Positions 1 to 64,000 of a stretch of DNA of 64,000 nucleotides are shown piece by piece. Numbering within the stretch: position 1 is the stretch's first letter; every line of letters begins with the position of its first letter. The notes under the pieces were generated by a model that saw nothing but the letters and a program-made list of their open reading frames with translations, had not been told where the DNA came from and searched no databases. The DNA is from Streptomyces capitiformicae (GTDB lineage Bacteria; Actinomycetota; Actinomycetes; Streptomycetales; Streptomycetaceae): positions 6,269,486-6,333,485 of the forward strand of contig NZ_CP022161.1 in the NCBI RefSeq assembly GCF_002214185.1. Direction: 5' to 3'. The translations under genes and the position numbers were made by a program.

Positions 1-246
1 CGCACCGCCGACGAAGCGGCCTCCGAGGCAGGCGGCGCGCTCCCCGCCCATGCGGACCGACTGCGCGCCGCCGCCCGGGACTTCGACGACGTCACATACG
101 GCGGCCGATCCGCATCCGAAGGAACGTACCGCCGCCTCGCCGCCCTCGACGACGACCTGGAGCACGCCAAGCCCGCACTTGTCGGCAGCAGCTCCCAGAG
201 CGCGGCGAGCACGACCCACAGCACCCGCCAGGAGGCCGCCGAATGA
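1..246 (+). CDS. DUF4129 domain protein, C-terminal end (partial)
   Basis: The frame open from the first base encodes 81 residues and ends in TGA at 244-246, so the gene starts outside the window. The tail has the pattern LRAAARDFDDVTYGGR followed by YRRLAALDDDLEHAKP, which is typical of the cytoplasmic C-terminus of Streptomyces DUF4129 membrane proteins. Its stop overlaps the ATG of the DUF4350 gene by 3 bases, so it is the upstream cistron of the operon that continues with DUF4350, MoxR and DUF58. Proteins of this set are thought to act together at the membrane; the substrate is unknown. Confidence 0.8.
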   Translation, partial: RTADEAASEAGGALPAHADRLRAAARDFDDVTYGGRSASEGTYRRLAALDDDLEHAKPALVGSSSQSAASTTHSTRQEAAE

Positions 247-1436
247 CCACCGAGGCCACGCTCCCGTCCACCTCGGCCTCGCCCACCGCCCGCCAGGTGT
301 GGACCCGCGCGCGCGGTGTCGTCATCGGGGCGGTCATCCTCCTGGCGGCTGCCGTCGTGATCGCCGTGATCCGCTCCGGCGCCGAGCACGGCCGCCTCGA
401 CCCGCGCTCCGCCGACCCCAACGGCAGCCGTGCCGTCGCCGAACTCCTCGACGACCAGGGCGTGTCCACCCGCCTGGTCACCACCCTCGACGAGGCGAGC
501 GCCGCGGCCGGCCCCGACACCACGGTCCTGGTCGCCGACCCGGACCGGCTGACCGACTCCCAGCAGAGCCGCCTCCGCGCGACGACCGAGACCTCCGGCG
601 GCCGCACAGTCCTCGTCGCCCCCGACTCCCCGTCGGTGAGCACACTCGCTCCCGGCGTCGGCGCCGATCCCGCCCCGAGCTTCGACTCCACGCTCGCGCC
701 CCGCTGCGACCTGCCCGCCGCCCGCCGCGCAGGCACCGCCGACACCGGCGGTGTCCGCTACCAGGTCACCGCCCGCGCCGCCGACACCTGCTACCCCAGC
801 GAAGGACTGCCCACCCTGGTCCGCGTCCCGGCGGCCGAAGGGGGCGGCGACACCGTCGTACTCGGCGCCCCCGACATCCTCTACAACGACCGCCTCGACG
901 ACGAGGGCAACGCCTCCCTCGCCCTCCAACTCCTCGGCTCGCGCCCCCATCTGGTCTGGTACCTCCCCTCACTCGCCGACGCTTCGGCAACCGACACAGA
1001 ACCCCGCAGCTTCTTCGACCTGCTCCCCTCCGGCTGGCTCTGGGGCACCCTGCAGCTCTTCATCGCAGCAGCCCTGGCCGCCCTCTGGCGGGCACGCCGA
1101 CTCGGCCCCCTGGTGCCCGAGAAACTCCCCGTCGCGATCCGCGCCTCCGAGACCGTCGAAGGCCGCGCCCGCCTCTACCGCAAGGCGAACGCCCGCGACC
1201 GCGCGGCCACCGCTCTTCGCTCCACCACCCGCACGCGCCTCGCCCCCCTCGTAGGTGTCCCCGTCTCCCGGGCGCACTCGCCCGAGGCCCTGCTCCCCGC
1301 CCTGTCCAGCCACCTCCACGGCGACGGACAGTCCCTGCACGCCCTCCTCTTCGGCCCGCCGCCCGGCGACGACACGGCCCTCATCGCCCTCACCGACCAA
1401 CTCGACGCCCTCGAAAGAGAGGTACGCCGTTCATGA
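243..1436 (+). CDS. DUF4350 domain-containing membrane protein
   Basis: 397 residues. A hydrophobic segment near residues 22-42 is followed by an extracytoplasmic domain starting at SADPNGSRAVAELLDDQGV, the hallmark of DUF4350. A second membrane segment lies near 262-280 (LQLFIAAALAALWRARR). The cytoplasmic tail (RASETVEGRARLYRKANARD) is conserved in the family. The start overlaps the upstream stop as ATGA, and the 3' end overlaps the MoxR start. Both overlaps indicate translational coupling in a DUF4129-DUF4350-MoxR-DUF58 operon. The family is conserved in actinobacteria; its biochemical function is not established. Confidence 0.9.
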   Translation: MTTEATLPSTSASPTARQVWTRARGVVIGAVILLAAAVVIAVIRSGAEHGRLDPRSADPNGSRAVAELLDDQGVSTRLVTTLDEASAAAGPDTTVLVADPDRLTDSQQSRLRATTETSGGRTVLVAPDSPSVSTLAPGVGADPAPSFDSTLAPRCDLPAARRAGTADTGGVRYQVTARAADTCYPSEGLPTLVRVPAAEGGGDTVVLGAPDILYNDRLDDEGNASLALQLLGSRPHLVWYLPSLADASATDTEPRSFFDLLPSGWLWGTLQLFIAAALAALWRARRLGPLVPEKLPVAIRASETVEGRARLYRKANARDRAATALRSTTRTRLAPLVGVPVSRAHSPEALLPALSSHLHGDGQSLHALLFGPPPGDDTALIALTDQLDALEREVRRS

Positions 1437-2425
1437 TGGACCCGACCACTGACAACGCCGGGACCACTGGGGATCCGGGCGCCGCCCGAGCCTCCCTGGA
1501 GGCCCTGCGCGCCGAGATCGCCAAAGCCGTGGTCGGCCAGGACCCCGCCGTGACCGGCCTCGTCGTCGCCCTCCTCTGCCGCGGCCACGTCCTGCTGGAA
1601 GGAGTCCCCGGGGTCGCCAAGACGTTGCTCGTCCGCGCCCTCGCAGCCGCGCTCGAACTCGATACCAAGCGCGTCCAGTTCACCCCGGACCTCATGCCGA
1701 GCGACGTCACCGGCTCCCTCGTCTACGACACCCGCACCGCTGAGTTCTCCTTCCAGCCCGGCCCTGTCTTCACGAACCTCCTCCTCGCCGACGAGATCAA
1801 CCGCACGCCCCCGAAGACCCAGTCGTCCCTCCTCGAAGCGATGGAGGAACGCCAGGTCACTGTCGACGGCACCCCCCGCCCCCTCCCCGAGCCGTTCCTG
1901 GTCGCCGCGACCCAGAACCCGGTCGAGTACGAGGGCACCTACCCGCTTCCGGAGGCCCAGCTGGACCGTTTCCTCCTCAAACTGACGGTCCCTCTCCCGT
2001 CCCGCCAGGACGAGATCGACGTCCTCACCCGGCACGCCGAGGGCTTCAACCCACGCGACCTGCGCGCCGCCGGCGTACGCCCCGTCGCGAACGCCGCCGA
2101 CCTCGAAGCCGCCCGCGCCTCCGTCGCCAAGACCACGATCTCCCCCGAGATCACCGCCTACGTGGTGGACATCTGCCGCGCCACCCGGGAATCCCCTTCC
2201 CTCACCCTCGGCGTCTCCCCACGAGGCGCCACCGCCCTCCTCGCGGCCTCCCGCGCCTGGGCCTGGCTGACGGGCCGCGACTATGTCATCCCGGACGACG
2301 TCAAGGCACTCGCGCTCCCGACCCTCCGCCACCGCGTACAGCTCCGCCCGGAGGCCGAGATGGAAGGCGTGACGGCCGACGCGGTCATCAACGCGATCCT
2401 CGCCCACGTCCCCGTCCCCCGCTGA
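1433..2425 (+). CDS. MoxR family AAA ATPase
   Basis: 330 residues from ATG 1433; a second ATG directly follows at 1436. The open frame runs much further upstream, but that part is only a shadow of the DUF4350 gene. Walker A is GVPGVAKT (about residues 62-69), Walker B is LLLADEIN, and sensor residues lie in VAATQNPVEYEGTYPLPEAQ, a MoxR signature. The C-terminal lid domain runs from about residue 220. MoxR ATPases are thought to act as chaperones that remodel or insert cofactors into partner proteins carrying VWA or DUF58 domains. The next gene encodes DUF58 and overlaps by one base, which fits that partnership. Confidence 0.95.
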   Translation: MMDPTTDNAGTTGDPGAARASLEALRAEIAKAVVGQDPAVTGLVVALLCRGHVLLEGVPGVAKTLLVRALAAALELDTKRVQFTPDLMPSDVTGSLVYDTRTAEFSFQPGPVFTNLLLADEINRTPPKTQSSLLEAMEERQVTVDGTPRPLPEPFLVAATQNPVEYEGTYPLPEAQLDRFLLKLTVPLPSRQDEIDVLTRHAEGFNPRDLRAAGVRPVANAADLEAARASVAKTTISPEITAYVVDICRATRESPSLTLGVSPRGATALLAASRAWAWLTGRDYVIPDDVKALALPTLRHRVQLRPEAEMEGVTADAVINAILAHVPVPR

Positions 2426-3735
2426 TGGCTCCCACCGGACGCGCCGCACTCCTCGCGGCCCTCGGCTCCCTCCCCGTCGGCATCTGGGAACCCAGCTGGA
2501 CGGGCATCCTCGCCGTAAACGCCCCCCTGGCATTGGCGTGCGCCTGCGACTACGCCCTGGCCGCCCCCGTGCGCCGCCTGCGCCTCACGCGCTCCGGCGA
2601 CACCTCCGCGCGCCTGGGCGAAACCGCGGACGTCACCCTCACAGTCACCAACCCCTCCAAGCGCCCCCTACGCGCCCATCTCCGCGACGCCTGGCCCCCC
2701 AGCAGCTGGCTGCCCGGCACCGACGTCGCGGCCTCCCGCCACCGCCTCACGGTCCCCGCGGGCGAACGCCGCCGCGTCACGACCCGCCTGCGCCCCACCC
2801 GCCGAGGAGACCGCCAGGCCGAAAAGGTCACGATCCGCTCCTACGGCCCCCTCGGCCTCTTCGCCCGCCAAGCGAGCCACAAGGTCCCCTGGACCCTACG
2901 GGTCCTCCCCCCGTTCACCAGCCGCAAGCACCTGCCGTCCAAACTGGCCCGCCTGCGGGAACTCGACGGCCGCACCAGCGTCCTGACCCGAGGCCAGGGC
3001 ACGGAGTTCGACAGCCTCCGCGAGTACATCCCCGGCGACGACACCCGCTCCATCGACTGGCGCGCCACAGCCCGCCAGTCATCCGTCGCGGTACGCACCT
3101 GGCGCCCCGAACGCGACCGCCACATCCTCCTGCTCCTGGACACGGGCCGAACCTCCGCCGGCCGCGTGGGCGACGCCCCCCGCCTCGACGCCTCCATGGA
3201 CGCGGCCCTCCTCCTCGCCGCCCTCGCCTCCCGCGCCGGCGACCGCGTGGACCTCCTGGCCTACGACCGCCGCGTCCGCGCCCTCGTCCAGGGCCGCTCG
3301 GCCGGCGACGTTCTCCCCTCCCTGGTCAACGCGATGGCCACCCTCGAACCGGGACTCATCGAAACGGACGCCCGAGGCCTCACAGCCACCGCACTCCGTA
3401 CGGCCTCCCGCCGCACCCTGATCGTCCTCCTCACCAGCCTCGACGCAGCCCCTGTCGAACACGGCCTCCTCCCCGTCCTGTCCCGCCTCACACAACGCCA
3501 CACGGTCCTGGTGGCCTCGGTCGCCGACCCGCACATCGCCCGCATGGCCGATTCCCGAGGCACCACAGACGCCGTCTACGACGCCGCAGCGGCGGCCCAA
3601 GCCCAGACAGATCGCCACCGCACCGCCGAACAACTCCGCCGTCACGGCGTCACGGTCGTCGACGCGACTCCGGACGACTTGGCACCTGCCTTGGCTGACG
3701 CCTATCTGGCTCTGAAGGCAGCAGGACGCCTCTAA
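2425..3735 (+). CDS. DUF58 domain-containing protein
   Basis: 436 residues; the ATG overlaps the MoxR stop (TGATG). The N-terminus has two short hydrophobic stretches (about 6-22 and 29-45), so it is probably membrane anchored. The DUF58 core is FDSLREYIPGDDTRSIDWRA near residues 193-212, followed by a VWA-like fold with LLLLDTGR. This is the expected partner of the MoxR ATPase. The gene appears full length and is the last intact cistron; the insertion sequence begins 10 bases after its stop, so any further operon genes are missing from this side. Confidence 0.93.
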   Translation: MAPTGRAALLAALGSLPVGIWEPSWTGILAVNAPLALACACDYALAAPVRRLRLTRSGDTSARLGETADVTLTVTNPSKRPLRAHLRDAWPPSSWLPGTDVAASRHRLTVPAGERRRVTTRLRPTRRGDRQAEKVTIRSYGPLGLFARQASHKVPWTLRVLPPFTSRKHLPSKLARLRELDGRTSVLTRGQGTEFDSLREYIPGDDTRSIDWRATARQSSVAVRTWRPERDRHILLLLDTGRTSAGRVGDAPRLDASMDAALLLAALASRAGDRVDLLAYDRRVRALVQGRSAGDVLPSLVNAMATLEPGLIETDARGLTATALRTASRRTLIVLLTSLDAAPVEHGLLPVLSRLTQRHTVLVASVADPHIARMADSRGTTDAVYDAAAAAQAQTDRHRTAEQLRRHGVTVVDATPDDLAPALADAYLALKAAGRL

Positions 3736-3745
3736 TTCCTTCTTA

Positions 3746-5496
3746 GGGCTTGCCGGGAATCAACACGTCGGTTTGATCTTGGTTTTGTCGGGGTCGAGGA
3801 ACCTGGCGACGTCTTCCCGGGTGCGGAAACGGGCTGTTGAGGTGGGGAGATGAACGCCATGGGCTTGAAGGAGCGGGCGGACGTCTTTGGCTGCGCGGCT
3901 GATGGTCATGGCGGTGGTGTGGAACAGCTGGCCCAGGAGGTCCATGGTCGCGAGTTTTCGCAGGTGGAGCACGGTGACCAGGACTCGGTCGGCTGAGGTG
4001 AGCTTGGCTTTGGCACCTGCGCCAGGGGCGACCAGGCGCTCGTGGCCTCGACGTGTGCGGAGCGCTTGCTCGCGTTGAGCCTCCATCGCTGGAGTCAACG
4101 AGTCGATGAGCTCGCTGAGCTGCCGGCGGGTCATCCCGGTGCGTTCCGGATCCTGGAGCGAACGCCGCGTGAGGTGAGTCGGTCTGTCCGCCAGGACCTC
4201 GTCCGGTGTGCTGCCGGCGGTCGCCGCGTCCATCGGACGCTGGGGGTGGAGGGTGTAGTTCCAGTCGCCATGGAAGCGATGGCGAGTGATGGGCAGGGCG
4301 GCGATGTCGTCGTCGCTGACGCGGATGCCGGTGGGGTACTCACCGCTGTCGAGTTCGGCACGGACGGTGAGGCCGGTGCGGCTGGTGGTCGCGGCGATGG
4401 TTTGGAGCATGACTTCATGGCTGGTCAGGGGTCTGCCGCGCCAGTTCATGGTGATGTGGGAGAACAGCCGGTGCTCGATCTTGTTCCACTTCGAGGTGCC
4501 GGGCGGAAGGTGACACACCGTGATCTCAAGGCCGGTCTCGGCAGCGAGGTCGGCGAGCTGGGTCTTCCAGCCGCGGGTGCGGTAGCCGATGGAACCCCCG
4601 CCGTCGGCGGTGATCAGCAGTCGGCGGGCGTGGGGGCAGTCGTGTCGGCCGCGGGCCTGCCACCAGCGCCGGATCGAGGCGACCGCGAACGCCGCGGTGT
4701 CGTGATCGGTGCCGATGCTGACCCAGCCGGTGTTCGCCGCTATGTCATAGATTCCGTAGGGAATCGCTTTCTCGGCCTGGCCGGGGAAGTCGTGCGTCTT
4801 GACCCTCGCGGGCTGCCCTGCGGGCCGCCATTCGTGTCCGGCGTTCTTGTAGTCGCCGATCAGCTCCTTCTTCTTGCTGTCCACGCTGATCACTGAGTCA
4901 CCGGCGTCCCTGTGGTCTCGTGCCTGCTCATTGAGGTAGCGGAACTGGGCGTCCCTGTCGGGGTGCTGAGCACCCTCGATGGTCTTGGCGTTGGCCTGCA
5001 GACTGAAGCCTTCCTCCCGCAGCAGGCCGGCGACCGTGTCGGCGGAGACCCGGTGGCCCTGCCGGGTCAGCTCCGCTGCCGGCTTCCGGGTCGACTTTGT
5101 CGTCCATCGCAGCGGCGACATCGGGTCACCCCGCTCGTCGGGCCAGACCAGCGCAAGCAGGGCCGGCCGCAGCCCTGGATCAAGGTCCACAGCCTTCTTC
5201 CGGCCCCCACCAGGACGACGGACCCGCCCCAACAGAGCCTGACCAGACTCCAGTTCAGCCGCTCCGCGCGAGACCGCGCCCTCCCGAACCCCGGCCGCGG
5301 CAGCGACGAGCCTGATCCCACCATGCCCCAGCGACAACGCTTCCGCCCCTATGGCCAGCCGACGCTGACGCTCGTCCAGATGCGGCAACAACACCTGGAA
5401 CTTCGCAGCCAGGACCGCCTCGATCCCCTCCGGCCTCCCCATACCAGAACAACGAGTCCCACAACCGGAAGCCACGACTTGTTTCCCGGCAAGCCC
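3746..5496 (-). mobile_element. ISAzo13-type insertion sequence, complete
   Basis: 1751 bp bounded by perfect 14-bp terminal inverted repeats GGGCTTGCCGGGAA (3746-3759, and its complement at 5483-5496). The triplet TTA directly flanks both ends (3743-3745 and 5497-5499), consistent with a 3-bp target duplication. The single transposase gene is transcribed leftwards and its stop codon abuts the left repeat. Intact ends, intact gene and an intact target duplication suggest recent insertion. It landed between the DUF58 gene and a 5S rRNA remnant. Confidence 0.9.
3760..5442 (-). CDS. ISAzo13 family transposase
   Basis: 560 residues from ATG 5442 (MGRPEGIEAVLAAKF). A GTG 33 bases upstream is possible but would give an unusual N-terminus. 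The N-terminal part is helix-turn-helix-like (VREGAVSRGAAEL); the central DDE nuclease region has SVDSKKKELIGDYKNAG (first acidic residue), LLITADGGGSIGYRTRGWK and CHLPPGTSKWNKIEHRLFSHIT (final acidic residue in KWNKIEH). These blocks are characteristic of ISAzo13 transposases. The length is full for the family and the frame is uninterrupted, so the element may still be active. Confidence 0.93.
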   Translation of the reverse strand: MGRPEGIEAVLAAKFQVLLPHLDERQRRLAIGAEALSLGHGGIRLVAAAAGVREGAVSRGAAELESGQALLGRVRRPGGGRKKAVDLDPGLRPALLALVWPDERGDPMSPLRWTTKSTRKPAAELTRQGHRVSADTVAGLLREEGFSLQANAKTIEGAQHPDRDAQFRYLNEQARDHRDAGDSVISVDSKKKELIGDYKNAGHEWRPAGQPARVKTHDFPGQAEKAIPYGIYDIAANTGWVSIGTDHDTAAFAVASIRRWWQARGRHDCPHARRLLITADGGGSIGYRTRGWKTQLADLAAETGLEITVCHLPPGTSKWNKIEHRLFSHITMNWRGRPLTSHEVMLQTIAATTSRTGLTVRAELDSGEYPTGIRVSDDDIAALPITRHRFHGDWNYTLHPQRPMDAATAGSTPDEVLADRPTHLTRRSLQDPERTGMTRRQLSELIDSLTPAMEAQREQALRTRRGHERLVAPGAGAKAKLTSADRVLVTVLHLRKLATMDLLGQLFHTTAMTISRAAKDVRPLLQAHGVHLPTSTARFRTREDVARFLDPDKTKIKPTC

Positions 5497-5498
5497 TT

Positions 5499-5519
5499 AG
5501 AGCTCGTAACACGAGCTCT
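5499..5519. repeat. Perfect 9-bp inverted repeat beside the IS
   Basis: AGAGCTCGT, three bases AAC, then ACGAGCTCT. It starts at the last base of the right target-duplication triplet and lies between the IS and the rRNA-type terminator. It could form a small hairpin in the rRNA downstream region; no function can be assigned. Confidence 0.6.
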
Positions 5520-5534
5520 AAGGACAAAACACAA

Positions 5535-5564
5535 AAAGGCCCACACCAAATGGTGTGGGCCTTT
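5535..5564 (-). terminator. Rho-independent terminator of a former rRNA operon
   Basis: A perfect 14-bp stem AAAGGCCCACACCA / TGGTGTGGGCCTTT with a two-base loop. Read on the minus strand, the stem is followed by TTTTTGTGTTTTG, a U-rich tail. It lies about 10 bases beyond the 3' end of the 5S rRNA remnant, where the terminator of a rRNA operon is expected. Confidence 0.85.
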
Positions 5565-5573
5565 CGCAATATT

Positions 5574-5615
5574 TGTTCGGCGGTGTCCTACTCTCCCACA
5601 GGGTCCCCCCTGCAG
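5574..5615 (-). rRNA. 5S rRNA gene, 3'-terminal remnant (~42 nt)
   Basis: On the minus strand the sequence reads CTGCAGGGGGGACCCTGTGG, then GAGAGTAGGACACCGCCGAA. This matches, from memory, the 3' third of Streptomyces 5S rRNA. The match stops at CTGCAG (5610-5615); beyond it, where 5S should continue with GTACCAT-type sequence on the plus strand side, the sequence becomes levanase coding sequence. About 75-80 nt of 5S and all of 23S/16S are absent. Non-functional. Confidence 0.8.
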
Positions 5616-6296
5616 GACTACTACGCGGCGGTGTCCTGGGAGAACGCCCCGGGCGGCAAGCGGTACATGATCGGCTGGATGAACAACTGGGACTACGCCG
5701 GCTCCGTCCCCACCTCTCCCTGGCGCGGCGCCCAGAGCGTTCCCCGGGAAATGGCACTGCGCACGATCGACGGCCGGATCCGGCTGACCAGCAAGCCGGT
5801 GGGCAGCCTGGAGTCCCTCCGGCGGCAGCGCCCGGCGACGGCGTCCGACGTCACCGTCAAGAACACCTCCAAGCCTCTGATCGGCCCCGCGGCCGGGAAC
5901 AAGGCCCTGGACATCGAGGCGACCTTCTCCCTCAAGGACGCCGACCGCTTCGGCCTGAAGGTCCGCACCGGCGCGGGCGGCGAGGAGACCGTCATCGGCT
6001 ACGACACCACGACCCAGGAGCTGTACGTCGACCGCACCCGCTCCGGCGCCGTGGACTTCAACAGCACCTTCCCCGGCGTCCAGACCGCACCCCTGAAGGC
6101 CAAGAACGGCAAGGTCAAGCTGCGCATCCTCGTCGACTGGTCGTCCGTCGAGGTCTTCAGCGGCAACGGCGAAGCGGTGATCACCGACCAGATCTTCCCC
6201 GACCCCTCCAGCACCGGCGTCGAGGTCTTCGCCGTAGGCGGCACCGCGACCCTCGACCAGTTGCGGGCGTGGCAGCTGAGGTCCGTCTGGAGGTGA
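5616..6296 (+). pseudogene. GH32 levanase/fructan hydrolase, C-terminal fragment
   Basis: About 226 codons in frame, beginning DYYAAVSWENAPGG exactly at the 5S junction. RYMIGWMNNWDYAGSVPTSP and WRGAQSVPREMALR are classic GH32 motifs at the end of the five-bladed propeller, and the rest is the C-terminal beta-sandwich (ELYVDRTRSG, KVKLRILVDWSSVEVFSGNG). The nucleophile and acid/base regions of the N-terminal propeller are absent, so it cannot be catalytic. The fragment ends at a natural TGA. A paralogous relic lies at 20146-20821 in the same orientation. Confidence 0.88.
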
Positions 6297-6674
6297 CGAG
6301 CCCTCAGGGAGCCCGAGAGCCTGGAAGACAAGCGCCGGATCGCGGCCAAGATCATTGGCCGGTACTCCAAACTTTCGGCAGCCGCTGGGGCGGTCACCGC
6401 AGCCCCGGGCGCGATTCCGGGGATCGGGACGGCGGTCACAGTCCTGGGCGACGGTGTCACTGATGTCGCCATGGCACTCAAGCTCCAGGTCGACATGTGC
6501 ATGTGCCTGGTCGAGGTGTACGAGACCGAGCTGAGCAGTGAGGACAAGAAGCACCTCGCCTTCGTGCTCGCGTTGGCGGGTTCGGCAGAACAGCCAGCGT
6601 CGAAGGGTGGCAAGGCAGCGGTCCAGAAGATCGCCGAGAAGTTGGTCTACCAGTACCTGCGAGGGAGGATGTGA
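6297..6674 (+). pseudogene. Small EcsC-like protein, 5'-truncated
   Basis: An open stretch directly after the levanase TGA, in the same frame, encodes LEDKRRIAAKIIGRYSKLSA, a glycine/alanine-rich hydrophobic segment (AAPGAIPGIGTAVTVLGDGV), then CLVEVYETELSSEDKKHL and a basic tail ending at 6674. No start codon lies between 6297 and the internal ATG at 6471, so the 5' end was probably lost when the levanase fragment was joined. The layout resembles small EcsC-family or DUF697-like membrane-associated proteins; the assignment is tentative. Confidence 0.45.
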
Positions 6675-6935
6675 AGTAGCAACACTGCATCGGATCCGCC
6701 CCCGCCGACTCAGTTCGTGGGGGCGTCCTGTCGCGGGTGAGCCCTCCGGCCAGGCGGCCGAGGTGCTCGTCCGCGTACGCCACGGCGGCGGCCTGGTACC
6801 ACCACGAGTCGCAGCACCTACCCGCCGGACCGGGAGAAGGCGGGCCATCGACCTGGTCATCAAGCAGACGGAGTTACTTCGCCAACGAGTGGTCGACGAA
6901 CGGCACACCGGGCAACTGAACGCGACCGAGCTTGG
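6675..6935. other. Gene-poor stretch with a short protein-like fragment
   Basis: No complete gene is visible. On the minus strand around 6730-6830 a frame reads WWYQAAAVAYADEHLGRLAG, which looks protein-like, but it has no plausible start and runs on into nonsense. It may be the remnant of a gene once next to the GntR regulator. Confidence 0.35.
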
Positions 6936-7217
6936 CTATGCGGAGGGGGCGGGGGTTTCGGGGGAGGGCGGCAGGTGGTCGGCCACGAACCACCCTCGCT
7001 GGGGTACGGCGTACACCCAGCCTTCTTCGGCCAGCAGTCCGAGCCCTCGCCGTACGGTCGTACGCGCGATCCCGTATCGCTGCACAAGCTGGGCCTCACT
7101 CGGCAGCATCCGCCCGGGCCGCCAGTCACCGCGCTGAATCTGCCCACGCAGGATCTCGGCCAGTTGCCGGTACGGGGTCAGCGGCGCGCCATGGTCGATC
7201 TCAGCATCAGGGTTCAT
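6936..7217 (-). CDS. GntR family transcriptional regulator (short)
   Basis: 93 residues from ATG 7217; a TTG 18 bases upstream would add six residues. It is essentially only the winged helix-turn-helix: LTPYRQLAEILRGQIQRGDW, LPSEAQLVQRYGIARTTVRR, then LGLLAEEGWVYAVPQRGWFV. The effector-binding domain of normal GntR/HutC proteins (about 140 further residues) is missing. Such HTH-only GntR proteins are common in Streptomyces and often repress the adjacent genes. The divergent small genes at 7373 are the likely targets. Confidence 0.85.
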   Translation of the reverse strand: MNPDAEIDHGAPLTPYRQLAEILRGQIQRGDWRPGRMLPSEAQLVQRYGIARTTVRRGLGLLAEEGWVYAVPQRGWFVADHLPPSPETPAPSA

Positions 7218-7372
7218 GGACTTGACGCTAGGCAAGCGGACTGATGCACGCTCTTTGAGATACGTCTCGCGACGAAGCGATACAAGGCGACACCATGGCC
7301 CAAAGAAACGCCCCGGCCGGAAGGGTGAGAGCTTCCATGCCGGGGCTGAGCCGACTGATTGGGAGTCGACCT

Positions 7373-7690
7373 ATGCGCAGCCTACTGGCCGCGATTCTGA
7401 CCCTCTTCCTGCCCGCCCGCGGCACCCACCGCTCCGCAGCACCCCCACCACCACTGCCCCTCACCCCCTGTCCGCCCGCTCCGGAACCCCCACCCGTGAT
7501 CACGTGCCCACACTCGGCCGACGTGATCACCGTCGACGGCATGCCCCTGGTCCGGCCGTACGTCGTCGAGTGGGAACGCGAGCGGGACGAACATGCCCGG
7601 CGCCGCCTTCAGCGCGAGCGGCGCCGGGCGGCGGTCCTGGCGACGCTGGGCCAGGACTACGTTCCGGTTCCGTGGGAGGTCGCCGCATGA
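7373..7690 (+). CDS. Hypothetical small Streptomyces protein
   Basis: 105 residues from ATG 7373; the frame is open from 7295 but this start gives a sensible N-terminus MRSLLAAILTLFLPARG with a hydrophobic stretch. A proline-rich linker follows, then a strongly charged C-terminus (VVEWERERDEHARRRLQRER) that ends in VLATLGQDYVPVPWEVAA. This architecture occurs in many small Streptomyces proteins located next to HTH-only GntR regulators. Its stop overlaps the next start (ATGA), so the two are translationally coupled. Function unknown. Confidence 0.65.
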   Translation: MRSLLAAILTLFLPARGTHRSAAPPPPLPLTPCPPAPEPPPVITCPHSADVITVDGMPLVRPYVVEWERERDEHARRRLQRERRRAAVLATLGQDYVPVPWEVAA

Positions 7691-7950
7691 GCACGAGTAC
7701 GCCGCGTCTGCGCAGTCTCGGCCTCGACCCGGACACCGGCAAGGAGGCCCTGGCGGTCACGCACCCCGGCGGCCGTCTTGAGGAGCTGGCAGACGTGCAC
7801 GCGCTGAAGGCCGCCGCTGTCCTGGTGACGGTCGTCGGCGCAGTACTGGAGGTGGGAAAGGCGCCGGACGCCGAGCTCGCCGCCTTCGTAACGCCGTTGC
7901 ACGCCGCGCTCGAAGAATGCGTCGGCATTATGGCTGCGGACAGGGAGTGA
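7687..7950 (+). CDS. Hypothetical small protein coupled to the preceding gene
   Basis: 87 residues, ATG overlapping the upstream TGA. A basic N-terminus is followed by an alanine/valine-rich helical region (ADVHALKAAAVLVTVVGAVL) and an acidic C-terminus. No recognisable domain. It is divergent from the GntR regulator and co-transcribed with the 105-aa protein, so the three probably form one regulatory unit. A 9-bp hairpin follows the stop. Confidence 0.6.
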   Translation: MSTSTPRLRSLGLDPDTGKEALAVTHPGGRLEELADVHALKAAAVLVTVVGAVLEVGKAPDAELAAFVTPLHAALEECVGIMAADRE

Positions 7951-7979
7951 CGACGTAGAGGTATTCCACCTTGCGGCCG

Positions 7980-8012
7980 GTGGCGCCCGGAGGGTTCGTC
8001 CCTGGGCGCCAC
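7980..8012. terminator. Hairpin between convergent genes
   Basis: GTGGCGCCC (7980-7988) pairs with GGGCGCCAC (8004-8012) around a 15-base loop. There is no T-run, as is common for Streptomyces terminators. It lies between the 87-aa gene and the convergent methyltransferase gene. Confidence 0.5.
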
Positions 8013-8133
8013 TGACCCACATCCGCCGCTGCTCCTTGACCTCAGGTCCGTATCCGGTCGTCATCCTTCTCGCACGCGTGGCGCTCGGCTGCCCGCCTCA
8101 CTCCCGGATGAGACCGCGATGCACCGCCCAGGG

Positions 8134-8790
8134 TCACGGTGCGACTGCTCGTACGAGGAGCGTTCCGATGTGCCCGGGATGCGGGGCATCGAGTATCCGG
8201 GCGTCGGCTGTGCGGAACCCAGCCCGAGAGAGCAGGCGCTCCCATACCGCCGGGCGGTAGCTGTAGCGGTAGGTGAACATCGCCTTTCCGGCGAAGCCTC
8301 CCTTGTACATGCCCTGCGGCCCGTACGCGCCGGGGATGGCCGGAGGCTGGGAGAAGACAATGACGCCACCGGGCTTGAGCCTCTGTCGGACGAGCGGGAG
8401 GAGACGGCCCGGGTCGGTGAACCAGACGGCTCCGAAGATCGAGTAGATCGCGTCGTACACCTCCTCGTGCTCGCTCAGATACTCCAGGACCTCGGAGCAC
8501 ACGAACTCTGCACCGGTCCCGGCCCACTTCGTGGTGGTCTTCCTGACCATGACGGGAGACAGGTCAACGCCCCGAGCGGTGATGCCGCGTTCAGCGAGGT
8601 AGGCGAGGGCGCGGCCGGTGCCGCAGCCGATCTCCAGGGCGGAACGCGGGTTACCCAGTAGCTCTGGTCCGGGTCCGTGACCGGCGTACTGGGTCCAGCA
8701 GAAGCTCGGCTCCGCGTCGTCCTTGAAGGCGGAAGCGGCGTAGGTGTCCCACAGCTCCGTCTCGGCGGCGATGTCGTGTTGTGCGGGCAA
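8134..8790 (-). CDS. SAM-dependent class I methyltransferase
   Basis: 218 residues. I chose TTG 8790 because AGAGGA stands 8 bases upstream; there is no ATG or GTG near the conserved N-terminus. ALEIGCGTGRALAYLAERG (motif I), ARGVDLSPVMV (acidic residue contacting the SAM ribose) and YDAIYSIFGAVWFTDP (motif post-II) define the Rossmann methyltransferase fold; LLPLVRQRLKPGGVIVFSQP is the usual motif III. The substrate is unknown. It lies 71 bases downstream of the GRDP-like gene on the same strand, so the two are probably co-transcribed. Confidence 0.85.
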   Translation of the reverse strand: MPAQHDIAAETELWDTYAASAFKDDAEPSFCWTQYAGHGPGPELLGNPRSALEIGCGTGRALAYLAERGITARGVDLSPVMVRKTTTKWAGTGAEFVCSEVLEYLSEHEEVYDAIYSIFGAVWFTDPGRLLPLVRQRLKPGGVIVFSQPPAIPGAYGPQGMYKGGFAGKAMFTYRYSYRPAVWERLLSRAGFRTADARILDAPHPGHIGTLLVRAVAP

Positions 8791-8861
8791 GGGGATTCCT
8801 CTTCGCAAGGGTCGGTCCCTGTCCTCCTGGGGCCGAGGACAGGGACCAGCGTAGGGGCCAT

Positions 8862-9362
8862 TCAGTGGCTGTCGGGGACCTTGTTGTCGCACGGCGAGCA
8901 GTCCGTGCCGTCGATCGCCCACAGCTCCTCGTCGACGTCGAAGCCGATGGACTTCAGGAAGTCCGCAGTGCGCAGGCACAGGCCGTCGCGGCGGCGCTCG
9001 ATGAAGGGGGCGTGGTGCTTGTAGTGGCCCTCGTTGTACGCGTCGCAGAGGGCCCACCACACGGGCGTGTCGAGGATGAGCTGGTGAACGCCGATGTCGA
9101 CGAGCTTGCCGACGCCCAGGTGGACCTCGGGGTGCTCCATGCAGCCGATGGTGTACATGACGGCGTCGCCGAGGATGCGCTCGGCCATGTCGCGGACCAT
9201 CGTGTGATCGCGCAGCAGCAGGGCGACCTCGCGGTCCCAGAGTGTCATGCCGCTGTCCAGCACGTTGATCGTCAGGTGTTTGACGTGGGGCTGGACGGCG
9301 TTGAAGAGTTTCTTCGGGTCCCGTGTGCGGGTGCTCATGGGTCGGTCGAGCGTGACGGTCAT
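8862..9362 (-). CDS. GRDP-like (glycine-rich domain protein-like) protein with CxxC tail
   Basis: 166 residues; GAAGGAG lies just upstream of ATG 9362. The middle (MAERILGDAVMYTIGCMEHP, VDIGVHQLILDTPVWWALCD, then GHYKHHAPF) follows the pattern VDxxxHxxILDT...C...G..xHxPF seen in GRDP-like proteins, where conserved His residues may bind metal. The C-terminus ends in TDCSPCDNKVPDSH, with a CxxC in a short polar tail, which is unusual. It lies upstream of the methyltransferase gene in the same direction. The role is unknown; a part in peptide or natural-product modification is only a guess. Confidence 0.55.
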   Translation of the reverse strand: MTVTLDRPMSTRTRDPKKLFNAVQPHVKHLTINVLDSGMTLWDREVALLLRDHTMVRDMAERILGDAVMYTIGCMEHPEVHLGVGKLVDIGVHQLILDTPVWWALCDAYNEGHYKHHAPFIERRRDGLCLRTADFLKSIGFDVDEELWAIDGTDCSPCDNKVPDSH

Positions 9363-9563
9363 GGACTACTCCTTCGGAGACAGGTCGTGCCGTGCAGGTT
9401 CGAGCCCGTCCCGCCCGTCAGCCTGTTCGGGCTGGGAGCGCGGCGCGAGCGTCTTGCGGATCCCGTTCCAGCGAGGGCTACGTGTGACCGGGCTGGACCG
9501 GGCGTAGGTGTGCTCCAGCCATGAACGCGACGGTAGGGAGCGGGGCTTGTCAGGTGCCAGAGA

Positions 9564-9610
9564 AGTTGCGCGGAGTTGCTCGTCCGCTGGGCGAAGTTGC
9601 GTAAGGTTGC
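9564..9610. promoter_or_regulatory. Cluster of four phased GTTGC boxes
   Basis: AGTTGC at 9564, AGTTGC at 9574, AGTTGC at 9595 and GGTTGC at 9605. The spacings of 10, 21 and 10 bases put all four on one face of the helix. The cluster lies about 85 bases upstream of the DUF6879/XRE operon start, between that operon and the divergent GRDP-like gene. It is a candidate binding array for the XRE regulator. The remainder of 9363-9694 shows no gene. Confidence 0.5.
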
Positions 9611-9694
9611 TGATTCAGGCCAACCAAAGCTCGGACACGAGGCGTTGGTCTATTGGAGGCTTGGAAGATCAGTCCCCGAGAGAAGGACGTGATC

Positions 9695-10453
9695 ATGCCA
9701 CGTCGGCTGCGTTTCAACGGCACGGGCAGCGGCGTCAACGGATGCCCGTCCCTTCACGAAGATCTCGACACAGGCGAGCTCATCGTGCACGGCCCGGCGC
9801 TCACGGACCCCGACGACATCGCCCAGCTCCGGCACCTCAACGAGAGCGAGGTGCCCATCGTGGTGCCTCGCGAGCTGTTGGTCGACTACGGACCGAAGGA
9901 GGCCGTCCACGTGGCCACCGTGATCGGGCTGGACGAGTTCGACCGGCTCTTCACACAGTTCGAGCACACGGCGTGGCGCCTGGAGACGCGCCGCCGCTAC
10001 GCGTCGGACGAGCTCACCAGCGCCTACGCCCAGTTCATGCGGGGCGAGTCCGTCAACTGGGAGGGAGTCGACGCGGAATGGTGCGCGGAGCGCCGCGAGC
10101 AGGTGGCTCTCGGCAAGCGGTTCGAGCGTGTCCGGATCGTCGACAACCCACCCACGGTCGGCCAGCTCTATCTGCTCGACAACGCACGCCGTAACAGTGC
10201 TGTCGGAGAGAGGATCCTCAATCTGTGGCGAGAAGATGCCGACCGCCTTGGCTTGCCCTCCGAGGATTTCTGGATTTTCGACTCCCGGCTGGTCGCGCTG
10301 CTCAAGTTCGATGACGCCGACAACCTGGTCGGCGTCGAGTTGATCACGCAGCCTGCTGCGGTGCTGCGGTACGCCATGGTGCGCGACGCGGCGCTGCATC
10401 ATGCCGGCCCGTACGAGGAGTTCGCGGCACAGCTGACCGCGAAGGAGGACTGA
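9695..10453 (+). CDS. DUF6879 family protein with extra N-terminal domain
   Basis: 252 residues from ATG 9695, with GAAGGA 7 bases upstream. Residues ~1-68 (LRFNGTGSGVNGCPSLHEDL ... VPIVVPRELLVDYG) look like a small independent domain that is often a separate gene in Streptomyces. Residues ~75-252 are a DUF6879 domain: LDEFDRLFTQFEHTAWRLET, then GKRFERVRIVDNPP, EDFWIFDSRLVALLKFDD and RDAALHHAGPYEEF. DUF6879 proteins accompany DUF5753 XRE regulators, which is the case here (next gene, 15 bases on). Cytoplasmic; presumed modulator of that regulator, by inference only. Confidence 0.75.
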   Translation: MPRRLRFNGTGSGVNGCPSLHEDLDTGELIVHGPALTDPDDIAQLRHLNESEVPIVVPRELLVDYGPKEAVHVATVIGLDEFDRLFTQFEHTAWRLETRRRYASDELTSAYAQFMRGESVNWEGVDAEWCAERREQVALGKRFERVRIVDNPPTVGQLYLLDNARRNSAVGERILNLWREDADRLGLPSEDFWIFDSRLVALLKFDDADNLVGVELITQPAAVLRYAMVRDAALHHAGPYEEFAAQLTAKED

Positions 10454-10468
10454 GGCAGGTGCGTATCG

Positions 10469-11320
10469 GTGAGCACGGACTACCAGCAGGCACGGCAAGC
10501 ACTCGGGGTACGGCTGCGTGAACTCCGACTTTCCGCCCCTGGAGGCCGGCTCACCGGTGCCGAGCTCGCCGAGCAGTACGGGTGGAACAAGTCCAAGGTC
10601 AGCAGGCTGGAGAACGGCAGGCAGACTCCGACGCCCGATGACCTGCGCAACTGGGCGGAGGCAACCGGTCAGCCGGAGGCGTACGACGAGCTGGTCGCAC
10701 GCCTGAGGGGCTTCGAGTCCCACATCAGGTCATGGCGACGTCAGCTGGCCTCGGGGCACAAGGCGGTCCAGGACACCCACCTGAGCGCTCATGCCGACGC
10801 CTCGGTGTTCCGCGGCTGGGAGTCCTCCATGATCTTCGGAATTCTCCAGACTCCGGACTACGCACGGTCGATCTTCACAAGATATGCGGAGCTACAACGG
10901 TCGCCACGGGACACCGAGGAAGCAGTCCGGTCCCGCATGAAGCGGCAAGAAGCGCTGTACGACTCCTCGAAACACTTCCGCCTCCTCCTGTGGGAAGCCG
11001 CCCTTCACGCCTTGATCTGTCCACCGTCGGTGCTTGCGGCCCAGCTCGACCGCCTCTCAGGAGCCATCGGTCTGGACACGGTCGAGCTGGGGATCATCCC
11101 GCTGTCCGCCTCGCTCAAGATTCCCCCGGCCACCGCATTCTGGATCTACGACGACCGTCAGGTGGTCGTCGAGAACTGGCACGCGGAGTTGTGGATCGAC
11201 GACGCAGCCAGCGTGGAAACGTACCTGCGGACCTGGAAGACGCTCCGGGAGTCCGCCGTGTACGGCGCTGACGCCCAGAACCTCGTCAGCGCGGCACGAC
11301 GAACGTTGCGCTCACCCTGA
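10469..11320 (+). CDS. XRE family regulator with DUF5753 (Scr1-type)
   Basis: 283 residues from GTG 10469. The N-terminal HTH is LGVRLRELRLSAPGGRLTGA, ELAEQYGWNKSKVSRLENGR. The DUF5753 domain follows from about residue 95 (FRGWESSMIFGILQTPDYAR, RMKRQEALYD, LGIIPLSASLKIPPATAFWI, VVVENWHAELWI). Streptomyces has dozens of such regulators, usually paired with a DUF397 or DUF6879 gene, as here. They influence development and secondary metabolism. It is probably co-transcribed with the upstream gene, and the GTTGC boxes are a possible target. Confidence 0.9.
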   Translation: MSTDYQQARQALGVRLRELRLSAPGGRLTGAELAEQYGWNKSKVSRLENGRQTPTPDDLRNWAEATGQPEAYDELVARLRGFESHIRSWRRQLASGHKAVQDTHLSAHADASVFRGWESSMIFGILQTPDYARSIFTRYAELQRSPRDTEEAVRSRMKRQEALYDSSKHFRLLLWEAALHALICPPSVLAAQLDRLSGAIGLDTVELGIIPLSASLKIPPATAFWIYDDRQVVVENWHAELWIDDAASVETYLRTWKTLRESAVYGADAQNLVSAARRTLRSP

Positions 11321-11512
11321 CGCCGACATTTGAGCGACGTGCCCTGCCCCGAACCGCTCACGCGGCGCGCGCCTCGACCGGTCACTCGGCGTGCCTCGTA
11401 CACCTTCCGCTCCAGCGCGTACAACCGAACGCGACGGAGCGTCACCACTAGTCGCGGCAGACGATCGGATCCGCCGCCAGGGCCGCAACTCCCTGGCGGC
11501 GCCGAAGTCTGT

Positions 11513-11780
11513 TCATCGCTCTCCTCGCAGGGAGATGGCCTCTTGGGCGAGCAGCAGTGCGAGGGGGCCGCCTTGAAGCAGGAAGCGTCCGTCGATCGCG
11601 GTCTGGATCGCGTCGCGCATAGGCCACCACATCAGCTTGAAGTCCCCTCGCTCAGGGTGAGTTGCCGCGGTTCCGAGGTGAGCGCTTCGGCCAGGAAGAG
11701 GTGGATGCGGGCGGTGGCTCAGAGTGATGGGGTATGAGCCGAGAGAGCGCCAGGAGAGGACGGTGATCCCGGCTTCCTCG
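11513..11780 (-). pseudogene. Nudix hydrolase, decayed C-terminal remnant
   Basis: On the minus strand, ERGDFKLMWWPMRDAIQTAI followed by DGRFLLQGGPLALLLAQEAI is the typical C-terminus of ADP-ribose-type Nudix hydrolases. Upstream, LGSYPITLSHR is in the same frame, but the bridging piece HLFLAEALTSEPRQLTLSE sits in another frame, so at least two frameshifts have occurred. No Nudix box is recoverable. The rest of 11321-11960 contains no other gene I can support. Confidence 0.6.
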
Positions 11781-11963
11781 ACCGTACGGATCGAGGTCAC
11801 CGATACCCGCTCGCGCTCCTCCCCGTCGCCCGCCACCGCGCCCATGCCCATGGCACCGCCCATGCCCTTCCCCTGTCGCACCGCGACCGCTGGACGCCAT
11901 CTCGACGCAGCGGCCACACTTGACCCCTGACCGTGACTGTCCAACACGCACACCGGGGGCAAG

Positions 11964-13550
11964 GTGCCGCAGGAGGCGATCTCCGACCGTTACGAACTCC
12001 TGGAGGAGCTCAGCCACGGCGGCATGGGCGACGTGTGGCGCGGCTACGACGCCGTGCTCGACCGGCCCGTCGCCGTGAAGCTCATCCGGCAGGCGTCGGT
12101 CACCTCCCCGCAGCTGGCCGAGGAGTTCGCCAAGCGCTTCCGTCGCGAGGCCCGCATCACCGCGCGTATCCAGCATCCCGGTGTGCCGCAGGTGTACGAC
12201 GCGGTGCTCGACGCGTCGTACGAGCGGCTGTTCCTGGTGATGGAGCTCGTCGACGGCGTACCGCTGTCCGCCTACCTCGACCCCGGCCGGCCGCTGCCGG
12301 TCAGCTGGGCGGCCGCCGTCGCCGCGCAGGTCGCGACCGTGCTGTCGTACGCGCACGACGTGCCGGTGATCCACCGGGACCTCAAGCCGGGCAACATCCT
12401 CGTCGCCCGCGACGGCACCGTGAAGGTCCTCGACTTCGGTATCGCGGCGATGCTGCGGACCGACGTCACCAAGCTGACCGCGACCGGCAGCCCCATCGGC
12501 ACCCACCAGTACATGTCGCCCGAGCAGGTCCGGGGCGGACGCATCACCCCGCAGACCGATCTCTACGCTCTCGGCTGTGTGCTGCACGAACTCCTCAGCG
12601 GGCGCCTCGTGTTCGAGGCGGAGAGCGAGTACCTGCTGATGTACCAGCACGTCAACGCCGCCCCCACCCCGCTGCGCCGGCTGCGGCCCGACGTCCCCGA
12701 GGCGCTGGAGGAGTTGGTCCTGCACCTGCTGCGCAAGGCGCCCGAGGCGCGGCCCGCCGACACGCAGGAGGTGTACGCACGGCTGCTGCCGTTCCTCCCG
12801 CCGCCAGGCCAGGAGCCCGGCACGGCGGATGCCGGGCCGGCCGGCGCGCCCGACCCGACGGGCGTGTTCCGGCACCCGTTCGCGCCCCGCGCCCGCCCCC
12901 AGGCCCCGGCGCCCGGTGGTCCGACGCCGACAGCCGTCCTCCCGGGGGCCCAGCCGGTGCCCGTCCCCGCCCGGCTGCGCGAGGACATCAAGGAGGCGTA
13001 CGCCCATTCCGACGCCCTGCTGGAGGAGGAGCGGTTCGCGCAGGCCGCCGAGGTGCTCGGCGAGGTCATCGAACCCGCGGCCCTCGCCCTCGGCTCCGAG
13101 AGCAAGCAGGTCCTGGCGCTGCGCCGCCAGCGAGCGGCGATCCGCCTCCTCGGCGGCGACTACCGGGCCGCCCTGCCCGAGTTCGACGCCCTCGCCGACG
13201 CGTACGCCCGTATCGCCGGGCCCACCGGCGAGCAGGCCCGCGCCTGCCGCGCCCAGGCGGCCCGGTGCCGCGCCGAACTCGGCCAGGTCACCGACGCGCT
13301 CGCCGCGCTCCAGGGCGTGCTGAACGTCGTGCGGGCCGTCGACAGCGACGTGAGCGAGGAAGCCGTGGAGCTACGGCACAACATCGGGATGCTGCTGCTC
13401 GCGCAGGGCCGGGCCGCCGAGGCGCGCCAGGTCCTCGAACCACTCCACCAGGACATGTGCATGGTGTTCGGCCCCGACGACGAGATGACCGTCGAGATCG
13501 CCGAGGCACTCGCCGTGATCCGCCTCGACCTCGACGAGTCGGCTTCCTGA
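11964..13550 (+). CDS. Ser/Thr protein kinase with C-terminal TPR-like region
   Basis: 528 residues from GTG 11964 (GGGGGCAA just upstream). The kinase domain spans about residues 9-270: glycine loop ELSHGGMGDVWRG, catalytic lysine in VAVKLIRQ, catalytic loop HRDLKPGN, DFG, and YMSPEQ in place of APE. A proline/alanine-rich linker (about 280-340) leads to helical repeats (about 345-525; EDIKEAYAHSDALLEEERFA and following) resembling tetratricopeptide units. No membrane segment is evident, unlike most PknB-type kinases, so it is probably cytoplasmic. It stands alone between relics; its substrates are unknown. Confidence 0.92.
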   Translation: MPQEAISDRYELLEELSHGGMGDVWRGYDAVLDRPVAVKLIRQASVTSPQLAEEFAKRFRREARITARIQHPGVPQVYDAVLDASYERLFLVMELVDGVPLSAYLDPGRPLPVSWAAAVAAQVATVLSYAHDVPVIHRDLKPGNILVARDGTVKVLDFGIAAMLRTDVTKLTATGSPIGTHQYMSPEQVRGGRITPQTDLYALGCVLHELLSGRLVFEAESEYLLMYQHVNAAPTPLRRLRPDVPEALEELVLHLLRKAPEARPADTQEVYARLLPFLPPPGQEPGTADAGPAGAPDPTGVFRHPFAPRARPQAPAPGGPTPTAVLPGAQPVPVPARLREDIKEAYAHSDALLEEERFAQAAEVLGEVIEPAALALGSESKQVLALRRQRAAIRLLGGDYRAALPEFDALADAYARIAGPTGEQARACRAQAARCRAELGQVTDALAALQGVLNVVRAVDSDVSEEAVELRHNIGMLLLAQGRAAEARQVLEPLHQDMCMVFGPDDEMTVEIAEALAVIRLDLDESAS

Positions 13551-13667
13551 GCGGGGTCCTCCAGACGTGGCATCGGCCGAACCCCATACTGCGCGCGGCG
13601 AGTTCGAAGCCGTCGCCGCATCGGTGACCACAACTTCCGGGCCGGGCTCCAACCGTCACGATGAGCA

Positions 13668-13883
13668 GTGCACACCACTTCGCCGCTCCAGTCCTGGGTC
13701 GATGCCGCACTTCGAGACCAGTGGGAAGGCAGTTGGCCGTACGCCCACCGGGTGTTGGACGACGCTGTCGAGCAACTAACGAACATGGCGTTCCGCTACC
13801 GGGGGCTTCGCAAGCACCTGGCCGCAGACCTCTCCACGGGAGGGCCCGACGGACTGGCATCCGCTGCTGATACGTGCAGTTGA
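13668..13883 (+). CDS. Possible small unrecognised gene
   Basis: A 71-codon frame from GTG 13668 has protein-like composition (LQSWVDAALRDQWEGSWPYA, RVLDDAVEQLTNMAFRYRGL), but there is no strong ribosome-binding site and the last third looks random. It could be a fragment of a decayed gene. The surrounding 13551-13969 holds nothing else I can support. Confidence 0.3.
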   Translation: MHTTSPLQSWVDAALRDQWEGSWPYAHRVLDDAVEQLTNMAFRYRGLRKHLAADLSTGGPDGLASAADTCS

Positions 13884-13969
13884 TCCCCGGCAGAAGCAGG
13901 AAAGTCTCTTCGCCAGCCGGAGTCCGACCGGCAGACCTGTGGCTCCGGTCCCGCATGTACCCGGCGCGC

Positions 13970-15403
13970 TCAGGAGGACCACGCCGCGAGGAGTTCCGCC
14001 GGGCCGTACGCAGCGTCGAGGCCTGCACAGTCGGTCCCGCTGCGCGACACAGCGATCACAGGCACGGGAGCAGGCGTGAGCGCGGCGCGGTGTCGGTGCA
14101 GCGCCGCGAGATCGTGCCGGTCGAACGGGGAGTTCTCCAGCCACTTCACCGAGCCGACGAACAACAGCTCCTTGGCGATCGGCGCGCGGTCCGCTCCCAC
14201 GACGTCGATCTCCACATCGTTGGTACGGGTCCAGTAACCGCCGATGGCGGGGGCGGCCGGGAGGTTCGCGTCGGGCAGCAGTCGCGCCAGCGCCTCGCGC
14301 ACCAGAGGTTCAATGGCCCTGCCACGCCAACTGGTCCAGTTTTCGCGGATGCGCCGCAGCGTCAGGTCACCCCGGCCTCGCTCGATCTCCTCCATCGCCG
14401 GTCCCAGGAGCTTCAGCCAGAAGCGGAGGTAGGGATCCGCAACCCGGTAGCGACGATCCTTCGAAGGCCGCGTGGACACGGGAAGCTCCGCCGCGATCAC
14501 CCGCTTGTCCGCCAGGATTCCCAACGACCGCTGCAGCGGGGTCGCCCCGATCCCGCCGGCGGCACGGGCAATGTTGGAGAACGTCCGCTCACCGCTGCCG
14601 ATCGCCGAAAGGACGGTGCGTGCTTGGACCTGCTGGGGGAACTCCGCGGCGAGCGAGCGCTCCGCCGACACCAGCAAGGCCGAGACCGGATCGCTGAGCG
14701 CCGCCTGAAGGAACTCCCACATCCCGGCGCCGTGCGTCCACTCCGCACAGATCAGCGGCAGTCCACCGGTGATCAAGGCCGCGTCGAAGGCCGAGGCGGG
14801 ATCGAGGCCCAGCATCTCGCCCACCTCCGCCGGGTTGAGCGGCCCCAGCACCATCTCCCGTCCGCGCTGGTGGAACGGGCGTCCATAGCTGTTCAGCGCC
14901 TCCATCATCGACAGGTCGGAACCGATGAGAACCAGCAGAACCGGCTTCCTCTCCAGCACTCGGTCCCAGGCCCGCTGAAGCGTGCCCTCGAAGGCGCCCT
15001 CCGCATCCATCAAGTAGGGCACCTCGTCCATGACCACCACGCTCGCCCGGTCGTGCGGCAGTGCCGCCGCCAGTACGTCGAAGGCGGCATCCCAACTCGC
15101 CGGGCGGGCCGCGGACAGCAGATTCGCCAGCGGAAGGCTCGACGACTGCGCATCCTGGCCGAGCCGCTCCAGGTCCGCCCCCGGCGACGCCCCTGTGGCG
15201 GCATAGAAGATGAACGGCGCACCGGACCTCTCGGCGAACCGCTCCACCAGCCGCGACTTACCCACCCGTCGGCGCCCTCGAAGCATCACGCACCGCCCGG
15301 GCCGCTCCCCACCGACCCCGGCCGTCACCTTGCCCAGCTCGCGATCCAGCGTCTCGAGTTCGTGCCGCCTGCCCACGAAATCGGCCACGTCGCCACCTTC
15401 CAT
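13970..15403 (-). CDS. AAA ATPase with DUF234-type C-terminal domain
   Basis: 477 residues from ATG 15403. The N-terminal NTPase has FVGRRHELETLDRELGK, Walker A RGRRRVGKSRLVERF (about 43-57), and Walker B SVVVMDEVPYL (about 120-130), followed by the VLIGSDLSMMEALNSYGRPF sensor block. A winged-helix segment (FSNIARAAGGIGATPLQRSL) and RYRVADPYLRFWLKLLGP lead to the DUF234 nuclease-like domain with VEIDVVGAD and KELLFVGSVKWL, reminiscent of D-x-V ... E-x-K endonuclease motifs. Such archaeal-type ATPases occur sporadically in bacteria and are often horizontally acquired; the function is unknown. Confidence 0.85.
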   Translation of the reverse strand: MEGGDVADFVGRRHELETLDRELGKVTAGVGGERPGRCVMLRGRRRVGKSRLVERFAERSGAPFIFYAATGASPGADLERLGQDAQSSSLPLANLLSAARPASWDAAFDVLAAALPHDRASVVVMDEVPYLMDAEGAFEGTLQRAWDRVLERKPVLLVLIGSDLSMMEALNSYGRPFHQRGREMVLGPLNPAEVGEMLGLDPASAFDAALITGGLPLICAEWTHGAGMWEFLQAALSDPVSALLVSAERSLAAEFPQQVQARTVLSAIGSGERTFSNIARAAGGIGATPLQRSLGILADKRVIAAELPVSTRPSKDRRYRVADPYLRFWLKLLGPAMEEIERGRGDLTLRRIRENWTSWRGRAIEPLVREALARLLPDANLPAAPAIGGYWTRTNDVEIDVVGADRAPIAKELLFVGSVKWLENSPFDRHDLAALHRHRAALTPAPVPVIAVSRSGTDCAGLDAAYGPAELLAAWSS

Positions 15404-15426
15404 CGGGTGCCCAGCATCAACACAGA

Positions 15427-15446
15427 TACTAACATTGAAGTTAGTA
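15427..15446. promoter_or_regulatory. Palindromic operator candidate TACTAAC-N6-GTTAGTA
   Basis: A perfect 7-bp inverted repeat (15427-15433 and 15440-15446) with a third half-site GTTAGT at 15455-15460. It lies 24 bases upstream of the AAA/DUF234 start and within the short region divergent from the LAL regulator. It is unusually A/T rich for this genome. Likely a regulator-binding site controlling one or both genes. Confidence 0.55.
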
Positions 15447-15508
15447 ACACAGAGGTTAGTGACAGGCCTGCTCGGAAGTGTTCTCGGTGATGATCTCGCT
15501 GGTGAACC

Positions 15509-18262
15509 GTGGTGGACTCTGACCTGCTACTAATGGCGTCGAGGGGGCGTGGTCGGACTCGACGGCGGGGGCGGGCGTTGCTGGGGCGAAGTGCGGAACA
15601 GCGGCAAATAGAGCGGATGCTCACCGATTGCCGGCAGGGAGTCAGCAGCAGCCTGCTGCTTCACGGCGAGGCCGGGATCGGCAAGACCACGCTGCTCGAC
15701 CATGCCGCCCAGCGGGCGGAGGGCATGCGCGTGCTGCGTGTCGAAGGCATCGAGTCCGAGATGGAGCTCGCCTTCGGCGGGCTGCACCAGCTGTTCCTGC
15801 CCGTCCTTGACGTGCTCGACCGGCTGCCGGCACCGCAGGCCGCAGCCATGCGAGCGATCTTCGGACTCACCGACGACTCGGTGCATGATCGCTTCACCGT
15901 CGGTCTCGCCGTGCTGTCGATGCTGTCGGAGGTCGGCGCCGAGGCCCCGCTTCTCTGCCTGGTCGACGACGTGCAGTGGCTCGACCGGCCGTCCGTGGAC
16001 GTACTCACCTTCGTCGCCCGCAGGCTGCGCGCCGAGGGCACCGTGATGCTCTTCGCCGCGCGCGACGGGGCCCATGGCAGCGTGGCGAAGGGCCTTCCCC
16101 TGCTCCACGTCGAAGGGATCGACCGGGAGGCGGCAGCGGCGCTGATCCCGGGCCTCGCGCCGCACGTCGCGGAATGGATCATCGACCAGGCACAGGGCAA
16201 CCCGCTCGCCCTCATCGAGCTCCCGACCGCGCTCACCCCGGCCCAGCGGGCCGGGCAGTTGAGCCCGCTGGCGCTGCCCGAGGCGCCGTCCCCACTGCGG
16301 GGCCGGTTGCAGGACGCCCTCGCGGGGCAGATCAGCCGGCTTCCCGAAGCCACCCGGACCATGCTCGTGGTGTCCGCAGCGGACGACACCGGGGATCTGC
16401 CCTTGGTGCTGAGCGCGGCCCGCCGGTGCGGCGCCGCGATCGAGGACCTGGAGCCCGCCGAACGCGCCGGGCTCGTCTCCGTGTCCGGGAAGGTGTTGCG
16501 CTTCAGGCACCCGCTCGTCCGGTATGCGGCCTACCAGGGGTCCCCGCTCGCCCGGCGCGTCGCCGCCCATGAAGCACTGGCGGCGACGCTGGACGCCGAC
16601 CGGCACGCGCACCGGCGCGCCTGGCACCTGGCCGCCGCGGCGACGGGCCCGGACGAACGGGTCGCCGACGAACTGGAGCACGTCGCCGAGTGGGCCGGCA
16701 GCCGCCAGGCGATGGCGTCCGCGTCCGCCGCCTACGAGCGGGCCGCCCAGCTCACCGAGGACCCGAAGCGGCGGGCGCGGCTCCTGATCAGCGCGGCCCA
16801 GAAGGCCGGCGAAGCCGGCCAGGACGAGCGCTGCGGCGCCCTGGCCGACCAAGTGCCGCTTCCCCTTCGGGATCCCGGGATGGCGGCGGACTTCGCCCGC
16901 GTACGAGCCGTCGTCGAGCTCGGCTGCGGCAGCCCGGCAACCGCCGGTCGCATCCTGGGCGAATGCGCGGACCTCATCGCGCCCAGTCGCCCCGACAAGC
17001 TCCCCTCCCTCCTGACCGACGCGGTCCACGCGGCCTTCTCCTCGGGGAACGCCGCCCTGATGGGCGAGATCGCCGCCCGCGGTCCGGACCTGCCGGTGCT
17101 GGCCGTGCCCGCCCTCCTGCTGGGCGGCGAGGTGCCCGGCGCCCTGGACTCCCTGCGCGAACTCGTACGGGCCTGCCGGCTGCCCGGCAATGGACTCATG
17201 GACCAGCTGATGGCCGGGATCTACTGCCACCTGGTCGCCGACCACGCGGAGGCGCACGAGATCGCCACCGCGGCGGTCGCCCTCTGCCGCGAGCAGGGCA
17301 TCAGCGGGTGGCTGCCCACCACACTGCACCTGCTCGCGGAAGCCGGACTGGCGCTCGGCCGGTTCGATCAGGCACAGGCGCACGCCGCCGAGGGACTCCG
17401 GCTCGCCGACTACTACGACCTGGCCCACCGGGCCGCCCATCTGCGCACCGTACTGGCGACGCTCGCCGCGGTCCGGGGGCGCGAGGAAGAGACCCGCTCC
17501 CTGGCGGAGCAAGCCCTGGAATACACCCGCCCGCGCAGCGTCGGTCGGGGCACGGCGCATGCCCTGTGGGCACTGGGGCTGCTCGAACTCGGCCTCGGGC
17601 GGGCGCAGGCGGCGCTGGAGCATCTCGAGGCGGCACAGCAGGAAGCGGGCCATCCACTGCTCGCCCGGTTCCTGCTGCCCGACCTCGCCGAAGCCGCGGT
17701 GCGCGCCGGCCATCCGGAGCGGGCGAAGGAGCCCGCGCGCCGACTCGCGGACTGGGCGGCTGCCGCGAGCCGGCCGTCCGTCGCCGCGATGGCCCACCGC
17801 TGCGCGGCCCTGACCGGCCCGGACAGCGAGGCCGAGGACCACTTCGCGACGGCCGTACGTCTCCACGCGGACGGCGGCGACTTCGAACGGGCCCGCACCG
17901 AGCTCGTCCATGGGGAATGGTTACGCCGACTGCGCCGCAACATCGACGCCCGCGACCACCTCCGCGAGGCACTGGAGACGTTCGAGAAGCTGGGCGCCGA
18001 GCCTTGGGCCCGCCGGGCCCGTGCGGAACTGCGGGCCGCGGGCGAGACCCATGACCCGGCCGGTCCCACGGGCGGACGGATCGGCCGGCTGAGCCCGCAG
18101 GAGCGCGAGGTGGTACGGCTCGCCGCCACCGGGGCGACCAATCGCGAGATCGCCACGCAGCTCTTCCTGAGCCCCCGCACGGTCGGGCACCACCTCTACC
18201 GCGCCTTCCCCAAGCTCGGCATCAGTTCCCGCACCGAACTGGCCTCGCTCCTCACCTCATGA
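15509..18262 (+). CDS. LAL family LuxR regulator (ATP-binding, TTA codon)
   Basis: 917 residues from GTG 15509; ATG 15536 region is an alternative and neither start has a clear ribosome-binding site. An N-terminal AAA/NTPase domain begins LLGRSAEQRQIERMLTDC, with Walker A HGEAGIGKTTLL and Walker B LLCLVDDVQWLD. Long helical TPR-like repeats fill about 350-840. The C-terminal LuxR HTH is LSPQEREVVRLAATGATNRE, then ATQLFLSPRTVGHHLYRAFP. These large regulators often activate secondary-metabolite or sugar genes. A rare TTA leucine codon at 17921-17923 makes translation likely to depend on the bldA tRNA. The 3' end overlaps the convergent GNAT gene by 6 bases. Confidence 0.93.
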   Translation: MVDSDLLLMASRGRGRTRRRGRALLGRSAEQRQIERMLTDCRQGVSSSLLLHGEAGIGKTTLLDHAAQRAEGMRVLRVEGIESEMELAFGGLHQLFLPVLDVLDRLPAPQAAAMRAIFGLTDDSVHDRFTVGLAVLSMLSEVGAEAPLLCLVDDVQWLDRPSVDVLTFVARRLRAEGTVMLFAARDGAHGSVAKGLPLLHVEGIDREAAAALIPGLAPHVAEWIIDQAQGNPLALIELPTALTPAQRAGQLSPLALPEAPSPLRGRLQDALAGQISRLPEATRTMLVVSAADDTGDLPLVLSAARRCGAAIEDLEPAERAGLVSVSGKVLRFRHPLVRYAAYQGSPLARRVAAHEALAATLDADRHAHRRAWHLAAAATGPDERVADELEHVAEWAGSRQAMASASAAYERAAQLTEDPKRRARLLISAAQKAGEAGQDERCGALADQVPLPLRDPGMAADFARVRAVVELGCGSPATAGRILGECADLIAPSRPDKLPSLLTDAVHAAFSSGNAALMGEIAARGPDLPVLAVPALLLGGEVPGALDSLRELVRACRLPGNGLMDQLMAGIYCHLVADHAEAHEIATAAVALCREQGISGWLPTTLHLLAEAGLALGRFDQAQAHAAEGLRLADYYDLAHRAAHLRTVLATLAAVRGREEETRSLAEQALEYTRPRSVGRGTAHALWALGLLELGLGRAQAALEHLEAAQQEAGHPLLARFLLPDLAEAAVRAGHPERAKEPARRLADWAAAASRPSVAAMAHRCAALTGPDSEAEDHFATAVRLHADGGDFERARTELVHGEWLRRLRRNIDARDHLREALETFEKLGAEPWARRARAELRAAGETHDPAGPTGGRIGRLSPQEREVVRLAATGATNREIATQLFLSPRTVGHHLYRAFPKLGISSRTELASLLTS

Positions 18263-19198
18263 CGCGGGCGCCGACCAGACCATCCGGATCTCGGCGGTCC
18301 GGTAGCCGGCCCGGGCGAAGGCCGCGGCCATCGGCGCATTGCCCGTGTCCGTGGTGGCGGTGATCAGTTCGGCGCCCGCCTCCGCGTGCACCCGGGTGAT
18401 CTCGGCGAGCACGTCGTCGACGTAACCCCGGCCGCGGAACTCCGGGACGATTCCCAGGTAGCCGACGTTGCGGTTGTACGGCGTCGCCGACGGGATCGCG
18501 AGACCCGCGACCTCTCCGTCGGCGGTGTAGGCGAGCCGCCACCACTCGCGCTTGCCGGGGCAGCCCAGGTAGAAGTCCATCTCGTCCCGGGCGGTGGCCG
18601 CCGCGCCCTTGGCGGCCAGGTTCCTGCGGGTCTCACCGTCCAGGCTCCCCTGGGCGATGCGCCGGAAGACCTCCAGGAACTCCTCGTCCGTGGCTTCGGC
18701 GAAGGTGAGCCGGCCGCTGGAGCGCGGCACCCCGGCGCCGGGACTCCACTCCAGGCGCAGCCGTTCCACCTCGTCCGTGAGACCTGCCGCCAGCGCCGCC
18801 CCACGCCGCCAGGCCAGGGCAGCGGTGACGGCCGGGTCCTCCCGCCAGGCGTTCGGCAACGTCAGGTTGTACAGCGGCGGTTTGCGCGCGCCCTGCTCGG
18901 CGAACGCCCGCAGGCCGGCGGCGAGGAGTTCGGCCGCGACGGCCGTGCGGTCGGCGACCGAGGCGTCGACCCACAGGCAGTCCAGGGCGACCGGGTGCTC
19001 ACTTGACGACTGCCCCCACCACAGGGCCCGGGCCACCACCCGGTCACCGTCCTCGGCGACCCAGGTCCACTCCGGCCGGTACATTCCCTGGCCGAGTTCA
19101 TCGCGATAACGGTCGCCGTGGATCCAGCCGACGGGTTCGTCGGCCGTCACGGCGACGACGCGATCGAGGTCGGCCTCGGTCGTGGAACGAATCAACAT
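18257..19198 (-). CDS. GNAT family N-acetyltransferase
   Basis: 313 residues from ATG 19198, about twice a single GNAT domain. The C-terminal half has the acetyl-CoA-binding motif VGYLGIVPEFRGRGYVDDVL (consensus Q/R-x-x-G-x-G/A) and ITATTDTGNAPMAAAFARAG, typical of motif A/B. The N-terminal half resembles a degenerate second GNAT fold (VVAVTADEPVGWIHGDRYRD; VALDCLWVDASVADR). Substrate unknown. It lies nine bases upstream of the DHFR-family gene's stop on the same strand, so the two may be co-transcribed. Confidence 0.85.
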   Translation of the reverse strand: MLIRSTTEADLDRVVAVTADEPVGWIHGDRYRDELGQGMYRPEWTWVAEDGDRVVARALWWGQSSSEHPVALDCLWVDASVADRTAVAAELLAAGLRAFAEQGARKPPLYNLTLPNAWREDPAVTAALAWRRGAALAAGLTDEVERLRLEWSPGAGVPRSSGRLTFAEATDEEFLEVFRRIAQGSLDGETRRNLAAKGAAATARDEMDFYLGCPGKREWWRLAYTADGEVAGLAIPSATPYNRNVGYLGIVPEFRGRGYVDDVLAEITRVHAEAGAELITATTDTGNAPMAAAFARAGYRTAEIRMVWSAPAS

Positions 19199-19207
19199 GT
19201 GCCCCCC

Positions 19208-19786
19208 TTACTGCTTGTACTGCTTGACGTAGGTCGTGATCGACGCACCGGTGTTGAAGACCCGAGAGTCGGTGAGGGCGAACTCGGCCGGTTCGAAAGG
19301 GGCGTGGAACAGCGGGATGCCGGAGCTGAGGACGACCGGGTAGCGTTTGATGATCAGCTCGTCGATCTCTCCCACCAGCTGACCGGCCAGGGCTGCGCCG
19401 CCGCACAGCCAGATGTCCATCCCCTCCCGCTGCTTGAGCTCACGGACGAACTCCACCGGGTCACCGGAGAGGACTTCCACGTCGGGGTCGGGCCTGATCA
19501 GCGTGCGGGAGAACACGTACTGCTTGAGGTGGGAGTAGGGGCTGGTGACTCCGATCGCCAGACCGGGGTCGTAGGTGCCGCGGCCCATCAGGACCGTGTC
19601 GAACCTCTTGTTCGCCACGTCGGTGACCCCCAGTTGCTCGCGCGCGTGGGTCGGTATGGTCTCGGGGTATTCGGCCAGGATCGCGGCCACCAGGTCACCC
19701 TCGGCGGCGAAGAAGTCGAACCGACCGTCCGGGGATGCGATGAAGCCGTCGATGCTGGAGCCGATGTAATAGGTGAGCTGACGCAT
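19208..19786 (-). CDS. Dihydrofolate reductase family (RibD C-terminal-like) protein
   Basis: 192 residues from ATG 19786. Family motifs: LTYYIGSSIDGFIASPDGRF at the N-terminus, VLMGRGTYDPGLAIG in the middle (NADPH-binding G-R-x-T-Y/W), and DIWLCGGAALAGQLV near the C-terminus. This is a stand-alone single-domain reductase of the YwjB/YyaP group, whose members are NADPH-dependent but mostly of unknown substrate. A perfect tandem 10-bp repeat lies just upstream of its start. The longer open frame to 19951 lacks conserved sequence and was not used. Confidence 0.88.
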   Translation of the reverse strand: MRQLTYYIGSSIDGFIASPDGRFDFFAAEGDLVAAILAEYPETIPTHAREQLGVTDVANKRFDTVLMGRGTYDPGLAIGVTSPYSHLKQYVFSRTLIRPDPDVEVLSGDPVEFVRELKQREGMDIWLCGGAALAGQLVGEIDELIIKRYPVVLSSGIPLFHAPFEPAEFALTDSRVFNTGASITTYVKQYKQ

Positions 19787-20145
19787 GTGAGCTCGCTTTC
19801 GATTGATCGCTGTTGATCGCTGCGGATGGGCAGAGGGGGCATACGGGTCCGGCCGGGCGAACGTGAACAGGTGCTGGAGTGCCCGTATCGCATGGGTTCC
19901 GGAGCGGTGGCCGAAGAGCCTGCCGCTTGGTGTGGGATCGGGTGACGTCATGAACGCTAGGCCGGTCGCACCGGACCGGCATCGGGCGCCTCGACTTAAC
20001 CTGACCGGTCACGGTCGGACGAGCATGGGGAGACGTGGGCGCACATCGAGGTCAGGGCCGGGCCACACTGCGGCTTCACCGGCGTACGGCCCGACAGAAC
20101 GCGCTATGACGTGGTTGCGGTTCTGCGCCTCAGGATGCGAGCCAC
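19787..20145. other. Intergenic region with a tandem 10-bp repeat
   Basis: TTGATCGCTG is present twice without spacing at 19803-19812 and 19813-19822, 17 bases before the DHFR-family start codon, and may be a regulator-binding site. The remaining ~320 bases show no credible gene or RNA before the levanase relic begins. Confidence 0.45.
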
Positions 20146-20821
20146 GTGCGTGAGCAATGCGTGAGCGGTCTGCCCGGCACAGGGCGTCAGGCGTCGCCCA
20201 TCAACTTCCTCATCGGCGGCGCGGCAGTCACCCGGCCGGCTCCGACAACCCCCACCGCCGTCGAGCTCCTCGTGGACGGCCAAGTCGTCCGCAGCGCCAC
20301 CGGCAAGGACGCCGAGGCGCTCAACCGGGCTCCTGGGACGTCAGCGATCTCGCCGGAAAGAAGGCGCAGATCCACGTCGTCGACATGAACACCGCCGGCT
20401 GGGGCCACATCCTGGCTGACACGTTCACCGCCGCTGAGAAGCCCGCCAAGTCCGTCGTACAGCGCGCGGACTGGGCCGACTACGGCAAGGACCACGATGC
20501 GGCGGTGTCCTGGGAGAACGCGCCAGGCGGCAGGGGTCCCTGCGTGAGAAGCGCCCGACGACCGCGAGCGGTGCCACGGTCAAGAGCACCTCCAAGCCCC
20601 TGATCGCCCGGGAGGAGTTGTACGTCGACCGCACCCGCTCCGGCGCCGGGGACTTCGACAGCACCTTCCCCGGCGTCCGGACCGCGCCGCTGAAGGCGAA
20701 GAACGGCAAGGTCAAGCTGCGTATCCTCATCGGCTGGTAGTCCGTCGAGGTCTTCGCCGAAGGCGGCACCGCAACCCTCAACCAACTGCGGGCGTGGCAG
20801 CTGAGATCCATCTGGCGGTGA
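20146..20821 (+). pseudogene. GH32 levanase, heavily deleted relic
   Basis: In order, and in two frames, it encodes ASPINFLIGG, VELLVDGQVVRSATGKDAEA, WDVSDLAGKKAQIHVVDMNT, GWGHILADTFTAAEK, AAVSWENAPGG, TVKSTSKPLI, ELYVDRTRSGAGDFDSTFPG, KAKNGKVKLRILIGW and TLNQLRAWQLRSIWR. Compared with the fragment at 5616-6296, three internal segments of roughly 55, 45 and 23 codons are missing, and a Trp-Ser junction carries an in-frame TAG at 20738-20740. Upstream of WENAPGG it keeps a domain that the other copy lost. It adjoins the fructose module, so a levanase probably once belonged there. Confidence 0.8.
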
Positions 20822-20979
20822 TGAGCCGGGGGCAGGGGGCCGGTCGGACGGGAGTGGCTTCAGCACCTCCACGACCCGGTGGTGCGGACACGGGTGCAAG
20901 CCCCGTCGACCCGGAGTTGGAGCGCCAGTTCGGTCTCCCCGCGCTCCAGCTCCGGGGCGCCTCCGGTGTTCGACGCTCG

Positions 20980-21282
20980 TTACGGACGCGTGGCCAGCGG
21001 GTCGAGGAACGTCAGTACGGAGGCGTCCTCCTCGATCAGCGGGGTGAGGGCGGCGTTGAACGGGGCGCCGTACGGGGCGTTCAGGTGTGCTGTGAAGGCG
21101 TCCTCGTCCCGGTAGACCTCGAAGATCCAGTAGGCGCGCGGATTGGCCGCCTTGGTGTAGACGTCGAAGGCCAGGTTGCCTTCCTCTGCGCGCACCTTCA
21201 GGGCGTAGTCCCCGATCAGGCGGGCGACCTCGTCCTCCGCTCCCTCTCGGGCGGTGAACTCGGCGAGCAGGGTTTTCGTCAT
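20980..21282 (-). CDS. Putative quinol monooxygenase / ABM domain protein
   Basis: 100 residues, a complete single antibiotic-biosynthesis-monooxygenase (YgiN-like) ferredoxin-fold domain: LLAEFTAREGAEDEVARLIG, VRAEEGNLAFDVYTKAANPR, YWIFEVYRDEDAFTAHLNAP. These small proteins dimerise and need no cofactor. It lies 15 bases downstream of the PfkB kinase in the same direction and so is co-transcribed with a sugar kinase. In other bacteria, related proteins sit in sugar operons (LsrG-like proteins processing a phosphorylated intermediate). A role as oxygenase here is not shown. Confidence 0.85.
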   Translation of the reverse strand: MTKTLLAEFTAREGAEDEVARLIGDYALKVRAEEGNLAFDVYTKAANPRAYWIFEVYRDEDAFTAHLNAPYGAPFNAALTPLIEEDASVLTFLDPLATRP

Positions 21283-21297
21283 GGTTTCCTGTCCTTG

Positions 21298-22284
21298 TCA
21301 GTGGGTGGAGTCGAGGTGGCGGACGACGGCCTGGTCCGTCGTGAACTGCGCCAACTGGTCCTGCCATGGCGGGTTCGGGCCGGCAACCGAGCAGGTCAGG
21401 GCCGCGACCCTCACGGCGAACAGGCAGGCCGCCTCGACATCGCCGAGACGCAGGTCCGTCAGCCTGCCGCCGAGGAGTCCACGGGTGCCGAGGTGGTGCA
21501 GCAGTCCGGCGGTGAAGGAGTCACCCGCACCGACTGTGTCGACGACCGGTGTCGCCACCGCGGGCACCCGCACCCGCTCCCCGTCGAGTGAGGCCAGGGC
21601 CCCGTCAGCTCCGAGCGTGATCACGACGAGCCGCGCCCCTGCCGCATGCCAGGTGTCGCACGCCTGCTCGGGGGGCGTTCCGGGCAGGAGGAGATCCAGG
21701 TCGTCCTCACTCAGCCGCAGTACGTCCGCGAGGCCGCACCAGTGCGCCAGCCGGGCGCGGTAGACCTCGGGGTCCACCAGGAGCGGGCGGACGTTGGGGT
21801 CGATGCTGATGGTGGCCCGGGAGGCGGCCGCTGCCAGGAAGTCCTCCACCACCGCCGCCCCGGGTTCCTTGACCAGGGCCAGGGACCCGGTGTGCACGCA
21901 GGCGGTGTCGGCCAGGTCCACCCCGGTCAGTTCCGCGCTCGTCCACTGCCAGTCGGCGGTGGCCTGCGCGTGGAAGGAGAACGTGGCCTGGCCCTGGGTG
22001 TCCAGCTCGGCCACGGCCAGCGTGCTGGGCTCGGCGGCCTCGACGGCGTACGACAGGTCCACGCCGGATGCCTCCAGGTGGGCCCGGAAGAGGCGGCCGA
22101 ACACGTCGCCGGACAGTCGGGCGAGGAAGCGGGCGGGGGTCCCCAGCCGGGCGAGGGACACCGCTGTGTTGGCGGGTCCGCCGCCCGGCAGGACCCGCAG
22201 GGCGAGTTCGTTCCGGGCGCTTGCGGGTTCGGTGAACGCGTCGGCGACGCACTCTCCCAGGACGGTGATCCGAGGCGGGGTCAT
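21298..22284 (-). CDS. PfkB family carbohydrate kinase (likely fructokinase)
   Basis: 328 residues from ATG 22284. PfkB signatures: LPGGGPANTAVSLARLGTPA near residues 30-50 and VVDTVGAGDSFTAGLLHHLG near 245-265, the latter with the catalytic Asp in GAGDS. SIDPNVRPLLV is also typical of fructokinases and ribokinases. It should phosphorylate the sugar imported by the divergently transcribed ABC transporter; fructose is inferred from the FrcB-like binding protein and the adjacent levanase relic. Transcription starts in the shared control region that carries two LacI-type operators. Confidence 0.9.
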   Translation of the reverse strand: MTPPRITVLGECVADAFTEPASARNELALRVLPGGGPANTAVSLARLGTPARFLARLSGDVFGRLFRAHLEASGVDLSYAVEAAEPSTLAVAELDTQGQATFSFHAQATADWQWTSAELTGVDLADTACVHTGSLALVKEPGAAVVEDFLAAAASRATISIDPNVRPLLVDPEVYRARLAHWCGLADVLRLSEDDLDLLLPGTPPEQACDTWHAAGARLVVITLGADGALASLDGERVRVPAVATPVVDTVGAGDSFTAGLLHHLGTRGLLGGRLTDLRLGDVEAACLFAVRVAALTCSVAGPNPPWQDQLAQFTTDQAVVRHLDSTH

Positions 22285-22398
22285 GGGCTGCTCTTCTCTT
22301 GGAACGCGCCGGCAGAACGGACACTTCGCGGGCAGTCACTGAGCGGCTTCGGGCTGGCGACCGCCCGGGCGTTGCCGATTTGTGACGGGTGCAAGGCA

Positions 22399-22471
22399 TT
22401 GACGTTGCCTGGAGGCGGAGTCCATCATCCTCGCCAAGAAGTGTCAACGATGACATAAGTCAACGATGACA
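22399..22471 (+). promoter_or_regulatory. Promoter and paired LacI-type operators for the sugar operons
   Basis: GTCAACGATGACA occurs twice (22443-22455 and 22459-22471, 16-base period). The first is part of TGTCAACGATGACA, which reads as a palindrome TGTCA-W-CG-W-TGACA with the central CG typical of LacI-family operators. A promoter-like TTGACG (22399-22404), 18-base spacer and CATCAT lies just upstream, so bound repressor would block transcription of frcB. The LacI gene at the end of the operon is the obvious regulator. Confidence 0.7.
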
Positions 22472-22529
22472 CCTTGGGACGGCATGCCTCGATGCCGGCC
22501 GCTCGCCCGCAATCCCGCAGGAGTCGTTC

Positions 22530-23552
22530 ATGTCACGCATCTCTCGTCTGCCCTCCTCCTTGCTCAGAGTCGCTGCCTGCACGGGCGTCGCAGCCCTCAC
22601 CCTGACCGCCTGTGGATCCGGATCCGGATCGGGCACGGCCGGCGCCGGATCGGGCAGCGTCAAGGTCGGTCTGATCACCAAGACCGACACCAACCCTTTC
22701 TTCGTGAAGATGAAGGAGGGCGCGGAGAAGGCCGCCAAGGAGAACGGTGTCGAACTGTCCACCGCGGCGGGCAAGTTCGACGGGGACAACGCCGGTCAGG
22801 TCACCGCCATCGAGAACATGGTCGCCGCCGGGGTGAAGGGCATCCTGATCACTCCGAGCGACTCCAAGGCGATCGTGCCGGCGATCGAGAAGGCCAAGGC
22901 CAAGGGCGTTCTGGTCATCGCCCTGGACACCCCGACCGAGCCGGAGAGCGCGGTCGACGCCCTCTTCGCCACCGACAACCTCAAGGCGGGCGAGCTGATC
23001 GGCGAGTACGCCAAGGCCGCCATGAAGGGCAAGCCGGCCAAGATAGCCACCCTCGACCTCGCGCCGGGCGTCTCCGTCGGCGTCCAGCGGCACAACGGCT
23101 TCCTGAAGGGCTTCGGTATCAAGGAGGGCGACCCCTCCATCGTCTGCTCCCAGGACACCGGCGGCGACCAGGCCAAGGGCCAGACCGCGATGGAGAACTG
23201 CCTGCAGAAGTCGCCCGACATCAACGTCGTCTACACCATCAACGAACCGGCCGCGCTGGGCGCGTACACCGCGCTGAAGGCCAAGGGCCGGGAGAAGGAC
23301 GTGCTGATCGTCTCCGTGGACGGCGGCTGCACCGGCACCCAGGCCGTCAAGGACGGCACGATCGCCGCGACTTCGCAGCAGTACCCGCTGAAGATGGCCG
23401 CCGAGGGCGTCAAGGCCGTCGCGACGTACGCCAAGGACGGCAAGAAGGCGTCCGGCTACACCGACACCGGCGTCACCCTCATCACCGACAAGGCGCAGGA
23501 CGGGGTCACGTCCAAGGACACCGCCTACGGCCTGGAGAACTGCTGGGGCTGA
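22530..23552 (+). CDS. frcB: Fructose-type ABC transporter substrate-binding lipoprotein
   Basis: 340 residues from ATG 22530. The signal peptide ends in the lipobox LTAC (Cys about 28), followed by a Gly/Ser-rich linker, so the mature protein is a lipoprotein. The periplasmic-binding-protein type I fold starts [20 protein letters not shown], with the hinge and ligand regions [40 protein letters not shown], then [20 protein letters not shown] and [12 protein letters not shown]. The last block closely resembles rhizobial FrcB, hence the symbol; other hexoses cannot be excluded. The first gene of the rightward arm, directly downstream of the operators. Confidence 0.88.
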
Positions 23553-23900
23553 GCCGCCGACCCCCGGCTGCCGTCGCTCGACACCCCGCTAAGCGCTCCG
23601 CTGGAAGTACCGAGACACGCCGTCGATCGTCTGCGGCGCCGTCGTGGCTGGTCGCGCAGTTCCCCGCGCCCCTTCAGGGCGCGGCCGAACCGCAGCGGAC
23701 TTCGCCCGATCTGCTGAGCTGCCGCCGCTCAAAACCCCCGCAGCTGCCGCCGTTCGAAATCCCTCAGCGGGGCGGCCGGCCCCTCCTCCCCGACCGGGGA
23801 CGGCCGCCCCCTCGTCCTCTTGCCGTCCGACAAAGGCCGGCAGGAGCCGGCAAGGCCGGCAAAGGCCGACAAGGACTTCTGTCTTCCGACAAGGACCTCC
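23553..23900. other. 348-bp gap inside the transporter operon, carrying a REP-like element
   Basis: No gene. 23646-23686 is a copy of the interspersed GGTCGCGCAGTTCCCCGCGC repeat followed by its short inverted partner (GGGCGCGGCC). After it come an imperfect tandem 25-base repeat (GCTGCCGCCG-TTC-AAA-CCC pattern, about 23720-23770) and a GCCGGCA-rich run (23835-23870). The gap separates binding protein from permease and could reduce downstream expression. Confidence 0.65.
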
Positions 23901-24926
23901 ATGACTGCCACGTCCACGCCACCCTCCACGCCACCCTCCACGTCCACACCGTACGCGGAGCTCAAAGCACCGACCACGCTCCGCAGACTGCTCACGCAGC
24001 CGACCACCGGCCCACTGGCCGCCCTCCTCCTGGCCTGTGTCTTCTTCTCCGTCTCGACCGACCAGTTCCTCACCGGCGGGAACTTCTCGCTGATCGTGCA
24101 GCAGGTCATGGTCGTCGGCACGCTGGCCATCGGCCAGACGCTGATCATCCTCACCGCGGGCATCGACCTGTCGTGCGGAGCCGTGATGGCGTTCGGCAGC
24201 ATCATGATCGCCAAGATGGCCGCCGAGGGCACCCTCCCGCCACTCGCCGCGATCGCGCTGGGCCTCGTCGTCTGCGGCGGCTTCGGCCTGCTCAACGGGG
24301 CGTTGGTGCAGAAGATCCCGCTGCCGCCGTTCATCGTCACTCTCGGCATGCTCAACGTGGCGTTCGCGCTGACCCACATCTACTCCGAGGAGCAGACGGT
24401 CACCAACCTGCCCGGCCCGCTGACGGCCCTCGGGCAGACCTTCCCGCTCGGCAAGACCGACATCACCTACGGCTCGCTGGTCACCATCGCCCTGTTCCTC
24501 CTCCTCGCCTACGCCCTGAGCAGCACCAGCTGGGGCCGGCACGTCTACGCCCTGGGCAACAGCCCGGAGGCGGCGCGGCTGAACGGCATCCGCACCTCCC
24601 GACTGACCGTCGGCGTCTACACCGTGGCCGGCCTGCTCTACGGCATCGCCGCCCTCCTGCTCATCTCCCGCACCGGAGTCGGCGACCCCCAGGCCGGTCA
24701 GACCGACAACCTCGACAGCATCACCGCCGTGGTCCTCGGCGGCACCAGCCTCTTCGGCGGACGCGGCTCGGTCCTGGGCACCTTCATCGGCGTCCTCATC
24801 GTCGGCGTCTTCCGCAACGGCCTGCAGCTGATGGGCGTCGCGTCGATCTACCAGACCCTGATCACCGGTGTCCTGGTGATCCTCGCGGTGACCGTCGACC
24901 AGATCTCCCGGAAGAAGGCCCGATGA
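23901..24926 (+). CDS. frcC: Fructose-type ABC transporter permease
   Basis: 341 residues from ATG 23901 with AAGGACC upstream; the open frame to 23820 is not conserved. After a Thr/Ser/Pro-rich N-terminus there are about nine to ten hydrophobic helices starting GPLAALLLACVFFSVSTDQF. LIILTAGIDLSCGAVMAFGS and RHVYALGNSPEAARLNGI are signatures of the BPD_transp_2 (RbsC/FrcC) family; LGGTSLFGGRGSVLGTFIGV is the conserved C-terminal motif. It forms the membrane channel with the neighbouring ATPase, whose start overlaps its stop as ATGA. Confidence 0.92.
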   Translation: MTATSTPPSTPPSTSTPYAELKAPTTLRRLLTQPTTGPLAALLLACVFFSVSTDQFLTGGNFSLIVQQVMVVGTLAIGQTLIILTAGIDLSCGAVMAFGSIMIAKMAAEGTLPPLAAIALGLVVCGGFGLLNGALVQKIPLPPFIVTLGMLNVAFALTHIYSEEQTVTNLPGPLTALGQTFPLGKTDITYGSLVTIALFLLLAYALSSTSWGRHVYALGNSPEAARLNGIRTSRLTVGVYTVAGLLYGIAALLLISRTGVGDPQAGQTDNLDSITAVVLGGTSLFGGRGSVLGTFIGVLIVGVFRNGLQLMGVASIYQTLITGVLVILAVTVDQISRKKAR

Positions 24927-25759
24927 CCATCACCGGCTCCCCCACTCCTGTCCTGCAGGCGCGCGGTCTGGTCAAGCGCTACGGCCACGTCACCGCCATC
25001 GACGGCGCCGACTTCGACCTGCTGCCCGGCGAGGTCCTCGCCGTCATCGGCGACAACGGTGCCGGCAAGACCAGCCTCATCAAGGCACTCACCGGCGCGG
25101 TGGTCCCCGACGCGGGCGAAATACGCCTCAACGGGAAGCCCATCACCTTCTCCGGTCCGCAAAGTGCCCGTGCCCACGGCATCGAGACGGTCTATCAGGA
25201 CCTCGCCGTGGCCGCCTCCATGGACATCGCCTCGAACATGTTCCTCGGGCGCGAGCTCCGCCGCCCCGGCATCCTCGGCAGCGCCTTCCGCATGCTCGAC
25301 AAGAAGCGCATGCGGAAGGAGGCCGCCGAGCACATGGCCGACCTGAAAATCGGCCTGCGCTCCCTGACCCAGTCGGTCGAGACCCTCTCCGGCGGACAGC
25401 GGCAGGCCGTCGCGGTCGCCCGCGCGGTCGCCTGGGCCCGCAGCGTCGTCGTCATGGACGAACCCACCGCCGCCCTCGGCGTCAAGGAGTCCGGACAGGT
25501 CCTCGACCTCATCCGCCGCGTCCGAGACAAGGGCATGCCGGTCGTCCTGATCAGCCACAACATGCCGCACGTCTTCGAGATCGCCGACCGGATCCACGTC
25601 CACCGCCTCGGCCGGCGCGCCGCCGTGATCAAGCCCTCCGACTACTCCATGGCCGAGGTCGTCGCCATCATGACCGGCGCGCTCACTGTCGATGCGGCCG
25701 GAGCTACTGTCGTAGCGGACTCGGAGGCAGCGAAGGCCGCCGGGGTACAGGCCACCTGA
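24923..25759 (+). CDS. frcA: Sugar ABC transporter ATP-binding protein
   Basis: 278 residues, ATG overlapping the permease stop. Walker A is GDNGAGKTS (about residues 44-52), the ABC signature LSGGQRQAVAVARA (about 155-168), Walker B SVVVMDEPTAAL, and the switch histidine lies in VVLISHNMPHVFEIADRI. It has a single ABC domain, like FrcA and unlike the two-domain RbsA/XylG ATPases. That supports assignment to the FrcBCA group and implies a homodimer. Confidence 0.92.
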   Translation: MTITGSPTPVLQARGLVKRYGHVTAIDGADFDLLPGEVLAVIGDNGAGKTSLIKALTGAVVPDAGEIRLNGKPITFSGPQSARAHGIETVYQDLAVAASMDIASNMFLGRELRRPGILGSAFRMLDKKRMRKEAAEHMADLKIGLRSLTQSVETLSGGQRQAVAVARAVAWARSVVVMDEPTAALGVKESGQVLDLIRRVRDKGMPVVLISHNMPHVFEIADRIHVHRLGRRAAVIKPSDYSMAEVVAIMTGALTVDAAGATVVADSEAAKAAGVQAT

Positions 25760-25834
25760 CAGCACAACCCGCTCTCGCATGTTCCGGCCGAGGCCGCGGC
25801 CGGAACCGAGAGCTCACAGGAGACGGTTTCCTCC

Positions 25835-26857
25835 ATGGCAGCGAACCGCCGCCCCACCCTGGCCGACGTCGCTCGAGAAGTCGGCGTCAGCGCCAAGACG
25901 GTCTCCCGCGTCCTCAACGAGGACGGACCCGTCTCGGCGCAGACGCGGGAACAGGTACTCGCCGCGGTGGCCAAGCTCGGCTTCCAGCCGAACCTCATGG
26001 CACGCAACATCCGCGTCGGCGGCCCGGACACCACCATCGGCCTGGTCATCCCCGACGTCGCCAACCCCTTCTTCGGAGCCGTGGCCCGCGCCATCGAGGA
26101 CACGGTCCGCGACCGCGGACTGACCCTGCTCATGGGCTCCTCCGCGGACGACCCCGACCGCGAACGCGCCCTGACGGACAAGTTCCTCGCCCGGCGCGTC
26201 AGCATCCTGATCGTCGTACCGTCCGTCGGCGCCGACCACTCCCACCTCAAGTCGCACCGCACGGCGGGACTGCCCATCGTCTTCCTCGACCGACCAGGAG
26301 TCGGCCTGTCCACGGACAGCATCGTCAGCTCCAACCGTGCGGGGGCCCAGGACGGTGTCGCCCACCTGATCGCCCACGGCCACCGCCGCATCGGATTCGT
26401 CGGCGACCTGCCCGTCAAGCTGTACACCCGCCGCGAACGCTTCGCCGGATACCGCGCGGCCCTTCAAGAAGCCGACATCCCCTACGACCGCTCGCTGGTC
26501 GCCAACGCACACGACCAGCAGGGCGCCGAGGCCGCGACCTCCCAACTCCTCGAACTGGCCGATCCCCCCACGGCCCTGTTCGCCGGGAACAACATCATGG
26601 CGCTCGGAATAGTCGCCGAGCTCGCCCGCAGCAAGCGCAAGGAAGTAGCCGTCGTGGCCTTCGACGACGTATCCCTCGCCGAAGCGTTGGAACCGGCCCT
26701 GACGGTCGTCGCCCAGGACCCCGGAGAAATCGGCCGCAGCGCCGTGGCCACCGCCCTGGCCCGCCTCGACGGCGACCGCTCCCGGGCCCGCACCATCACC
26801 GTGCCCACCCGGCTGATCGTCCGAGGCTCGGGGGAGCAACCCGCGCCCAAGCCGTAG
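25835..26857 (+). CDS. LacI family transcriptional repressor
   Basis: 340 residues from ATG 25835. The N-terminal HTH is PTLADVAREVGVSAKTVSRV, LNEDGPVSAQTREQV, with the hinge helix GFQPNLMARNIRVGG. The periplasmic-binding-like effector domain follows (TIGLVIPDVANPFFGAVARA; HRRIGFVGDLPVKLYTRRER; FAGNNIMALGIVAELA). It lies 75 bases downstream of the ABC ATPase in the same direction, so it is probably the last cistron, or has its own promoter. It most likely binds the TGTCAWCGWTGACA sites in the kinase/binding-protein intergenic region and releases them when the imported sugar or its phosphate is present. Confidence 0.93.
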   Translation: MAANRRPTLADVAREVGVSAKTVSRVLNEDGPVSAQTREQVLAAVAKLGFQPNLMARNIRVGGPDTTIGLVIPDVANPFFGAVARAIEDTVRDRGLTLLMGSSADDPDRERALTDKFLARRVSILIVVPSVGADHSHLKSHRTAGLPIVFLDRPGVGLSTDSIVSSNRAGAQDGVAHLIAHGHRRIGFVGDLPVKLYTRRERFAGYRAALQEADIPYDRSLVANAHDQQGAEAATSQLLELADPPTALFAGNNIMALGIVAELARSKRKEVAVVAFDDVSLAEALEPALTVVAQDPGEIGRSAVATALARLDGDRSRARTITVPTRLIVRGSGEQPAPKP

Positions 26858-26906
26858 GGTGTTCAACAGTTGACCGATTGGTCTGGGGATCCTGCGCGCA
26901 ACCTTT

Positions 26907-27251
26907 GTGATCCGCACTGTGGTTGAGGCCCTGGACCGGGCAAGCCAGGTCCAGCACCAGACCCGGGACCGCACCAAGAGCCGTCCCACGAACAGACGCC
27001 CTGTGCCCGGGAAGCGGCGCAGGGTCCCCGCCCCACCCGGCCGAGCGCACCGCTACACCCGCGCCGTGTCCTACCACCGCTGCTTCGCCCCGGGACCGGT
27101 GACATTGGCGCGACTGGTGTCACTGGTGTGCCGCAGGTGGCGGGTGGAGGACGCTGGACCTGCTGTGGTGGTCCACCTGGCGCCGCCATCAGCGCCGCGC
27201 CCGCCTTTTACTTACGAGGTGCCTTGCTGTGTGCGGCTGATGGAAGCGTAG
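26907..27251 (+). pseudogene. IS701/IS4-type transposase, C-terminal relic
   Basis: The frame encodes VEALDRASQVQHQTRDRTKS, RPTNRRPVPGKRR, then AVSYHRCFAPGPVTLARLVS and CRRWRVED. This follows the C-terminal part of Streptomyces transposases that continue WRVEESF...GLDQ...RRWTSWHRW. The later piece survives only in another frame as LDLLWWSTWRRHQRR, so a frameshift is present. No start and no inverted repeats were recognised. Confidence 0.55.
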
Positions 27252-27801
27252 GAACTCCCATTATCGCAGGTCAGCGGGCATCTCTTCGCATTTCTCCGAC
27301 TGAAGACCGACTATCGCGCGGTGGATCGAGGTTCGCTGACGGCCTGAAAAGGGGCGCAAAGAGGGCGGCCTTTGGATTAATTCGATAAACATATCGCGCG
27401 CTCGGCCAAAGGGATGACGTCTTGTCATTTTCATTGTGTCGGACGCCACTCAAGTGGCTTACTTTAACCACCTGATCGGGTGGACCAGCACATTCCTCCA
27501 CACCCATAGTCGGCGGCCGGAAGATGCCGTCAACTGCCGTCAGGGCAGGCCGACTTCCGAAATCCCGCACGGCTTGGGCGCTCAGCCCTCTGCCTCCCCC
27601 GTTACCGAGGGGGCAGGCCGCTCGTGGCACACCAGTACCCACCCCCCTCGCAGGGCGGACAGCCCCGGCACTCCTCTGCCGTACTACCTGTTCGCGCCCC
27701 GTGCGCCCCCTCCCAACAGCCTGCGTACCCCGAGGCCGCGCGGGCTCGCACACCTTCCCCCCACCACTACTCGAGCAGCACTCGAAAGAAGGAGACACAT
27801 C
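27252..27801. other. Leader region of the IPT genes, partly A/T rich
   Basis: No convincing gene. 27340-27480 is unusually A/T rich for the genome (for example TTTGGATTAATTCGATAAAC) and probably holds the promoter. GCCACT-CA-AGTGGC (27446-27459) is a short inverted repeat. CCTTTGG and CCAAAGG around 27368-27412 could form a hairpin. About 320 bases of GC-rich untranslated leader then precede the AAGGAG ribosome-binding site of the first IPT gene. Confidence 0.5.
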
Positions 27802-28614
27802 ATGGCAACCATCAGCTCAATCAGCCCGACCCAGGGCAGCAGCGGGGACGTTCTGACCATCACCGGCACCGGCCTGGGCAACAGCACGGTCACCACCAAG
27901 GTGAACTTCGGGGCCCGAACGGTCACCCCCAGCACCGTCACCCCCACCTCCGTCACCGTTACCGTCCCGCCGCTCTGCGGCGGGCAGTACAACGTCAGCG
28001 TCACCGCCTCAGGATCGACCAGCAACTCACGGTCGTTCTTCTACGTCGGCGCCCCGGTGTGCACGTTCCTGAGCCCCGCTCAGGGACCGGAGACCCCCAC
28101 GGAAGCCGTCACCATCATCGGCACCGGCCTGGCGACCACGACGTCGGTGACCTTCGGCGCAGAGGCCCCGGTCACGACCCTCACCACGGTGGGGGACACC
28201 ACGGTCGTCGTCACCCCTCCCGCGCACACCGTCACCGGTGACACGGAGACCGTGGGTGTCGTCGTCACCACCATCGGCGGCGACAGCGTCTCAAACAGCA
28301 GCGCGTCCCAGTACACCTACTACAACCTCCCGACGGTCACCTCGGTGTCCCCCTCCACGGGAGCGGCCGGCGAAACGGGCATCGTCGTCAACGGCACCAG
28401 TTTCGTCGATGTCTCTGTCGTGACCTTCACGAACACCGTCACCCCCGCCGACACCTTCGACGTGCCGCTCGAGGACATCATCGGGCTCGGCTCGACCCAA
28501 CTCGTCGTCCCCGCACCCGCCGGCCTCACGTCCGGCCAGGTGTACCACATCACGGTCACCACGCCCGGCGGCGAGAGTACGCCCGTCGCGGCGGACCAGT
28601 ACACCGTGACCTGA
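27802..28614 (+). CDS. IPT/TIG repeat protein, three domains, no signal peptide
   Basis: 270 residues from ATG 27802, preceded by AAGAAGGAGACACATC. Three IPT/TIG immunoglobulin-like units begin at ISSISPTQGSSGDVLTITGT, CTFLSPAQGPETPTEAVTII and VTSVSPSTGAAGETGIVVNG; each ends with a VTVTTxGG-like strand. The composition is rich in Thr, Val, Gly and Ser. There is no signal peptide, transmembrane segment or anchor, yet such domains are normally extracellular. Two cysteines occur near the first/second domain border. A second IPT gene follows 133 bases on. A structural or adhesive role is inferred. Confidence 0.85.
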   Translation: MATISSISPTQGSSGDVLTITGTGLGNSTVTTKVNFGARTVTPSTVTPTSVTVTVPPLCGGQYNVSVTASGSTSNSRSFFYVGAPVCTFLSPAQGPETPTEAVTIIGTGLATTTSVTFGAEAPVTTLTTVGDTTVVVTPPAHTVTGDTETVGVVVTTIGGDSVSNSSASQYTYYNLPTVTSVSPSTGAAGETGIVVNGTSFVDVSVVTFTNTVTPADTFDVPLEDIIGLGSTQLVVPAPAGLTSGQVYHITVTTPGGESTPVAADQYTVT

Positions 28615-28747
28615 GAACCCCGCGGCCCCTGGCCCCAGGCTGACGGCCGCCCTTCAGCACACCCTGAGCGCGGCGTGCGCAGACCGCTGTGCCCTGGCCG
28701 GAGTCGGCCAGGGCACAGCGCACACGGTAAGCGACAAGGAGAACGGC

Positions 28748-29989
28748 ATGGCCGCGGTGATCAGCAGCCTCAGCCCCAGTCAGGGCCCCAGCGCGGGGGG
28801 GCACACAGTCATGATCAACGGGACGGGCTTCACCGGCGCCACGTTGGTGAGGTTCCGCACGACGTCCGCATCGTTCAGTGTGCTGAGCGCGACGAGGATC
28901 ATCGCTATCGCCCCCGCGGGCACTGGGTCGGTGGCGGTGACGGTCACCACTGCGAGCGGGACGAGCAACAGTGCCGTCTATACGTATGTAACGACGCCGG
29001 TGATCACCGGTCTGAGCCCGAGTCAGGGGCCCACTGCCGGCGGAAACGTGATCACGATCCAGGGGACGGGGTTCACCAGTGCCACCTCGGTCGCATTCGG
29101 CCTGACGCCCACGTCGTTCAATGTGGTCAGCGCGACGCAGATCACCGCCACCGCTCCCACGGGCACTGGGTCGGTGCCGGTCACGGTCACCACTGCGAGC
29201 GGGACGAGCAACAGCGTCTTCTACACATACGCCGTGACGCCGGTGATCACCGGTCTGAGCCCGAGTCAGGGGCCCACTGCCGGCGGAAACGTGATCACGA
29301 TCCAGGGGACGGGGTTCACCAGTGCCACCTCGGTCGTATTCGGTGTGACGCCCACGTCGTTCAATGTGGTCAGCGCGACGCAGATCACCGCCACCGTCCC
29401 CGCGGGGCCGGCAGCGCCGGTCAATGTCACGGTCACCACGCCGGCGGGGACCAGCAACCCGATGGTGTACTCCTATATCGCGGCTCCGGCCGTCATCTCG
29501 CTCGACCCGGGCATGGGGCCGGAAGCCGGCGGCAACACGGTGACCATCACCGGCACCGATCTGACACTCGCCACTGCCGTCACGTTCGGTACCAACGAGG
29601 CCACGAACATCAACGTGCTCTCGGACAGTCTGATCACGGCCGACGCTCCCGGCGGCACCGACACCGTCACCGTCACCGTCACCACGCCGGGCGGTACCAG
29701 CACGCCCGGTACGGGCAACGCCTACTACACCTACGTCGGGATCCCGGCGATCGACAGCCTCATCCCCGACGAGGGACCGGCCCACGGGGGGAGCAACGTT
29801 GCCATCTTCGGAAGCAACCTCACCCATACCGATGAAGTCCGTTTCGGCGGCACGGTGACGTTGTTCGCAGCTGTCTCCGACAACCTGGTTGTCGCCACCT
29901 CCCCGGCAGGGGAGCCCGGCACGGTCGACGTCACCGTTCACACCCCCGGGGGCGACAGCAACGGTGTCGCGTACCAGTACGAGGCGTGA
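28748..29989 (+). CDS. IPT/TIG repeat protein, five domains, no signal peptide
   Basis: 413 residues from ATG 28748 (AAGGAGAACGGC upstream). It consists of five consecutive IPT/TIG units of about 81 residues, each starting with a variant of VISSLSPSQGPSAGG and ending in VTVTTxxGTSN and a Tyr-rich strand. Units 2 and 3 are nearly identical also at DNA level, pointing to recent duplication. Like its neighbour it has no export signal or anchor and no cysteines. The two genes share orientation and style and probably form one operon. Confidence 0.87.
   Translation: MAAVISSLSPSQGPSAGGHTVMINGTGFTGATLVRFRTTSASFSVLSATRIIAIAPAGTGSVAVTVTTASGTSNSAVYTYVTTPVITGLSPSQGPTAGGNVITIQGTGFTSATSVAFGLTPTSFNVVSATQITATAPTGTGSVPVTVTTASGTSNSVFYTYAVTPVITGLSPSQGPTAGGNVITIQGTGFTSATSVVFGVTPTSFNVVSATQITATVPAGPAAPVNVTVTTPAGTSNPMVYSYIAAPAVISLDPGMGPEAGGNTVTITGTDLTLATAVTFGTNEATNINVLSDSLITADAPGGTDTVTVTVTTPGGTSTPGTGNAYYTYVGIPAIDSLIPDEGPAHGGSNVAIFGSNLTHTDEVRFGGTVTLFAAVSDNLVVATSPAGEPGTVDVTVHTPGGDSNGVAYQYEA
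28994..29396 (+). repeat. Tandem duplication of one IPT unit (243-bp period)
   Basis: 28994-29153 and 29237-29396 match over about 160 bp with only a handful of differences, exactly 243 bases (81 codons) apart. The duplication is in frame and preserves the domain boundary. Confidence 0.85.
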
Positions 29990-30050
29990 ACCAAGCCCGG
30001 GGCCGGCAGACTACGGCGGGCCGGAGGGCGGAAACACCCGACCGCACACT

Positions 30051-31256
30051 CTACTTGTGGTGGGGCCGGCTCTTGACGTCAGTGGATTCGTCGACAGCGC
30101 TGCACTGAACGTTCATCCGACCCGAGTCCAGACTCAGGCCACTGGTGTTGCCGCAGGCGTTGTTCTGGCGGCCTTCCTGAGCGATGTTCTGCTGGATCAA
30201 AGTGGCGGCGCTGTCGCCGCCGGTGGCCTGGGCGCCACCGTTGTGGGTGACGGTGCCCTTGTTCTTCGAGCTGTCGAGTGCCACGCAGTCCGCCTCGGTG
30301 CTGCCGAGGACGCCACTGTTGTTGGTGTTGCCGCACGCGTTGTTCTGGCGGCCCTCCTGAGCCAGGTTCTGCTGTGCCGCCCCCAAACCGTCGCCGCCGG
30401 TGGCCTGGGCGCCACCGTTGTGGGTGACGGTGCCCTTGTTCTTCGAACTGTCGAGTGCCACGCAGTCCGCCTCGGTGCTGCCGGGGACGCCACTGTTGTT
30501 GGTGTTGCCGCACGCGTTGTTCTGGCGGCCCTCCTGAGCCAGGTTCTGCTCGTTCAGGATGGAGACGCCGTCGCCGTCGCCGCCGGTGGCCTGGGCGCCA
30601 CCGTTGTCGGTGACGGTGCCCTTGTTCTTCGAGCTGTCGAGTGCCACGCAGTCCGCGTCGGTCTCACCGGAGACGGTGCTGTCGTTGGTGTTGCCGCACG
30701 CGTTGTTCTGGCGGCCCTCCTGAGCCAGGTTCTGCTGGTAGAAGGACGACTCACCGCCGGTGGCCTGGGCGCCACCGTTGTCGGTGACGGTGCCCTTGTT
30801 CTTCGAGGTGTCGCGTGCCGCGCAGTCCGCCTTCATCTCACCGGGGGAGTCCAGCGCGCTGTTGGTGTTGCCGCAGATATTGTTCTGCCGCCCCTCTTCG
30901 GCGAAGTTCTGCTGGTACACGGCGTCGTCGCCGCCGACGGCCTCGGCGCCGTCGGCGGTGGACGAGGCATCGACGCTGTGAGACTGGTCAATGGTCTCGC
31001 AGCCCGCTTCGGACAGGCCGTCGAACAGAGAACCGGCGGACGACGAGAAGAAGCCGCAGGCGTTGTTCTGCCGGCCGTCCAGCGCTGTGTTCTGATCGAA
31101 CACCTCGGCCACGCCCGATCCCCCGACGGCCTTCGCGCCGCCGTCCGGTCCGTCGGGCTCTTCCGCTCCCGCGCTCACGCCCGTGGACAGCAGCCCGGCG
31201 AATGCCACGGCCGCGAGCGCGGCGTCCCTGGCCCTGCGTACTGCGCCGGTCCTCAT
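30051..31256 (-). CDS. Secreted Cys-pair repeat protein (QNNxCGN repeats)
   Basis: 401 residues from ATG 31256 (AGGAGG upstream). A Sec signal peptide (MRTGAVRRARDAALAAVAFA, cleavage near SAGA) is followed by six repeats of about 50-60 residues. Each has the core QN-x(4)-EGRQNNACGNT, a variable loop, ADC, and a linker DSSKNKGTVTDNGGAQATGG. Each repeat has two cysteines. The Q/N/G-rich pattern recalls amyloid-forming curli repeats and the small aerial-hypha proteins of Streptomyces, but no known family was recognised. It is divergent from a second protein with the same core motif, and convergent with the IPT genes. Confidence 0.8.
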   Translation of the reverse strand: MRTGAVRRARDAALAAVAFAGLLSTGVSAGAEEPDGPDGGAKAVGGSGVAEVFDQNTALDGRQNNACGFFSSSAGSLFDGLSEAGCETIDQSHSVDASSTADGAEAVGGDDAVYQQNFAEEGRQNNICGNTNSALDSPGEMKADCAARDTSKNKGTVTDNGGAQATGGESSFYQQNLAQEGRQNNACGNTNDSTVSGETDADCVALDSSKNKGTVTDNGGAQATGGDGDGVSILNEQNLAQEGRQNNACGNTNNSGVPGSTEADCVALDSSKNKGTVTHNGGAQATGGDGLGAAQQNLAQEGRQNNACGNTNNSGVLGSTEADCVALDSSKNKGTVTHNGGAQATGGDSAATLIQQNIAQEGRQNNACGNTSGLSLDSGRMNVQCSAVDESTDVKSRPHHK

Positions 31257-31525
31257 ACATCCTCCTGCAGAACGCTCACGACCTCGGGCCTTTTGGGATC
31301 TCCAACGCTGTACCTTCAGTCAGGGCACGACCTACATATGAGGAGTCCCCCATATGCCTGCTTCCTGTGATGTGTGCGCTCTTGAGGAGATCGCCCGGTC
31401 GTCCGCGGCGCGATGCGCTGTTCGAGTGACGGCATGTCCCGGCCCGTGACCCGCTGGTCCCGTTTCGGTTGACCGGTTCCCGGGTCGCGATGTGCTGCTC
31501 GTCGGCCAACTACCGGAGATACCGA

Positions 31526-32344
31526 ATGGGTGCGATCGGCAGGACAGCGCTGCTGGCGATGGCCGTCAGCGCTCTTCTCGGTACGAGCGGGGAAGATGCC
31601 CACGCGAGCGCTCTCGATGACGCAGTCGGCGACGGGGCGTTCGTCACCGCTCAGGAAGGCGACCAGAACTTCGACTGCGGCAACACCCGTGACCTGATCA
31701 ACGTCAACGTTCTGCGCACCACCCGGCGGGAAACGTGTTCCGGCTACGGCGACACCGGATTCACCGGCTACGGCACATCTGCGGTCGGCGGCACTGCTCT
31801 CGGCCCTCAGTTCACCACGGCGCAAAGCGGCGAACAGAACCTCCACTGCGGCAACTCCGCCGACATGCTCACCCTCAACGTCCTCGGCACCATCGAGGAA
31901 AGGACCATCTGCGACACCGAACAGGGCCTGGGTCGCTCCGATGGCAGGGGGCGAGGCCCCGGTCCCGGCCGTGGAGATGGATCCGGCCCTGCCTCGGCGG
32001 TCGGCGGCACCGCTCTCGGCCCTCAGTTCACCACGGCGCAAAGCGGCGAACAGAACCTCCACTGCGGCAACTCCGCCGACATGCTCACCTTCAACGTCCT
32101 CGGCACCGTCGACAAAAGGACCACGTGCACGGCCGTGGACCGCTCCGGCGAACTCGCGTCTCACGACGGCTTCCACCGCGGCAAGGCCACGGCTGAGAGC
32201 GGCACCGCAGTGGGCCCGCAGTCCGCCACCGCGCAGACCGGCAGCCAGAACCTGTATTGCGGGGCCGACGAGGACCTGGTGAGCGTGCCCGTCCTGGGCG
32301 AGACCCGCAAAGACACCATCTGCGCGGCAAGGAAGGGCCACTGA
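31526..32344 (+). CDS. Secreted Cys-pair repeat protein (QNLxCGN, rodlin-like)
   Basis: 272 residues from ATG 31526 (GGAG 9 bases upstream); earlier in-frame starts lack such a site. The signal peptide is GRTALLAMAVSALLGTSG ending near HASA. Four repeats contain GDQNFDCGNTRDLINVNVL, GEQNLHCGNSADMLTLNVLG (twice, nearly) and GSQNLYCGADEDLVSVPVLG, each followed 8-10 residues later by a second Cys in TxC. The pattern PQ-x(6)-G-x-QN-x-x-CGN ... NVL ... C resembles rodlins (RdlA/RdlB), which coat aerial hyphae and spores; the comparison is from memory. A Gly/Arg/Pro-rich spacer separates repeats 2 and 3. Confidence 0.75.
   Translation: MGAIGRTALLAMAVSALLGTSGEDAHASALDDAVGDGAFVTAQEGDQNFDCGNTRDLINVNVLRTTRRETCSGYGDTGFTGYGTSAVGGTALGPQFTTAQSGEQNLHCGNSADMLTLNVLGTIEERTICDTEQGLGRSDGRGRGPGPGRGDGSGPASAVGGTALGPQFTTAQSGEQNLHCGNSADMLTFNVLGTVDKRTTCTAVDRSGELASHDGFHRGKATAESGTAVGPQSATAQTGSQNLYCGADEDLVSVPVLGETRKDTICAARKGH
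31781..32107 (+). repeat. Two near-identical 111-bp blocks (216-bp period)
   Basis: 31781-31891 and 31997-32107 differ at only about two positions. The offset of 216 bp is 72 codons, so the duplication kept the frame and gave repeats 2 and 3 of the protein. Confidence 0.85.
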
Positions 32345-32345
32345 G

Positions 32346-32543
32346 GTTTCCGATTCGGGGTGACGTCATGGCGGTGTCGTTATCGAGTCCGGTCTCGGCG
32401 ACAAACCCGTCGAGCAGGCCGGGCCGGTACTGCAGCCGTTTGAGGCGTGTGCGGACCAGCCCGGCCAGGTCATCGACACTGCACGGGGCGAGGTTGCCCA
32501 GGCTCTTCTTCAGATGTGCCCACACACCCTCGGCACCACTGCT
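32346..32543 (-). pseudogene. IS630-type transposase, C-terminal fragment
   Basis: The minus-strand frame reads AEGVWAHLKKSLGNLAPCSV, then DDLAGLVRTRLKRLQYRPGL, LDGFVAETGL. This is the end of an IS630-family transposase, where the third catalytic acidic residue lies in the E-GVW motif. Upstream sequence and both ends of the element are gone. It directly follows the stop of the secreted repeat protein. Confidence 0.7.
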
Positions 32544-32605
32544 GGTACCGCCACCAGAGCCTGGCCCAGCTCGCCACCGCCTTCCTCGCCGTCCAGGACG
32601 CCACC
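32543..32605 (+). pseudogene. Second transposase tail fragment (opposite strand)
   Basis: WYRHQSLAQLATAFLAVQDA resembles the final WxRH-x-x-L-x-x-LAHAFLAV strand/helix of IS701/IS4-type transposases. Only about 20 codons remain. It joins the IS630 fragment to the truncated AfsR-like gene. Confidence 0.35.
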
Positions 32606-32646
32606 ACCCTGCGTGCAGGGCCCAGCCTGCTCCGCCCGCTTCACCG

Positions 32647-33867
32647 ATGAGACCGCCGCACCAGCGCCGGCCCACACAGGCCCTGGAGAGTCTGGTCGAC
32701 ACGAGTCTGGTGCAGGAGCCGCGGCCGGGTCGGTATCGGCTGCACGACCTGGTACGGGTGCACGCGCGGCGGGTCGCGGCCGCGGAGCCGAGGGAGGCCG
32801 CCGCCTCGCGTACGGCCGCGCTCGGCCTGTTCCTGGAAGCGGCCCGCACCGCCGGCGACTGGGGCGCCGCCGGTTTCCCCACCGGGCCCCGGCCGTCCGG
32901 CGCACGGTTCATGGACTGGCGGAACGCGGAGGCATGGCTGGATGCGGTCGGCGGTGAGCTCGTCGACGTCGTCGCGTACGCGGCGGCCCACGGCGAGGCC
33001 GACCATGCCTGCTGGATCGCCGAGGCCCTGTGCGACTACTTCGTACGACAGGGCCGCTACCACGAGAGCCAGACGGCTCTGGAGATCGCACTCGGGCACG
33101 CGGACGCCGCGACCGACGCCCGGATGGCGCCCGCTCTGCGCAACTGCCTGGGCTACACCGGCGTGCACCAGCGCCGGTACGAGCAGTCGTACGCCGTGTT
33201 CACCGAGGCGTTGGAGCTCAGCCGTCGCCTTGCCGAACCGGGTCAGGAGGCTTGTGCCCTCACCGGGCTGGCGACCGTCGATCTGAGTCTGGGCCGGAGC
33301 GAGGAGTCGATCGCGCACGCCGCCGCCGGGCTGGACCTGGCCCGGAGCCTGGGTCACCACTGGGCCGCCGCGATGTCCGGCCTCACCCAGGGCCTCTCCC
33401 ACCAGTTCGAGGGGCGGAACGCGGAGGCATTGGCCTGCTTCACCGAGGCCCTCACCCACGCCGAGGCCGGCGGCAGACCGGGCGCGCTCGGCAGGGTCCT
33501 GAGCTGCGCGGCCGACATCCAGTTGCGTCTCGGCCGGTACGGCGAGGCCAAGGACCTGCTCCGCCGGGCGGTCCCCCTGGTCGAGCAGGTCGGCGACGTC
33601 TTCTTCTGTGCGCGAAGCCTGACCCGGCTGGGTACGGCGCGGACGCACGAGGGAGCCCCGAACGCGGCCATCGCCCTTCACCACCAGGCCCTCCATCAGC
33701 ACCGGCTGCTGTCCCCGCTCACCCAGCCCGGCTACCACTGGCTGGAGATGGACATCCGCACCCGCCTGGGCCACGCCTACCTGGCGGCGGGCCGCGCACG
33801 CGAGGCGCAGGCCCAGTTCCAGGCCGTGCTCGACGTGTACGATGCCCGCCCCGCACGGCCGCGGTGA
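32647..33867 (+). pseudogene. AfsR/SARP-type NB-ARC-TPR regulator, C-terminal half
   Basis: 406 codons from an in-frame ATG at 32647. ALESLVDTSLVQEPRPGRYR followed by LHDLVRVHARR is the conserved junction after the NB-ARC ATPase of AfsR-like regulators, and the rest is tetratricopeptide repeats (RYEQSYAVFTEALELSRRLA; RNAEALACFTEALTHAEAGG; RYGEAKDLLRRAVPLVEQ). The DNA-binding and NTPase domains that should precede it (some 500 residues) have been replaced by transposase fragments. Translation of the remnant is possible, but it should be inactive as a regulator. Confidence 0.75.
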
Positions 33868-33927
33868 GAGCCGGGCACACTGGTGACAGTGGGACTGTGC
33901 CGGTCGGCACCCCAGGGAAGGATCGAG

Positions 33928-34215
33928 ATGCTGATCATCTTCGGCACCAAGGGTTATCTGTACCAGCTCGCCATACTGACGCTGGTGTGCGGCCAGTGCG
34001 GGAACCCCGCCGCGCACACCCTCCGTAAGCGGGTCACGAAGTTCACGTTGTTCTTCGTGCCGCTGTTCCCGGTCTCGACGAAGTACCAGACGCAGTGCAC
34101 GTTCTGCGGCGCCGAGCAGAAGGTGGACGCGGAGCAGGCCGAGCGGTTGCAGGCGCAGGCCGCGGGCGGCGGTCAGCGGCACGGACAGCCCCAGCAGCAG
34201 CCGTACCAGTCCTGA
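33928..34215 (+). CDS. Zinc-ribbon domain protein
   Basis: 95 residues from ATG 33928 with GGAAGGATC upstream. MLIIFGTKGYLYQLAILTLV is followed by CGQCG and, after a basic hydrophobic loop (FTLFFVPLFPVSTKYQTQCT), FCGAEQK. The two CxxC pairs form a zinc ribbon of the zinc_ribbon_15 type found in small Streptomyces proteins. The C-terminus is Gln/Gly-rich. Function unknown; probably cytoplasmic or membrane-associated. Confidence 0.85.
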   Translation: MLIIFGTKGYLYQLAILTLVCGQCGNPAAHTLRKRVTKFTLFFVPLFPVSTKYQTQCTFCGAEQKVDAEQAERLQAQAAGGGQRHGQPQQQPYQS

Positions 34216-34276
34216 GCCCGCCGCCAACCCTGTTGGCTGTGGGCAAGCTGTGAGTCCGCTGATTCTCGTTCCTCCC

Positions 34277-34513
34277 TCAGTGCCCGCTCAGCATCGCCCC
34301 CGAAGCGGCCTCGACAGTCGCCGCCATGAACGAAATGAACGCGGGAGGCGTCCGGCAGCGCACAACACGTTTCTGGTCGGCGGGTACGGCGAGCCGGCCT
34401 CCGTCCGGTGACCAGACGACGTACTGGGCGCGGTCCACACGCGGTGGCCGCCCCGGAATCCGGTGGATCAGTACACCGGCGCTGGACCGAGTTCCGTATT
34501 CCGATTCCGGCAT
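34277..34513 (-). CDS. Hypothetical 78-residue protein
   Basis: ATG 34513. The sequence AQYVVWSPDGGRLAVPADQK and CRTPPAFISFMAATVEAASG has normal protein composition and Streptomyces codon bias in this frame, and it fills a gap between two better genes. No domain is recognised and no strong ribosome-binding site is present. Convergent with the zinc-ribbon gene. Confidence 0.45.
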   Translation of the reverse strand: MPESEYGTRSSAGVLIHRIPGRPPRVDRAQYVVWSPDGGRLAVPADQKRVVRCRTPPAFISFMAATVEAASGAMLSGH

Positions 34514-34564
34514 AGCCCCCGTCCTTGGACACCCCTCACCACCCCCAGGACTACTGACCGCTTC

Positions 34565-35368
34565 CTACCCTTCCGAGACCTTCGTTCCACGCACATCACG
34601 CTGCGGCAGCCGAGGAACCGTCTGCCGAAGCCGGGGCGGCGCCTCCATCCAGGCTGCCGCGGCGGAGGCGGCGGTCAGCAGAACGCTCATATTTTCCGCG
34701 AAGTCGGGGCCAGGCAGGGGAAGTTCGAAGTCCGGGTTGTCGACGTAGCCGAGGGCGACGGCTCCCGGGACGTAGTGCATGACCGCGTCGACGAGTTCCG
34801 TGCGGCGGGGTGGGGTGGTGCGGTCGAGGTGGGTGAGGGCGCGCAGGACCGTGGGGAAGCTTGCGTCGTACGCGGTCGGGACGCCCGGGTCCGGGACCGC
34901 CAGGAGGAACTCGGGAGCCGGGCGGGTGCCGATCTTCGTCTGTTCGCGCCACCAGGCGGCCGCCTCCGCGTCGCCCAGGACCAGGTGCTGGAGGTAGAGG
35001 CAGTACGAGGCGAGGTCGTCGCCGGCGCCGGCCGCGTACTGCCACCAGGAGCGGGCACTGTCCTCGGCGTCGGCGAGTTGGAGGACGCAGCCGAGGACGC
35101 GGGCGCCGGGCGGTTCCGGCAGGTGCTCGGTGACGAAGTCCTGGAGGGAGTCCGGTGTGGTGTGGGCCAGCACCGTCTCGCACAGGGTGCGCAGATCGCG
35201 GGCGGCCATGGCGCTCGTGCCGTCGCGCTGCCCGGCGCCGGGGGCCCGGCAGGGGGCGCCGGGGACTATGTCGTGCGGGACGACCGGCTCGTCCAGGAGG
35301 AGTGCCCGGGCCAGGAGTTCGTCCATCGGAGTCATCGGAGACCTCGGAGTTATCGGGGTGGGGATCAT
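34565..35368 (-). CDS. Hypothetical protein downstream of the XRE-sigma gene
   Basis: 267 residues; the ATG overlaps the preceding stop (ATGA), so it is translationally coupled to the sigma-like gene. The sequence is mostly helical and acidic, with DLRTLCETVLAHTTPDSLQD, CVLQLADAEDSARSWWQYAA and ASYCLYLQHLVLGDAEAAAW in the middle. The last two resemble helical-repeat units seen in Streptomyces proteins encoded next to such regulators. No membrane segment. It may modulate the sigma-like factor; this is inferred from coupling only. Confidence 0.7.
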   Translation of the reverse strand: MIPTPITPRSPMTPMDELLARALLLDEPVVPHDIVPGAPCRAPGAGQRDGTSAMAARDLRTLCETVLAHTTPDSLQDFVTEHLPEPPGARVLGCVLQLADAEDSARSWWQYAAGAGDDLASYCLYLQHLVLGDAEAAAWWREQTKIGTRPAPEFLLAVPDPGVPTAYDASFPTVLRALTHLDRTTPPRRTELVDAVMHYVPGAVALGYVDNPDFELPLPGPDFAENMSVLLTAASAAAAWMEAPPRLRQTVPRLPQRDVRGTKVSEG

Positions 35369-36291
35369 TCTGGGGTCTCTCCCAGGTCGTTCTGGGGGTG
35401 GAGCGCGGCGGTCAGGGTCTTTCGGGCATAGCGGTCGGCCGTGTGGACCGAGGCGATCGGGACGCCCAGGACGTCGGCCACGGCGGCGTGGTCCATGCCG
35501 CGCAGATAGGTCAGGACCATGACGTCCAGTTGGTGGGCGGGCAGTCGGCTGATGGCCTTGAAGAGGGCCATCGACTCCTCGATCTGCGCGAAACGCGCCG
35601 TGGGGGTCGACAGCATGCTCAGGGCGACCGTGTCGAACGCGGTACGGGCCAGCTCGGGGCCGCCGTCCACGTGGCAGGCTCGGGCCATCACACTCTTGCG
35701 CAGCACCGACCACGCGAACGGCACCACGTCGGAACTGGCCAGGGCCTCGTCCCACCGGAACCACAGCACGTCAAACGTTTCCGCGACCACCTCGCCCGCC
35801 TCCTCCTCGCTCACGAAGAGCCGGGCGTAGGCGAGATAGGCGCAGCGGTTGAGTTCGGTGAACGCCTGGTGCTCCAGCGGAGGTACGGCGGGCCCGGTCG
35901 ACAGGGTCGCCCACCGGTGCTGGTTCTGGCGGCTCTGGATACAGCCGTCTATCCAGTCCGGCTTCTTCTGCGCCTCCAGCGCGGCGGCCATCCACAGCCG
36001 CCGCATCGGCCAGGTCGGTACGTCGAGGACGTCCAGCAGGCCGTAGGTGATCTCCCAGCGCGGGTAACGGCCCGTGCCGCGCAGCAGTTCGGAGATCTTC
36101 GACTTCGCCCAGCCCGACCGGTCGCTCAGCTCGCTGATCGTCAGGCCGCTGGCCAGGAACCGGATCCGCAGGGGCTCCAGCCAGGCACGGTGGGCCGTAC
36201 CCACGCCCTCCGCTATCGGCCCCAGCTTCCGGCCCGGCTTACCCGCCGGCGCGCCCCCTCCGGGCCGCCGCGACAGGGACGGCGGGGTCAC
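35365..36291 (-). CDS. XRE HTH fused to an ECF-like sigma factor
   Basis: 308 residues from GTG 36291, overlapping the upstream stop (GTGA). Residues about 30-95 form an XRE-type HTH (LASGLTISELSDRSGWAKSK, ISELLRGTGRYPRWE). Residues about 140-215 resemble sigma region 2 (LNRCAYLAYARLFVSEEEAG, VVAETFDVLWFRW), and 235-300 resemble region 4 (AISRLPAHQLDVMVLTYLRG, DHAAVADVLGVPIASVHT). The fusion joins a gene-specific DNA-binding domain to a sigma-like module. It is the middle gene of a three-gene coupled operon, divergent from a Ser/Thr kinase. Confidence 0.78.
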   Translation of the reverse strand: MTPPSLSRRPGGGAPAGKPGRKLGPIAEGVGTAHRAWLEPLRIRFLASGLTISELSDRSGWAKSKISELLRGTGRYPRWEITYGLLDVLDVPTWPMRRLWMAAALEAQKKPDWIDGCIQSRQNQHRWATLSTGPAVPPLEHQAFTELNRCAYLAYARLFVSEEEAGEVVAETFDVLWFRWDEALASSDVVPFAWSVLRKSVMARACHVDGGPELARTAFDTVALSMLSTPTARFAQIEESMALFKAISRLPAHQLDVMVLTYLRGMDHAAVADVLGVPIASVHTADRYARKTLTAALHPQNDLGETPE

Positions 36292-36533
36292 CCGACGCCC
36301 TCCTGGTCATCGGCCACGCGGAGTCGTCCGTCATCCGCCGTGGGGAGTCGTCCATCGTTCGTCCCGCCCACTCGTGTCGTACCGGTCAACGCCGTCACGA
36401 CCTGTTCCGCGCTCAGTACGAGTGTGGGGACCACGGCGGCAGCCGCAGCCGTCTCGCCGACGGCGGCCAGCACCACACTCCACCCGAGTACCGTCAACAG
36501 CACGAGGACGGATAAGACTTGCCTTCTGGACAT
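36288..36533 (-). CDS. Small membrane protein, first gene of the XRE-sigma operon
   Basis: 81 residues from ATG 36533, chosen because GGAAGG lies 6 bases upstream; an in-frame ATG 18 bases earlier has no such site. The hydrophobic N-terminus VLSVLVLLTVLGWSVVLAAV continues into AAAAAVVPTLVLSAEQVV, giving one or two membrane segments, then a polar tail with the short repeat DGRLPTADDGRLRVADD. It overlaps the sigma-like gene by 4 bases. It could anchor or sense for the downstream factor. Confidence 0.65.
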   Translation of the reverse strand: MSRRQVLSVLVLLTVLGWSVVLAAVGETAAAAAVVPTLVLSAEQVVTALTGTTRVGGTNDGRLPTADDGRLRVADDQEGVG

Positions 36534-36972
36534 CGGTACCTTCCAAGACATGCGTACGTCCGAGAGGCACCCCTCAGCGGTGCCGACGCGTCGTCGGGGA
36601 GCCGGACGTCAGCATGCTGGGCCCACTCACCCTCACGCCATGGCATCCGGGAATCGCGGAACAATGCGACCGCCCCGCGACAGCGCGCACGGTACCGCCT
36701 CCTAGCGCACATCAGCCGTAAAACGTCTGGCAGTGCAGGCTTTCGGGGCGAAGTTCCCGGTTCCCCGGGCGCCCACCCTCACGCCCCGCATCATGGAACC
36801 GCGGGCGCCCTGAGCGCCGGAACCTTCCTGTCCGGGAGGTTGTGCCCCCTTGTGCCGATCAATTGGGGGCAGACCGCCCCCGCCCTGCCGGGCCGCCCCG
36901 GCCGGGCGGGTGGGGGCGGTGGGTATGTTCCTGACTGCAGCACCACCGGACCCCCTCGGGCATGATGCCTCC
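36534..36972. other. Divergent control region with a long GC hairpin
   Basis: No gene. ACCGCCCCCGCCC (36873 onward) pairs with GGGCGGG-TGGGGGCGGT ending at 36920, forming a hairpin of about 48 bases whose centre (CCGGGC...GGCCGG) can also pair. It ends about 50 bases before the kinase start and could attenuate its transcript. CCCCTTGTGCCGATCAATTG-GGG just upstream is a second, weaker hairpin. Confidence 0.5.
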
Positions 36973-38499
36973 ATGACGACGGGGGTGGACGGGGAAGACC
37001 CGGAAGCGGTGCCGGCCGAGGGCGGCGTCCGGCTGATCGGCGGGCGCTACGAACTCGCCGAACGACTCGGCGAAGGCGGCATGGGCACCGTATGGGCCGG
37101 CCTCGATCTCCTCGTCGACCGCGAGGTCGCCGTGAAGGAGGCCTACGTCACCGACCGGCAGCCCCGCGTCGAACGCGTCCTGCGCGAGGCCCGCGCCGCC
37201 GCCCGCGTGAACCACCCGGCGGTGGTGACCATCCACGACGTGGTGATGGAGGACGGCCATCCCTGGATCGTCATGGAGCGGGTGCACGGCGAGTCCCTCG
37301 CCACCCTCCTCGAACGGGAGACGATCCTCCCCGAGCGCGAGGCGGCCCGCATCGCGCTGTCCGTGGTCGAAGCCCTGGCCGCCGCGCACGACCGCGGCGT
37401 ACTGCACCGAGACGTGAAGCCCGGGAACGTCCTCCTCGGCACCGACGGCCGCGTCGTCCTGACCGACTTCGGCATCGCGTACATCGAGGGCGAGGAATCC
37501 CTGACCCGGGCGGGCGAGTTCGTCGGTTCCCTCGCCTATACGGCCCCCGAGCGCATGGGCGGCCGCAAGCCCGGTCCGGCGGCGGACCTCTGGTCGCTCG
37601 GCGTGCTCCTCTTCCAGATGGTCGAGGGCTGGTCGCCGTTCCAGCGGGAGTCGGTGGAGGGAACGGTCGCGGCCGTGCTCACGACGGAGGCACCGACGCC
37701 GAGGCGAGCGGTCGGGTTGGGGCCCGTCATCGGGGAGTTGCTGTCCAAGGAGCCGGAAGACCGGCCGACGGCGGAACGGGTGGCCGCGGCGCTGCGTACG
37801 GCCGCGACCGCGCCCGAGGAAACGACTGAGCCGGGCAAGCCGGACAGGCCGCGCCTCGGGCGGCGGCGAGTGTGGCTCGCGGTCGTTGTCGCCACCGCCC
37901 TGCTGGCCCTCGTACCGCTGGGCATCGTCGCCCTGAGGGACGACAACGACACCTCGGCGGACGGCGGTTCGTCCCGGCGGTCCGCACGGCCGACCGCCAC
38001 GTCGACGCCCAGCCCGACCCCGACCCCGGCCCCGCTTCCGACGGCCGCCACGGGCTACGAGCTGGTGCGGACGGGCGAGTTCAGCGTGCAGGTGCCGACC
38101 GGCTCGACACGGCACGACAAGAACGCCGACGGGCAGTACCGGTACACCCACGAGGACGGCTACGAGCTGATCGTCGTCCCCGGCAGGGACCGCGCGGAAA
38201 CGTCCTCCGACAACCCGGTGGACTACATGAGGGAGTACGAGCCGGAGTTGCAGCCCTTCCGGGATTCGGCGTGGGCCACATCCACAGGGATTCGTCTGAT
38301 CGAAACCCGGAGCCGCACCTTTGCCGAGGGCCAGTTCACCTGGGAGACCGCCGATGCGCGGGCGGTGTATGTGCGGAACATGGCTCTCCTGGTCGACGGC
38401 CGCTATCACGTCGTCGCCGTACTCGGCCCCGAAGACCAGCGGGAGACGGTGTCCCGCATCTACGAACAGGTCGTCATCACGTACGAACCGGACGAGTGA
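36973..38499 (+). CDS. Membrane Ser/Thr protein kinase
   Basis: 508 residues from ATG 36973. The kinase domain (about 22-285) has RLGEGGMGTVWAG, VAVKEA, HRDVKPGN, DFG and TAPERMGG. After a basic segment comes a single transmembrane helix (VWLAVVVATALLALVPLGIV, about 300-322). A Thr/Pro/Ser-rich linker leads to an extracytoplasmic domain of about 150 residues (YELVRTGEFSVQVPTGS ... YEQVVITYEP) without PASTA repeats. It should sense something outside and phosphorylate cytoplasmic targets. It is divergent from the XRE-sigma operon and overlaps the convergent MFS gene by 23 bases. Confidence 0.93.
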   Translation: MTTGVDGEDPEAVPAEGGVRLIGGRYELAERLGEGGMGTVWAGLDLLVDREVAVKEAYVTDRQPRVERVLREARAAARVNHPAVVTIHDVVMEDGHPWIVMERVHGESLATLLERETILPEREAARIALSVVEALAAAHDRGVLHRDVKPGNVLLGTDGRVVLTDFGIAYIEGEESLTRAGEFVGSLAYTAPERMGGRKPGPAADLWSLGVLLFQMVEGWSPFQRESVEGTVAAVLTTEAPTPRRAVGLGPVIGELLSKEPEDRPTAERVAAALRTAATAPEETTEPGKPDRPRLGRRRVWLAVVVATALLALVPLGIVALRDDNDTSADGGSSRRSARPTATSTPSPTPTPAPLPTAATGYELVRTGEFSVQVPTGSTRHDKNADGQYRYTHEDGYELIVVPGRDRAETSSDNPVDYMREYEPELQPFRDSAWATSTGIRLIETRSRTFAEGQFTWETADARAVYVRNMALLVDGRYHVVAVLGPEDQRETVSRIYEQVVITYEPDE

Positions 38500-39691
38500 C
38501 CCCTTCCGGTTCGACCCTCCGCCCTGCCCACAGCGCCACCGTGACCGCGACCGACCCCGCCGCCATCACCGTCATCGCCACCCCCGGCGAGGTCAGCTGA
38601 GCAACCGAACCCGCCAGCCCCGCGCTCACCCCCTGAAGCGTCAGCATCCCGGCGGAGTGCAACCCCAGGGCGTGGCCGGTGAGTTCGGGTGGGGTCAGGG
38701 TGAGCAGTTGCTGTTGCTGGACCAGGCTCGCGCCGAAGCCGATCGAGGCGAGGGCCGCGCAGGCCGCCGCGACCGGGATCGCCAACGGGAGGGCGAAGAG
38801 GAGGTACGGGGTTGCCAGGAGCAGGAGGAGAGGGGTGGCGAGGCGGTCCCGTACCCGGGGTGGGAGGAGGCGACCGACCGTGATGTCGCCGGCCAGCATG
38901 CCGAGTGCCGCGCAGGCGAAGAGCAGGCCCGCACGGTCGGGGACGTACGCGACGAACAGGGACTCGCAGCCGACGACCAGGCCGTTGGGGATCCACAGGC
39001 CGAGGTAGAGGCGACGGCGTGGGACGGACGACCACAGGAGGGCGTTCGTGCGCCAGGTCTCGGCGACGGACGGGCGGCCGGAGGCGCGCGGGGCGCGGCG
39101 GGTCAGGCCTGTGTACGAGCAGAGGGCGGCCGTCGCGTACAGGGTCGCCGACACGACCAGGGTGACAGCCGGGGACAGGAACGCCACCAGGGCGCCGCCG
39201 GTCGCGTAGCCGGCGATCTGCATGACCCCGTGCATCATGTTGAACACCGACCGGCCCAGCAGATAGCCGTCCTGCCGGTCGCCGCTCCCGTCTCCCTCCC
39301 GCCGCAGGATCTCGTTCAGCAGGCCCCAGCGGACGCCCCCGCCCAGCGAGGCGACCAGCCCCTGCGCCGCGATCACCGCGAAGACCGCCCACAGCGGCAG
39401 GCCGGGCCATGCCAGCGTCGCCGTGCTCACCGAGAAGACGACGGCCAGGCCGACCGTCGTCGCCCTCGGCGGCAGCCGGTCGGCGGCCGACAGCAGGGTC
39501 GTCGCACCGACCACCTGGGCGAGGGACGGGCCGAACATGCTGAGCGCCGACAGGAACGGGGAGCCGGTCGCCTCGTAGACGGAGGTGCCGAGGGCCAGGC
39601 CGCCGATCGTGGACGCGGCGACCTGGAGGGAGGAGGACAGGAAGAGAGGGGTGAACTCCCTTGTGCGGAAGAGGAGTTTGTAGGAGCGCAT
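38477..39691 (-). CDS. MFS transporter
   Basis: 404 residues from ATG 39691 with about twelve hydrophobic helices, starting LFRTREFTPLFLSSSLQVAA. The loop between helices 2 and 3 (SAADRLPPRATTVGLAVVFS) has the position and charge of MFS motif A. Substrate unknown; drug efflux is common for this arrangement. It is divergent (71 bases) from an ArsR-type regulator gene that is now frameshifted, so control of the transporter may be lost or changed. Confidence 0.9.
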   Translation of the reverse strand: MRSYKLLFRTREFTPLFLSSSLQVAASTIGGLALGTSVYEATGSPFLSALSMFGPSLAQVVGATTLLSAADRLPPRATTVGLAVVFSVSTATLAWPGLPLWAVFAVIAAQGLVASLGGGVRWGLLNEILRREGDGSGDRQDGYLLGRSVFNMMHGVMQIAGYATGGALVAFLSPAVTLVVSATLYATAALCSYTGLTRRAPRASGRPSVAETWRTNALLWSSVPRRRLYLGLWIPNGLVVGCESLFVAYVPDRAGLLFACAALGMLAGDITVGRLLPPRVRDRLATPLLLLLATPYLLFALPLAIPVAAACAALASIGFGASLVQQQQLLTLTPPELTGHALGLHSAGMLTLQGVSAGLAGSVAQLTSPGVAMTVMAAGSVAVTVALWAGRRVEPEGVTRPVRT

Positions 39692-39761
39692 GAGGAGACG
39701 ATCACGTCCCTCTCCGGGCGGTCGTTAGAGTTTCGCGCACACGCGAAAGCTGGAGGCTCCC

Positions 39762-40722
39762 ATGGGCTGGTGGCAGGTCAACGCCGACACCCTCGCCGGG
39801 AGCCGGTTCATCGTCTCGCCGCTCGCCGAGACGTTCGCGAACCTGAAGCTGCTGCACGCGGGGACGGGCTCGCACCCCGGTGAACGGGCCTGGCTGGCGG
39901 ACCATCTGCCCGCGTACCGAGGCGAGTTGGCCCGGGATCCCCTGACCACGCTGCTCGTCCGCTCGGGTCTCGGGAAGGAGTGGATCGCCGACTTCCTCAC
40001 GCCCACCCCGCGCGAGGGCGCGGCCTTCGCCGACGAGGTCGCCCGGGTACGTACGGCCGACCCCGCCGCCGCCCGCGCCCATCTCACCGTCTCCCTGCGC
40101 GGCCCGCTGCCCGCCGCCCTGCACCGCGACGACCTGCCCGCCCGCGCGGCCGACCTCCTCACGTACGTGTGGGAGGAGACCGTACGGCCGTACTGGGAGC
40201 GGCGGCGGCGTGTGCTGGAGGCCGATGTCCTCGCCCGTACCGCACAGTTGGGGCAGGGCGGCTGGGCGGCCGCTGGACGCGTTGCGACCGGGAATGCGGT
40301 GGCTCGGTGAGAACCGGCTCCAGGTCAATCTGCACGAGTACCCGCCGCGTGAGATCTCCGGCGCCCGACTGGTCTTCGTGCCGGTCACCCCGCAGCGCGC
40401 TGGGTGGGTGTCGTGGGAGGAGCGGGAACGGTACGCCGTCGTGTACCCGTGTTCGGGCGTCCTCGCCGACGGGAGTGACCCCAGGGCCGTACCCGCCGCC
40501 CTCGGCCCGCTCCTCGGCGACGCCCGCGCCCGGGTCCTGGCCCTCCTCGACTCCCCCATGAGCACGACCCAGTTGTGCGCCGTGACCGGGCAGGGACTCG
40601 GGTCGGTCGGCCGGCATCTGAGGGTGCTGCTGGACGCGGGGCTGGTTCGGCGGGGGCGGGCGGGGCGGTCGGTTCTGTATACGCGGACGGCGGCGGGGGA
40701 GGTGCTGGTGCGGGCCGGTTGA
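39762..40722 (+). pseudogene. ArsR family regulator (DUF5937-like), single frameshift
   Basis: Frame one (39762-40310) gives FANLKLLHAGTGSHPGERAW ... VLARTAQLGQGGWAAA. The natural continuation LDALRPGMRWLGENRLQVNL and the C-terminal winged helix (LLDSPMSTTQLCAVTGQGLG, SVGRHLRVLLDAGLVRRG) are in the next frame to 40722. Removing one base, for example G40272 in GCGGCCGCTGGAC, restores a single 319-residue protein. It is either a genuine inactivating insertion or a sequencing error. The gene should regulate the divergent MFS transporter. Confidence 0.82.
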
Positions 40723-40760
40723 TTTCTCGCCCCGCCGCCCCTACCCGTCCCATCCCCAAG

Positions 40761-40887
40761 GGCTGGTCGCGCCCACGCGGCGGAGCCGCATATCGATACA
40801 GCCCCGCGCCCCTGAAAACCTGGGGGCACCCCGTGCTTTTAAGGCTTTTAAGGCTTTTAAGGGGCGCGGGGAACTGCGCGAGCAACC
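40761..40887. repeat. REP-like interspersed element, copy 2
   Basis: Begins GGCTGGTCGCGCC and ends GGGGCGCGGGGAACTGCGCG AGCAACC, the inverted partner of the start. Between the arms it contains GCTTTTAAG three times in tandem (about 40835-40860). The same core occurs at 23646-23686 and 57085-57162. It lies in the gap before the glutathione peroxidase gene. Confidence 0.7.
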
Positions 40888-40976
40888 ACACACCACCCGC
40901 AGCCGCCTCACGACCCCATCCCCCGAGCTCTCACGCCTCCTGCGAACCCCATCCGGTGCGGAGATAGCATCCGCTC

Positions 40977-41483
40977 ATGACTACAGACAACGCCGGTACC
41001 TCTGTCCTCGACGTCCGGATCGATGCCCTGAAGGGCGGTTCCGCGGACCTCTCGCAGTACGCCGGGAAGGCCGTGCTCGTTGTGAACGTGGCCTCCAAGT
41101 GCGGTCTCACCCCCCAGTACACGGGCCTCGAAGCGCTCCAGGCCCGCTATGCCGAGCGGGGCTTCACCGTGCTCGGTGTGCCGTGCAACCAGTTCCTCGG
41201 GCAGGAGCCGGGGTCGGCCGAGGAGATCGCGGAGTTCTGCTCGGCGACGTACGGCGTGACCTTTCCGATGACCGAGAAGATCGAGGTCAACGGGGAGGGG
41301 CGGCACGCCCTGTACGAGCGGCTGGTCGGCCACGCGGACGCCGAGGGTCACACCGGGGACATCCGCTGGAACTTCGAGAAGTTCCTGATCGGACGGGATG
41401 GTTCCGTCGTCGGGCGTTTCTCGCCGCAGACCGAGCCCGAGTCGGCGGACCTCGTCGCCGCCGTGGAGAAGGCCCTCGGCTGA
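40977..41483 (+). CDS. Glutathione peroxidase family thiol peroxidase
   Basis: 168 residues from ATG 40977. The thioredoxin-fold motifs are complete: NVASKCGLTPQYTGLEALQ with the peroxidatic Cys, VPCNQFLGQEPGSAEEI with the resolving Cys and catalytic Gln, and WNFEKFLIGRDGSVVGRF with catalytic Trp-Asn. As actinomycetes lack glutathione, it probably uses thioredoxin (or mycothiol-linked) reductant to remove peroxides. Monocistronic; a MerR regulator gene follows in the same direction with its own promoter. Confidence 0.95.
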   Translation: MTTDNAGTSVLDVRIDALKGGSADLSQYAGKAVLVVNVASKCGLTPQYTGLEALQARYAERGFTVLGVPCNQFLGQEPGSAEEIAEFCSATYGVTFPMTEKIEVNGEGRHALYERLVGHADAEGHTGDIRWNFEKFLIGRDGSVVGRFSPQTEPESADLVAAVEKALG

Positions 41484-41502
41484 CGCCCGGCGGAGCCGCC
41501 CG

Positions 41503-41533
41503 TTGACCTTGCCCCAGGGGCAAGGAACACCGT
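41503..41533 (+). promoter_or_regulatory. MerR-type promoter/operator
   Basis: A -35 TTGACC (41503-41508) is followed by CCTTGCCCC-A-GGGGCAAGG (41507-41525), a perfect 9-1-9 palindrome in the spacer. With a 19-base spacer the -10 would be CACCGT at 41528-41533. A long spacer carrying a dyad is the hallmark of MerR-controlled promoters; the site lies 45 bases before the MerR start and indicates autoregulation. Confidence 0.8.
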
Positions 41534-41577
41534 CTTCCCCGCCGGGCGGAGGGCGCCCGGTGACGGAGGATGACCCA

Positions 41578-42459
41578 GTGGAGACGGACGGCCTGCTCAC
41601 CATCGGTGCCTTCGCCGCCCGCGCGCGGCTGTCGGCGAAGGCACTGCGGCTGTACGACCGGATGGGGCTGTTGCCGCCGGCGTACGTCGACGAGGTGAAC
41701 GGCTACCGGTACTACCGCGCCGATCAGGTCGAACGTGCCCGCCTCGTGGCTCTGCTGCGCCAGCTCGACATGCCTCTCGCGCGGATCGCCGAGATCGTGG
41801 ACGTCGTCGAGCTGGACGGCGAGCGGGCCGCCGAGCGGCTCGCCGCGTACTGGGCCGAGGCCGAGGAACGGTTCGCGTCCCAGCGGACCCTCGCCGCCTA
41901 CCTCCGTGGACGACTCTCCGGAAGGGAGCCCGGGATGGGCGGCATGGATGGTACGTACGGAACTTTCGTGGTGGAAACGGTTGATACGGCACCGCAGGTG
42001 GTGCTGACCCAGTCGCGGCACACGATGGTCGACGAGTTGCCCGCGTGGATCGGGGCGTCGCTCGGGCGGCTGGAGGAGGGCGCGAAGGCCTGCGGCGGGA
42101 TCACCGGGGCGCCGTTCGTGGTGTACCACTCCGAGGTGTCGATGGAGAGCGACGGCCCGGCCGAGTCATGTGTGCCGGTGGCCGACCTGGACGCCGCCAA
42201 GGTGTGGGCGGCCGAGCAGGGGCCTGCCTGGAACACGAAGGTGCGCGTGGAGCCCGCGGGACGGCTCGCGTACACCCGGATCACCAAGGCCCAGGTCGCG
42301 TATCCGCAGATCGGTGCGGCCTTCGAGGCGGTCGAGCGGTGGATCGCCGAGCGAGGCCTGAGGATCACCGGCCCCTGCCGCGAGATCTACTTCACCGACT
42401 GGGACACGGCCGGCCCCGAGGACCCGGTGTGCGACGTGGCGTTCCCGGTCGCATCCTGA
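41578..42459 (+). CDS. MerR family regulator with GyrI-like effector domain
   Basis: 293 residues from GTG 41578, with GGAGGA 7 bases upstream. The MerR winged helix is LTIGAFAARARLSAKALRLY, DRMGLLPPAYVDEVNGYRYY, followed by RLVALLRQLDMPLARIAEIV and a coiled-coil dimerisation helix. From about residue 135 a GyrI/AraC-type effector-binding domain follows (VVLTQSRHTMVDELPAWIGA ... CREIYFTDWD), as in BmrR-like multidrug sensors. No obvious efflux gene lies directly downstream. Confidence 0.92.
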   Translation: METDGLLTIGAFAARARLSAKALRLYDRMGLLPPAYVDEVNGYRYYRADQVERARLVALLRQLDMPLARIAEIVDVVELDGERAAERLAAYWAEAEERFASQRTLAAYLRGRLSGREPGMGGMDGTYGTFVVETVDTAPQVVLTQSRHTMVDELPAWIGASLGRLEEGAKACGGITGAPFVVYHSEVSMESDGPAESCVPVADLDAAKVWAAEQGPAWNTKVRVEPAGRLAYTRITKAQVAYPQIGAAFEAVERWIAERGLRITGPCREIYFTDWDTAGPEDPVCDVAFPVAS

Positions 42460-42475
42460 CCTTGGCTGCGCGGTC

Positions 42476-42503
42476 ACGGCCGTAGGGCTTTCCCTACGGC
42501 CGT
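42476..42503 (+). terminator. Terminator hairpin after the MerR gene
   Basis: ACGGCCGTAGGG, loop CTTT, CCCTACGGCCGT: a perfect 12-bp stem 17 bases after the stop codon. No T-run follows. Confidence 0.75.
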
Positions 42504-42628
42504 AACCGATCGCACACATCCTGTCGGCCAACTGTCAGCGGGTGATTAGCGTCTACCTCAACAAAAGACCAACTCCAGGCAGGACCAGCGCCCGCCCGCA
42601 CGAGCCGAAACGGAACGGAAGAGCCGCA

Positions 42629-44383
42629 GTGGCCTTTGCCGAGCTGACCCCGCAACGCCCCGTCTCGCGCGCGGACAAGCCGTCCCCGACGCGTGAGCCG
42701 TGGCGGGAGCGCCACCGAGTGCCCCTCACGGCCGCCTTGTGCGCCCTTCCGCTGTACGTCGTGTGGTGGGCGGTCTTCGCGACCGGCGGCGGCGATCTGG
42801 CGGCCCAGGTGGCGTGGGCGGAGTTCGCGAAGACGTACCCGGACTCCGCGGTCAACCTGTTCTGGTACGGCGGACTCCACGCGGCGAACTACAGCGTGCT
42901 CTCGCCGTATCTGATGGCGGCGCTCGGCGTCGTCCCCGTCACGCTCCTGTCGGGACTCTCGGCCTCCTGGCTCGCCGGCGAGGCCGTCACCCGAACAGGC
43001 GTACGCAGACCGGTGTGGATCGCGCTGGCGGTGACGTTCTCGCTGTGGTGCCAGGTGGTGTCGGGGCGCTCCACGTTCATGCTGGGCACGGCCTTCGCGA
43101 TGGGGGCGCTGCTGGCGGTGGTGAGCGGGCGCACCGGGCGGCAGCTCACCGTGGCGGCGGTGTGCGCGACGCTGTCCACGATGGGGAGCCCCGTCTCCGG
43201 GCTCTTCCTCCTCGTGGTCGGCGCCGCGTATCTGCTGTGCCGTGAGTGGGGCCGGGCGGCGGCGCTGTTGGTGCCGCCGGTGACCGTCGTCGCCGTCACC
43301 ACGCTGCTGTTCCCCTTCGAGGGCGAGCAGCCCATGGCGTTCAACCGGATATGGCCGCCGGTCGTGATCTGCGCGGTGGTGGTGCTGGTCGCGCCGAGCG
43401 CCTGGCGGGTGCTCCGCCTCGGCGCCGCGGTCTACGCGCTCGGCGTGGTGCTGTGTTACCTGATCCCGACCCCGATCGGCACGAACGTCGAGCGGCTCCT
43501 GGAACTGGCGGGACCGGCGGCCGCGCTGGCCATCGCCCTGTATCGGTGTGAGGGGCGCGAGGCGGACTCCCGGCTCCCCCTGTCCTGGTTCACTCCCGGG
43601 CGGCGGCAGGTGGCCGGCGCGGTGGCCCTGGTGCTCTCCCTGACCTGGCTGACCAGCAAGACGACGGCCGACATCGTCACCAACACCAAGGTCCCCGAAT
43701 GGGCCGTGAAGACCGACGGTGTGGTGAAGGAGCTCCAGCGGCTGGGCGCCTGGAAGACCCGCGTCGAGGTGGTACCGGCCCGCGACCACCGCGAGGCCGC
43801 CATCCTCGCCCCGTACATCAACATGGCGCGCGGCTGGAACCGCCAGGCCGACGTCGAACGCGGCCGCCTCTTCTACGAGGGCCACGGCGGCACCGAGGTA
43901 CCCGAGGGCGCCTTCACCCCGACCGCGTACAAGGCCTGGCTCTCCCAGTGGGCGGTCGGTTTCGTCGTCCTCGTCAACGGCGAACCGGACGGTCCCGCCA
44001 AGCTCGAACACGCCCTGGTGACCAGCGAACCGGAGTATCTGGAGCGCGTCTGGGAGGACGCCAACTGGAAGATCTACCGGGTGAAGAACGCGACCCCGCT
44101 GGTCGACGCGCCCGCCTCCGTCGTCTCCGCCGACGGCGCCAACCTCGTCGTCCACATGCCGAGGCCCGGTGAGGTCATCGTCCGCGTCGCCTACTCCCCC
44201 TGGCTCTGGGCCGACAACGGCTGCCTCACCGCCGACCGCGAGTCGGACGGGGAGCTGACGGAGTTCACCCGTCTCACGGTCCACGAGGCGGGGGACGTAC
44301 GGATCAGTTCGCAGTACGGGGGGCCGTCGCGGAGTACGGCGTTGGAGTGCGAGAAGGAAGAGGAAGAGGAAGAGGAGCCGTAG
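42629..44383 (+). CDS. Polytopic membrane protein of unknown function
   Basis: 584 residues from GTG 42629 (GGAAGAG upstream); an in-frame ATG at 42542 lies in non-conserved sequence. About ten hydrophobic helices between residues 35 and 375 (for example LTAALCALPLYVVWWAVFAT, SPYLMAALGVVPVTLLSG) precede a soluble C-terminal domain with VEVVPARDHREAAILAPYIN, ARGWNRQADVERGRLFYEGH and VIVRVAYSPWLWADNGCL. The layout resembles Streptomyces integral membrane proteins with a glycosyltransferase-like fold, but no catalytic motif is identified. A run of seven Glu ends the protein. Confidence 0.8.
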   Translation: MAFAELTPQRPVSRADKPSPTREPWRERHRVPLTAALCALPLYVVWWAVFATGGGDLAAQVAWAEFAKTYPDSAVNLFWYGGLHAANYSVLSPYLMAALGVVPVTLLSGLSASWLAGEAVTRTGVRRPVWIALAVTFSLWCQVVSGRSTFMLGTAFAMGALLAVVSGRTGRQLTVAAVCATLSTMGSPVSGLFLLVVGAAYLLCREWGRAAALLVPPVTVVAVTTLLFPFEGEQPMAFNRIWPPVVICAVVVLVAPSAWRVLRLGAAVYALGVVLCYLIPTPIGTNVERLLELAGPAAALAIALYRCEGREADSRLPLSWFTPGRRQVAGAVALVLSLTWLTSKTTADIVTNTKVPEWAVKTDGVVKELQRLGAWKTRVEVVPARDHREAAILAPYINMARGWNRQADVERGRLFYEGHGGTEVPEGAFTPTAYKAWLSQWAVGFVVLVNGEPDGPAKLEHALVTSEPEYLERVWEDANWKIYRVKNATPLVDAPASVVSADGANLVVHMPRPGEVIVRVAYSPWLWADNGCLTADRESDGELTEFTRLTVHEAGDVRISSQYGGPSRSTALECEKEEEEEEEP

Positions 44384-44392
44384 GGGGAAAGA

Positions 44393-44433
44393 AGGGGTGG
44401 GGCGGGGTTCCGGAAGAACCCCGCCCCACCCCT
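44393..44433. terminator. Bidirectional terminator between convergent genes
   Basis: AGGGGTGGGGCGGGGTTC pairs perfectly with GAACCCCGCCCCACCCCT (18 bp, five-base loop CGGAA); the plus-strand side ends in TTTCT. It separates the membrane protein gene from the convergent carboxypeptidase gene. Confidence 0.88.
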
Positions 44434-44449
44434 TTCTCGGATTCCCGGC

Positions 44450-47400
44450 TCAGCTCACCCGCGTGAGTTTCGCTCCGAAGCCCGGTTCGGTGAGGTCGCT
44501 CTGGAGCGCTACGGGGACCTCGACGCCGTCGCCCGTACCGTCGCCGATGATCAGGGAGCCGACCTCGGTGCCGGCCTTGGCCTCGTGCGGGATCGTGGTA
44601 CCCGCGTTCAGCTCCAGCTTGACCGTTTTGCCGGCCCAGCCGACCGCCGAGACGTCCTTGGTGGCCACGACCGGGGTACGGCCGCCGAGTTGGTCGTCGA
44701 CGTAGCCGACGACGTCGCCCTTCTTCAGGATCGTGTCCGAGGTCAGCGCGTCCTGGGCGGCGAGCAGGGCCGTCTTGCTGGCCGCGTTGGCGGTGTCGAT
44801 GATGGAGGGACCCTTGTGCTGGCCCAGGACGGCTCCGACGAGGGTGACGGTCTCGCCGCCGACCTCCTTGGTGGCTGCGAAGAGCAGGTTGCCGCCGGCC
44901 TTGGTGGTGGAGCCGGTCTTGATGCCGATGGCGCCGTCGAAGGGGACGAGCGTGTTCCAGTTGCGGTGCTTCTGGCCGGACGGGTCGATCCACTCGGGCA
45001 GCTTGGTGATCTCCACCAGCGCGGGGATCTTCACCAGCTCGTTGCCCAGCTTCACCTGGTCCGCGGCGGTGGAGACGGTGGTCTCCTTCAGCCCGGAGGC
45101 GTCGGTGTACGTCGTGTTCGTCATCCCGAGCTCCTTGGCGGTGTCGTTCATCTTCTTGATGAACGCCGCCTCGGTGCCCGCGTCCCAACGCGCCAGCAGC
45201 CGCGCGATGTTGTTCGCCGACGGGACCATGATCGCCGACAGCGCCTGCCGCTCGGTGAGCTTGTCGCCTTCCTTGACGGTGGCGAGCGTGGACTCACCGT
45301 CCTTGTAGTAGCCGCCCTCCTTCTCGGCGAGGGCGTCGACGGTGAGGCTCGGCCCCTCCTCGCCCGACTTCAGCGGGTGGCCCTTGAGGATGACGTACGC
45401 CGTCATCGCCTTGGCGACGGACCCGATGGCGACGGGCTTCTGCTCGCCGAAGCTGTCCATCGTGCCGATGCCGTTGACGTCCATCCAGCCCTGGCCTTCC
45501 GCGGGCCACGGCAGGGAGACCTTGTCGCCCTTGAACGCGTACGACTCCTCGGCGGTCAGGGCGAGCGCCGAGGCCGGGAGCGGGCGGACGGACTGCACGA
45601 TCGCGAACACGATCGCCAGCAGGATCACCAGCGGGGTCCAGATCTTGACCCGCCGGATGATCGTCCGTACCGGGGTCTGCGGGGGCGGCGGGGTGTTCGT
45701 CAGCTCCGCCAGCAGATCCAGCGGCGGCCGCGGCGGCAGCGGCTGCTGCGCCGTCAGCTCCGGGCCGACCTGGGGGATGGCCCGGGTGCGCTCGGCGGGG
45801 GTGGTGGCCGGGGAGTCGGAGCCGCCGGGCGCGGTGGGTTCGTCGAGGGGCTTCAGCGCGACGAATTTGCTGGTGCGTTCGGTTGAGGGCCGGGTGGTGT
45901 CCTTGTCGTCCCCGGTCGTGTCGGCGGACGGCTTGGTGGTGTCGCCGCCCAGCTTGAGCATGGTGGTGGGGTGGTCCACCTCGGGCAGGCGGGGAGTCCG
46001 GAAGATGGCGGTCGCCTGATCCACAGGCCGCCCCGCCTCGGCTCCGCCATCGCCCCCAGTGCGACTTCCGTCGCCATCTGTGGGTGACCCCTGCGGGGCG
46101 TCCCCACCGTCGACGGCCTCCGGTCCACGACCTGCCGGAGCGTCGGCCCCGGGGTCATCGCCTTCGGAAGCGCCGGCAGCCGACGCGGCGCCCGTCGAAG
46201 CGTCACCCTCGGGCTCGGCGACCTTCGCAACGGCACCGGCTTCGGCTGCGGACACGTCGGGTTCGGATCCGTCGGCTTCGGGCTCGGCGGCCTTCGGCGC
46301 GGCGCCTGCCGGAGCACCGGCTTGGGGTCCGTCGGCTTCGGGCTCGGCGGCCTTCGGCGCGGCGCCTGCCGGAGCACCGGCTTGGGGTCCGTCGGCTTCA
46401 GGCTCGGCGGCCTTCGGCGCGGCGCCTGCCGGAGCACCGGCTTGGGGTCCGTCGGCTTCAGGCTCGGCGGCCTTCGACGCGTCACCCGCTGAAGCGTCTG
46501 CTCCGGATCCGCCGGCTTCCGGTCCGTCGACCTCGGGCTCGGCGGCCTTCGGCGCGGCGCCTGCCGGAGCACCGGCTTGGGGTCCGTCGGCTTCAGGCTC
46601 GGCGGCCTTCGATGAGGCGCCCGCCGGACCACCGGCTTCGCGCTCGTCGGCTGCCGACGCGGCGCCTGCCGGAGCATCGGCTGCCGACGTGCCGGCTTCG
46701 GGTCCGTCGATCTCGGGCTCGGCGACTGTCGACGCGTCGTCGGCCGGAGCGCCACCCGCCCGTTCGTCGTCCACCGGTGCGTCGGATTCGGGGTCGCCGA
46801 CAGCCAACGCCTCGTCTGTCGGGGCGGCGGCTGACGGTGCGGCGGTCGCGGGCTTGGCGGCCTTCGACGCGTGACCCGCTGAAGCGTCTGCTTCGGATCC
46901 GCCGGCTTCCGGTGTGTCGGCCTCGCGCTCGTCGCCTACCGGTGCGTCGGCCTCGCGCTCATCGGCTGCCGAGGCGTCGTCCGCCCGAGCGAGGTCGGCA
47001 GCAAAGACGCCGGCCGGTCCGGACTCCGAGTCGGCCTTCGGGTCAGCGCCCGATGCGGGCTCCTCGGCAGCCTCGGCTTCGGAGCGCTCGGTGGCCTCAC
47101 GGTCGCCCAACTCGGCCCCGGAACCCCCGGCAGCCTCACCGGCACCCGACTCGGCTCCGGGCTCGTCCTCGGCGCGTTCACCGGCGTCCGTCGCGCCCCC
47201 GTGCTCGTCCCCGTCCGCCTCCGCCGCAGCGGTCGTAGCGTCCTCGTCGCGGTCCTCAGCGCCCCCGGCACTGCCGTCCGCGCCCCGCTCGCCCTCGGCC
47301 CCGTCCTCGCCCTCGTCGGCGGCTGAGCCGCCACCCGAGCCGGCCGGCTTTGGCGTGGGCGCCTCGTCGTCCAGGTTCAGGCCCTCCGCTTCCGCCGCCT

Positions 47401-47581
47401 CCAGGAGGGCTCGGCGGGAGAAGACCGCGGTTGCCTGGTCGGGCTTGGGGGACGGGTCGCGGGTCAGCGCGACTCGGGGGTCGGGGACAGGGCCTGGCTT
47501 CGGAACCGCCGCCTCGTTCCCCGACGTCGACCCTGTCGACGACTCGTACCTCTTCGACCTGTCGGGGGACGTGCCCGCCAC
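44450..47581 (-). CDS. D-alanyl-D-alanine carboxypeptidase with very long N-terminal extension
   Basis: 1043 residues from ATG 47581. The last ~400 residues form a peptidase S11 (PBP5-like) domain: SxxK in AIGSVAKAMTAYVI, SxN in VPSANNIARLLARWD, and KTG in IGIKTGSTTKAGGNLL, then an accessory beta domain. One transmembrane helix (PLVILLAIVFAIVQSVRPLP) precedes it, so the catalytic part is outside and about 600 Ala/Glu/Asp/Pro-rich residues are cytoplasmic. The extension contains short RALLEAAEAEGLNLDDE and DQATAVFxxxxLP motifs and a 20-residue tandem repeat. It trims peptidoglycan pentapeptides; the cytoplasmic tail may connect it to a kinase or polarity system (inference). Confidence 0.9.
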   Translation of the reverse strand: MAGTSPDRSKRYESSTGSTSGNEAAVPKPGPVPDPRVALTRDPSPKPDQATAVFSRRALLEAAEAEGLNLDDEAPTPKPAGSGGGSAADEGEDGAEGERGADGSAGGAEDRDEDATTAAAEADGDEHGGATDAGERAEDEPGAESGAGEAAGGSGAELGDREATERSEAEAAEEPASGADPKADSESGPAGVFAADLARADDASAADEREADAPVGDEREADTPEAGGSEADASAGHASKAAKPATAAPSAAAPTDEALAVGDPESDAPVDDERAGGAPADDASTVAEPEIDGPEAGTSAADAPAGAASAADEREAGGPAGASSKAAEPEADGPQAGAPAGAAPKAAEPEVDGPEAGGSGADASAGDASKAAEPEADGPQAGAPAGAAPKAAEPEADGPQAGAPAGAAPKAAEPEADGPQAGAPAGAAPKAAEPEADGSEPDVSAAEAGAVAKVAEPEGDASTGAASAAGASEGDDPGADAPAGRGPEAVDGGDAPQGSPTDGDGSRTGGDGGAEAGRPVDQATAIFRTPRLPEVDHPTTMLKLGGDTTKPSADTTGDDKDTTRPSTERTSKFVALKPLDEPTAPGGSDSPATTPAERTRAIPQVGPELTAQQPLPPRPPLDLLAELTNTPPPPQTPVRTIIRRVKIWTPLVILLAIVFAIVQSVRPLPASALALTAEESYAFKGDKVSLPWPAEGQGWMDVNGIGTMDSFGEQKPVAIGSVAKAMTAYVILKGHPLKSGEEGPSLTVDALAEKEGGYYKDGESTLATVKEGDKLTERQALSAIMVPSANNIARLLARWDAGTEAAFIKKMNDTAKELGMTNTTYTDASGLKETTVSTAADQVKLGNELVKIPALVEITKLPEWIDPSGQKHRNWNTLVPFDGAIGIKTGSTTKAGGNLLFAATKEVGGETVTLVGAVLGQHKGPSIIDTANAASKTALLAAQDALTSDTILKKGDVVGYVDDQLGGRTPVVATKDVSAVGWAGKTVKLELNAGTTIPHEAKAGTEVGSLIIGDGTGDGVEVPVALQSDLTEPGFGAKLTRVS
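46261..46500 (-). repeat. 60-bp tandem repeats in the carboxypeptidase gene
   Basis: Four consecutive 60-bp units, three of them nearly identical, encode AEPEADGPQAGAPAGAAPKA. More divergent relatives of the unit continue to about 46980. The period is exactly 20 codons, so copy-number change would keep the reading frame. Confidence 0.88.
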
Positions 47582-47843
47582 CGATGCCTCCTCCCGCGCG
47601 CCAACCCGCCCTCAGGATGCGCGCCCAACCGAACTGTGAAACCCGCCGCCCGACACTAGCCACCGCACGCACACCGCGCCGCGCCGCTGTCCGAACCATG
47701 TACCAGTGTCCTGTGTGCGGGCTTAACCCCTCCGGTAGACGAGAACGACATACCTACTGGTTCCACAACATTCCGGTCACGCACCCTCGACAGACCAATG
47801 TGAGAGGGGTCACCCTGTCATTCATCCACGCGGGGAGGCATGG

Positions 47844-48602
47844 ATGGGCAGGAGCCGCAGAACACTTCCGGAGGAGCTTCTGCTGCTGGCGCTGGACCCG
47901 GCCACGGGTACCACCGCACAGCCGCAGTCGCTCGACCTTGGTCTGGCCGGAGCACAGCTAGTGGAGCTGGCGCTGGCCGGACGGATAGCCCCAGACGGGG
48001 ATCGTATCGCCGTGGTGTCCCCACGGCCGACTGGAGATCCGACTTTGGACTGCGCGTTGGAGTTGCTGCGAAGGCGTGGCGCTCCCGTACGTGCCGTCCA
48101 CTGGATAGGCGGGCCGCGTCTCGGGCTCCGCCAGACCTACCTCTCGCATCTGGAGCGGTGCGGCATGGTGCATGCCGTGGCGGGCCAGATGTGCGGAGTG
48201 CTGCCGACGACTCGCTACCAGGCGAGTCAGACCGAGATCAGCCGGGAGATCAGAGCCCGGCTGGATTCCGCGATCCGGACCGGCGTCCCGCCGGACCCAC
48301 GGACCGCGGCGCTCGCCGCACTGGCCCACGCGGTCGGTCTCGGCAAGCACTTGTATCCCGGGAACGAGGGGCGGTCCTCCCGCTCCCGCCTCCGGGATCT
48401 GATCCGGCACGACCCCATGGGCGGCCTGGTGGCCCACGCCGTCATGGACGTGCAGAACGGCGTGGCCGCCCAGCCGCGCCGCGGCCCGGCACCGACCGGC
48501 CGTCAGGCCGCCCCCGGCACCAGGCCGTCCGCACCGGAACCCCCACGCGGCGTTCCGATGCAGCCACGCCGAGGCTCCATGGCCCGCGTCGTGGCGCACT
48601 GA
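47844..48602 (+). CDS. GOLPH3/VPS74 family protein
   Basis: 252 residues from ATG 47844 with GGGAGG 8 bases upstream. TLPEELLLLALDPATGTTAQ and LGLAGAQLVELALAGRIAPD are the conserved start of the GPP34 fold, and RTAALAALAHAVGLGKHLYP with DPMGGLVAHAVMDVQNGVAA the end. In eukaryotes GOLPH3 binds phosphoinositides; the many Streptomyces homologues are of unknown function. A 262-bp divergent region (47582-47843) separates it from the carboxypeptidase and presumably holds both promoters. Confidence 0.88.
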   Translation: MGRSRRTLPEELLLLALDPATGTTAQPQSLDLGLAGAQLVELALAGRIAPDGDRIAVVSPRPTGDPTLDCALELLRRRGAPVRAVHWIGGPRLGLRQTYLSHLERCGMVHAVAGQMCGVLPTTRYQASQTEISREIRARLDSAIRTGVPPDPRTAALAALAHAVGLGKHLYPGNEGRSSRSRLRDLIRHDPMGGLVAHAVMDVQNGVAAQPRRGPAPTGRQAAPGTRPSAPEPPRGVPMQPRRGSMARVVAH

Positions 48603-49067
48603 GCACCGCGAGCACGGAACGAACAACGCGCAACGACACGGAGGTGTACAGTGCCGGGCCCGGAGCCGCGGCCCAACGACACCACACGCACTCCGCGTTC
48701 GACGTGTAGCACAGCACCGTCTGCACCGTCTGCACCGCCGGCACCGAGCCGCCAGCACGGGACCCAGGACCCGGTTCGGGAGCCGCCGGCTCGCGCGGGG
48801 CGCGTGCGGCCGTACGTACGACCGGTTCGACGGCGTACGACTCGGCCCACCGCCCCGCGCGGCCGCATGCCCGGCGCCAGGGCGCCACATCGGGCGGGAA
48901 TCCGGCGGAAATCCGGCGGAGATCCCTCCACGGCGGAAAAACTACGGTGCAAACCACGCATGCGCAGCGCATATCCGCCGTTTTCCAGCGGTACTCGTCA
49001 CCTTGGTGGCAATCTGCTCAACAGCAGATACACAAGGTAGAGGCCCGCAGCCGGAGGTGCACGTCCC
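48603..49067. other. Intergenic region with short direct repeats
   Basis: No gene can be supported; open frames here have arginine/proline shadow composition. Short direct repeats are present: GTCTGCACC twice near 48718-48736, and ATCCGGCGGA twice near 48900-48925. A run of GC-rich sequence gives way to more balanced sequence from about 48940, probably the promoter of the XRE gene. Confidence 0.45.
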
Positions 49068-49925
49068 GTGGCGTCCAATGTCAATCCCACTGTCAGGCGA
49101 CGCCGACTGGGCATGGAGTTGCGCAGGCTCCGTGAACAGAAGGGAATGACCGCCGAGGAGGTCGCGGACCGGCTGCTGGTCTCCCAGTCGAAGATCAGCC
49201 GCTTGGAGAACGGCCGCCGCAGCATCAGCCAGCGCGACGTCCGTGACCTGTGCGGGGTCTACGAGGTCGATGACCAGCGGGTCGTCGAGTCGCTGATGCA
49301 AATGGCCAAGGACTCCCGCCAACAGGGCTGGTGGCACGCCTTCGGCGACGTCCCGTACAGCGTCTACATCGGCCTGGAGACGGACGCCGCCTCACTCAGG
49401 GCCTACGAGCCGCAGATCGTCCCCGGGCTGCTGCAGACCCGCCCGTACGCCGAGGCGCTCATCCAGGGCGCGCTGCCCGAGACGTCGACGGCCGATGTCG
49501 AGAAGCGCGTCCAGGTGCGGCTGCGCCGGCAGGAACGTGTCTCCGCCGAGGAGAACCCGCTGCGCCTGTGGACGGTACTGGACGAGGCCGCGCTGCGCCG
49601 GATCGTCGGCAGCCGTTCGGTGATGCGCGAGCAGTTGGAGCATCTCGCCGAGATGTCCCGGCTCCCCCACATCACCGTGCAGGTGCTGCCGTACGAGGTG
49701 GGGGCGCATCCGGGCCTCAACGGCCAGTACGCGATCCTGGAATTCCCCGACACCTCGGATTCGAGCGTCGTCTATATCGAGGGCGTCACCAGCGATCTCT
49801 ATCTGGAGAAACCGCTCGACGTGCAGAAATACAGCGTGATGTACGAGCATCTCAGAGCCCAGGCCCTGAATGTCGATCAGTCGCGCCAGTTCATCGCGGA
49901 CATCGCGAAGGAGTACGCGCGTTGA
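49068..49925 (+). CDS. XRE family regulator with DUF5753
   Basis: 285 residues from GTG 49068 (GGAGG upstream). The HTH is LGMELRRLREQKGMTAEEVA, DRLLVSQSKISRLENGRR; the DUF5753 domain contains YIGLETDAASLRAYEPQIVP, GLLQTRPYAEALI, RLRRQERVSAEE, ITVQVLPYEVGAHPGLNGQY and VVYIEGVTSDLYLEKPLDVQ. Complete. A DUF397 gene follows 229 bases later on the same strand, the usual partner. Such pairs affect differentiation in Streptomyces. Confidence 0.93.
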   Translation: MASNVNPTVRRRRLGMELRRLREQKGMTAEEVADRLLVSQSKISRLENGRRSISQRDVRDLCGVYEVDDQRVVESLMQMAKDSRQQGWWHAFGDVPYSVYIGLETDAASLRAYEPQIVPGLLQTRPYAEALIQGALPETSTADVEKRVQVRLRRQERVSAEENPLRLWTVLDEAALRRIVGSRSVMREQLEHLAEMSRLPHITVQVLPYEVGAHPGLNGQYAILEFPDTSDSSVVYIEGVTSDLYLEKPLDVQKYSVMYEHLRAQALNVDQSRQFIADIAKEYAR

Positions 49926-50154
49926 GCCTGTCGGGAGTGGAGGGGCGGATGGTACACCTTCACCACTTCCCAGTGGAAGACTCACCCGGTATATGCCACC
50001 CGGTCGAGTGAATGGTCGCACCGCGCGCCGATGTTGGCGAGTAGCGTCGATCACGCCAACACGCAACAACGTTGGCGCAAACCGAGCCGCCTGGTTGCTG
50101 GTTCCGGCCGGCGGCGCGGTGACAGCAACTCAACAACTGTGTACCGGAGCAGAA

Positions 50155-50364
50155 ATGGCAATTCGTCAGGGCGCCCTGAATACGTGGAAAAAGTCTTCGT
50201 ATTCGGCTGGAAACGGCGCGTGCATCGAGGTCAAGTCCCCCGTCCTGTCGGCACTCTCCGTTCGGGACTCCAAGACCCCCGACGGTCCCGTGCTGACCTT
50301 CCCCACGGACTCGTGGAACTCGTTCGTGGCAGGCGTGAACCGGGGAACGTTCGATCTCGGCTGA
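50155..50364 (+). CDS. DUF397 domain protein
   Basis: 69 residues from ATG 50155 (GGAG 8 bases upstream). The whole protein is one DUF397 domain: WKKSSYSAGNGACIEV, VRDSKTPDGPVLTFPTDSW, SFVAGVNRGTFDLG. It pairs with the DUF5753-type XRE regulator upstream. Partner proteins of this type are thought to modulate the regulator, in a way that resembles toxin-antitoxin or antirepressor pairs. Confidence 0.92.
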   Translation: MAIRQGALNTWKKSSYSAGNGACIEVKSPVLSALSVRDSKTPDGPVLTFPTDSWNSFVAGVNRGTFDLG

Positions 50365-50476
50365 GACGTCGCCCGCACAACCGATCAACAACTCCATACG
50401 CAACACCGCCAGAGCCCTCTCGACCGGCCCGCCGTCCCTGCCGAGGGGGCTCCGCCCTTGCCCGTACGACTACGGG

Positions 50477-50511
50477 TTACCGACTACCGGCTACCGGCTA
50501 CCGGCTACCGC
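50477..50511. repeat. Heptamer tandem repeat CTACCGG
   Basis: TTACCGA followed by CTACCGG three times and CTACCGC, five 7-bp units. It overlaps the last codons of the minus-strand gene ending at 50505, so copy-number changes would alter that protein's C-terminus. Confidence 0.8.
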
Positions 50512-51368
50512 AAGCGGTCCACGTACGTGTCCGTCCCCGGCACCGTCGGGATGAACGGCGCCAGCAACTCCAGCCTCCCCAGGCCCCCCGCGCCGGAGCC
50601 GCTCATGGATGCGGTGTCCACCGCCTCCGCCAGGCCCGTGAAGTGCTCCGCCCAGCAGTCCCGCGGGTCGGTCTCCAGGAACCACAGCAGGGTGAGGCGG
50701 GTGTCGACGCCCTCGACCAGCTTCACGTACGACATCCGGTCGAGGGGCAGCGGCGTGGGCCGGAAGACCGTGACCATGGCGACCGGCGACCCGGCGAGCC
50801 GCTTGGGCAGATGCCGGGCCCGCAGCCACTCCAGCAACTCGGCGCGCTCGTCCGGCCCTTCGGTGTCGATCACCTCCAGCACCAGGCCCGCGTAAGGGTG
50901 GTCGAGAGCGTGGAAGTCACGGGGTCCGGCGGCCCCGTCCCGGTACACCGTCGCCTCGTGGTCCTGGAACGCCGTAAAGACATGCGTACGGTCCTGGTAG
51001 ACGCGTGCGTCGCGATTCAGCCGTTTGTTGATGGCGACCGTCCAGCGCATGTGGTCGTCGTAGCGGCCGTCGGTGATCCAGTACGTGGAGAGGTAGCAGC
51101 CGGCGGTGACCGGCTGAGCAATCGCCGACTTCTCCGGCGTACGCAGGAGTTGGAGATCCCTGGTCGCCACCCAACGGCGGCCGGCGTACATCCAGGGCAT
51201 CGCCATCGCGCCCGCGTAGTAGTGGTCGTCCTCGTACCAGCGGTTGTACGCGTACTCGTGGCCCGGATGCGGCTCGACCATCGTGATCAGGGCGTGGCCC
51301 GGGTGGACGCCGTACGGGCCGACGGCGGCCAGTTCGGCGTACGTCTCGCTGTGGGTCTCCTCGCTCAT
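50505..51368 (-). CDS. Hypothetical protein, probable dimeric alpha/beta-barrel fold
   Basis: 287 residues from ATG 51368. Two similar halves can be seen: ALITMVEPHPGHEYAYNRWY, EDDHYYAGAMAMPWMYAGRR in the first, and LVLEVIDTEGPDERAELLEW with VTVFRPTPLPLD in the second. The pattern 'xxWYxxDHxxxxxxxPGxxxxxRW' is shared with EthD-like ferredoxin-fold proteins. It is divergent from an SDR oxidoreductase across a palindromic operator, so both may serve one catabolic or detoxification pathway. Function not known. Confidence 0.65.
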   Translation of the reverse strand: MSEETHSETYAELAAVGPYGVHPGHALITMVEPHPGHEYAYNRWYEDDHYYAGAMAMPWMYAGRRWVATRDLQLLRTPEKSAIAQPVTAGCYLSTYWITDGRYDDHMRWTVAINKRLNRDARVYQDRTHVFTAFQDHEATVYRDGAAGPRDFHALDHPYAGLVLEVIDTEGPDERAELLEWLRARHLPKRLAGSPVAMVTVFRPTPLPLDRMSYVKLVEGVDTRLTLLWFLETDPRDCWAEHFTGLAEAVDTASMSGSGAGGLGRLELLAPFIPTVPGTDTYVDRLR

Positions 51369-51405
51369 GCGTCTTCCCCTTCCGTCCGCCTGCGGTCGCC
51401 CATAC

Positions 51406-51422
51406 TCTGACGCTCCGTCAGA
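51406..51422. promoter_or_regulatory. TetR-type operator TCTGACG-CTC-CGTCAGA
   Basis: A perfect 17-bp dyad between the divergent hypothetical gene and the SDR gene, 28 bases from the SDR start. CTGACG-N3-CGTCAG dyads are common TetR-family operators in actinomycetes. No TetR gene is present in the window, so the regulator must be encoded elsewhere. Confidence 0.65.
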
Positions 51423-51449
51423 TAATCCGCCAGAGCCGGGAGGCCACCG

Positions 51450-52247
51450 ATGCCACCGATGTCACTGCTCGCGGGCAAGACCGTCGTCGTCTCGGGGGTC
51501 GGTGCCGGGCTCGGCGGACGGGTTGCCGCCGCCGTCGTACGGGACGGGGGCAACGCCGTGCTCGGGGCGCGTACGGAGGCGAACCTCGCCAAGGCCGCCG
51601 CGGATCTGGACCCGGACGGCACGCACACGGCGTACCGGGCGACCGACATCACCGACGAGGCGCAGTGCGAGGCGCTGGCGGCGCTGGCGGCGGAGCGGTT
51701 CGGGGGCGTCGACGCGGTGGTGCATGTGGCGGCCTGGGACAGCTATTTCGGGGGTCTGGAGGACGCCGACTTCACCACCTGGCAGGCGGTCCTCGATGTG
51801 AACCTGCTGGGCACGCTGCGGATGACGCGGGCCTGTCTGCCCGCCCTGAAGGCGGCGGGTGGCGGGTCCGTCGTCATCATCGGGACGCAGTCGGCGGTGG
51901 CCGCGCCCTCGCGGGTGCGGCAGGCGGCGTACGCGGCGTCGAAGGGCGCGCTGACGAGCGCGATGTACTCGCTGGCCCGGGAGCTCGGGCCGTACCGGAT
52001 CCGGGTCAACACCGTGCTGCCTGGCTGGATGTGGGGGCCGCCGGTGGAGGCGTACGTCCGTTTCACGGCGCACGGCGAGGGTGTGTCCGAGGCGGAGGTG
52101 CTGGCGCGGCTCACCGAACGCGTGGCGCTGCCCGAACTGGCCACGGACGGCGATGTCGCGGACGCGGCGGTCTTCCTGGCGTCGGACCGGGCGCGGGCCA
52201 TCACCGGCCAGTCGCTGCTGGTGAATGCCGGGGAGCTGATGCGCTGA
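51450..52247 (+). CDS. Short-chain dehydrogenase/reductase (SDR)
   Basis: 265 residues from ATG 51450; a second ATG lies three codons on. Classical SDR motifs: cofactor site VSGVGAGLGGRVAAAVV (TGxxxGxG-like), structural VNLLG, catalytic Ser in IIGTQSAVAAPSR, and YAASK. The C-terminus ITGQSLLVNAGELMR is typical. NAD(P)H-dependent oxidoreductase; substrate unknown. Probably co-regulated with the divergent 287-aa gene through the shared dyad. Confidence 0.92.
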   Translation: MPPMSLLAGKTVVVSGVGAGLGGRVAAAVVRDGGNAVLGARTEANLAKAAADLDPDGTHTAYRATDITDEAQCEALAALAAERFGGVDAVVHVAAWDSYFGGLEDADFTTWQAVLDVNLLGTLRMTRACLPALKAAGGGSVVIIGTQSAVAAPSRVRQAAYAASKGALTSAMYSLARELGPYRIRVNTVLPGWMWGPPVEAYVRFTAHGEGVSEAEVLARLTERVALPELATDGDVADAAVFLASDRARAITGQSLLVNAGELMR

Positions 52248-52283
52248 CCGCTGACCTGGGTGCGGGGGGTGCTGGGTGCGGGG

Positions 52284-54074
52284 TCAGATCACGCGGAAGA
52301 GGTCGGCGGCGGCGTGGACGTCGGTGAGGTCCTCGATGGAGCGGAGGTTGTCGCACAGGGCGTCCAGGACCGAGTCGGACTCGGCGACGCGCGGTGCGCC
52401 GACGGCCACGCCGAAGACCCGGAACCCCAATCGGTGCTTGGCCTGGTTCCAGCCGCGCATCCATTCCTCGGTGACTCCGCAGTCGTCGTCGGTGAGCATC
52501 ACGATGTCGCCGCGTCTGCGGGCGGCGTCATCGAACTCCTCCGCCAGCAGTTCGCCGGCCGCCGACAACGGCCGCTGGTAGCTGGTGCCGCCGCCGAGGA
52601 AGGTCTCCGCGAAGTCGAGGACCCGGTCGAGGTCGGCGGGCTCGTCGGCCGGGAAGCGGAAGACCTGGAGCTTGTCGGCGGCGGAGAACAGGATGCCGAC
52701 GAAGTCCCGCCCCGCGTGGCGGGCCTGGTCCAGCAGCGCCAGGGCGCACGCCTTGGCCCACACCTCCCGGGTGACTCCGCCGGGCCCCGCCTCGTACATG
52801 GAGTGCGAAGTGTCCACGCACGCGATGACGGCGCCCTGGCCGGTGCTCTGCTCGCCCTGGCTGTCGTAGAGCATCAGCTCCCCGGCGGCGTAGCGCGCGG
52901 CGAACACCGCGCGCAGCTCGGGCAGGCCGAGGTGGGTCAGCTCGGACGGGATGACGCGGGAGAGGTCGTCGCCGAGCGTGACGCCGACCAGTTCCCCGGT
53001 GGCGTTCTCCACCTTGCGGGCGCGCTCACCGCCGGCCATCTGCCGGAAGCGGCCGATCAGTTCGGCCCACTGGGCAAGACGGCCGCCGCGCAGCCGCTCC
53101 GCGAGCCGGGCCCGCTCGGCGAACGGCATCCGCTCCAGCCGCCCGGAGCCCACACCCCAGGCCCGCATCAGCGCGGCCTCCTGCCGTACGGCCGCGGCGG
53201 CCCGCGCCGCCGCGCTCCGGGCAGCGGCACGGATACCGAGGGCCGCCGCCGTGAGGGCCTGCGCGGCGGCGTGGGCGGCCTGGCGTGCGGCGGCCTCGGC
53301 GGCCTCGGCGGCCTGGGCGGCTTCGTCGGCGGCTGGGGCCAGGACGGAGCCGTCCTGGCCGTCCCCAATCGCCTGTTGTGCGGCCTTGTCGGCGTCCTGC
53401 CGGGCCTTCTTCGCCTGCTCGGCCTGTTCTTGGGCATCCCTGGAGCGCTCGAGCAGCCCGCGCAGCGCGGCGGCCTGGGCGAGTACGGCCATGGCGGCGG
53501 CGTAGGGGTCGCCGGCCGTCTCCCGGTGCAGCTCGGCGAAGTCGGGTGACTCCATCAGCGAGGTGATGACCTGGTGGTGGACCAGCCGGGAGGGGTCCAT
53601 CTCCACGCGCTCACGCACCCGCGGGCGGACCTTGTAGGCGGCCAGGAACAGGTCGGCCAGGAGGTCGGTGGGGTAGGTCGGACAAGTGGCGTAGCCGTAG
53701 CGCTCGTTCAACTCCTCGGCCAGATCACGCAGCCCGGCCGACTGCTCGTAGGTGTCGCGCCAGGTGATCCGATCGAACCGGTCCGCGACCACGGCCGCGG
53801 TGTGCCGCCCGAGAGCGGCTGCGGCCGGGCCCGGCCATGTGCCTGCCCGGCTCGCCGCCTCGTCGAGTCCGTCGCTCGGCGCCTCACACACAATCCCCTC
53901 CCCCCTGTTCAGAACTCGGCCCGCACCGCACTCAACGTCCACACCGAGAACCTCGCTGAGAAAACGGGCACGAACAGCCTTCCCCAGCCGCTCCCGAGCA
54001 GCTGCGGCCGGGCCCGGCCACATCCCGGCCCAGCTCTCCAACTCGTCCAGCCTGCCGCTCGGCGCCTCACACAC
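52284..54074 (-). CDS. VWA domain protein (ViaA-like)
   Basis: 596 residues from GTG 54074, 18 bases after the AAA gene; an equally good GTG with the same ribosome-binding site is at 53891, which would remove a duplicated 61-residue segment and is probably the ancestral start. After an Ala-rich helical middle region (about 250-330) comes a VWA domain (about 430-590) with the MIDAS motif DTSHS in VIACVDTSHSMYEAG, GGGTSYQRPL and MLTDDDCGV. It should partner the upstream MoxR/RavA-type ATPase, as in the RavA-ViaA pair of enterobacteria. Confidence 0.88.
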   Translation of the reverse strand: MCEAPSGRLDELESWAGMWPGPAAAARERLGKAVRARFLSEVLGVDVECGAGRVLNRGEGIVCEAPSDGLDEAASRAGTWPGPAAAALGRHTAAVVADRFDRITWRDTYEQSAGLRDLAEELNERYGYATCPTYPTDLLADLFLAAYKVRPRVRERVEMDPSRLVHHQVITSLMESPDFAELHRETAGDPYAAAMAVLAQAAALRGLLERSRDAQEQAEQAKKARQDADKAAQQAIGDGQDGSVLAPAADEAAQAAEAAEAAARQAAHAAAQALTAAALGIRAAARSAAARAAAAVRQEAALMRAWGVGSGRLERMPFAERARLAERLRGGRLAQWAELIGRFRQMAGGERARKVENATGELVGVTLGDDLSRVIPSELTHLGLPELRAVFAARYAAGELMLYDSQGEQSTGQGAVIACVDTSHSMYEAGPGGVTREVWAKACALALLDQARHAGRDFVGILFSAADKLQVFRFPADEPADLDRVLDFAETFLGGGTSYQRPLSAAGELLAEEFDDAARRRGDIVMLTDDDCGVTEEWMRGWNQAKHRLGFRVFGVAVGAPRVAESDSVLDALCDNLRSIEDLTDVHAAADLFRVI

Positions 54075-54175
54075 AATCCCCTCCCCCCTGTTCAGAACTC
54101 GGCCCGCACCGTGCTCGCGTCCACGCCGAGCGCCTCGGTGAGGACGCGGGCGCGGACGGCGCGCTGGCGGCCGGT
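53810..54175 (-). repeat. 183-bp tandem duplication across the AAA/VWA gene boundary
   Basis: Copies 53810-53992 and 53993-54175 are offset by exactly 183 bases. A block including CCTCACACACAATCCCCTCC and CTGTTCAGAACTCGGCCCGC is identical; flanks are diverged. Each copy contains the AAA C-terminus, its stop region and the VWA start. In the inner copy one extra base takes the stop out of frame, so the VWA frame runs through it. Confidence 0.85.
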
Positions 54176-55282
54176 GACGCGGTCGATGGCGGCGGTGGAG
54201 CGGCCGGCGCCCGCCGCCTCCGCGCGCAGCTTCTCAAGGCGCTTCCCCGCCATGGCGAGCTGGTTGTGGGCCTTCTTGATGACCCACTCGCTCAGCGCCT
54301 CGCGGGACTGCCCGGTCATGGCGTCGAGCTGGGCCTCCAACTCGTCGATGGTGTCGGCCAGGTCGAGCGCCTCCTTGGCGTCGGGGTTGACCAGGTGCAG
54401 CACTTCACGCTCGACGGTCGGGCGCTGGGAGGGGGAGTCCCACAGCACGTGAGTCAGTACCGACAGGTCGGTCTCGGTGACCGCCGGGCGGCCGTCGAGG
54501 TACGCGGACGCCTGGAGCAGGCCCACCGCCTGTCGCCAGCGGCGGTCGGAGGCGATGAGTTCCTTGCGGCGCAGGGCGGCCCGCAGCGTGCACACCGCGT
54601 CCACGATCGCGTCGGGGACGTCCACGGCCGGGACGGCTTCGGTCACGGCGTGCCGCAACGCGGCCAGTTCGATGGTGGTCCGTGTCGGTGCCGCCGGGCG
54701 GCTGACAGCAGAGCGGACCAGGGCGGCGAAGTTCGAGGGGTCTTCGAGGTAGCCGACCTCGATCCGTACGAGCAGCCGGTCGTAGATCGCGGCCGAATCC
54801 TCCCCGCTGGGCAGTTCGTTGCTCGCCGTGATGGCCCCGATCAGGGGGCAGTGGATCGGCTCTCCGCCGTTCTCGGGGTGGTAGATCCGCTCGTTGAGGT
54901 AGCCCAGCGTCTCGTTCAGCGCGGCCGTGGAGCACTTGAAGATCTCGTCGATGAACGCGACATGCGCGGTCGTGGCGCGACCGTCGTAGACCTGGCGGTA
55001 CTCGCCCCGGGCGAGCGCGGCGACGTCGATGGGGCCGAACATCCTCGTCGGCGCGGTGAACTTCGACAGGAGGATCTCCCAGTAGGCGGCCCCCTCGATC
55101 CGGCCCGTGAGCTCCCGGGCCAGCTCGGACTTCGCCGTTCCGGGCGGGCCGAGCACCAGCGAGTGCTGCCCGGCCAGCAGCGTCACCACCAGCGTCCGTA
55201 CCACGTCGGCCCGTTCGTAGAAACGGTCCGACAGCTCGCCGCATATCGCACGCAGCCGCTCGGCCGTGTCCTGCGCGTCCAC
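54092..55282 (-). CDS. MoxR/RavA-type AAA ATPase
   Basis: 396 residues from ATG 55282. Walker A is LGPPGTAKSELARELTG (about 44-60), Walker B VAFIDEIFKCSTAALNETLG, and sensor 1 lies in IGAITASNELPSGEDSAAIY; FTAPTRMFGPIDVAALARGE is specific for the RavA branch of MoxR ATPases. The C-terminal helical region carries LDAMTGQSREALSEWVIKKA. With the VWA protein downstream it forms a RavA-ViaA-like chaperone pair. The 165-bp divergent region to the symporter gene contains an A/T-rich patch (CATATATGTAAACTGAAG) likely to be its promoter. Confidence 0.9.
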   Translation of the reverse strand: MDAQDTAERLRAICGELSDRFYERADVVRTLVVTLLAGQHSLVLGPPGTAKSELARELTGRIEGAAYWEILLSKFTAPTRMFGPIDVAALARGEYRQVYDGRATTAHVAFIDEIFKCSTAALNETLGYLNERIYHPENGGEPIHCPLIGAITASNELPSGEDSAAIYDRLLVRIEVGYLEDPSNFAALVRSAVSRPAAPTRTTIELAALRHAVTEAVPAVDVPDAIVDAVCTLRAALRRKELIASDRRWRQAVGLLQASAYLDGRPAVTETDLSVLTHVLWDSPSQRPTVEREVLHLVNPDAKEALDLADTIDELEAQLDAMTGQSREALSEWVIKKAHNQLAMAGKRLEKLRAEAAGAGRSTAAIDRVTGRQRAVRARVLTEALGVDASTVRAEF

Positions 55283-55447
55283 CTTCGACTCCTCTTTTCA
55301 GCCAACTCGCCGTTCATATATGTAAACTGAAGTCACCGCACCGAACTTTTTTACCCCCTCTTGACCTTCCACTTCCTTGCCGTGGGTATGCCACCGAACT
55401 CAGAGTTCACATGCCTGACCCTGGCGGCGGACCCTGGAAGGGGGCCC

Positions 55448-57028
55448 ATGAACAGTCTCGACTGGGCCGTGCTCATCGGCTACTTCGGTGTGATGGTCGC
55501 GATCGGCGTCTGGTCGCACAAACGCGTGGACAACGTCAGTGACTTCTTCACCGCGGGCGGCAAGATGCCGTGGTGGCTGTCCGGCATCTCGCACCACATG
55601 TCGGGCTACAGCGCGGTGATGTTCACCGGGTACGCCGGTATCGCGTACACCTGGGGTGTGACGTCCTTCGTGACGTGGTCCTTCCCCATCGCCCTCGGCA
55701 TCGCCATCGGTTCGAAGCTGTTCGCGCCGCGCATCAACCGGCTGCGGTCGCGACTGCATGTGGCATCCCCTCTCGAGTATCTGAAGAACCGTTACAACCT
55801 GGGTACCCAGCAGGCGCTCGCCTGGTCCGGGATGCTGCTGAAGATCGTGGACGTGGGCGCGAAGTGGGCGGCCATCGCCACGCTGCTGTCGGTCTTCACG
55901 GGCGTCTCCCTGAACCAGGGCATCCTCATCACCGGCACCATCACCGCCGTCTACTGCACGATCGGCGGCCTCTGGGCGGACGCCCTGACGGAACTCGGCC
56001 AGTTCGTCATCCAGTTCCTGGCCGGAATCGCGATGTTCATCGCCGTGTTCGTCAAACTCGACGACTTCGGCGGCTTCTTCGGCGTCTGGGACCGCCCGGA
56101 GCTGAAGGGCCACGGAGAGCCCCTCGTCGGCCCGTACGGCACGATCTTCCTGCTCGCGTTCCTCTTCATCAAACTCTTCGAGTACAACGGCGGCATGCTC
56201 AACCAGGCCCAGCGCTACATGGCCACGGCCACCCCCTACGAGGCCGAGCGCTCGGCCCGGCTGTCGGCGGTCCTGTGGCTGGTCTGGCCGCTGGTGCTGT
56301 TCTTCCCGATGTGGATGTCGCCGCTGCTGGTGAAGTCGGAGAAGGGCGACGGCTCCGACACATACGCCCTGATGACCGAACAGCTGCTGCCGCACGGCCT
56401 GTTGGGCCTCGTCATCGTCGGCTTCTTCTCCCACACGATGGCGATGTGCTCCTCCGACGCGAACGCCATCGCGGCAGTCTTCACCCGCGACTGCGCGCCG
56501 GTGATCTGGCGCCGGGCGCGGACGTGGACCGAGGGGCAGGGGCTGCGGGTCGCCCGCGTCACGACCGTCGTCTTCCTGGGCCTGTCCATGGCAGCGGCCA
56601 CGCAGGTGAACTCACCCGCCTTCAAGGACATCATCACCGTCGTCATCAAGTGGGTGGCCGGCCTGATGGGCCCCATGGCCATCCCGATGATGCTCGGCCT
56701 GCTGCGCCCGTTCCGCCGCTCCGGCCCGACGGCGGCGCTCACCAGCTGGGCGTGCGGCCTGTTCGCCTTCTGGCTGGTGAACTACCCGATCCACTGGAAC
56801 GTCGAGGGCGGCGTCCCGCTCCAGTACCAGGTGTCCATCCCGCTGGCCGTCTCGCTCGTGCTGTACATCGTCATCGGCTTCATCAAGCCGGAGGACACAC
56901 CCGAGCGGCTCGCGATCATCGAGAAGATCAACACCGATGGGGACGGGGACGGATACGGGGGTGCGGGGGCCGCGGCGGTTCCGGCGCCGGCGCCGGGGAA
57001 GGACGCATCGAGTCCTACGGGGGTTTGA
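55448..57028 (+). CDS. Sodium:solute symporter family protein
   Basis: 526 residues from ATG 55448 (GGAAGGGGG upstream); the longer open frame from 55361 has no hydrophobic or conserved N-terminus. About thirteen hydrophobic helices begin LDWAVLIGYFGVMVAIGVWS. VSDFFTAGGKMPWWLSGISH, MSGYSAVMFTGYAGIAYTWG and the MLNQAQRYMATATPYEAERS loop are typical of SSS transporters of the SGLT group, which carry sugars or related solutes with sodium. The C-terminus is Gly/Ala/Pro-rich. Monocistronic. Confidence 0.92.
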   Translation: MNSLDWAVLIGYFGVMVAIGVWSHKRVDNVSDFFTAGGKMPWWLSGISHHMSGYSAVMFTGYAGIAYTWGVTSFVTWSFPIALGIAIGSKLFAPRINRLRSRLHVASPLEYLKNRYNLGTQQALAWSGMLLKIVDVGAKWAAIATLLSVFTGVSLNQGILITGTITAVYCTIGGLWADALTELGQFVIQFLAGIAMFIAVFVKLDDFGGFFGVWDRPELKGHGEPLVGPYGTIFLLAFLFIKLFEYNGGMLNQAQRYMATATPYEAERSARLSAVLWLVWPLVLFFPMWMSPLLVKSEKGDGSDTYALMTEQLLPHGLLGLVIVGFFSHTMAMCSSDANAIAAVFTRDCAPVIWRRARTWTEGQGLRVARVTTVVFLGLSMAAATQVNSPAFKDIITVVIKWVAGLMGPMAIPMMLGLLRPFRRSGPTAALTSWACGLFAFWLVNYPIHWNVEGGVPLQYQVSIPLAVSLVLYIVIGFIKPEDTPERLAIIEKINTDGDGDGYGGAGAAAVPAPAPGKDASSPTGV

Positions 57029-57084
57029 GGGCTTGAGGGCGGAGCTCGGGGGTGCGGTGTGTGGGGCGGGTGCGGGTGGGTGGG

Positions 57085-57162
57085 GGTTGTTCACGCAGTT
57101 CCCCGCGCCCCTGAATGCACGGCCCTGCGGGCCAGGGGCGCGGGAACCTGCGCGATCAACCC
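57085..57162. repeat. REP-like interspersed element, copy 3
   Basis: GGTTGTTCACGCAGTTCCCC-GCGCCCCTG and its inverted partner CAGGGGCGCGGGAACCTGCG-CGATCAACC form a near-perfect hairpin with arms of about 29 bases. It sits between two convergent genes and may serve as their terminator. Confidence 0.8.
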
Positions 57163-57172
57163 AACACAACGG

Positions 57173-57631
57173 TCACGGACAAACGCGCCCGGCCCCGGGC
57201 TCGCGCGCCATGAAAACGTCCACCGGGTCCTCCGATTCGAGGGTGAACCCATGGCGTTCGTACAGCCGCCTGGCCGGACTCCCCCGCAGCACGTTCAGGC
57301 GGACGACCGTGCCGTCGCGGTCGCAGCGGGACAGGAGCTCGCGCAGTACGGCCGTGCCGATGCCGGTGCCCTGGAGGTGGGGGGCGAGGTAGAAGTGCTC
57401 CAGCCAGTGGGCGTCCGGTGACGGGCGCAGGGCCACGCCGCCCGCGAACTCGCCGCTCACCTCGATGATCCACGTATGGGTCGGGTCGTAGGCGTCGCGG
57501 AGGCGTTGGCGGACGCGGTGGGGGTCGTAGCGGCCCAGGCGTTCGAGGTCGGGGCGCATGACGACGGCGCGCAGGTCGGCCAGGGGTTCGAGGTCCGCGG
57601 CCGTCGCTTGTCGTAGGGTCCAGTCCGCCAT
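57173..57631 (-). CDS. GNAT family N-acetyltransferase
   Basis: 152 residues from ATG 57631 (a GTG three codons earlier is possible). A single complete GNAT domain: LRQATAADLEPLADLRAVVM, FYLAPHLQGTGIGTAVLREL with the Q-x-x-G-x-G acetyl-CoA loop, and LNVLRGSPARRLYERHGFTL. Substrate unknown. Convergent with the symporter gene and separated from it by a REP-like hairpin. Confidence 0.9.
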   Translation of the reverse strand: MADWTLRQATAADLEPLADLRAVVMRPDLERLGRYDPHRVRQRLRDAYDPTHTWIIEVSGEFAGGVALRPSPDAHWLEHFYLAPHLQGTGIGTAVLRELLSRCDRDGTVVRLNVLRGSPARRLYERHGFTLESEDPVDVFMAREPGAGRVCP

Positions 57632-57707
57632 GATCGGCACGCTATCGCGGCGTCGGGAGCGGGAGGACGTGAGGGGCGGCCGCTCAGCCCCGTGGATACC
57701 GTGCCCG

Positions 57708-58853
57708 TCAGCCCCGTGGATACCGCGTCAGCCAGCCCGACGACGCTCCCCCCGGGCCGTGCAGGGCCGGGCCCTGGGTCATTTCCAGGGCGAAGTCGTC
57801 CGCGAGGACCAGGAGCGTCGGCCGTCCCTCCAACTCCGCCAGCCAGGCCGGGGGGAGGGCCGTCTCGCCGTGGAGGGCGCCCAGGAGGCCGCCGGTCAGG
57901 GCGCCCGCCGCGCCGGAGTGGCCGCTGTGGTTGACGGCGAGGCAGAGGCCCTGGCGTACGTCCTCGCCGACCAGGGTGCAGTAGACGGCGACCGCGAGGA
58001 GGCCCTCGGCCGTGCCGTTGCCGACGAGGGCCTCGACGAGGGCCGGGGCGGGCGCGCTCTGGCGTACGGCGTTCATGGCCTGCTGGAGGGCATCGGTGAC
58101 GGGCTGGTGTCCGGGGCGGGCGGCGAGGAGGACGAGGGCCTTCTCGACGGCGGCGTCGAGGCTCTCGCCGCGGGCGAGGGCGTGGACGATGACGGCGTAC
58201 GAGCCGGCCGTGAGGTAGGCGGTCGGGTGGCCGTGGGTCTGGGCCGCGCACTCGACGGCCAGTTGGAAGACCAACTGCGGTTCCCAGCCGACCAGGAGGC
58301 CGAAGGGGGCCGAGCGGGCCGCCGCCTCCGCGCCGGGTTCACCGGGGTTCTTGGGGGCGTCGAGGGTGCCCATCGTCTCGTCGGCGAAGCCCAGGAGGCA
58401 GGCGCGGGACGGGTCACGGCGGGCGTAGAGCCACTCCTCGCGGGCGAGCCAGCCGTCGTCCTTGCGGCGTTCGTCGGGGCCCCAGTCGCGCTGGGTGGCC
58501 GCCCAGCGCAGATACGCCCGGTGCAGGTCCGTCGGCGGGTGCCAGGCGCCGGTGTCGCGGCGGACCTGGGCGCGTATCAGCCCGTCGACGGTGAACAGGG
58601 TGAGCTGGGTCAGGTCGGTCACCGCGCCGCGTCTGCCGTACGCGGGCGGCAGATCGGTCAGCCCGTCGGGGCCGTACGTCTCGCCCAGTTGCTCCATGGT
58701 GAGCCCGGCAACCGGCGAACCGAGGGCGTCACCGACTGCGGCGCCCAGCAGTGTTCCGCGCACCCTGCTGCGGAAATCCTGCTGCTCGACCCGCCCCCAG
58801 ACGGCACCGGCTGTCGCGCCCACCGCGGCCTCCTCATGACCCCACCCCCGCAC
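57708..58853 (-). CDS. ADP-ribosylglycohydrolase homologue, probably inactive
   Basis: 381 residues from GTG 58853. The DraG-type fold begins VRGTLLGAAVGDALGSPVAG and ends VNHSGHSGAAGALTGGLLGA. Active members need two clusters of metal-binding residues: T-D-D-T-Q near the N-terminus and a D-x-D in N-H-S-G-D-S-D near the C-terminus. Here they read VTDLTQLTLF and NHSGHSGAAG, so three aspartates are replaced (D to L, D to H, D to G). The overall length and fold are otherwise intact and the frame is open. This suggests a binding-only pseudoenzyme. Confidence 0.87.
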   Translation of the reverse strand: MRGWGHEEAAVGATAGAVWGRVEQQDFRSRVRGTLLGAAVGDALGSPVAGLTMEQLGETYGPDGLTDLPPAYGRRGAVTDLTQLTLFTVDGLIRAQVRRDTGAWHPPTDLHRAYLRWAATQRDWGPDERRKDDGWLAREEWLYARRDPSRACLLGFADETMGTLDAPKNPGEPGAEAAARSAPFGLLVGWEPQLVFQLAVECAAQTHGHPTAYLTAGSYAVIVHALARGESLDAAVEKALVLLAARPGHQPVTDALQQAMNAVRQSAPAPALVEALVGNGTAEGLLAVAVYCTLVGEDVRQGLCLAVNHSGHSGAAGALTGGLLGALHGETALPPAWLAELEGRPTLLVLADDFALEMTQGPALHGPGGASSGWLTRYPRG

Positions 58854-58983
58854 GTCAGTACGTCAGTACATACGTACGCCCCTACCCCCCAACAGTCCAG
58901 CACTGTAATCGAATGGGAACGGCCCGTTCGGGGCTCTCCAGAGGCTCTCCAGGGACTTTCCGCGAGCCCGATCGCCCGGGACC

Positions 58984-59067
58984 GACGCCGGAATCGACGC
59001 CGGAATCGACGCCGGAATCGACGCCGGGCTCGACCCCGGGCTCGACCCCGGGCTCGACCCCGGGATC
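58984..59067. repeat. 12-bp minisatellite
   Basis: Seven tandem 12-bp units: GACGCCGGAATC three times, GACGCCGGGCTC, GACCCCGGGCTC twice and GACCCCGGGATC. It lies in the 316-bp region between the divergent ADP-ribosylglycohydrolase-like and FG-GAP genes (58854-59169), about 100 bases before the latter; no gene is seen in that region. Confidence 0.9.
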
Positions 59068-59169
59068 ACCCCGGATCGGCATGGGGAACACAACCGTTTC
59101 GCCCTCCCGGCCGTCAAAGCGTGCGGATGTGAACAGCAGACGCATCCGAGCCCAACTCCTGGAGAATCC

Positions 59170-60615
59170 GTGCACCTTCGCAACGCCCGCCGCGCGACTG
59201 CCCGTACGGCCCCTCGTACGACCGCCCGTACGGTCGCGGGATGTGCCGCCGTCGCCGCCGCGCTGCTGGTCACGCCGCTCGTCACCGCCGGGCCGGCCGG
59301 CGCGGCTCCGAAGGCGCCGGTCGTCGACTTCAACGGCGACGGCTTCGCCGACCTCGTGACCAACGCGCCCCGCGCCACCGTCGCGGGCACCGAGGGCGCC
59401 GGCTACGTCTCCGTCGTGTACGGCTCCACGGCGGGCGCCGACACCGCGCACCCCCAGGTGATCTCGCGGACCACGGCATGGCTGCCGGGGACCGCCAAGG
59501 CGGGCATCTCCTTCGGCCAGGCCACGGCCGCGCGCGACCTCGACGGCGACGGCTTCGCCGACCTCGCCGTCGGTGGCTTCAACGACAGCGACGTGGTCCT
59601 GTGGGGTTCGGCGAGCGGGCTCACCTCGGCCTCCGTGCTCCCCGGCAAGGTCAACCGGGTGGCCGACGGCGACTTCAACGGCGACGGCAAGGGCGACCTC
59701 GTCACCACCGGCGACGGGGGCCTCCAGATCAAGCTCGGCCCGTTCACCCGCGCCGGTGTCGCGGCCAGGACCTCCTCCCTCCCGGTCGGCGAGGAGGACG
59801 AGGTCTGGGACCTGACCGTCGGCGACATGAACGGCGACGGCAAGGACGACCTCATCACCACGGGCGGCTTCGAGGAGATGTCGTACCAGGCCCAGTGGTG
59901 GAAGGGCACGTCGACCGGCGTCAGCTCGACCGCCAGGTCCACCGGCCACTTCACCCTCGGCGGTGTCGTCGCCGACGTGAACCTGGACGGCTACGGGGAC
60001 TACGTCGCCCGTGACGTCGGCCAGGTCTCGGAGGTGAGGGACAGCGAGGCCGGCAACGTCCGCGTCGTCTACGGCTCCACGACCGGCCCCTCCACCCGTA
60101 CGACGAAGATCACCCAGAACACCAAGGGCGTCCCTGGCGCCTCCGAGGCCGCGAACCCCGACGACCAGTACGGCGGCGACCAGTTCGGCCACTCCGTGGC
60201 CGCCGGTGACGTGACCGGCGACGGCTACCCGGACATCGCGGTCGGCGTCCCCGGCGAGGACATCGGCTCCATCAAGGACGCCGGTGCCGTCGTCCTGCTC
60301 AAGGGCGGCGCCGCCGGCCTCACCGGCACCGGCGCCCAGGCCTTCAGCCAGTCGAGCTCCGGCGTCCCCGGCGCCTCCGAGACCGGCGACTCCTTCGGCC
60401 GGTCCGTCTCCCTCCTCGACGTCAACGCCAACAACCGCGCCGACCTCGCCGTCGGCGCCCCGGCCGAGGACGGCACGTACGCGGACTCCGGCGCGGTCTG
60501 GCTCTTCCGGGGCTCGAAGTCCGGACTGGTCACGACGAACATCACGTCCTTCGGCCCGGCCGTGTTCAAGGCACCGGAGAAGGGGGCGTACTTCGGGACG
60601 GGGTTCGCGCAGTAG
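59170..60615 (+). CDS. Secreted FG-GAP repeat protein
   Basis: 481 residues from GTG 59170. A signal peptide with an Arg/Thr-rich N-region and hydrophobic core AGCAAVAAALLVTPLVTAG is cleaved near GAAP. About seven FG-GAP/VCBS blades of an integrin-like beta-propeller follow, each with calcium-binding loops such as DFNGDGFADLV, DLDGDGFADLA, DMNGDGKDDLI and DVTGDGYPDIAVG. No anchor, so it is probably released or wall-associated. Function is likely binding or adhesion; such proteins are abundant in Streptomyces. A strong terminator follows. Confidence 0.93.
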   Translation: MHLRNARRATARTAPRTTARTVAGCAAVAAALLVTPLVTAGPAGAAPKAPVVDFNGDGFADLVTNAPRATVAGTEGAGYVSVVYGSTAGADTAHPQVISRTTAWLPGTAKAGISFGQATAARDLDGDGFADLAVGGFNDSDVVLWGSASGLTSASVLPGKVNRVADGDFNGDGKGDLVTTGDGGLQIKLGPFTRAGVAARTSSLPVGEEDEVWDLTVGDMNGDGKDDLITTGGFEEMSYQAQWWKGTSTGVSSTARSTGHFTLGGVVADVNLDGYGDYVARDVGQVSEVRDSEAGNVRVVYGSTTGPSTRTTKITQNTKGVPGASEAANPDDQYGGDQFGHSVAAGDVTGDGYPDIAVGVPGEDIGSIKDAGAVVLLKGGAAGLTGTGAQAFSQSSSGVPGASETGDSFGRSVSLLDVNANNRADLAVGAPAEDGTYADSGAVWLFRGSKSGLVTTNITSFGPAVFKAPEKGAYFGTGFAQ

Positions 60616-60622
60616 AGGCCCC

Positions 60623-60722
60623 GCGGATGCCCTCCCCCTCCTCCGTACAGCCCGGTCGGGCCACCACCGCTCCGGTGGCCCGGCCGTGCACCTCCCGGAT
60701 CGGGAGGGCATCCGCGTTTTTT
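60623..60722 (+). terminator. Branched terminator after the FG-GAP gene
   Basis: The outer stem GCGGATGCCCTCCC (60623-60636) pairs with GGGAGGGCATCCGC (60702-60715) and is followed by six T's. An inner hairpin (CGGTCGGGCCACCACCGCTC and CGGTGGCCCGGCCG) fills the loop. Confidence 0.88.
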
Positions 60723-60803
60723 CGCCATCGAACGCCCCTTGTCGTGATCCAACTCGCCGAAAAACCACTGGGGTTGATCCTCGGTCACGCACATAGTTGA
60801 TCC

Positions 60804-61322
60804 ATGGCTGAAAAGCAGACCCCCCGCGTATCCCTCCTCCCCCTGGCCTCCACACTGCTCGTCGGCACAGTGGCCCTCTACATGGCGCTCGTAGCGTTCA
60901 GCAACATCACCGACTTCGGCACGAACCAGGCGTTCGTGCAGCACGTCCTCGCCATGGACACCACGTTCAAGGACGAGGACCTCATGTGGCGGGCCATCGA
61001 GTCGAAGGGCATCCAGGACGCGGTCTACGTCCTCATCATCATCTGGGAGACGATCGCGGCCCTGCTCCTCCTCGCCGCCACCTACTCCTGGACCACCGCC
61101 CTCCGCCACCGCACCTTCCACACCGCCCGCCGCTACAGCACCCTCGGCCTCCTCATGGTCCTGCTCCTCTTCGGCGCCGGCTTCATCGCCATCGGCGGCG
61201 AGTGGTTCGTCATGTGGCAGTCGGGCGACTGGAACGGCCTGGACGCCGCCCTGCGCGTGTTCACGCTGAGCGGCGTGGTGCTGCTGGTGACGTATTTGCC
61301 GGCGAATGATTCAACGGGGTGA
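60804..61322 (+). CDS. DUF2165 family small membrane protein
   Basis: 172 residues from ATG 60804. Four hydrophobic helices: LLPLASTLLVGTVALYMALV, VYVLIIIWETIAALLLLAAT, LGLLMVLLLFGAGFIAIGGE and VFTLSGVVLLVTYLPA. NITDFGTNQAFVQHVLAMDT in the first loop and EWFVMWQSGDWNGLDAALRV before the last helix are diagnostic of DUF2165. Function unknown. Confidence 0.9.
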   Translation: MAEKQTPRVSLLPLASTLLVGTVALYMALVAFSNITDFGTNQAFVQHVLAMDTTFKDEDLMWRAIESKGIQDAVYVLIIIWETIAALLLLAATYSWTTALRHRTFHTARRYSTLGLLMVLLLFGAGFIAIGGEWFVMWQSGDWNGLDAALRVFTLSGVVLLVTYLPANDSTG

Positions 61323-61422
61323 TGATTCATGGTGGTTGGGCGGCCTGCCACTGGTAGTGGCAGGCCGTTGCAGGTCAGCGGGACAGGCTCATCCCACCCC
61401 GCCCCGCAGTCGGGCGGCCGGA

Positions 61423-62649
61423 TCACACGGCGGGCAGCGCGTAGATCCGCTTCCCGTGCATCACGGCCAGCCGGTTGCCCGCCGCCACCACGTACCACTG
61501 CTGGAGGTTGCCCGTGTTGTCGTTGTAGGTCCAGCGCAGCTTTCCGCTCTTCGCGTCGAAGGCGTGCACGCCGCCGTCCTTGTCGAACTCGGTCGCGCCG
61601 TAAACGGTGTCGCCCACCTTGGCGAACTGCCAAGCCTGAGTCGACTCCTGCAGATCCTCGTTGTGCCAGATCTGCTTGCCCGTACCGGGGTCCACCGCCC
61701 ACATGCCGCGTGCGGTGTCGGACGCGTAGAGAACGCCGTCCAGGACGTACGGGTCTCTGAACGTGCTGAACTCCTCCGTGGCGAGCGACCAGCGTTCCTT
61801 GCCCCCGGCCAGTTCGAGCGCTCGCAGCTGCCGGCCTTCCGCCAGTATCACCAGATCCTTGTGCAGAGCGACATGACGGTAGTTGGACTTGCTGAGCTTC
61901 TTGGTCCACAGCTGTCGGCCCGTCGCCGTGTCGCGGACGGTCAGGTTCTTCCGGAAGTCCGTGTAGACGAGGCGTTCACCGATGACCGATGCGGTGATGC
62001 CGTACTCCTCGGTCCCCGTGTCGCGCTGCTCACGCCAGGCGATCTTGCCGGAGGTGGTGTCGATGGCGGCGATCACGTTGTCGGGCGTCGGAAAGCCCTT
62101 CTCCAGCTTGCCGGCGAGGACGTAGACGTGACGGTCGTCGGCCGCGATCGGGCGCGGCTGCTCGTACTCCTTGCCCAGGCGACTGCGCCAGGTCTCCTTG
62201 CCCGTGGCCGGATCCAGACCCACCACGTCACCGTCGTACTCGGCGCTGGCGAGGTAGAGCGTCCCGCCGCCGACGATGAGTTTGGCGCCGGGCGTGGTGA
62301 CGCCGGTTCGAGTCCACCTCGCCTTGCCGCTCGCGATGTCGCGTCCCACCAGCGGGTCGCCCGCGACCAGGACCAGGTCCCCGATCACCGCCAGCGCCTC
62401 GGTACCGGCCGCGTCCTTGTTCGCGGCAGCCGCCTGCCACAGTGGCTTGGGTGCGGTGCCCGGCGGCGGAGTGGTGAAGCTGTCACCGTTCTTGTCCCCG
62501 CCCGGCGTCGGGCTGTCGCCCGGCACCGCCACTTCGTCCTCGGGACCGCACCCCACGAGCCCGGCTCCGAAGACGGCCAGTCCCAGCCCTGTTCCGGCCA
62601 GCCTGAATACCTGTCTCCGCGACACCGCGTGCCCGGCACGACTGTCCAC
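61423..62649 (-). CDS. PQQ-binding-like beta-propeller lipoprotein, Tat-type signal
   Basis: 408 residues from GTG 62649, with GAGGGGG upstream; the open frame to 62754 is not conserved. The N-terminus VSRRQVFRLAGTGLGLAVFG has a twin-arginine motif, and GLVGC is a lipobox, so it is a Tat-exported lipoprotein. The mature protein is a propeller of PQQ/YncE-like repeats (GKARWTRTGVTTPG; VVGLDPATGKETWRSRL; IAAIDTTSGKIAWREQ; MWAVDPGTGKQIWHN; HAFDAKSGKLRWTYN). In Streptomyces such proteins often accompany Ser/Thr kinases; no partner is adjacent here. Confidence 0.9.
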   Translation of the reverse strand: MDSRAGHAVSRRQVFRLAGTGLGLAVFGAGLVGCGPEDEVAVPGDSPTPGGDKNGDSFTTPPPGTAPKPLWQAAAANKDAAGTEALAVIGDLVLVAGDPLVGRDIASGKARWTRTGVTTPGAKLIVGGGTLYLASAEYDGDVVGLDPATGKETWRSRLGKEYEQPRPIAADDRHVYVLAGKLEKGFPTPDNVIAAIDTTSGKIAWREQRDTGTEEYGITASVIGERLVYTDFRKNLTVRDTATGRQLWTKKLSKSNYRHVALHKDLVILAEGRQLRALELAGGKERWSLATEEFSTFRDPYVLDGVLYASDTARGMWAVDPGTGKQIWHNEDLQESTQAWQFAKVGDTVYGATEFDKDGGVHAFDAKSGKLRWTYNDNTGNLQQWYVVAAGNRLAVMHGKRIYALPAV

Positions 62650-62829
62650 GTCATTTCCCCCTCGTAACTGTTCGGCCGCCCCTTGGGACGTGTTGAGCGC
62701 CGTCAGGCTAGCCGTCGATTTTCGGCCGAACGCCTGACGGATCGTAATCGGCACAGAGTCGTGAAACTCCTGTCACTCCGTCAACGGCGGTCCGGTACGG
62801 GTCCCCAGCGGTCCGAAGGCAACGCGAGA

Positions 62830-63110
62830 TCACGTTCTACGGCTGGAGTAGTGGCCGACCGTGACGGAGCCATGCCCGAGAGCGGCCAACTCGGTGGCGA
62901 GCCGTTCCACCTACGCCACGACGCCCGGCGGGAGCCCGTCGGTGACGTATGCGGCGCTCGGTTGTAGTCCCAGGACCAGTCCGCCACAGGCCTGCCTCGG
63001 CTTCGGCCGCTTCCCGGATGGCGCGGCTCTCGGCGATGGCCTCGGACGGGTCCTGCTCGCCGTCGTCGACGATCCGCTCCAGCTCACGCAGGCGCCGGGC
63101 CCTCGCACTG
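62830..63110 (-). pseudogene. Decayed gene of unknown family
   Basis: On the minus strand RRLRELERIVDDGEQDPSEA, AIAESRAIREAAEAEAG is followed, one frame over, by LGLQPSAAYVTDGLPPGVVA, an in-frame TAG at 62911-62913, and VERLATELAALGHGSVTVGH ending at 62830. A frameshift and a nonsense codon thus break one protein. The family was not recognised. The rest of 62650-63360 contains nothing else I can support. Confidence 0.55.
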
Positions 63111-63360
63111 ATTGGTCAGGCCCTCGTCCGGGATGCCAGCCCCTGCGGGGGCCGAAGCATGCGTGGGGTTGTGTCGCTGCGCGTGTCGCTCGCGTCGCTG
63201 AGTGTGTTGCTCGCGGCAGACGCTGCACCATCGACGGCCCCGCGCGCCGGCCAGACCGGCAACGATCACTCGTGAGGGTGGTCGAGCGGGGATGGCGGGG
63301 CTGGGCCGGGCCGGCTTCTTTCCCAAGTTCCTTTGGTCTTTGGCGCCGTGACCTGCCGCA

Positions 63361-63778
63361 TCACGGAGCCCCGCGACCCGGCACCGTCAACTCGGCCCAC
63401 ACCGTTTTGCAGCCCGCGGGCGCCTCGTCGACGCCCCAGCGGTCGGCGTAGGCCGCGACGAGCAACAGCCCCCGGCCCGACTCCGCGTCCGTCGCGGCCG
63501 GGTTGGGGATACGGGGGATTCGGTCACCTCGGGCGTCGGTCACTTCGACGCGCAGCTGATCGCCGGGGTCGAGCCTGAGCCTCAGTCGGAAGTCCCGTTC
63601 CGGTACGCGGCCGTGGAGCACGGCGTTCGACGCCAACTCGGCCACGACCTGTGCCGCGTCCTCCAAGGGCACGCCGCAGTCGTCGAGTTGCCGTTCCGTG
63701 AGGAGACGAGCAAGTCGAGGGTGAAGAACGCCGCACCGTGCACCTCGTGTTCGCGTCCACCCACCATCCGAAGGACAC
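63361..63778 (-). pseudogene. ATP-binding (HATPase_c_2) regulatory protein, frame-disturbed
   Basis: The C-terminal 104 codons are clear: PLEDAAQVVAELASNAVLHG (N box), VEVTDARGDRIPRI (G1), and SGRGLLLVAAYADRWGVDEA (G2), as in RsbW/SpoIIAB-like anti-sigma kinases of Streptomyces. In the same frame upstream lies LARLLTERQLDDCGV, but the expected N-terminal strand (YSVSFGWWVDANTR) is in another frame. No start codon gives an intact protein, so a frameshift or a sequencing error is likely near 63700-63740. Confidence 0.6.
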
Positions 63779-63819
63779 CGAATAGTCCCGGGGGCCCGGA
63801 CAGGTCCCGGTCGCGACGG

Positions 63820-64000
63820 CTACTCCAACACGGGCAACAGCTCCGGCAGATGTCCGTCGGAGAGCCGTGCCGCCTTCTGTCGTTCCTCCGAAACCTCGCC
63901 GTACAGGGTCGTGCGGGGCCTGGCCGGGCGCCCGGCCGCGTCCGCGACGGCGATCAGGTCCTTCACCGACTTGTAGGAGCCGTACGACGAGCCCGCCATA
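63820..64000 (-). CDS. Unrecognised gene, C-terminal end (partial)
   Basis: The minus-strand frame from the window edge encodes GSSYGSYKSVKDLIAVADAA, LYGEVSEERQKAARLSDGHL and ends PELLPVLE with TAG at 63820-63822. An ATG at 63999 could be internal or the start. Composition is normal for a coding region; family not recognised. Confidence 0.5.
   Translation of the reverse strand, partial: MAGSSYGSYKSVKDLIAVADAAGRPARPRTTLYGEVSEERQKAARLSDGHLPELLPVLE

Follow-up and report, generated by a model that had tools for sequence, protein, structure and literature searches.

Among the known systems closest to the proteins reported here are the rodlins RdlA and RdlB, two related secreted proteins that are encoded by divergent gene pairs in some genomes (e.g., G002 and G573). 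RdlB comprises a Q/G/N-rich amyloidogenic stretch (PMC5314377), a likeness to the proteins below. Chaplin and rodlin genes are reported among the key targets of the sigma factor BldN (PMC4125116, PMC4255298), whose site is given as CGTAAC-N16-CGTTGA (PMC2375139). Rodlins are common in the genus: they were found in 112 of 150 genomes, while none was found in the other 38, and S. avermitilis is reported to be without them (PMC4255298). The layered amyloids of Gram-negative bacteria offer a second comparison. FapC, a Pseudomonas functional amyloid, has three repeats and is encoded in a fap operon (PMC12822426), with Gln, Asn and Gly as its framework (PMC12392863). The curli proteins CsgA and CsgB are built from repeats of about 22 residues without cysteine.

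We analyzed a window of 64,000 nucleotides (the whole stretch of DNA under study) from a Streptomyces genome consisting of a single 11-Mb contig. An earlier note on this DNA had proposed two IPT/TIG multidomain proteins next to two secreted Cys-pair repeat proteins, here called A and B, transcribed from one short divergent region. All four open reading frames were recovered at the same coordinates:

27802-28614, + strand: IPT1, 270 aa, three TIG domains (PF01833, E 3.6e-26), no signal peptide by eye
28748-29989, + strand: IPT2, 413 aa, five TIG domains (PF01833, E 3.6e-66), no signal peptide by eye
30051-31256, - strand: protein A, 401 aa, secreted (by eye), six QxGxQN/Cys-pair repeats of about 60 aa
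31302..31329, - strand: promoter-like site of the ECF type for A (CGTGCC-N16-CGTTGG), 45 nt upstream of the A gene
31445..31472, + strand: promoter-like site of the ECF type for B (CGTGAC-N16-GGTTGA), 53 nt upstream of the B gene
31526-32344, + strand: protein B, 272 aa, secreted (by eye), four QxGxQN/Cys-pair repeats of about 60 aa, predicted beta-solenoid

The PF01833 matches agree with the proposed IPT/TIG neighbours, and the divergent region between A and B, which lie on opposite strands, is indeed short (269 bases). By eye, both proteins start with a Sec-type signal peptide and neither C-terminal end holds a sortase motif. Our best explanation, to which we assign a probability of roughly 0.55, is that A and B are secreted coat proteins of the amyloid type, expressed during development and functioning like rodlins and FapC without being members of either by sequence. 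The fibre-forming coat protein suggested by the earlier note thus stays the best reading, based on the predicted solenoid of B, a BldN/rodlin-like promoter and the lack of rodlins in most carriers.

A and B share one repeat unit with the approximate consensus A-x-GG...Q...AQ-x-G-x-QN-x2-C-GN...(about 15-21)...C-x-A. The QN-x2-C core occurs six times in A, spaced by 59-62 aa, and four times in B, spaced by 57-72 aa. A second cysteine follows each core, giving 12 cysteines in A and 8 in B and bearing out the six and four copies counted before. In its strict form QN-x2-CGN-[TS], the shared core given previously as QN-x(1,2)-CGN-[TS] holds for five out of six cores in A and three out of four in B; the first core of A reads CGF and the last of B reads CGA. 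Family-wide, 553 of the 631 cores from A proteins and 115 of the 116 from B proteins conserve QxGxxN; the median unit spacing is 64 aa in both families. The proteins of the window match each other in BLASTP (E 1e-8). Their repeat profiles align with 98% probability and a score of 66.6, where the best of 100 column shuffles reaches 21.1. These profiles hold 616 of the 631 A cores and 113 of the 116 B cores, end units, P0121 and P0090 having been dropped; P0090 is an A-type repeat protein fused to a transposase domain (PF13701). The family profiles align with 99.9% probability (E 7.6e-32). All three comparisons are above chance, as expected from the distant kinship claimed earlier, and judged by them the repeat unit is common to A and B by descent.

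No Pfam or NCBIfam family matches A or B above cut-off. A match of the repeat HMM to a characterised family, which the earlier note had named as grounds against its own reading, was not seen in Pfam, NCBIfam, PDB sequences or the curlin model; searches of PDB sequences with the B and A profiles (A1 and A3, respectively) returned one chance row each. Published descriptions of A or B were not found in the titles and opening lines of abstracts of the matches listed, mostly open literature. The family is unnamed in the libraries searched, and its kind, bacterial functional-amyloid-like coat proteins, is already known.

The model of B is a predicted beta-solenoid, for which FapC (9u4u) and CsgA are the best among the structural matches listed in one search over 111 chains. 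FapC has no sequence match to A or B, and at E <= 10 its PDB chains are absent from the hits of profiles A1 and A3. The A/B family further differs from FapC in its cysteine pair per repeat and its repeat number (2-11, fragments counted). Likewise, nine ORFs including A and B carry TIG, TPR, LacI, permease or sigma-r4 domains in Pfam or nothing above cut-off, with no fap-like domain. Unlike the short, cysteine-free curli repeats, those of A and B have about 60 residues and two cysteines. The own genome shows no match to the curlin model PF07012 (E <= 10), while the E. coli control was detected. Against ten E. coli curlin repeats, the score of A (over 11 columns) was reached by 3 out of 100 shuffles and that of B by 44 out of 100. 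Curlin kinship was rejected, the score of A being read as convergence on QxGxxN. Chaplins resemble A and B in being secreted by Streptomyces and, for some of them, in having cysteines and CGN motifs, but they carry a short hydrophobic domain instead of the QxGxQN repeat. Neither A nor B is hit by the chaplin model PF03777 at E <= 10; chaplins are encoded elsewhere in the own genome.

Alternatively, A and B may be stable, non-polymerising beta-solenoid adhesins or matrix proteins, secreted and cross-linked through their cysteines, with a surface, a partner or a wall polymer as binding target. The conserved cysteine pairs would suit such proteins, as would signal peptides with no wall anchor seen by eye. 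So would the names of the A clusters, as 29 out of 91 belong to Streptomyces sp. NPDC051776 and 11 out of 91 to NPDC048639; such very large paralogue expansions under single strain names are more in keeping with recognition or adhesion than with a single coat. Nonetheless, the best structural matches listed are two amyloid fibril subunits and the Gln/Asn/Gly framework is also that of FapC, so that we regard this alternative as rather unlikely.

The amyloid-type coat reading further draws on the promoter-like sites. The site of B is the only match of one promoter search pattern in the 64-kb window. Among loci with divergent A and B genes, the window and three others (L008, L009, L017) have CGTGAC-N16/17-nGTTGA 46-53 nt upstream of B; L016 lacks it. 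Similarly, CGTG[TC]C-N16-CGTTG[GA] lies 45-59 nt upstream of A in the window and in three loci (L008, L009, L016). In L017 it is missing, and inspection by eye shows a near variant. The window and 18 loci, together 508,506 strand-bases, hold 12 matches of the combined pattern CGTG[ACT]C-N16/17-[ACG]GTTG[AG]; 11 of these lie directly before an A or B start and the twelfth, in L017, lies 46 nt before a B gene truncated at the contig end. As background, 3 matches were counted in 800,000 strand-bases from twenty regions of the own genome, of which two surround chaplin genes. Note that the pattern was derived from the window, L008, L009 and L017 and widened after L016; L014, L015, L020 and L024 fit it from outside the derivation set. 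The loci are partly redundant: L008 is closely related to L009, a single species seems to account for L014, L020 and L024, L022 is a repeat of L014, and the scanned stretches of L019 and L023 overlap. A proportion of 12 out of 17 first-gene starts, three of them roughly placed (L012 B, L013 A and L016 B), has the combined pattern; it is absent before L017 A, L016 B, L012 B, L011 A and L013 A. In the four codirectional loci, B has no such pattern of its own. Four further A loci (L018, L019, L023, L029), where the A start is unplaced, have no match either.

Rodlin genes carry a similar promoter, with nGnAAC-N16/17-nGTTG[AGT] at 38-54 nt in 10 out of 12 upstream regions (regions and pattern were chosen by eye before counting) and a background of 6 matches in 800,000 strand-bases. 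A chaplin gene of the own genome carries CGTAGC-N16-CGTTAC 49 nt upstream; no such site was seen at another chaplin locus (L059). In the -35 box of A and B, G replaces the A at the fourth base of the BldN/rodlin class, and all 12 sites differ from the BldN site there by at least one base. A matrix built from rodlins only scores the B sites of the window (p 0.02), L017 (0.006), L009 (0.03) and L008 (0.09), and finds nothing at the A sites of the divergent loci. These motifs suggest an ECF promoter of the BldN/rodlin class for A and B. BldN is the likely, if putative, sigma factor, with a promoter that is similar rather than identical.

Rodlins and the A/B family rarely occur together. The own genome has chaplins and no rodlin match. 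Among 12 genomes carrying A, B or both, one has rodlins, compared to 112 out of 150 in the genus (Fisher 7.5e-6, kinship ignored); among nine genomes with the A/B pair it is likewise one (Fisher 1.9e-4, kinship ignored). The 12 carriers include A-only G253 and G464 (another genus) and B-only G574, and the set of 150 includes the own genome and possibly G106, apparently of the L014 species. Not included among the carriers are two genomes with weak B-like matches (G125, E 6.6e-6; G135, E 9.2e-4), both of which have rodlins. Strains named S. avermitilis carry A and B. A single inheritance behind the association is argued against by the unrelated flanks of the A/B genes.

This complementary distribution could also mean that A and B are themselves diverged rodlins. 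The earlier note had already seen a rodlin-like pattern in B (PQ...G..N..C...NVL...C; here PQ...Q.G..N..C), and the promoter class is similar. A divergent gene pair is found in some rodlin loci as well; A and B are divergent in the window and four loci and codirectional in four others, and the promoters are not identical. The profile comparison does not support such kinship. The rodlin profile aligns to the A repeats with an hhalign probability of 0.2% and to the B repeats with 1.3%, scores reached by 18 and 6 out of 100 shuffles, respectively, although a profile this thin (14 sequences, several duplicated, Neff 1.9) limits the detection of remote kinship. Rodlins moreover consist of one unit, as opposed to the tandem repeats of A and B, and differ in cysteine spacing. 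We deem a rodlin origin very improbable and retain the amyloid-type coat protein that is rodlin-like in working.

The family is broad in protein databases and sparse in genomes. The protein search returned 91 related clusters for A and 30 for B, and the B profile 54 rows, a few of which are A proteins. All sources with an organism name are Streptomyces; the closest named A protein is 96% identical (Streptomyces sp. NBC_00019). In contrast to the common rodlins, A is rare, occurring in 3 out of 392 genomes of the genus and 3 out of 200 of the family (one weak, with stops), and B occurs in 5 out of 199 (three weak, E above 1e-6), the own genome being counted each time. These counts are lower bounds because few candidates were scored per genome in the wide searches. 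In the own genome, the A search recovers only the A gene and the B search only the B gene, so distant copies could be missed. Weak B-like matches in stop-containing frames of two other Streptomyces genomes (L005 and L006) may be decayed copies or chance. A and B have no match in 72,556 plasmid records (E 1e-5).

In the species collection, B sequence alone found no loci, and alignment A1 found ten B loci in nine genomes; two of the loci (L010 and L017) are on contigs of strain F63 and are apparently parts of one locus. A adjoins B in eight of these nine genomes, divergently as in the window in L008, L009, L016 and L017, and codirectionally with A before B in L011, L013, L014 and L015; the exception, L012 of S. 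aurantiogriseus, has B without A within its 20.8 kb. Of the proposed four-gene neighbourhood, the A/B pair is thus kept in relatives, whereas the whole set including the TIG genes occurs only in the closest (three out of nine). A lack of conservation in every relative, the other ground that the earlier note had named against its reading, was therefore not observed for the pair. No gene family besides A, B and the TIG genes occurs in more than three loci and the flanks share no order, which places the pair at unrelated sites; it seems to move or to be lost as a unit. An XRE/DUF397-like group (names by eye) recurs in L012 and L015 only.

Such rarity and patchiness, the unshared flanks and the multiplication in a few strains would also be expected of fast-evolving secreted proteins of unrelated function (e.g., interbacterial or self-recognition) under a stress-type ECF promoter other than that of BldN, from whose -35 box every site deviates. 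This is improbable, though, as the core residues and cysteines are strongly conserved, the spacing and most of the -10 box are those of the rodlin class, and the association with rodlins is negative.

Under the amyloid-type coat reading, a BldN-type ECF sigma factor would switch on A and B at aerial hypha formation, alongside the chaplins. Both proteins would be exported via Sec and their cysteine pairs oxidised outside the cell. Each repeat of about 60 residues would form one beta-solenoid layer held by the Q/G/Q-N core, on the assumption that A adopts the fold predicted for B. Monomers may then stack end to end, possibly A on B, as amyloid-type fibrils like those of FapC and CsgA subunits, next to chaplin fibrils on the surface of aerial hyphae or spores. 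The pair would probably fill a rodlin-like role in lineages mostly without rodlins. More tentatively, A and B may represent an independent FapC/curli-type layered amyloid of Gram-positive hyphal bacteria, with a cysteine pair per layer and no need for outer-membrane export machinery, that replaces rodlins as chaplin partner in rodlin-less streptomycetes under the same developmental sigma factor. We know of no account of what shapes the aerial surface in the rodlin-less quarter of the Streptomyces genomes sampled (38 out of 150), and a dedicated amyloid-like pair with a BldN-like promoter in such species allows a direct test. If true, the layered amyloids of Gram-negative bacteria would be joined by a solenoid amyloid in which every repeat has a cysteine pair, of use for amyloid evolution and materials.

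Besides the window, the three loci closest to it (L008, L009 and L017) have TIG genes flanking A and B; none of the remaining loci has them (tblastn, E 1e-4). Their side of the pair changes, being that of A in the window and L017, with opposite orientations, and that of B in L008 and L009. Their company with A and B is unlikely to be chance, as the only TIG matches in the own genome are IPT1, IPT2 and one other ORF (E 0.001). The surface role proposed for them finds no backing, since none of the complete TIG proteins (two in the window, two in L008) has a signal peptide by eye. IPT1 and IPT2 start at the first TIG strand with a good ribosome-binding site upstream, and the A/B promoter pattern has no match upstream of the TIG genes in the window, L008 and L017.

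Three further ORFs lie near B. An unusual sigma-like regulator (35365-36291, - strand, 3 kb from B) combines an N-terminal HTH_31 with a C-terminal sigma-70 region 4 and has no relative among the genes called in related loci. At the end of B, the ORF at 32091-32912 (- strand) resembles by eye a C-terminal transposase remnant, with no Pfam match. Finally, the start of a TPR-repeat ORF (32257-33867, + strand; Pfam) overlaps the end of B; we take it to be similar to the C-terminal part of an AfsR/SARP-type regulator, perhaps a remnant.
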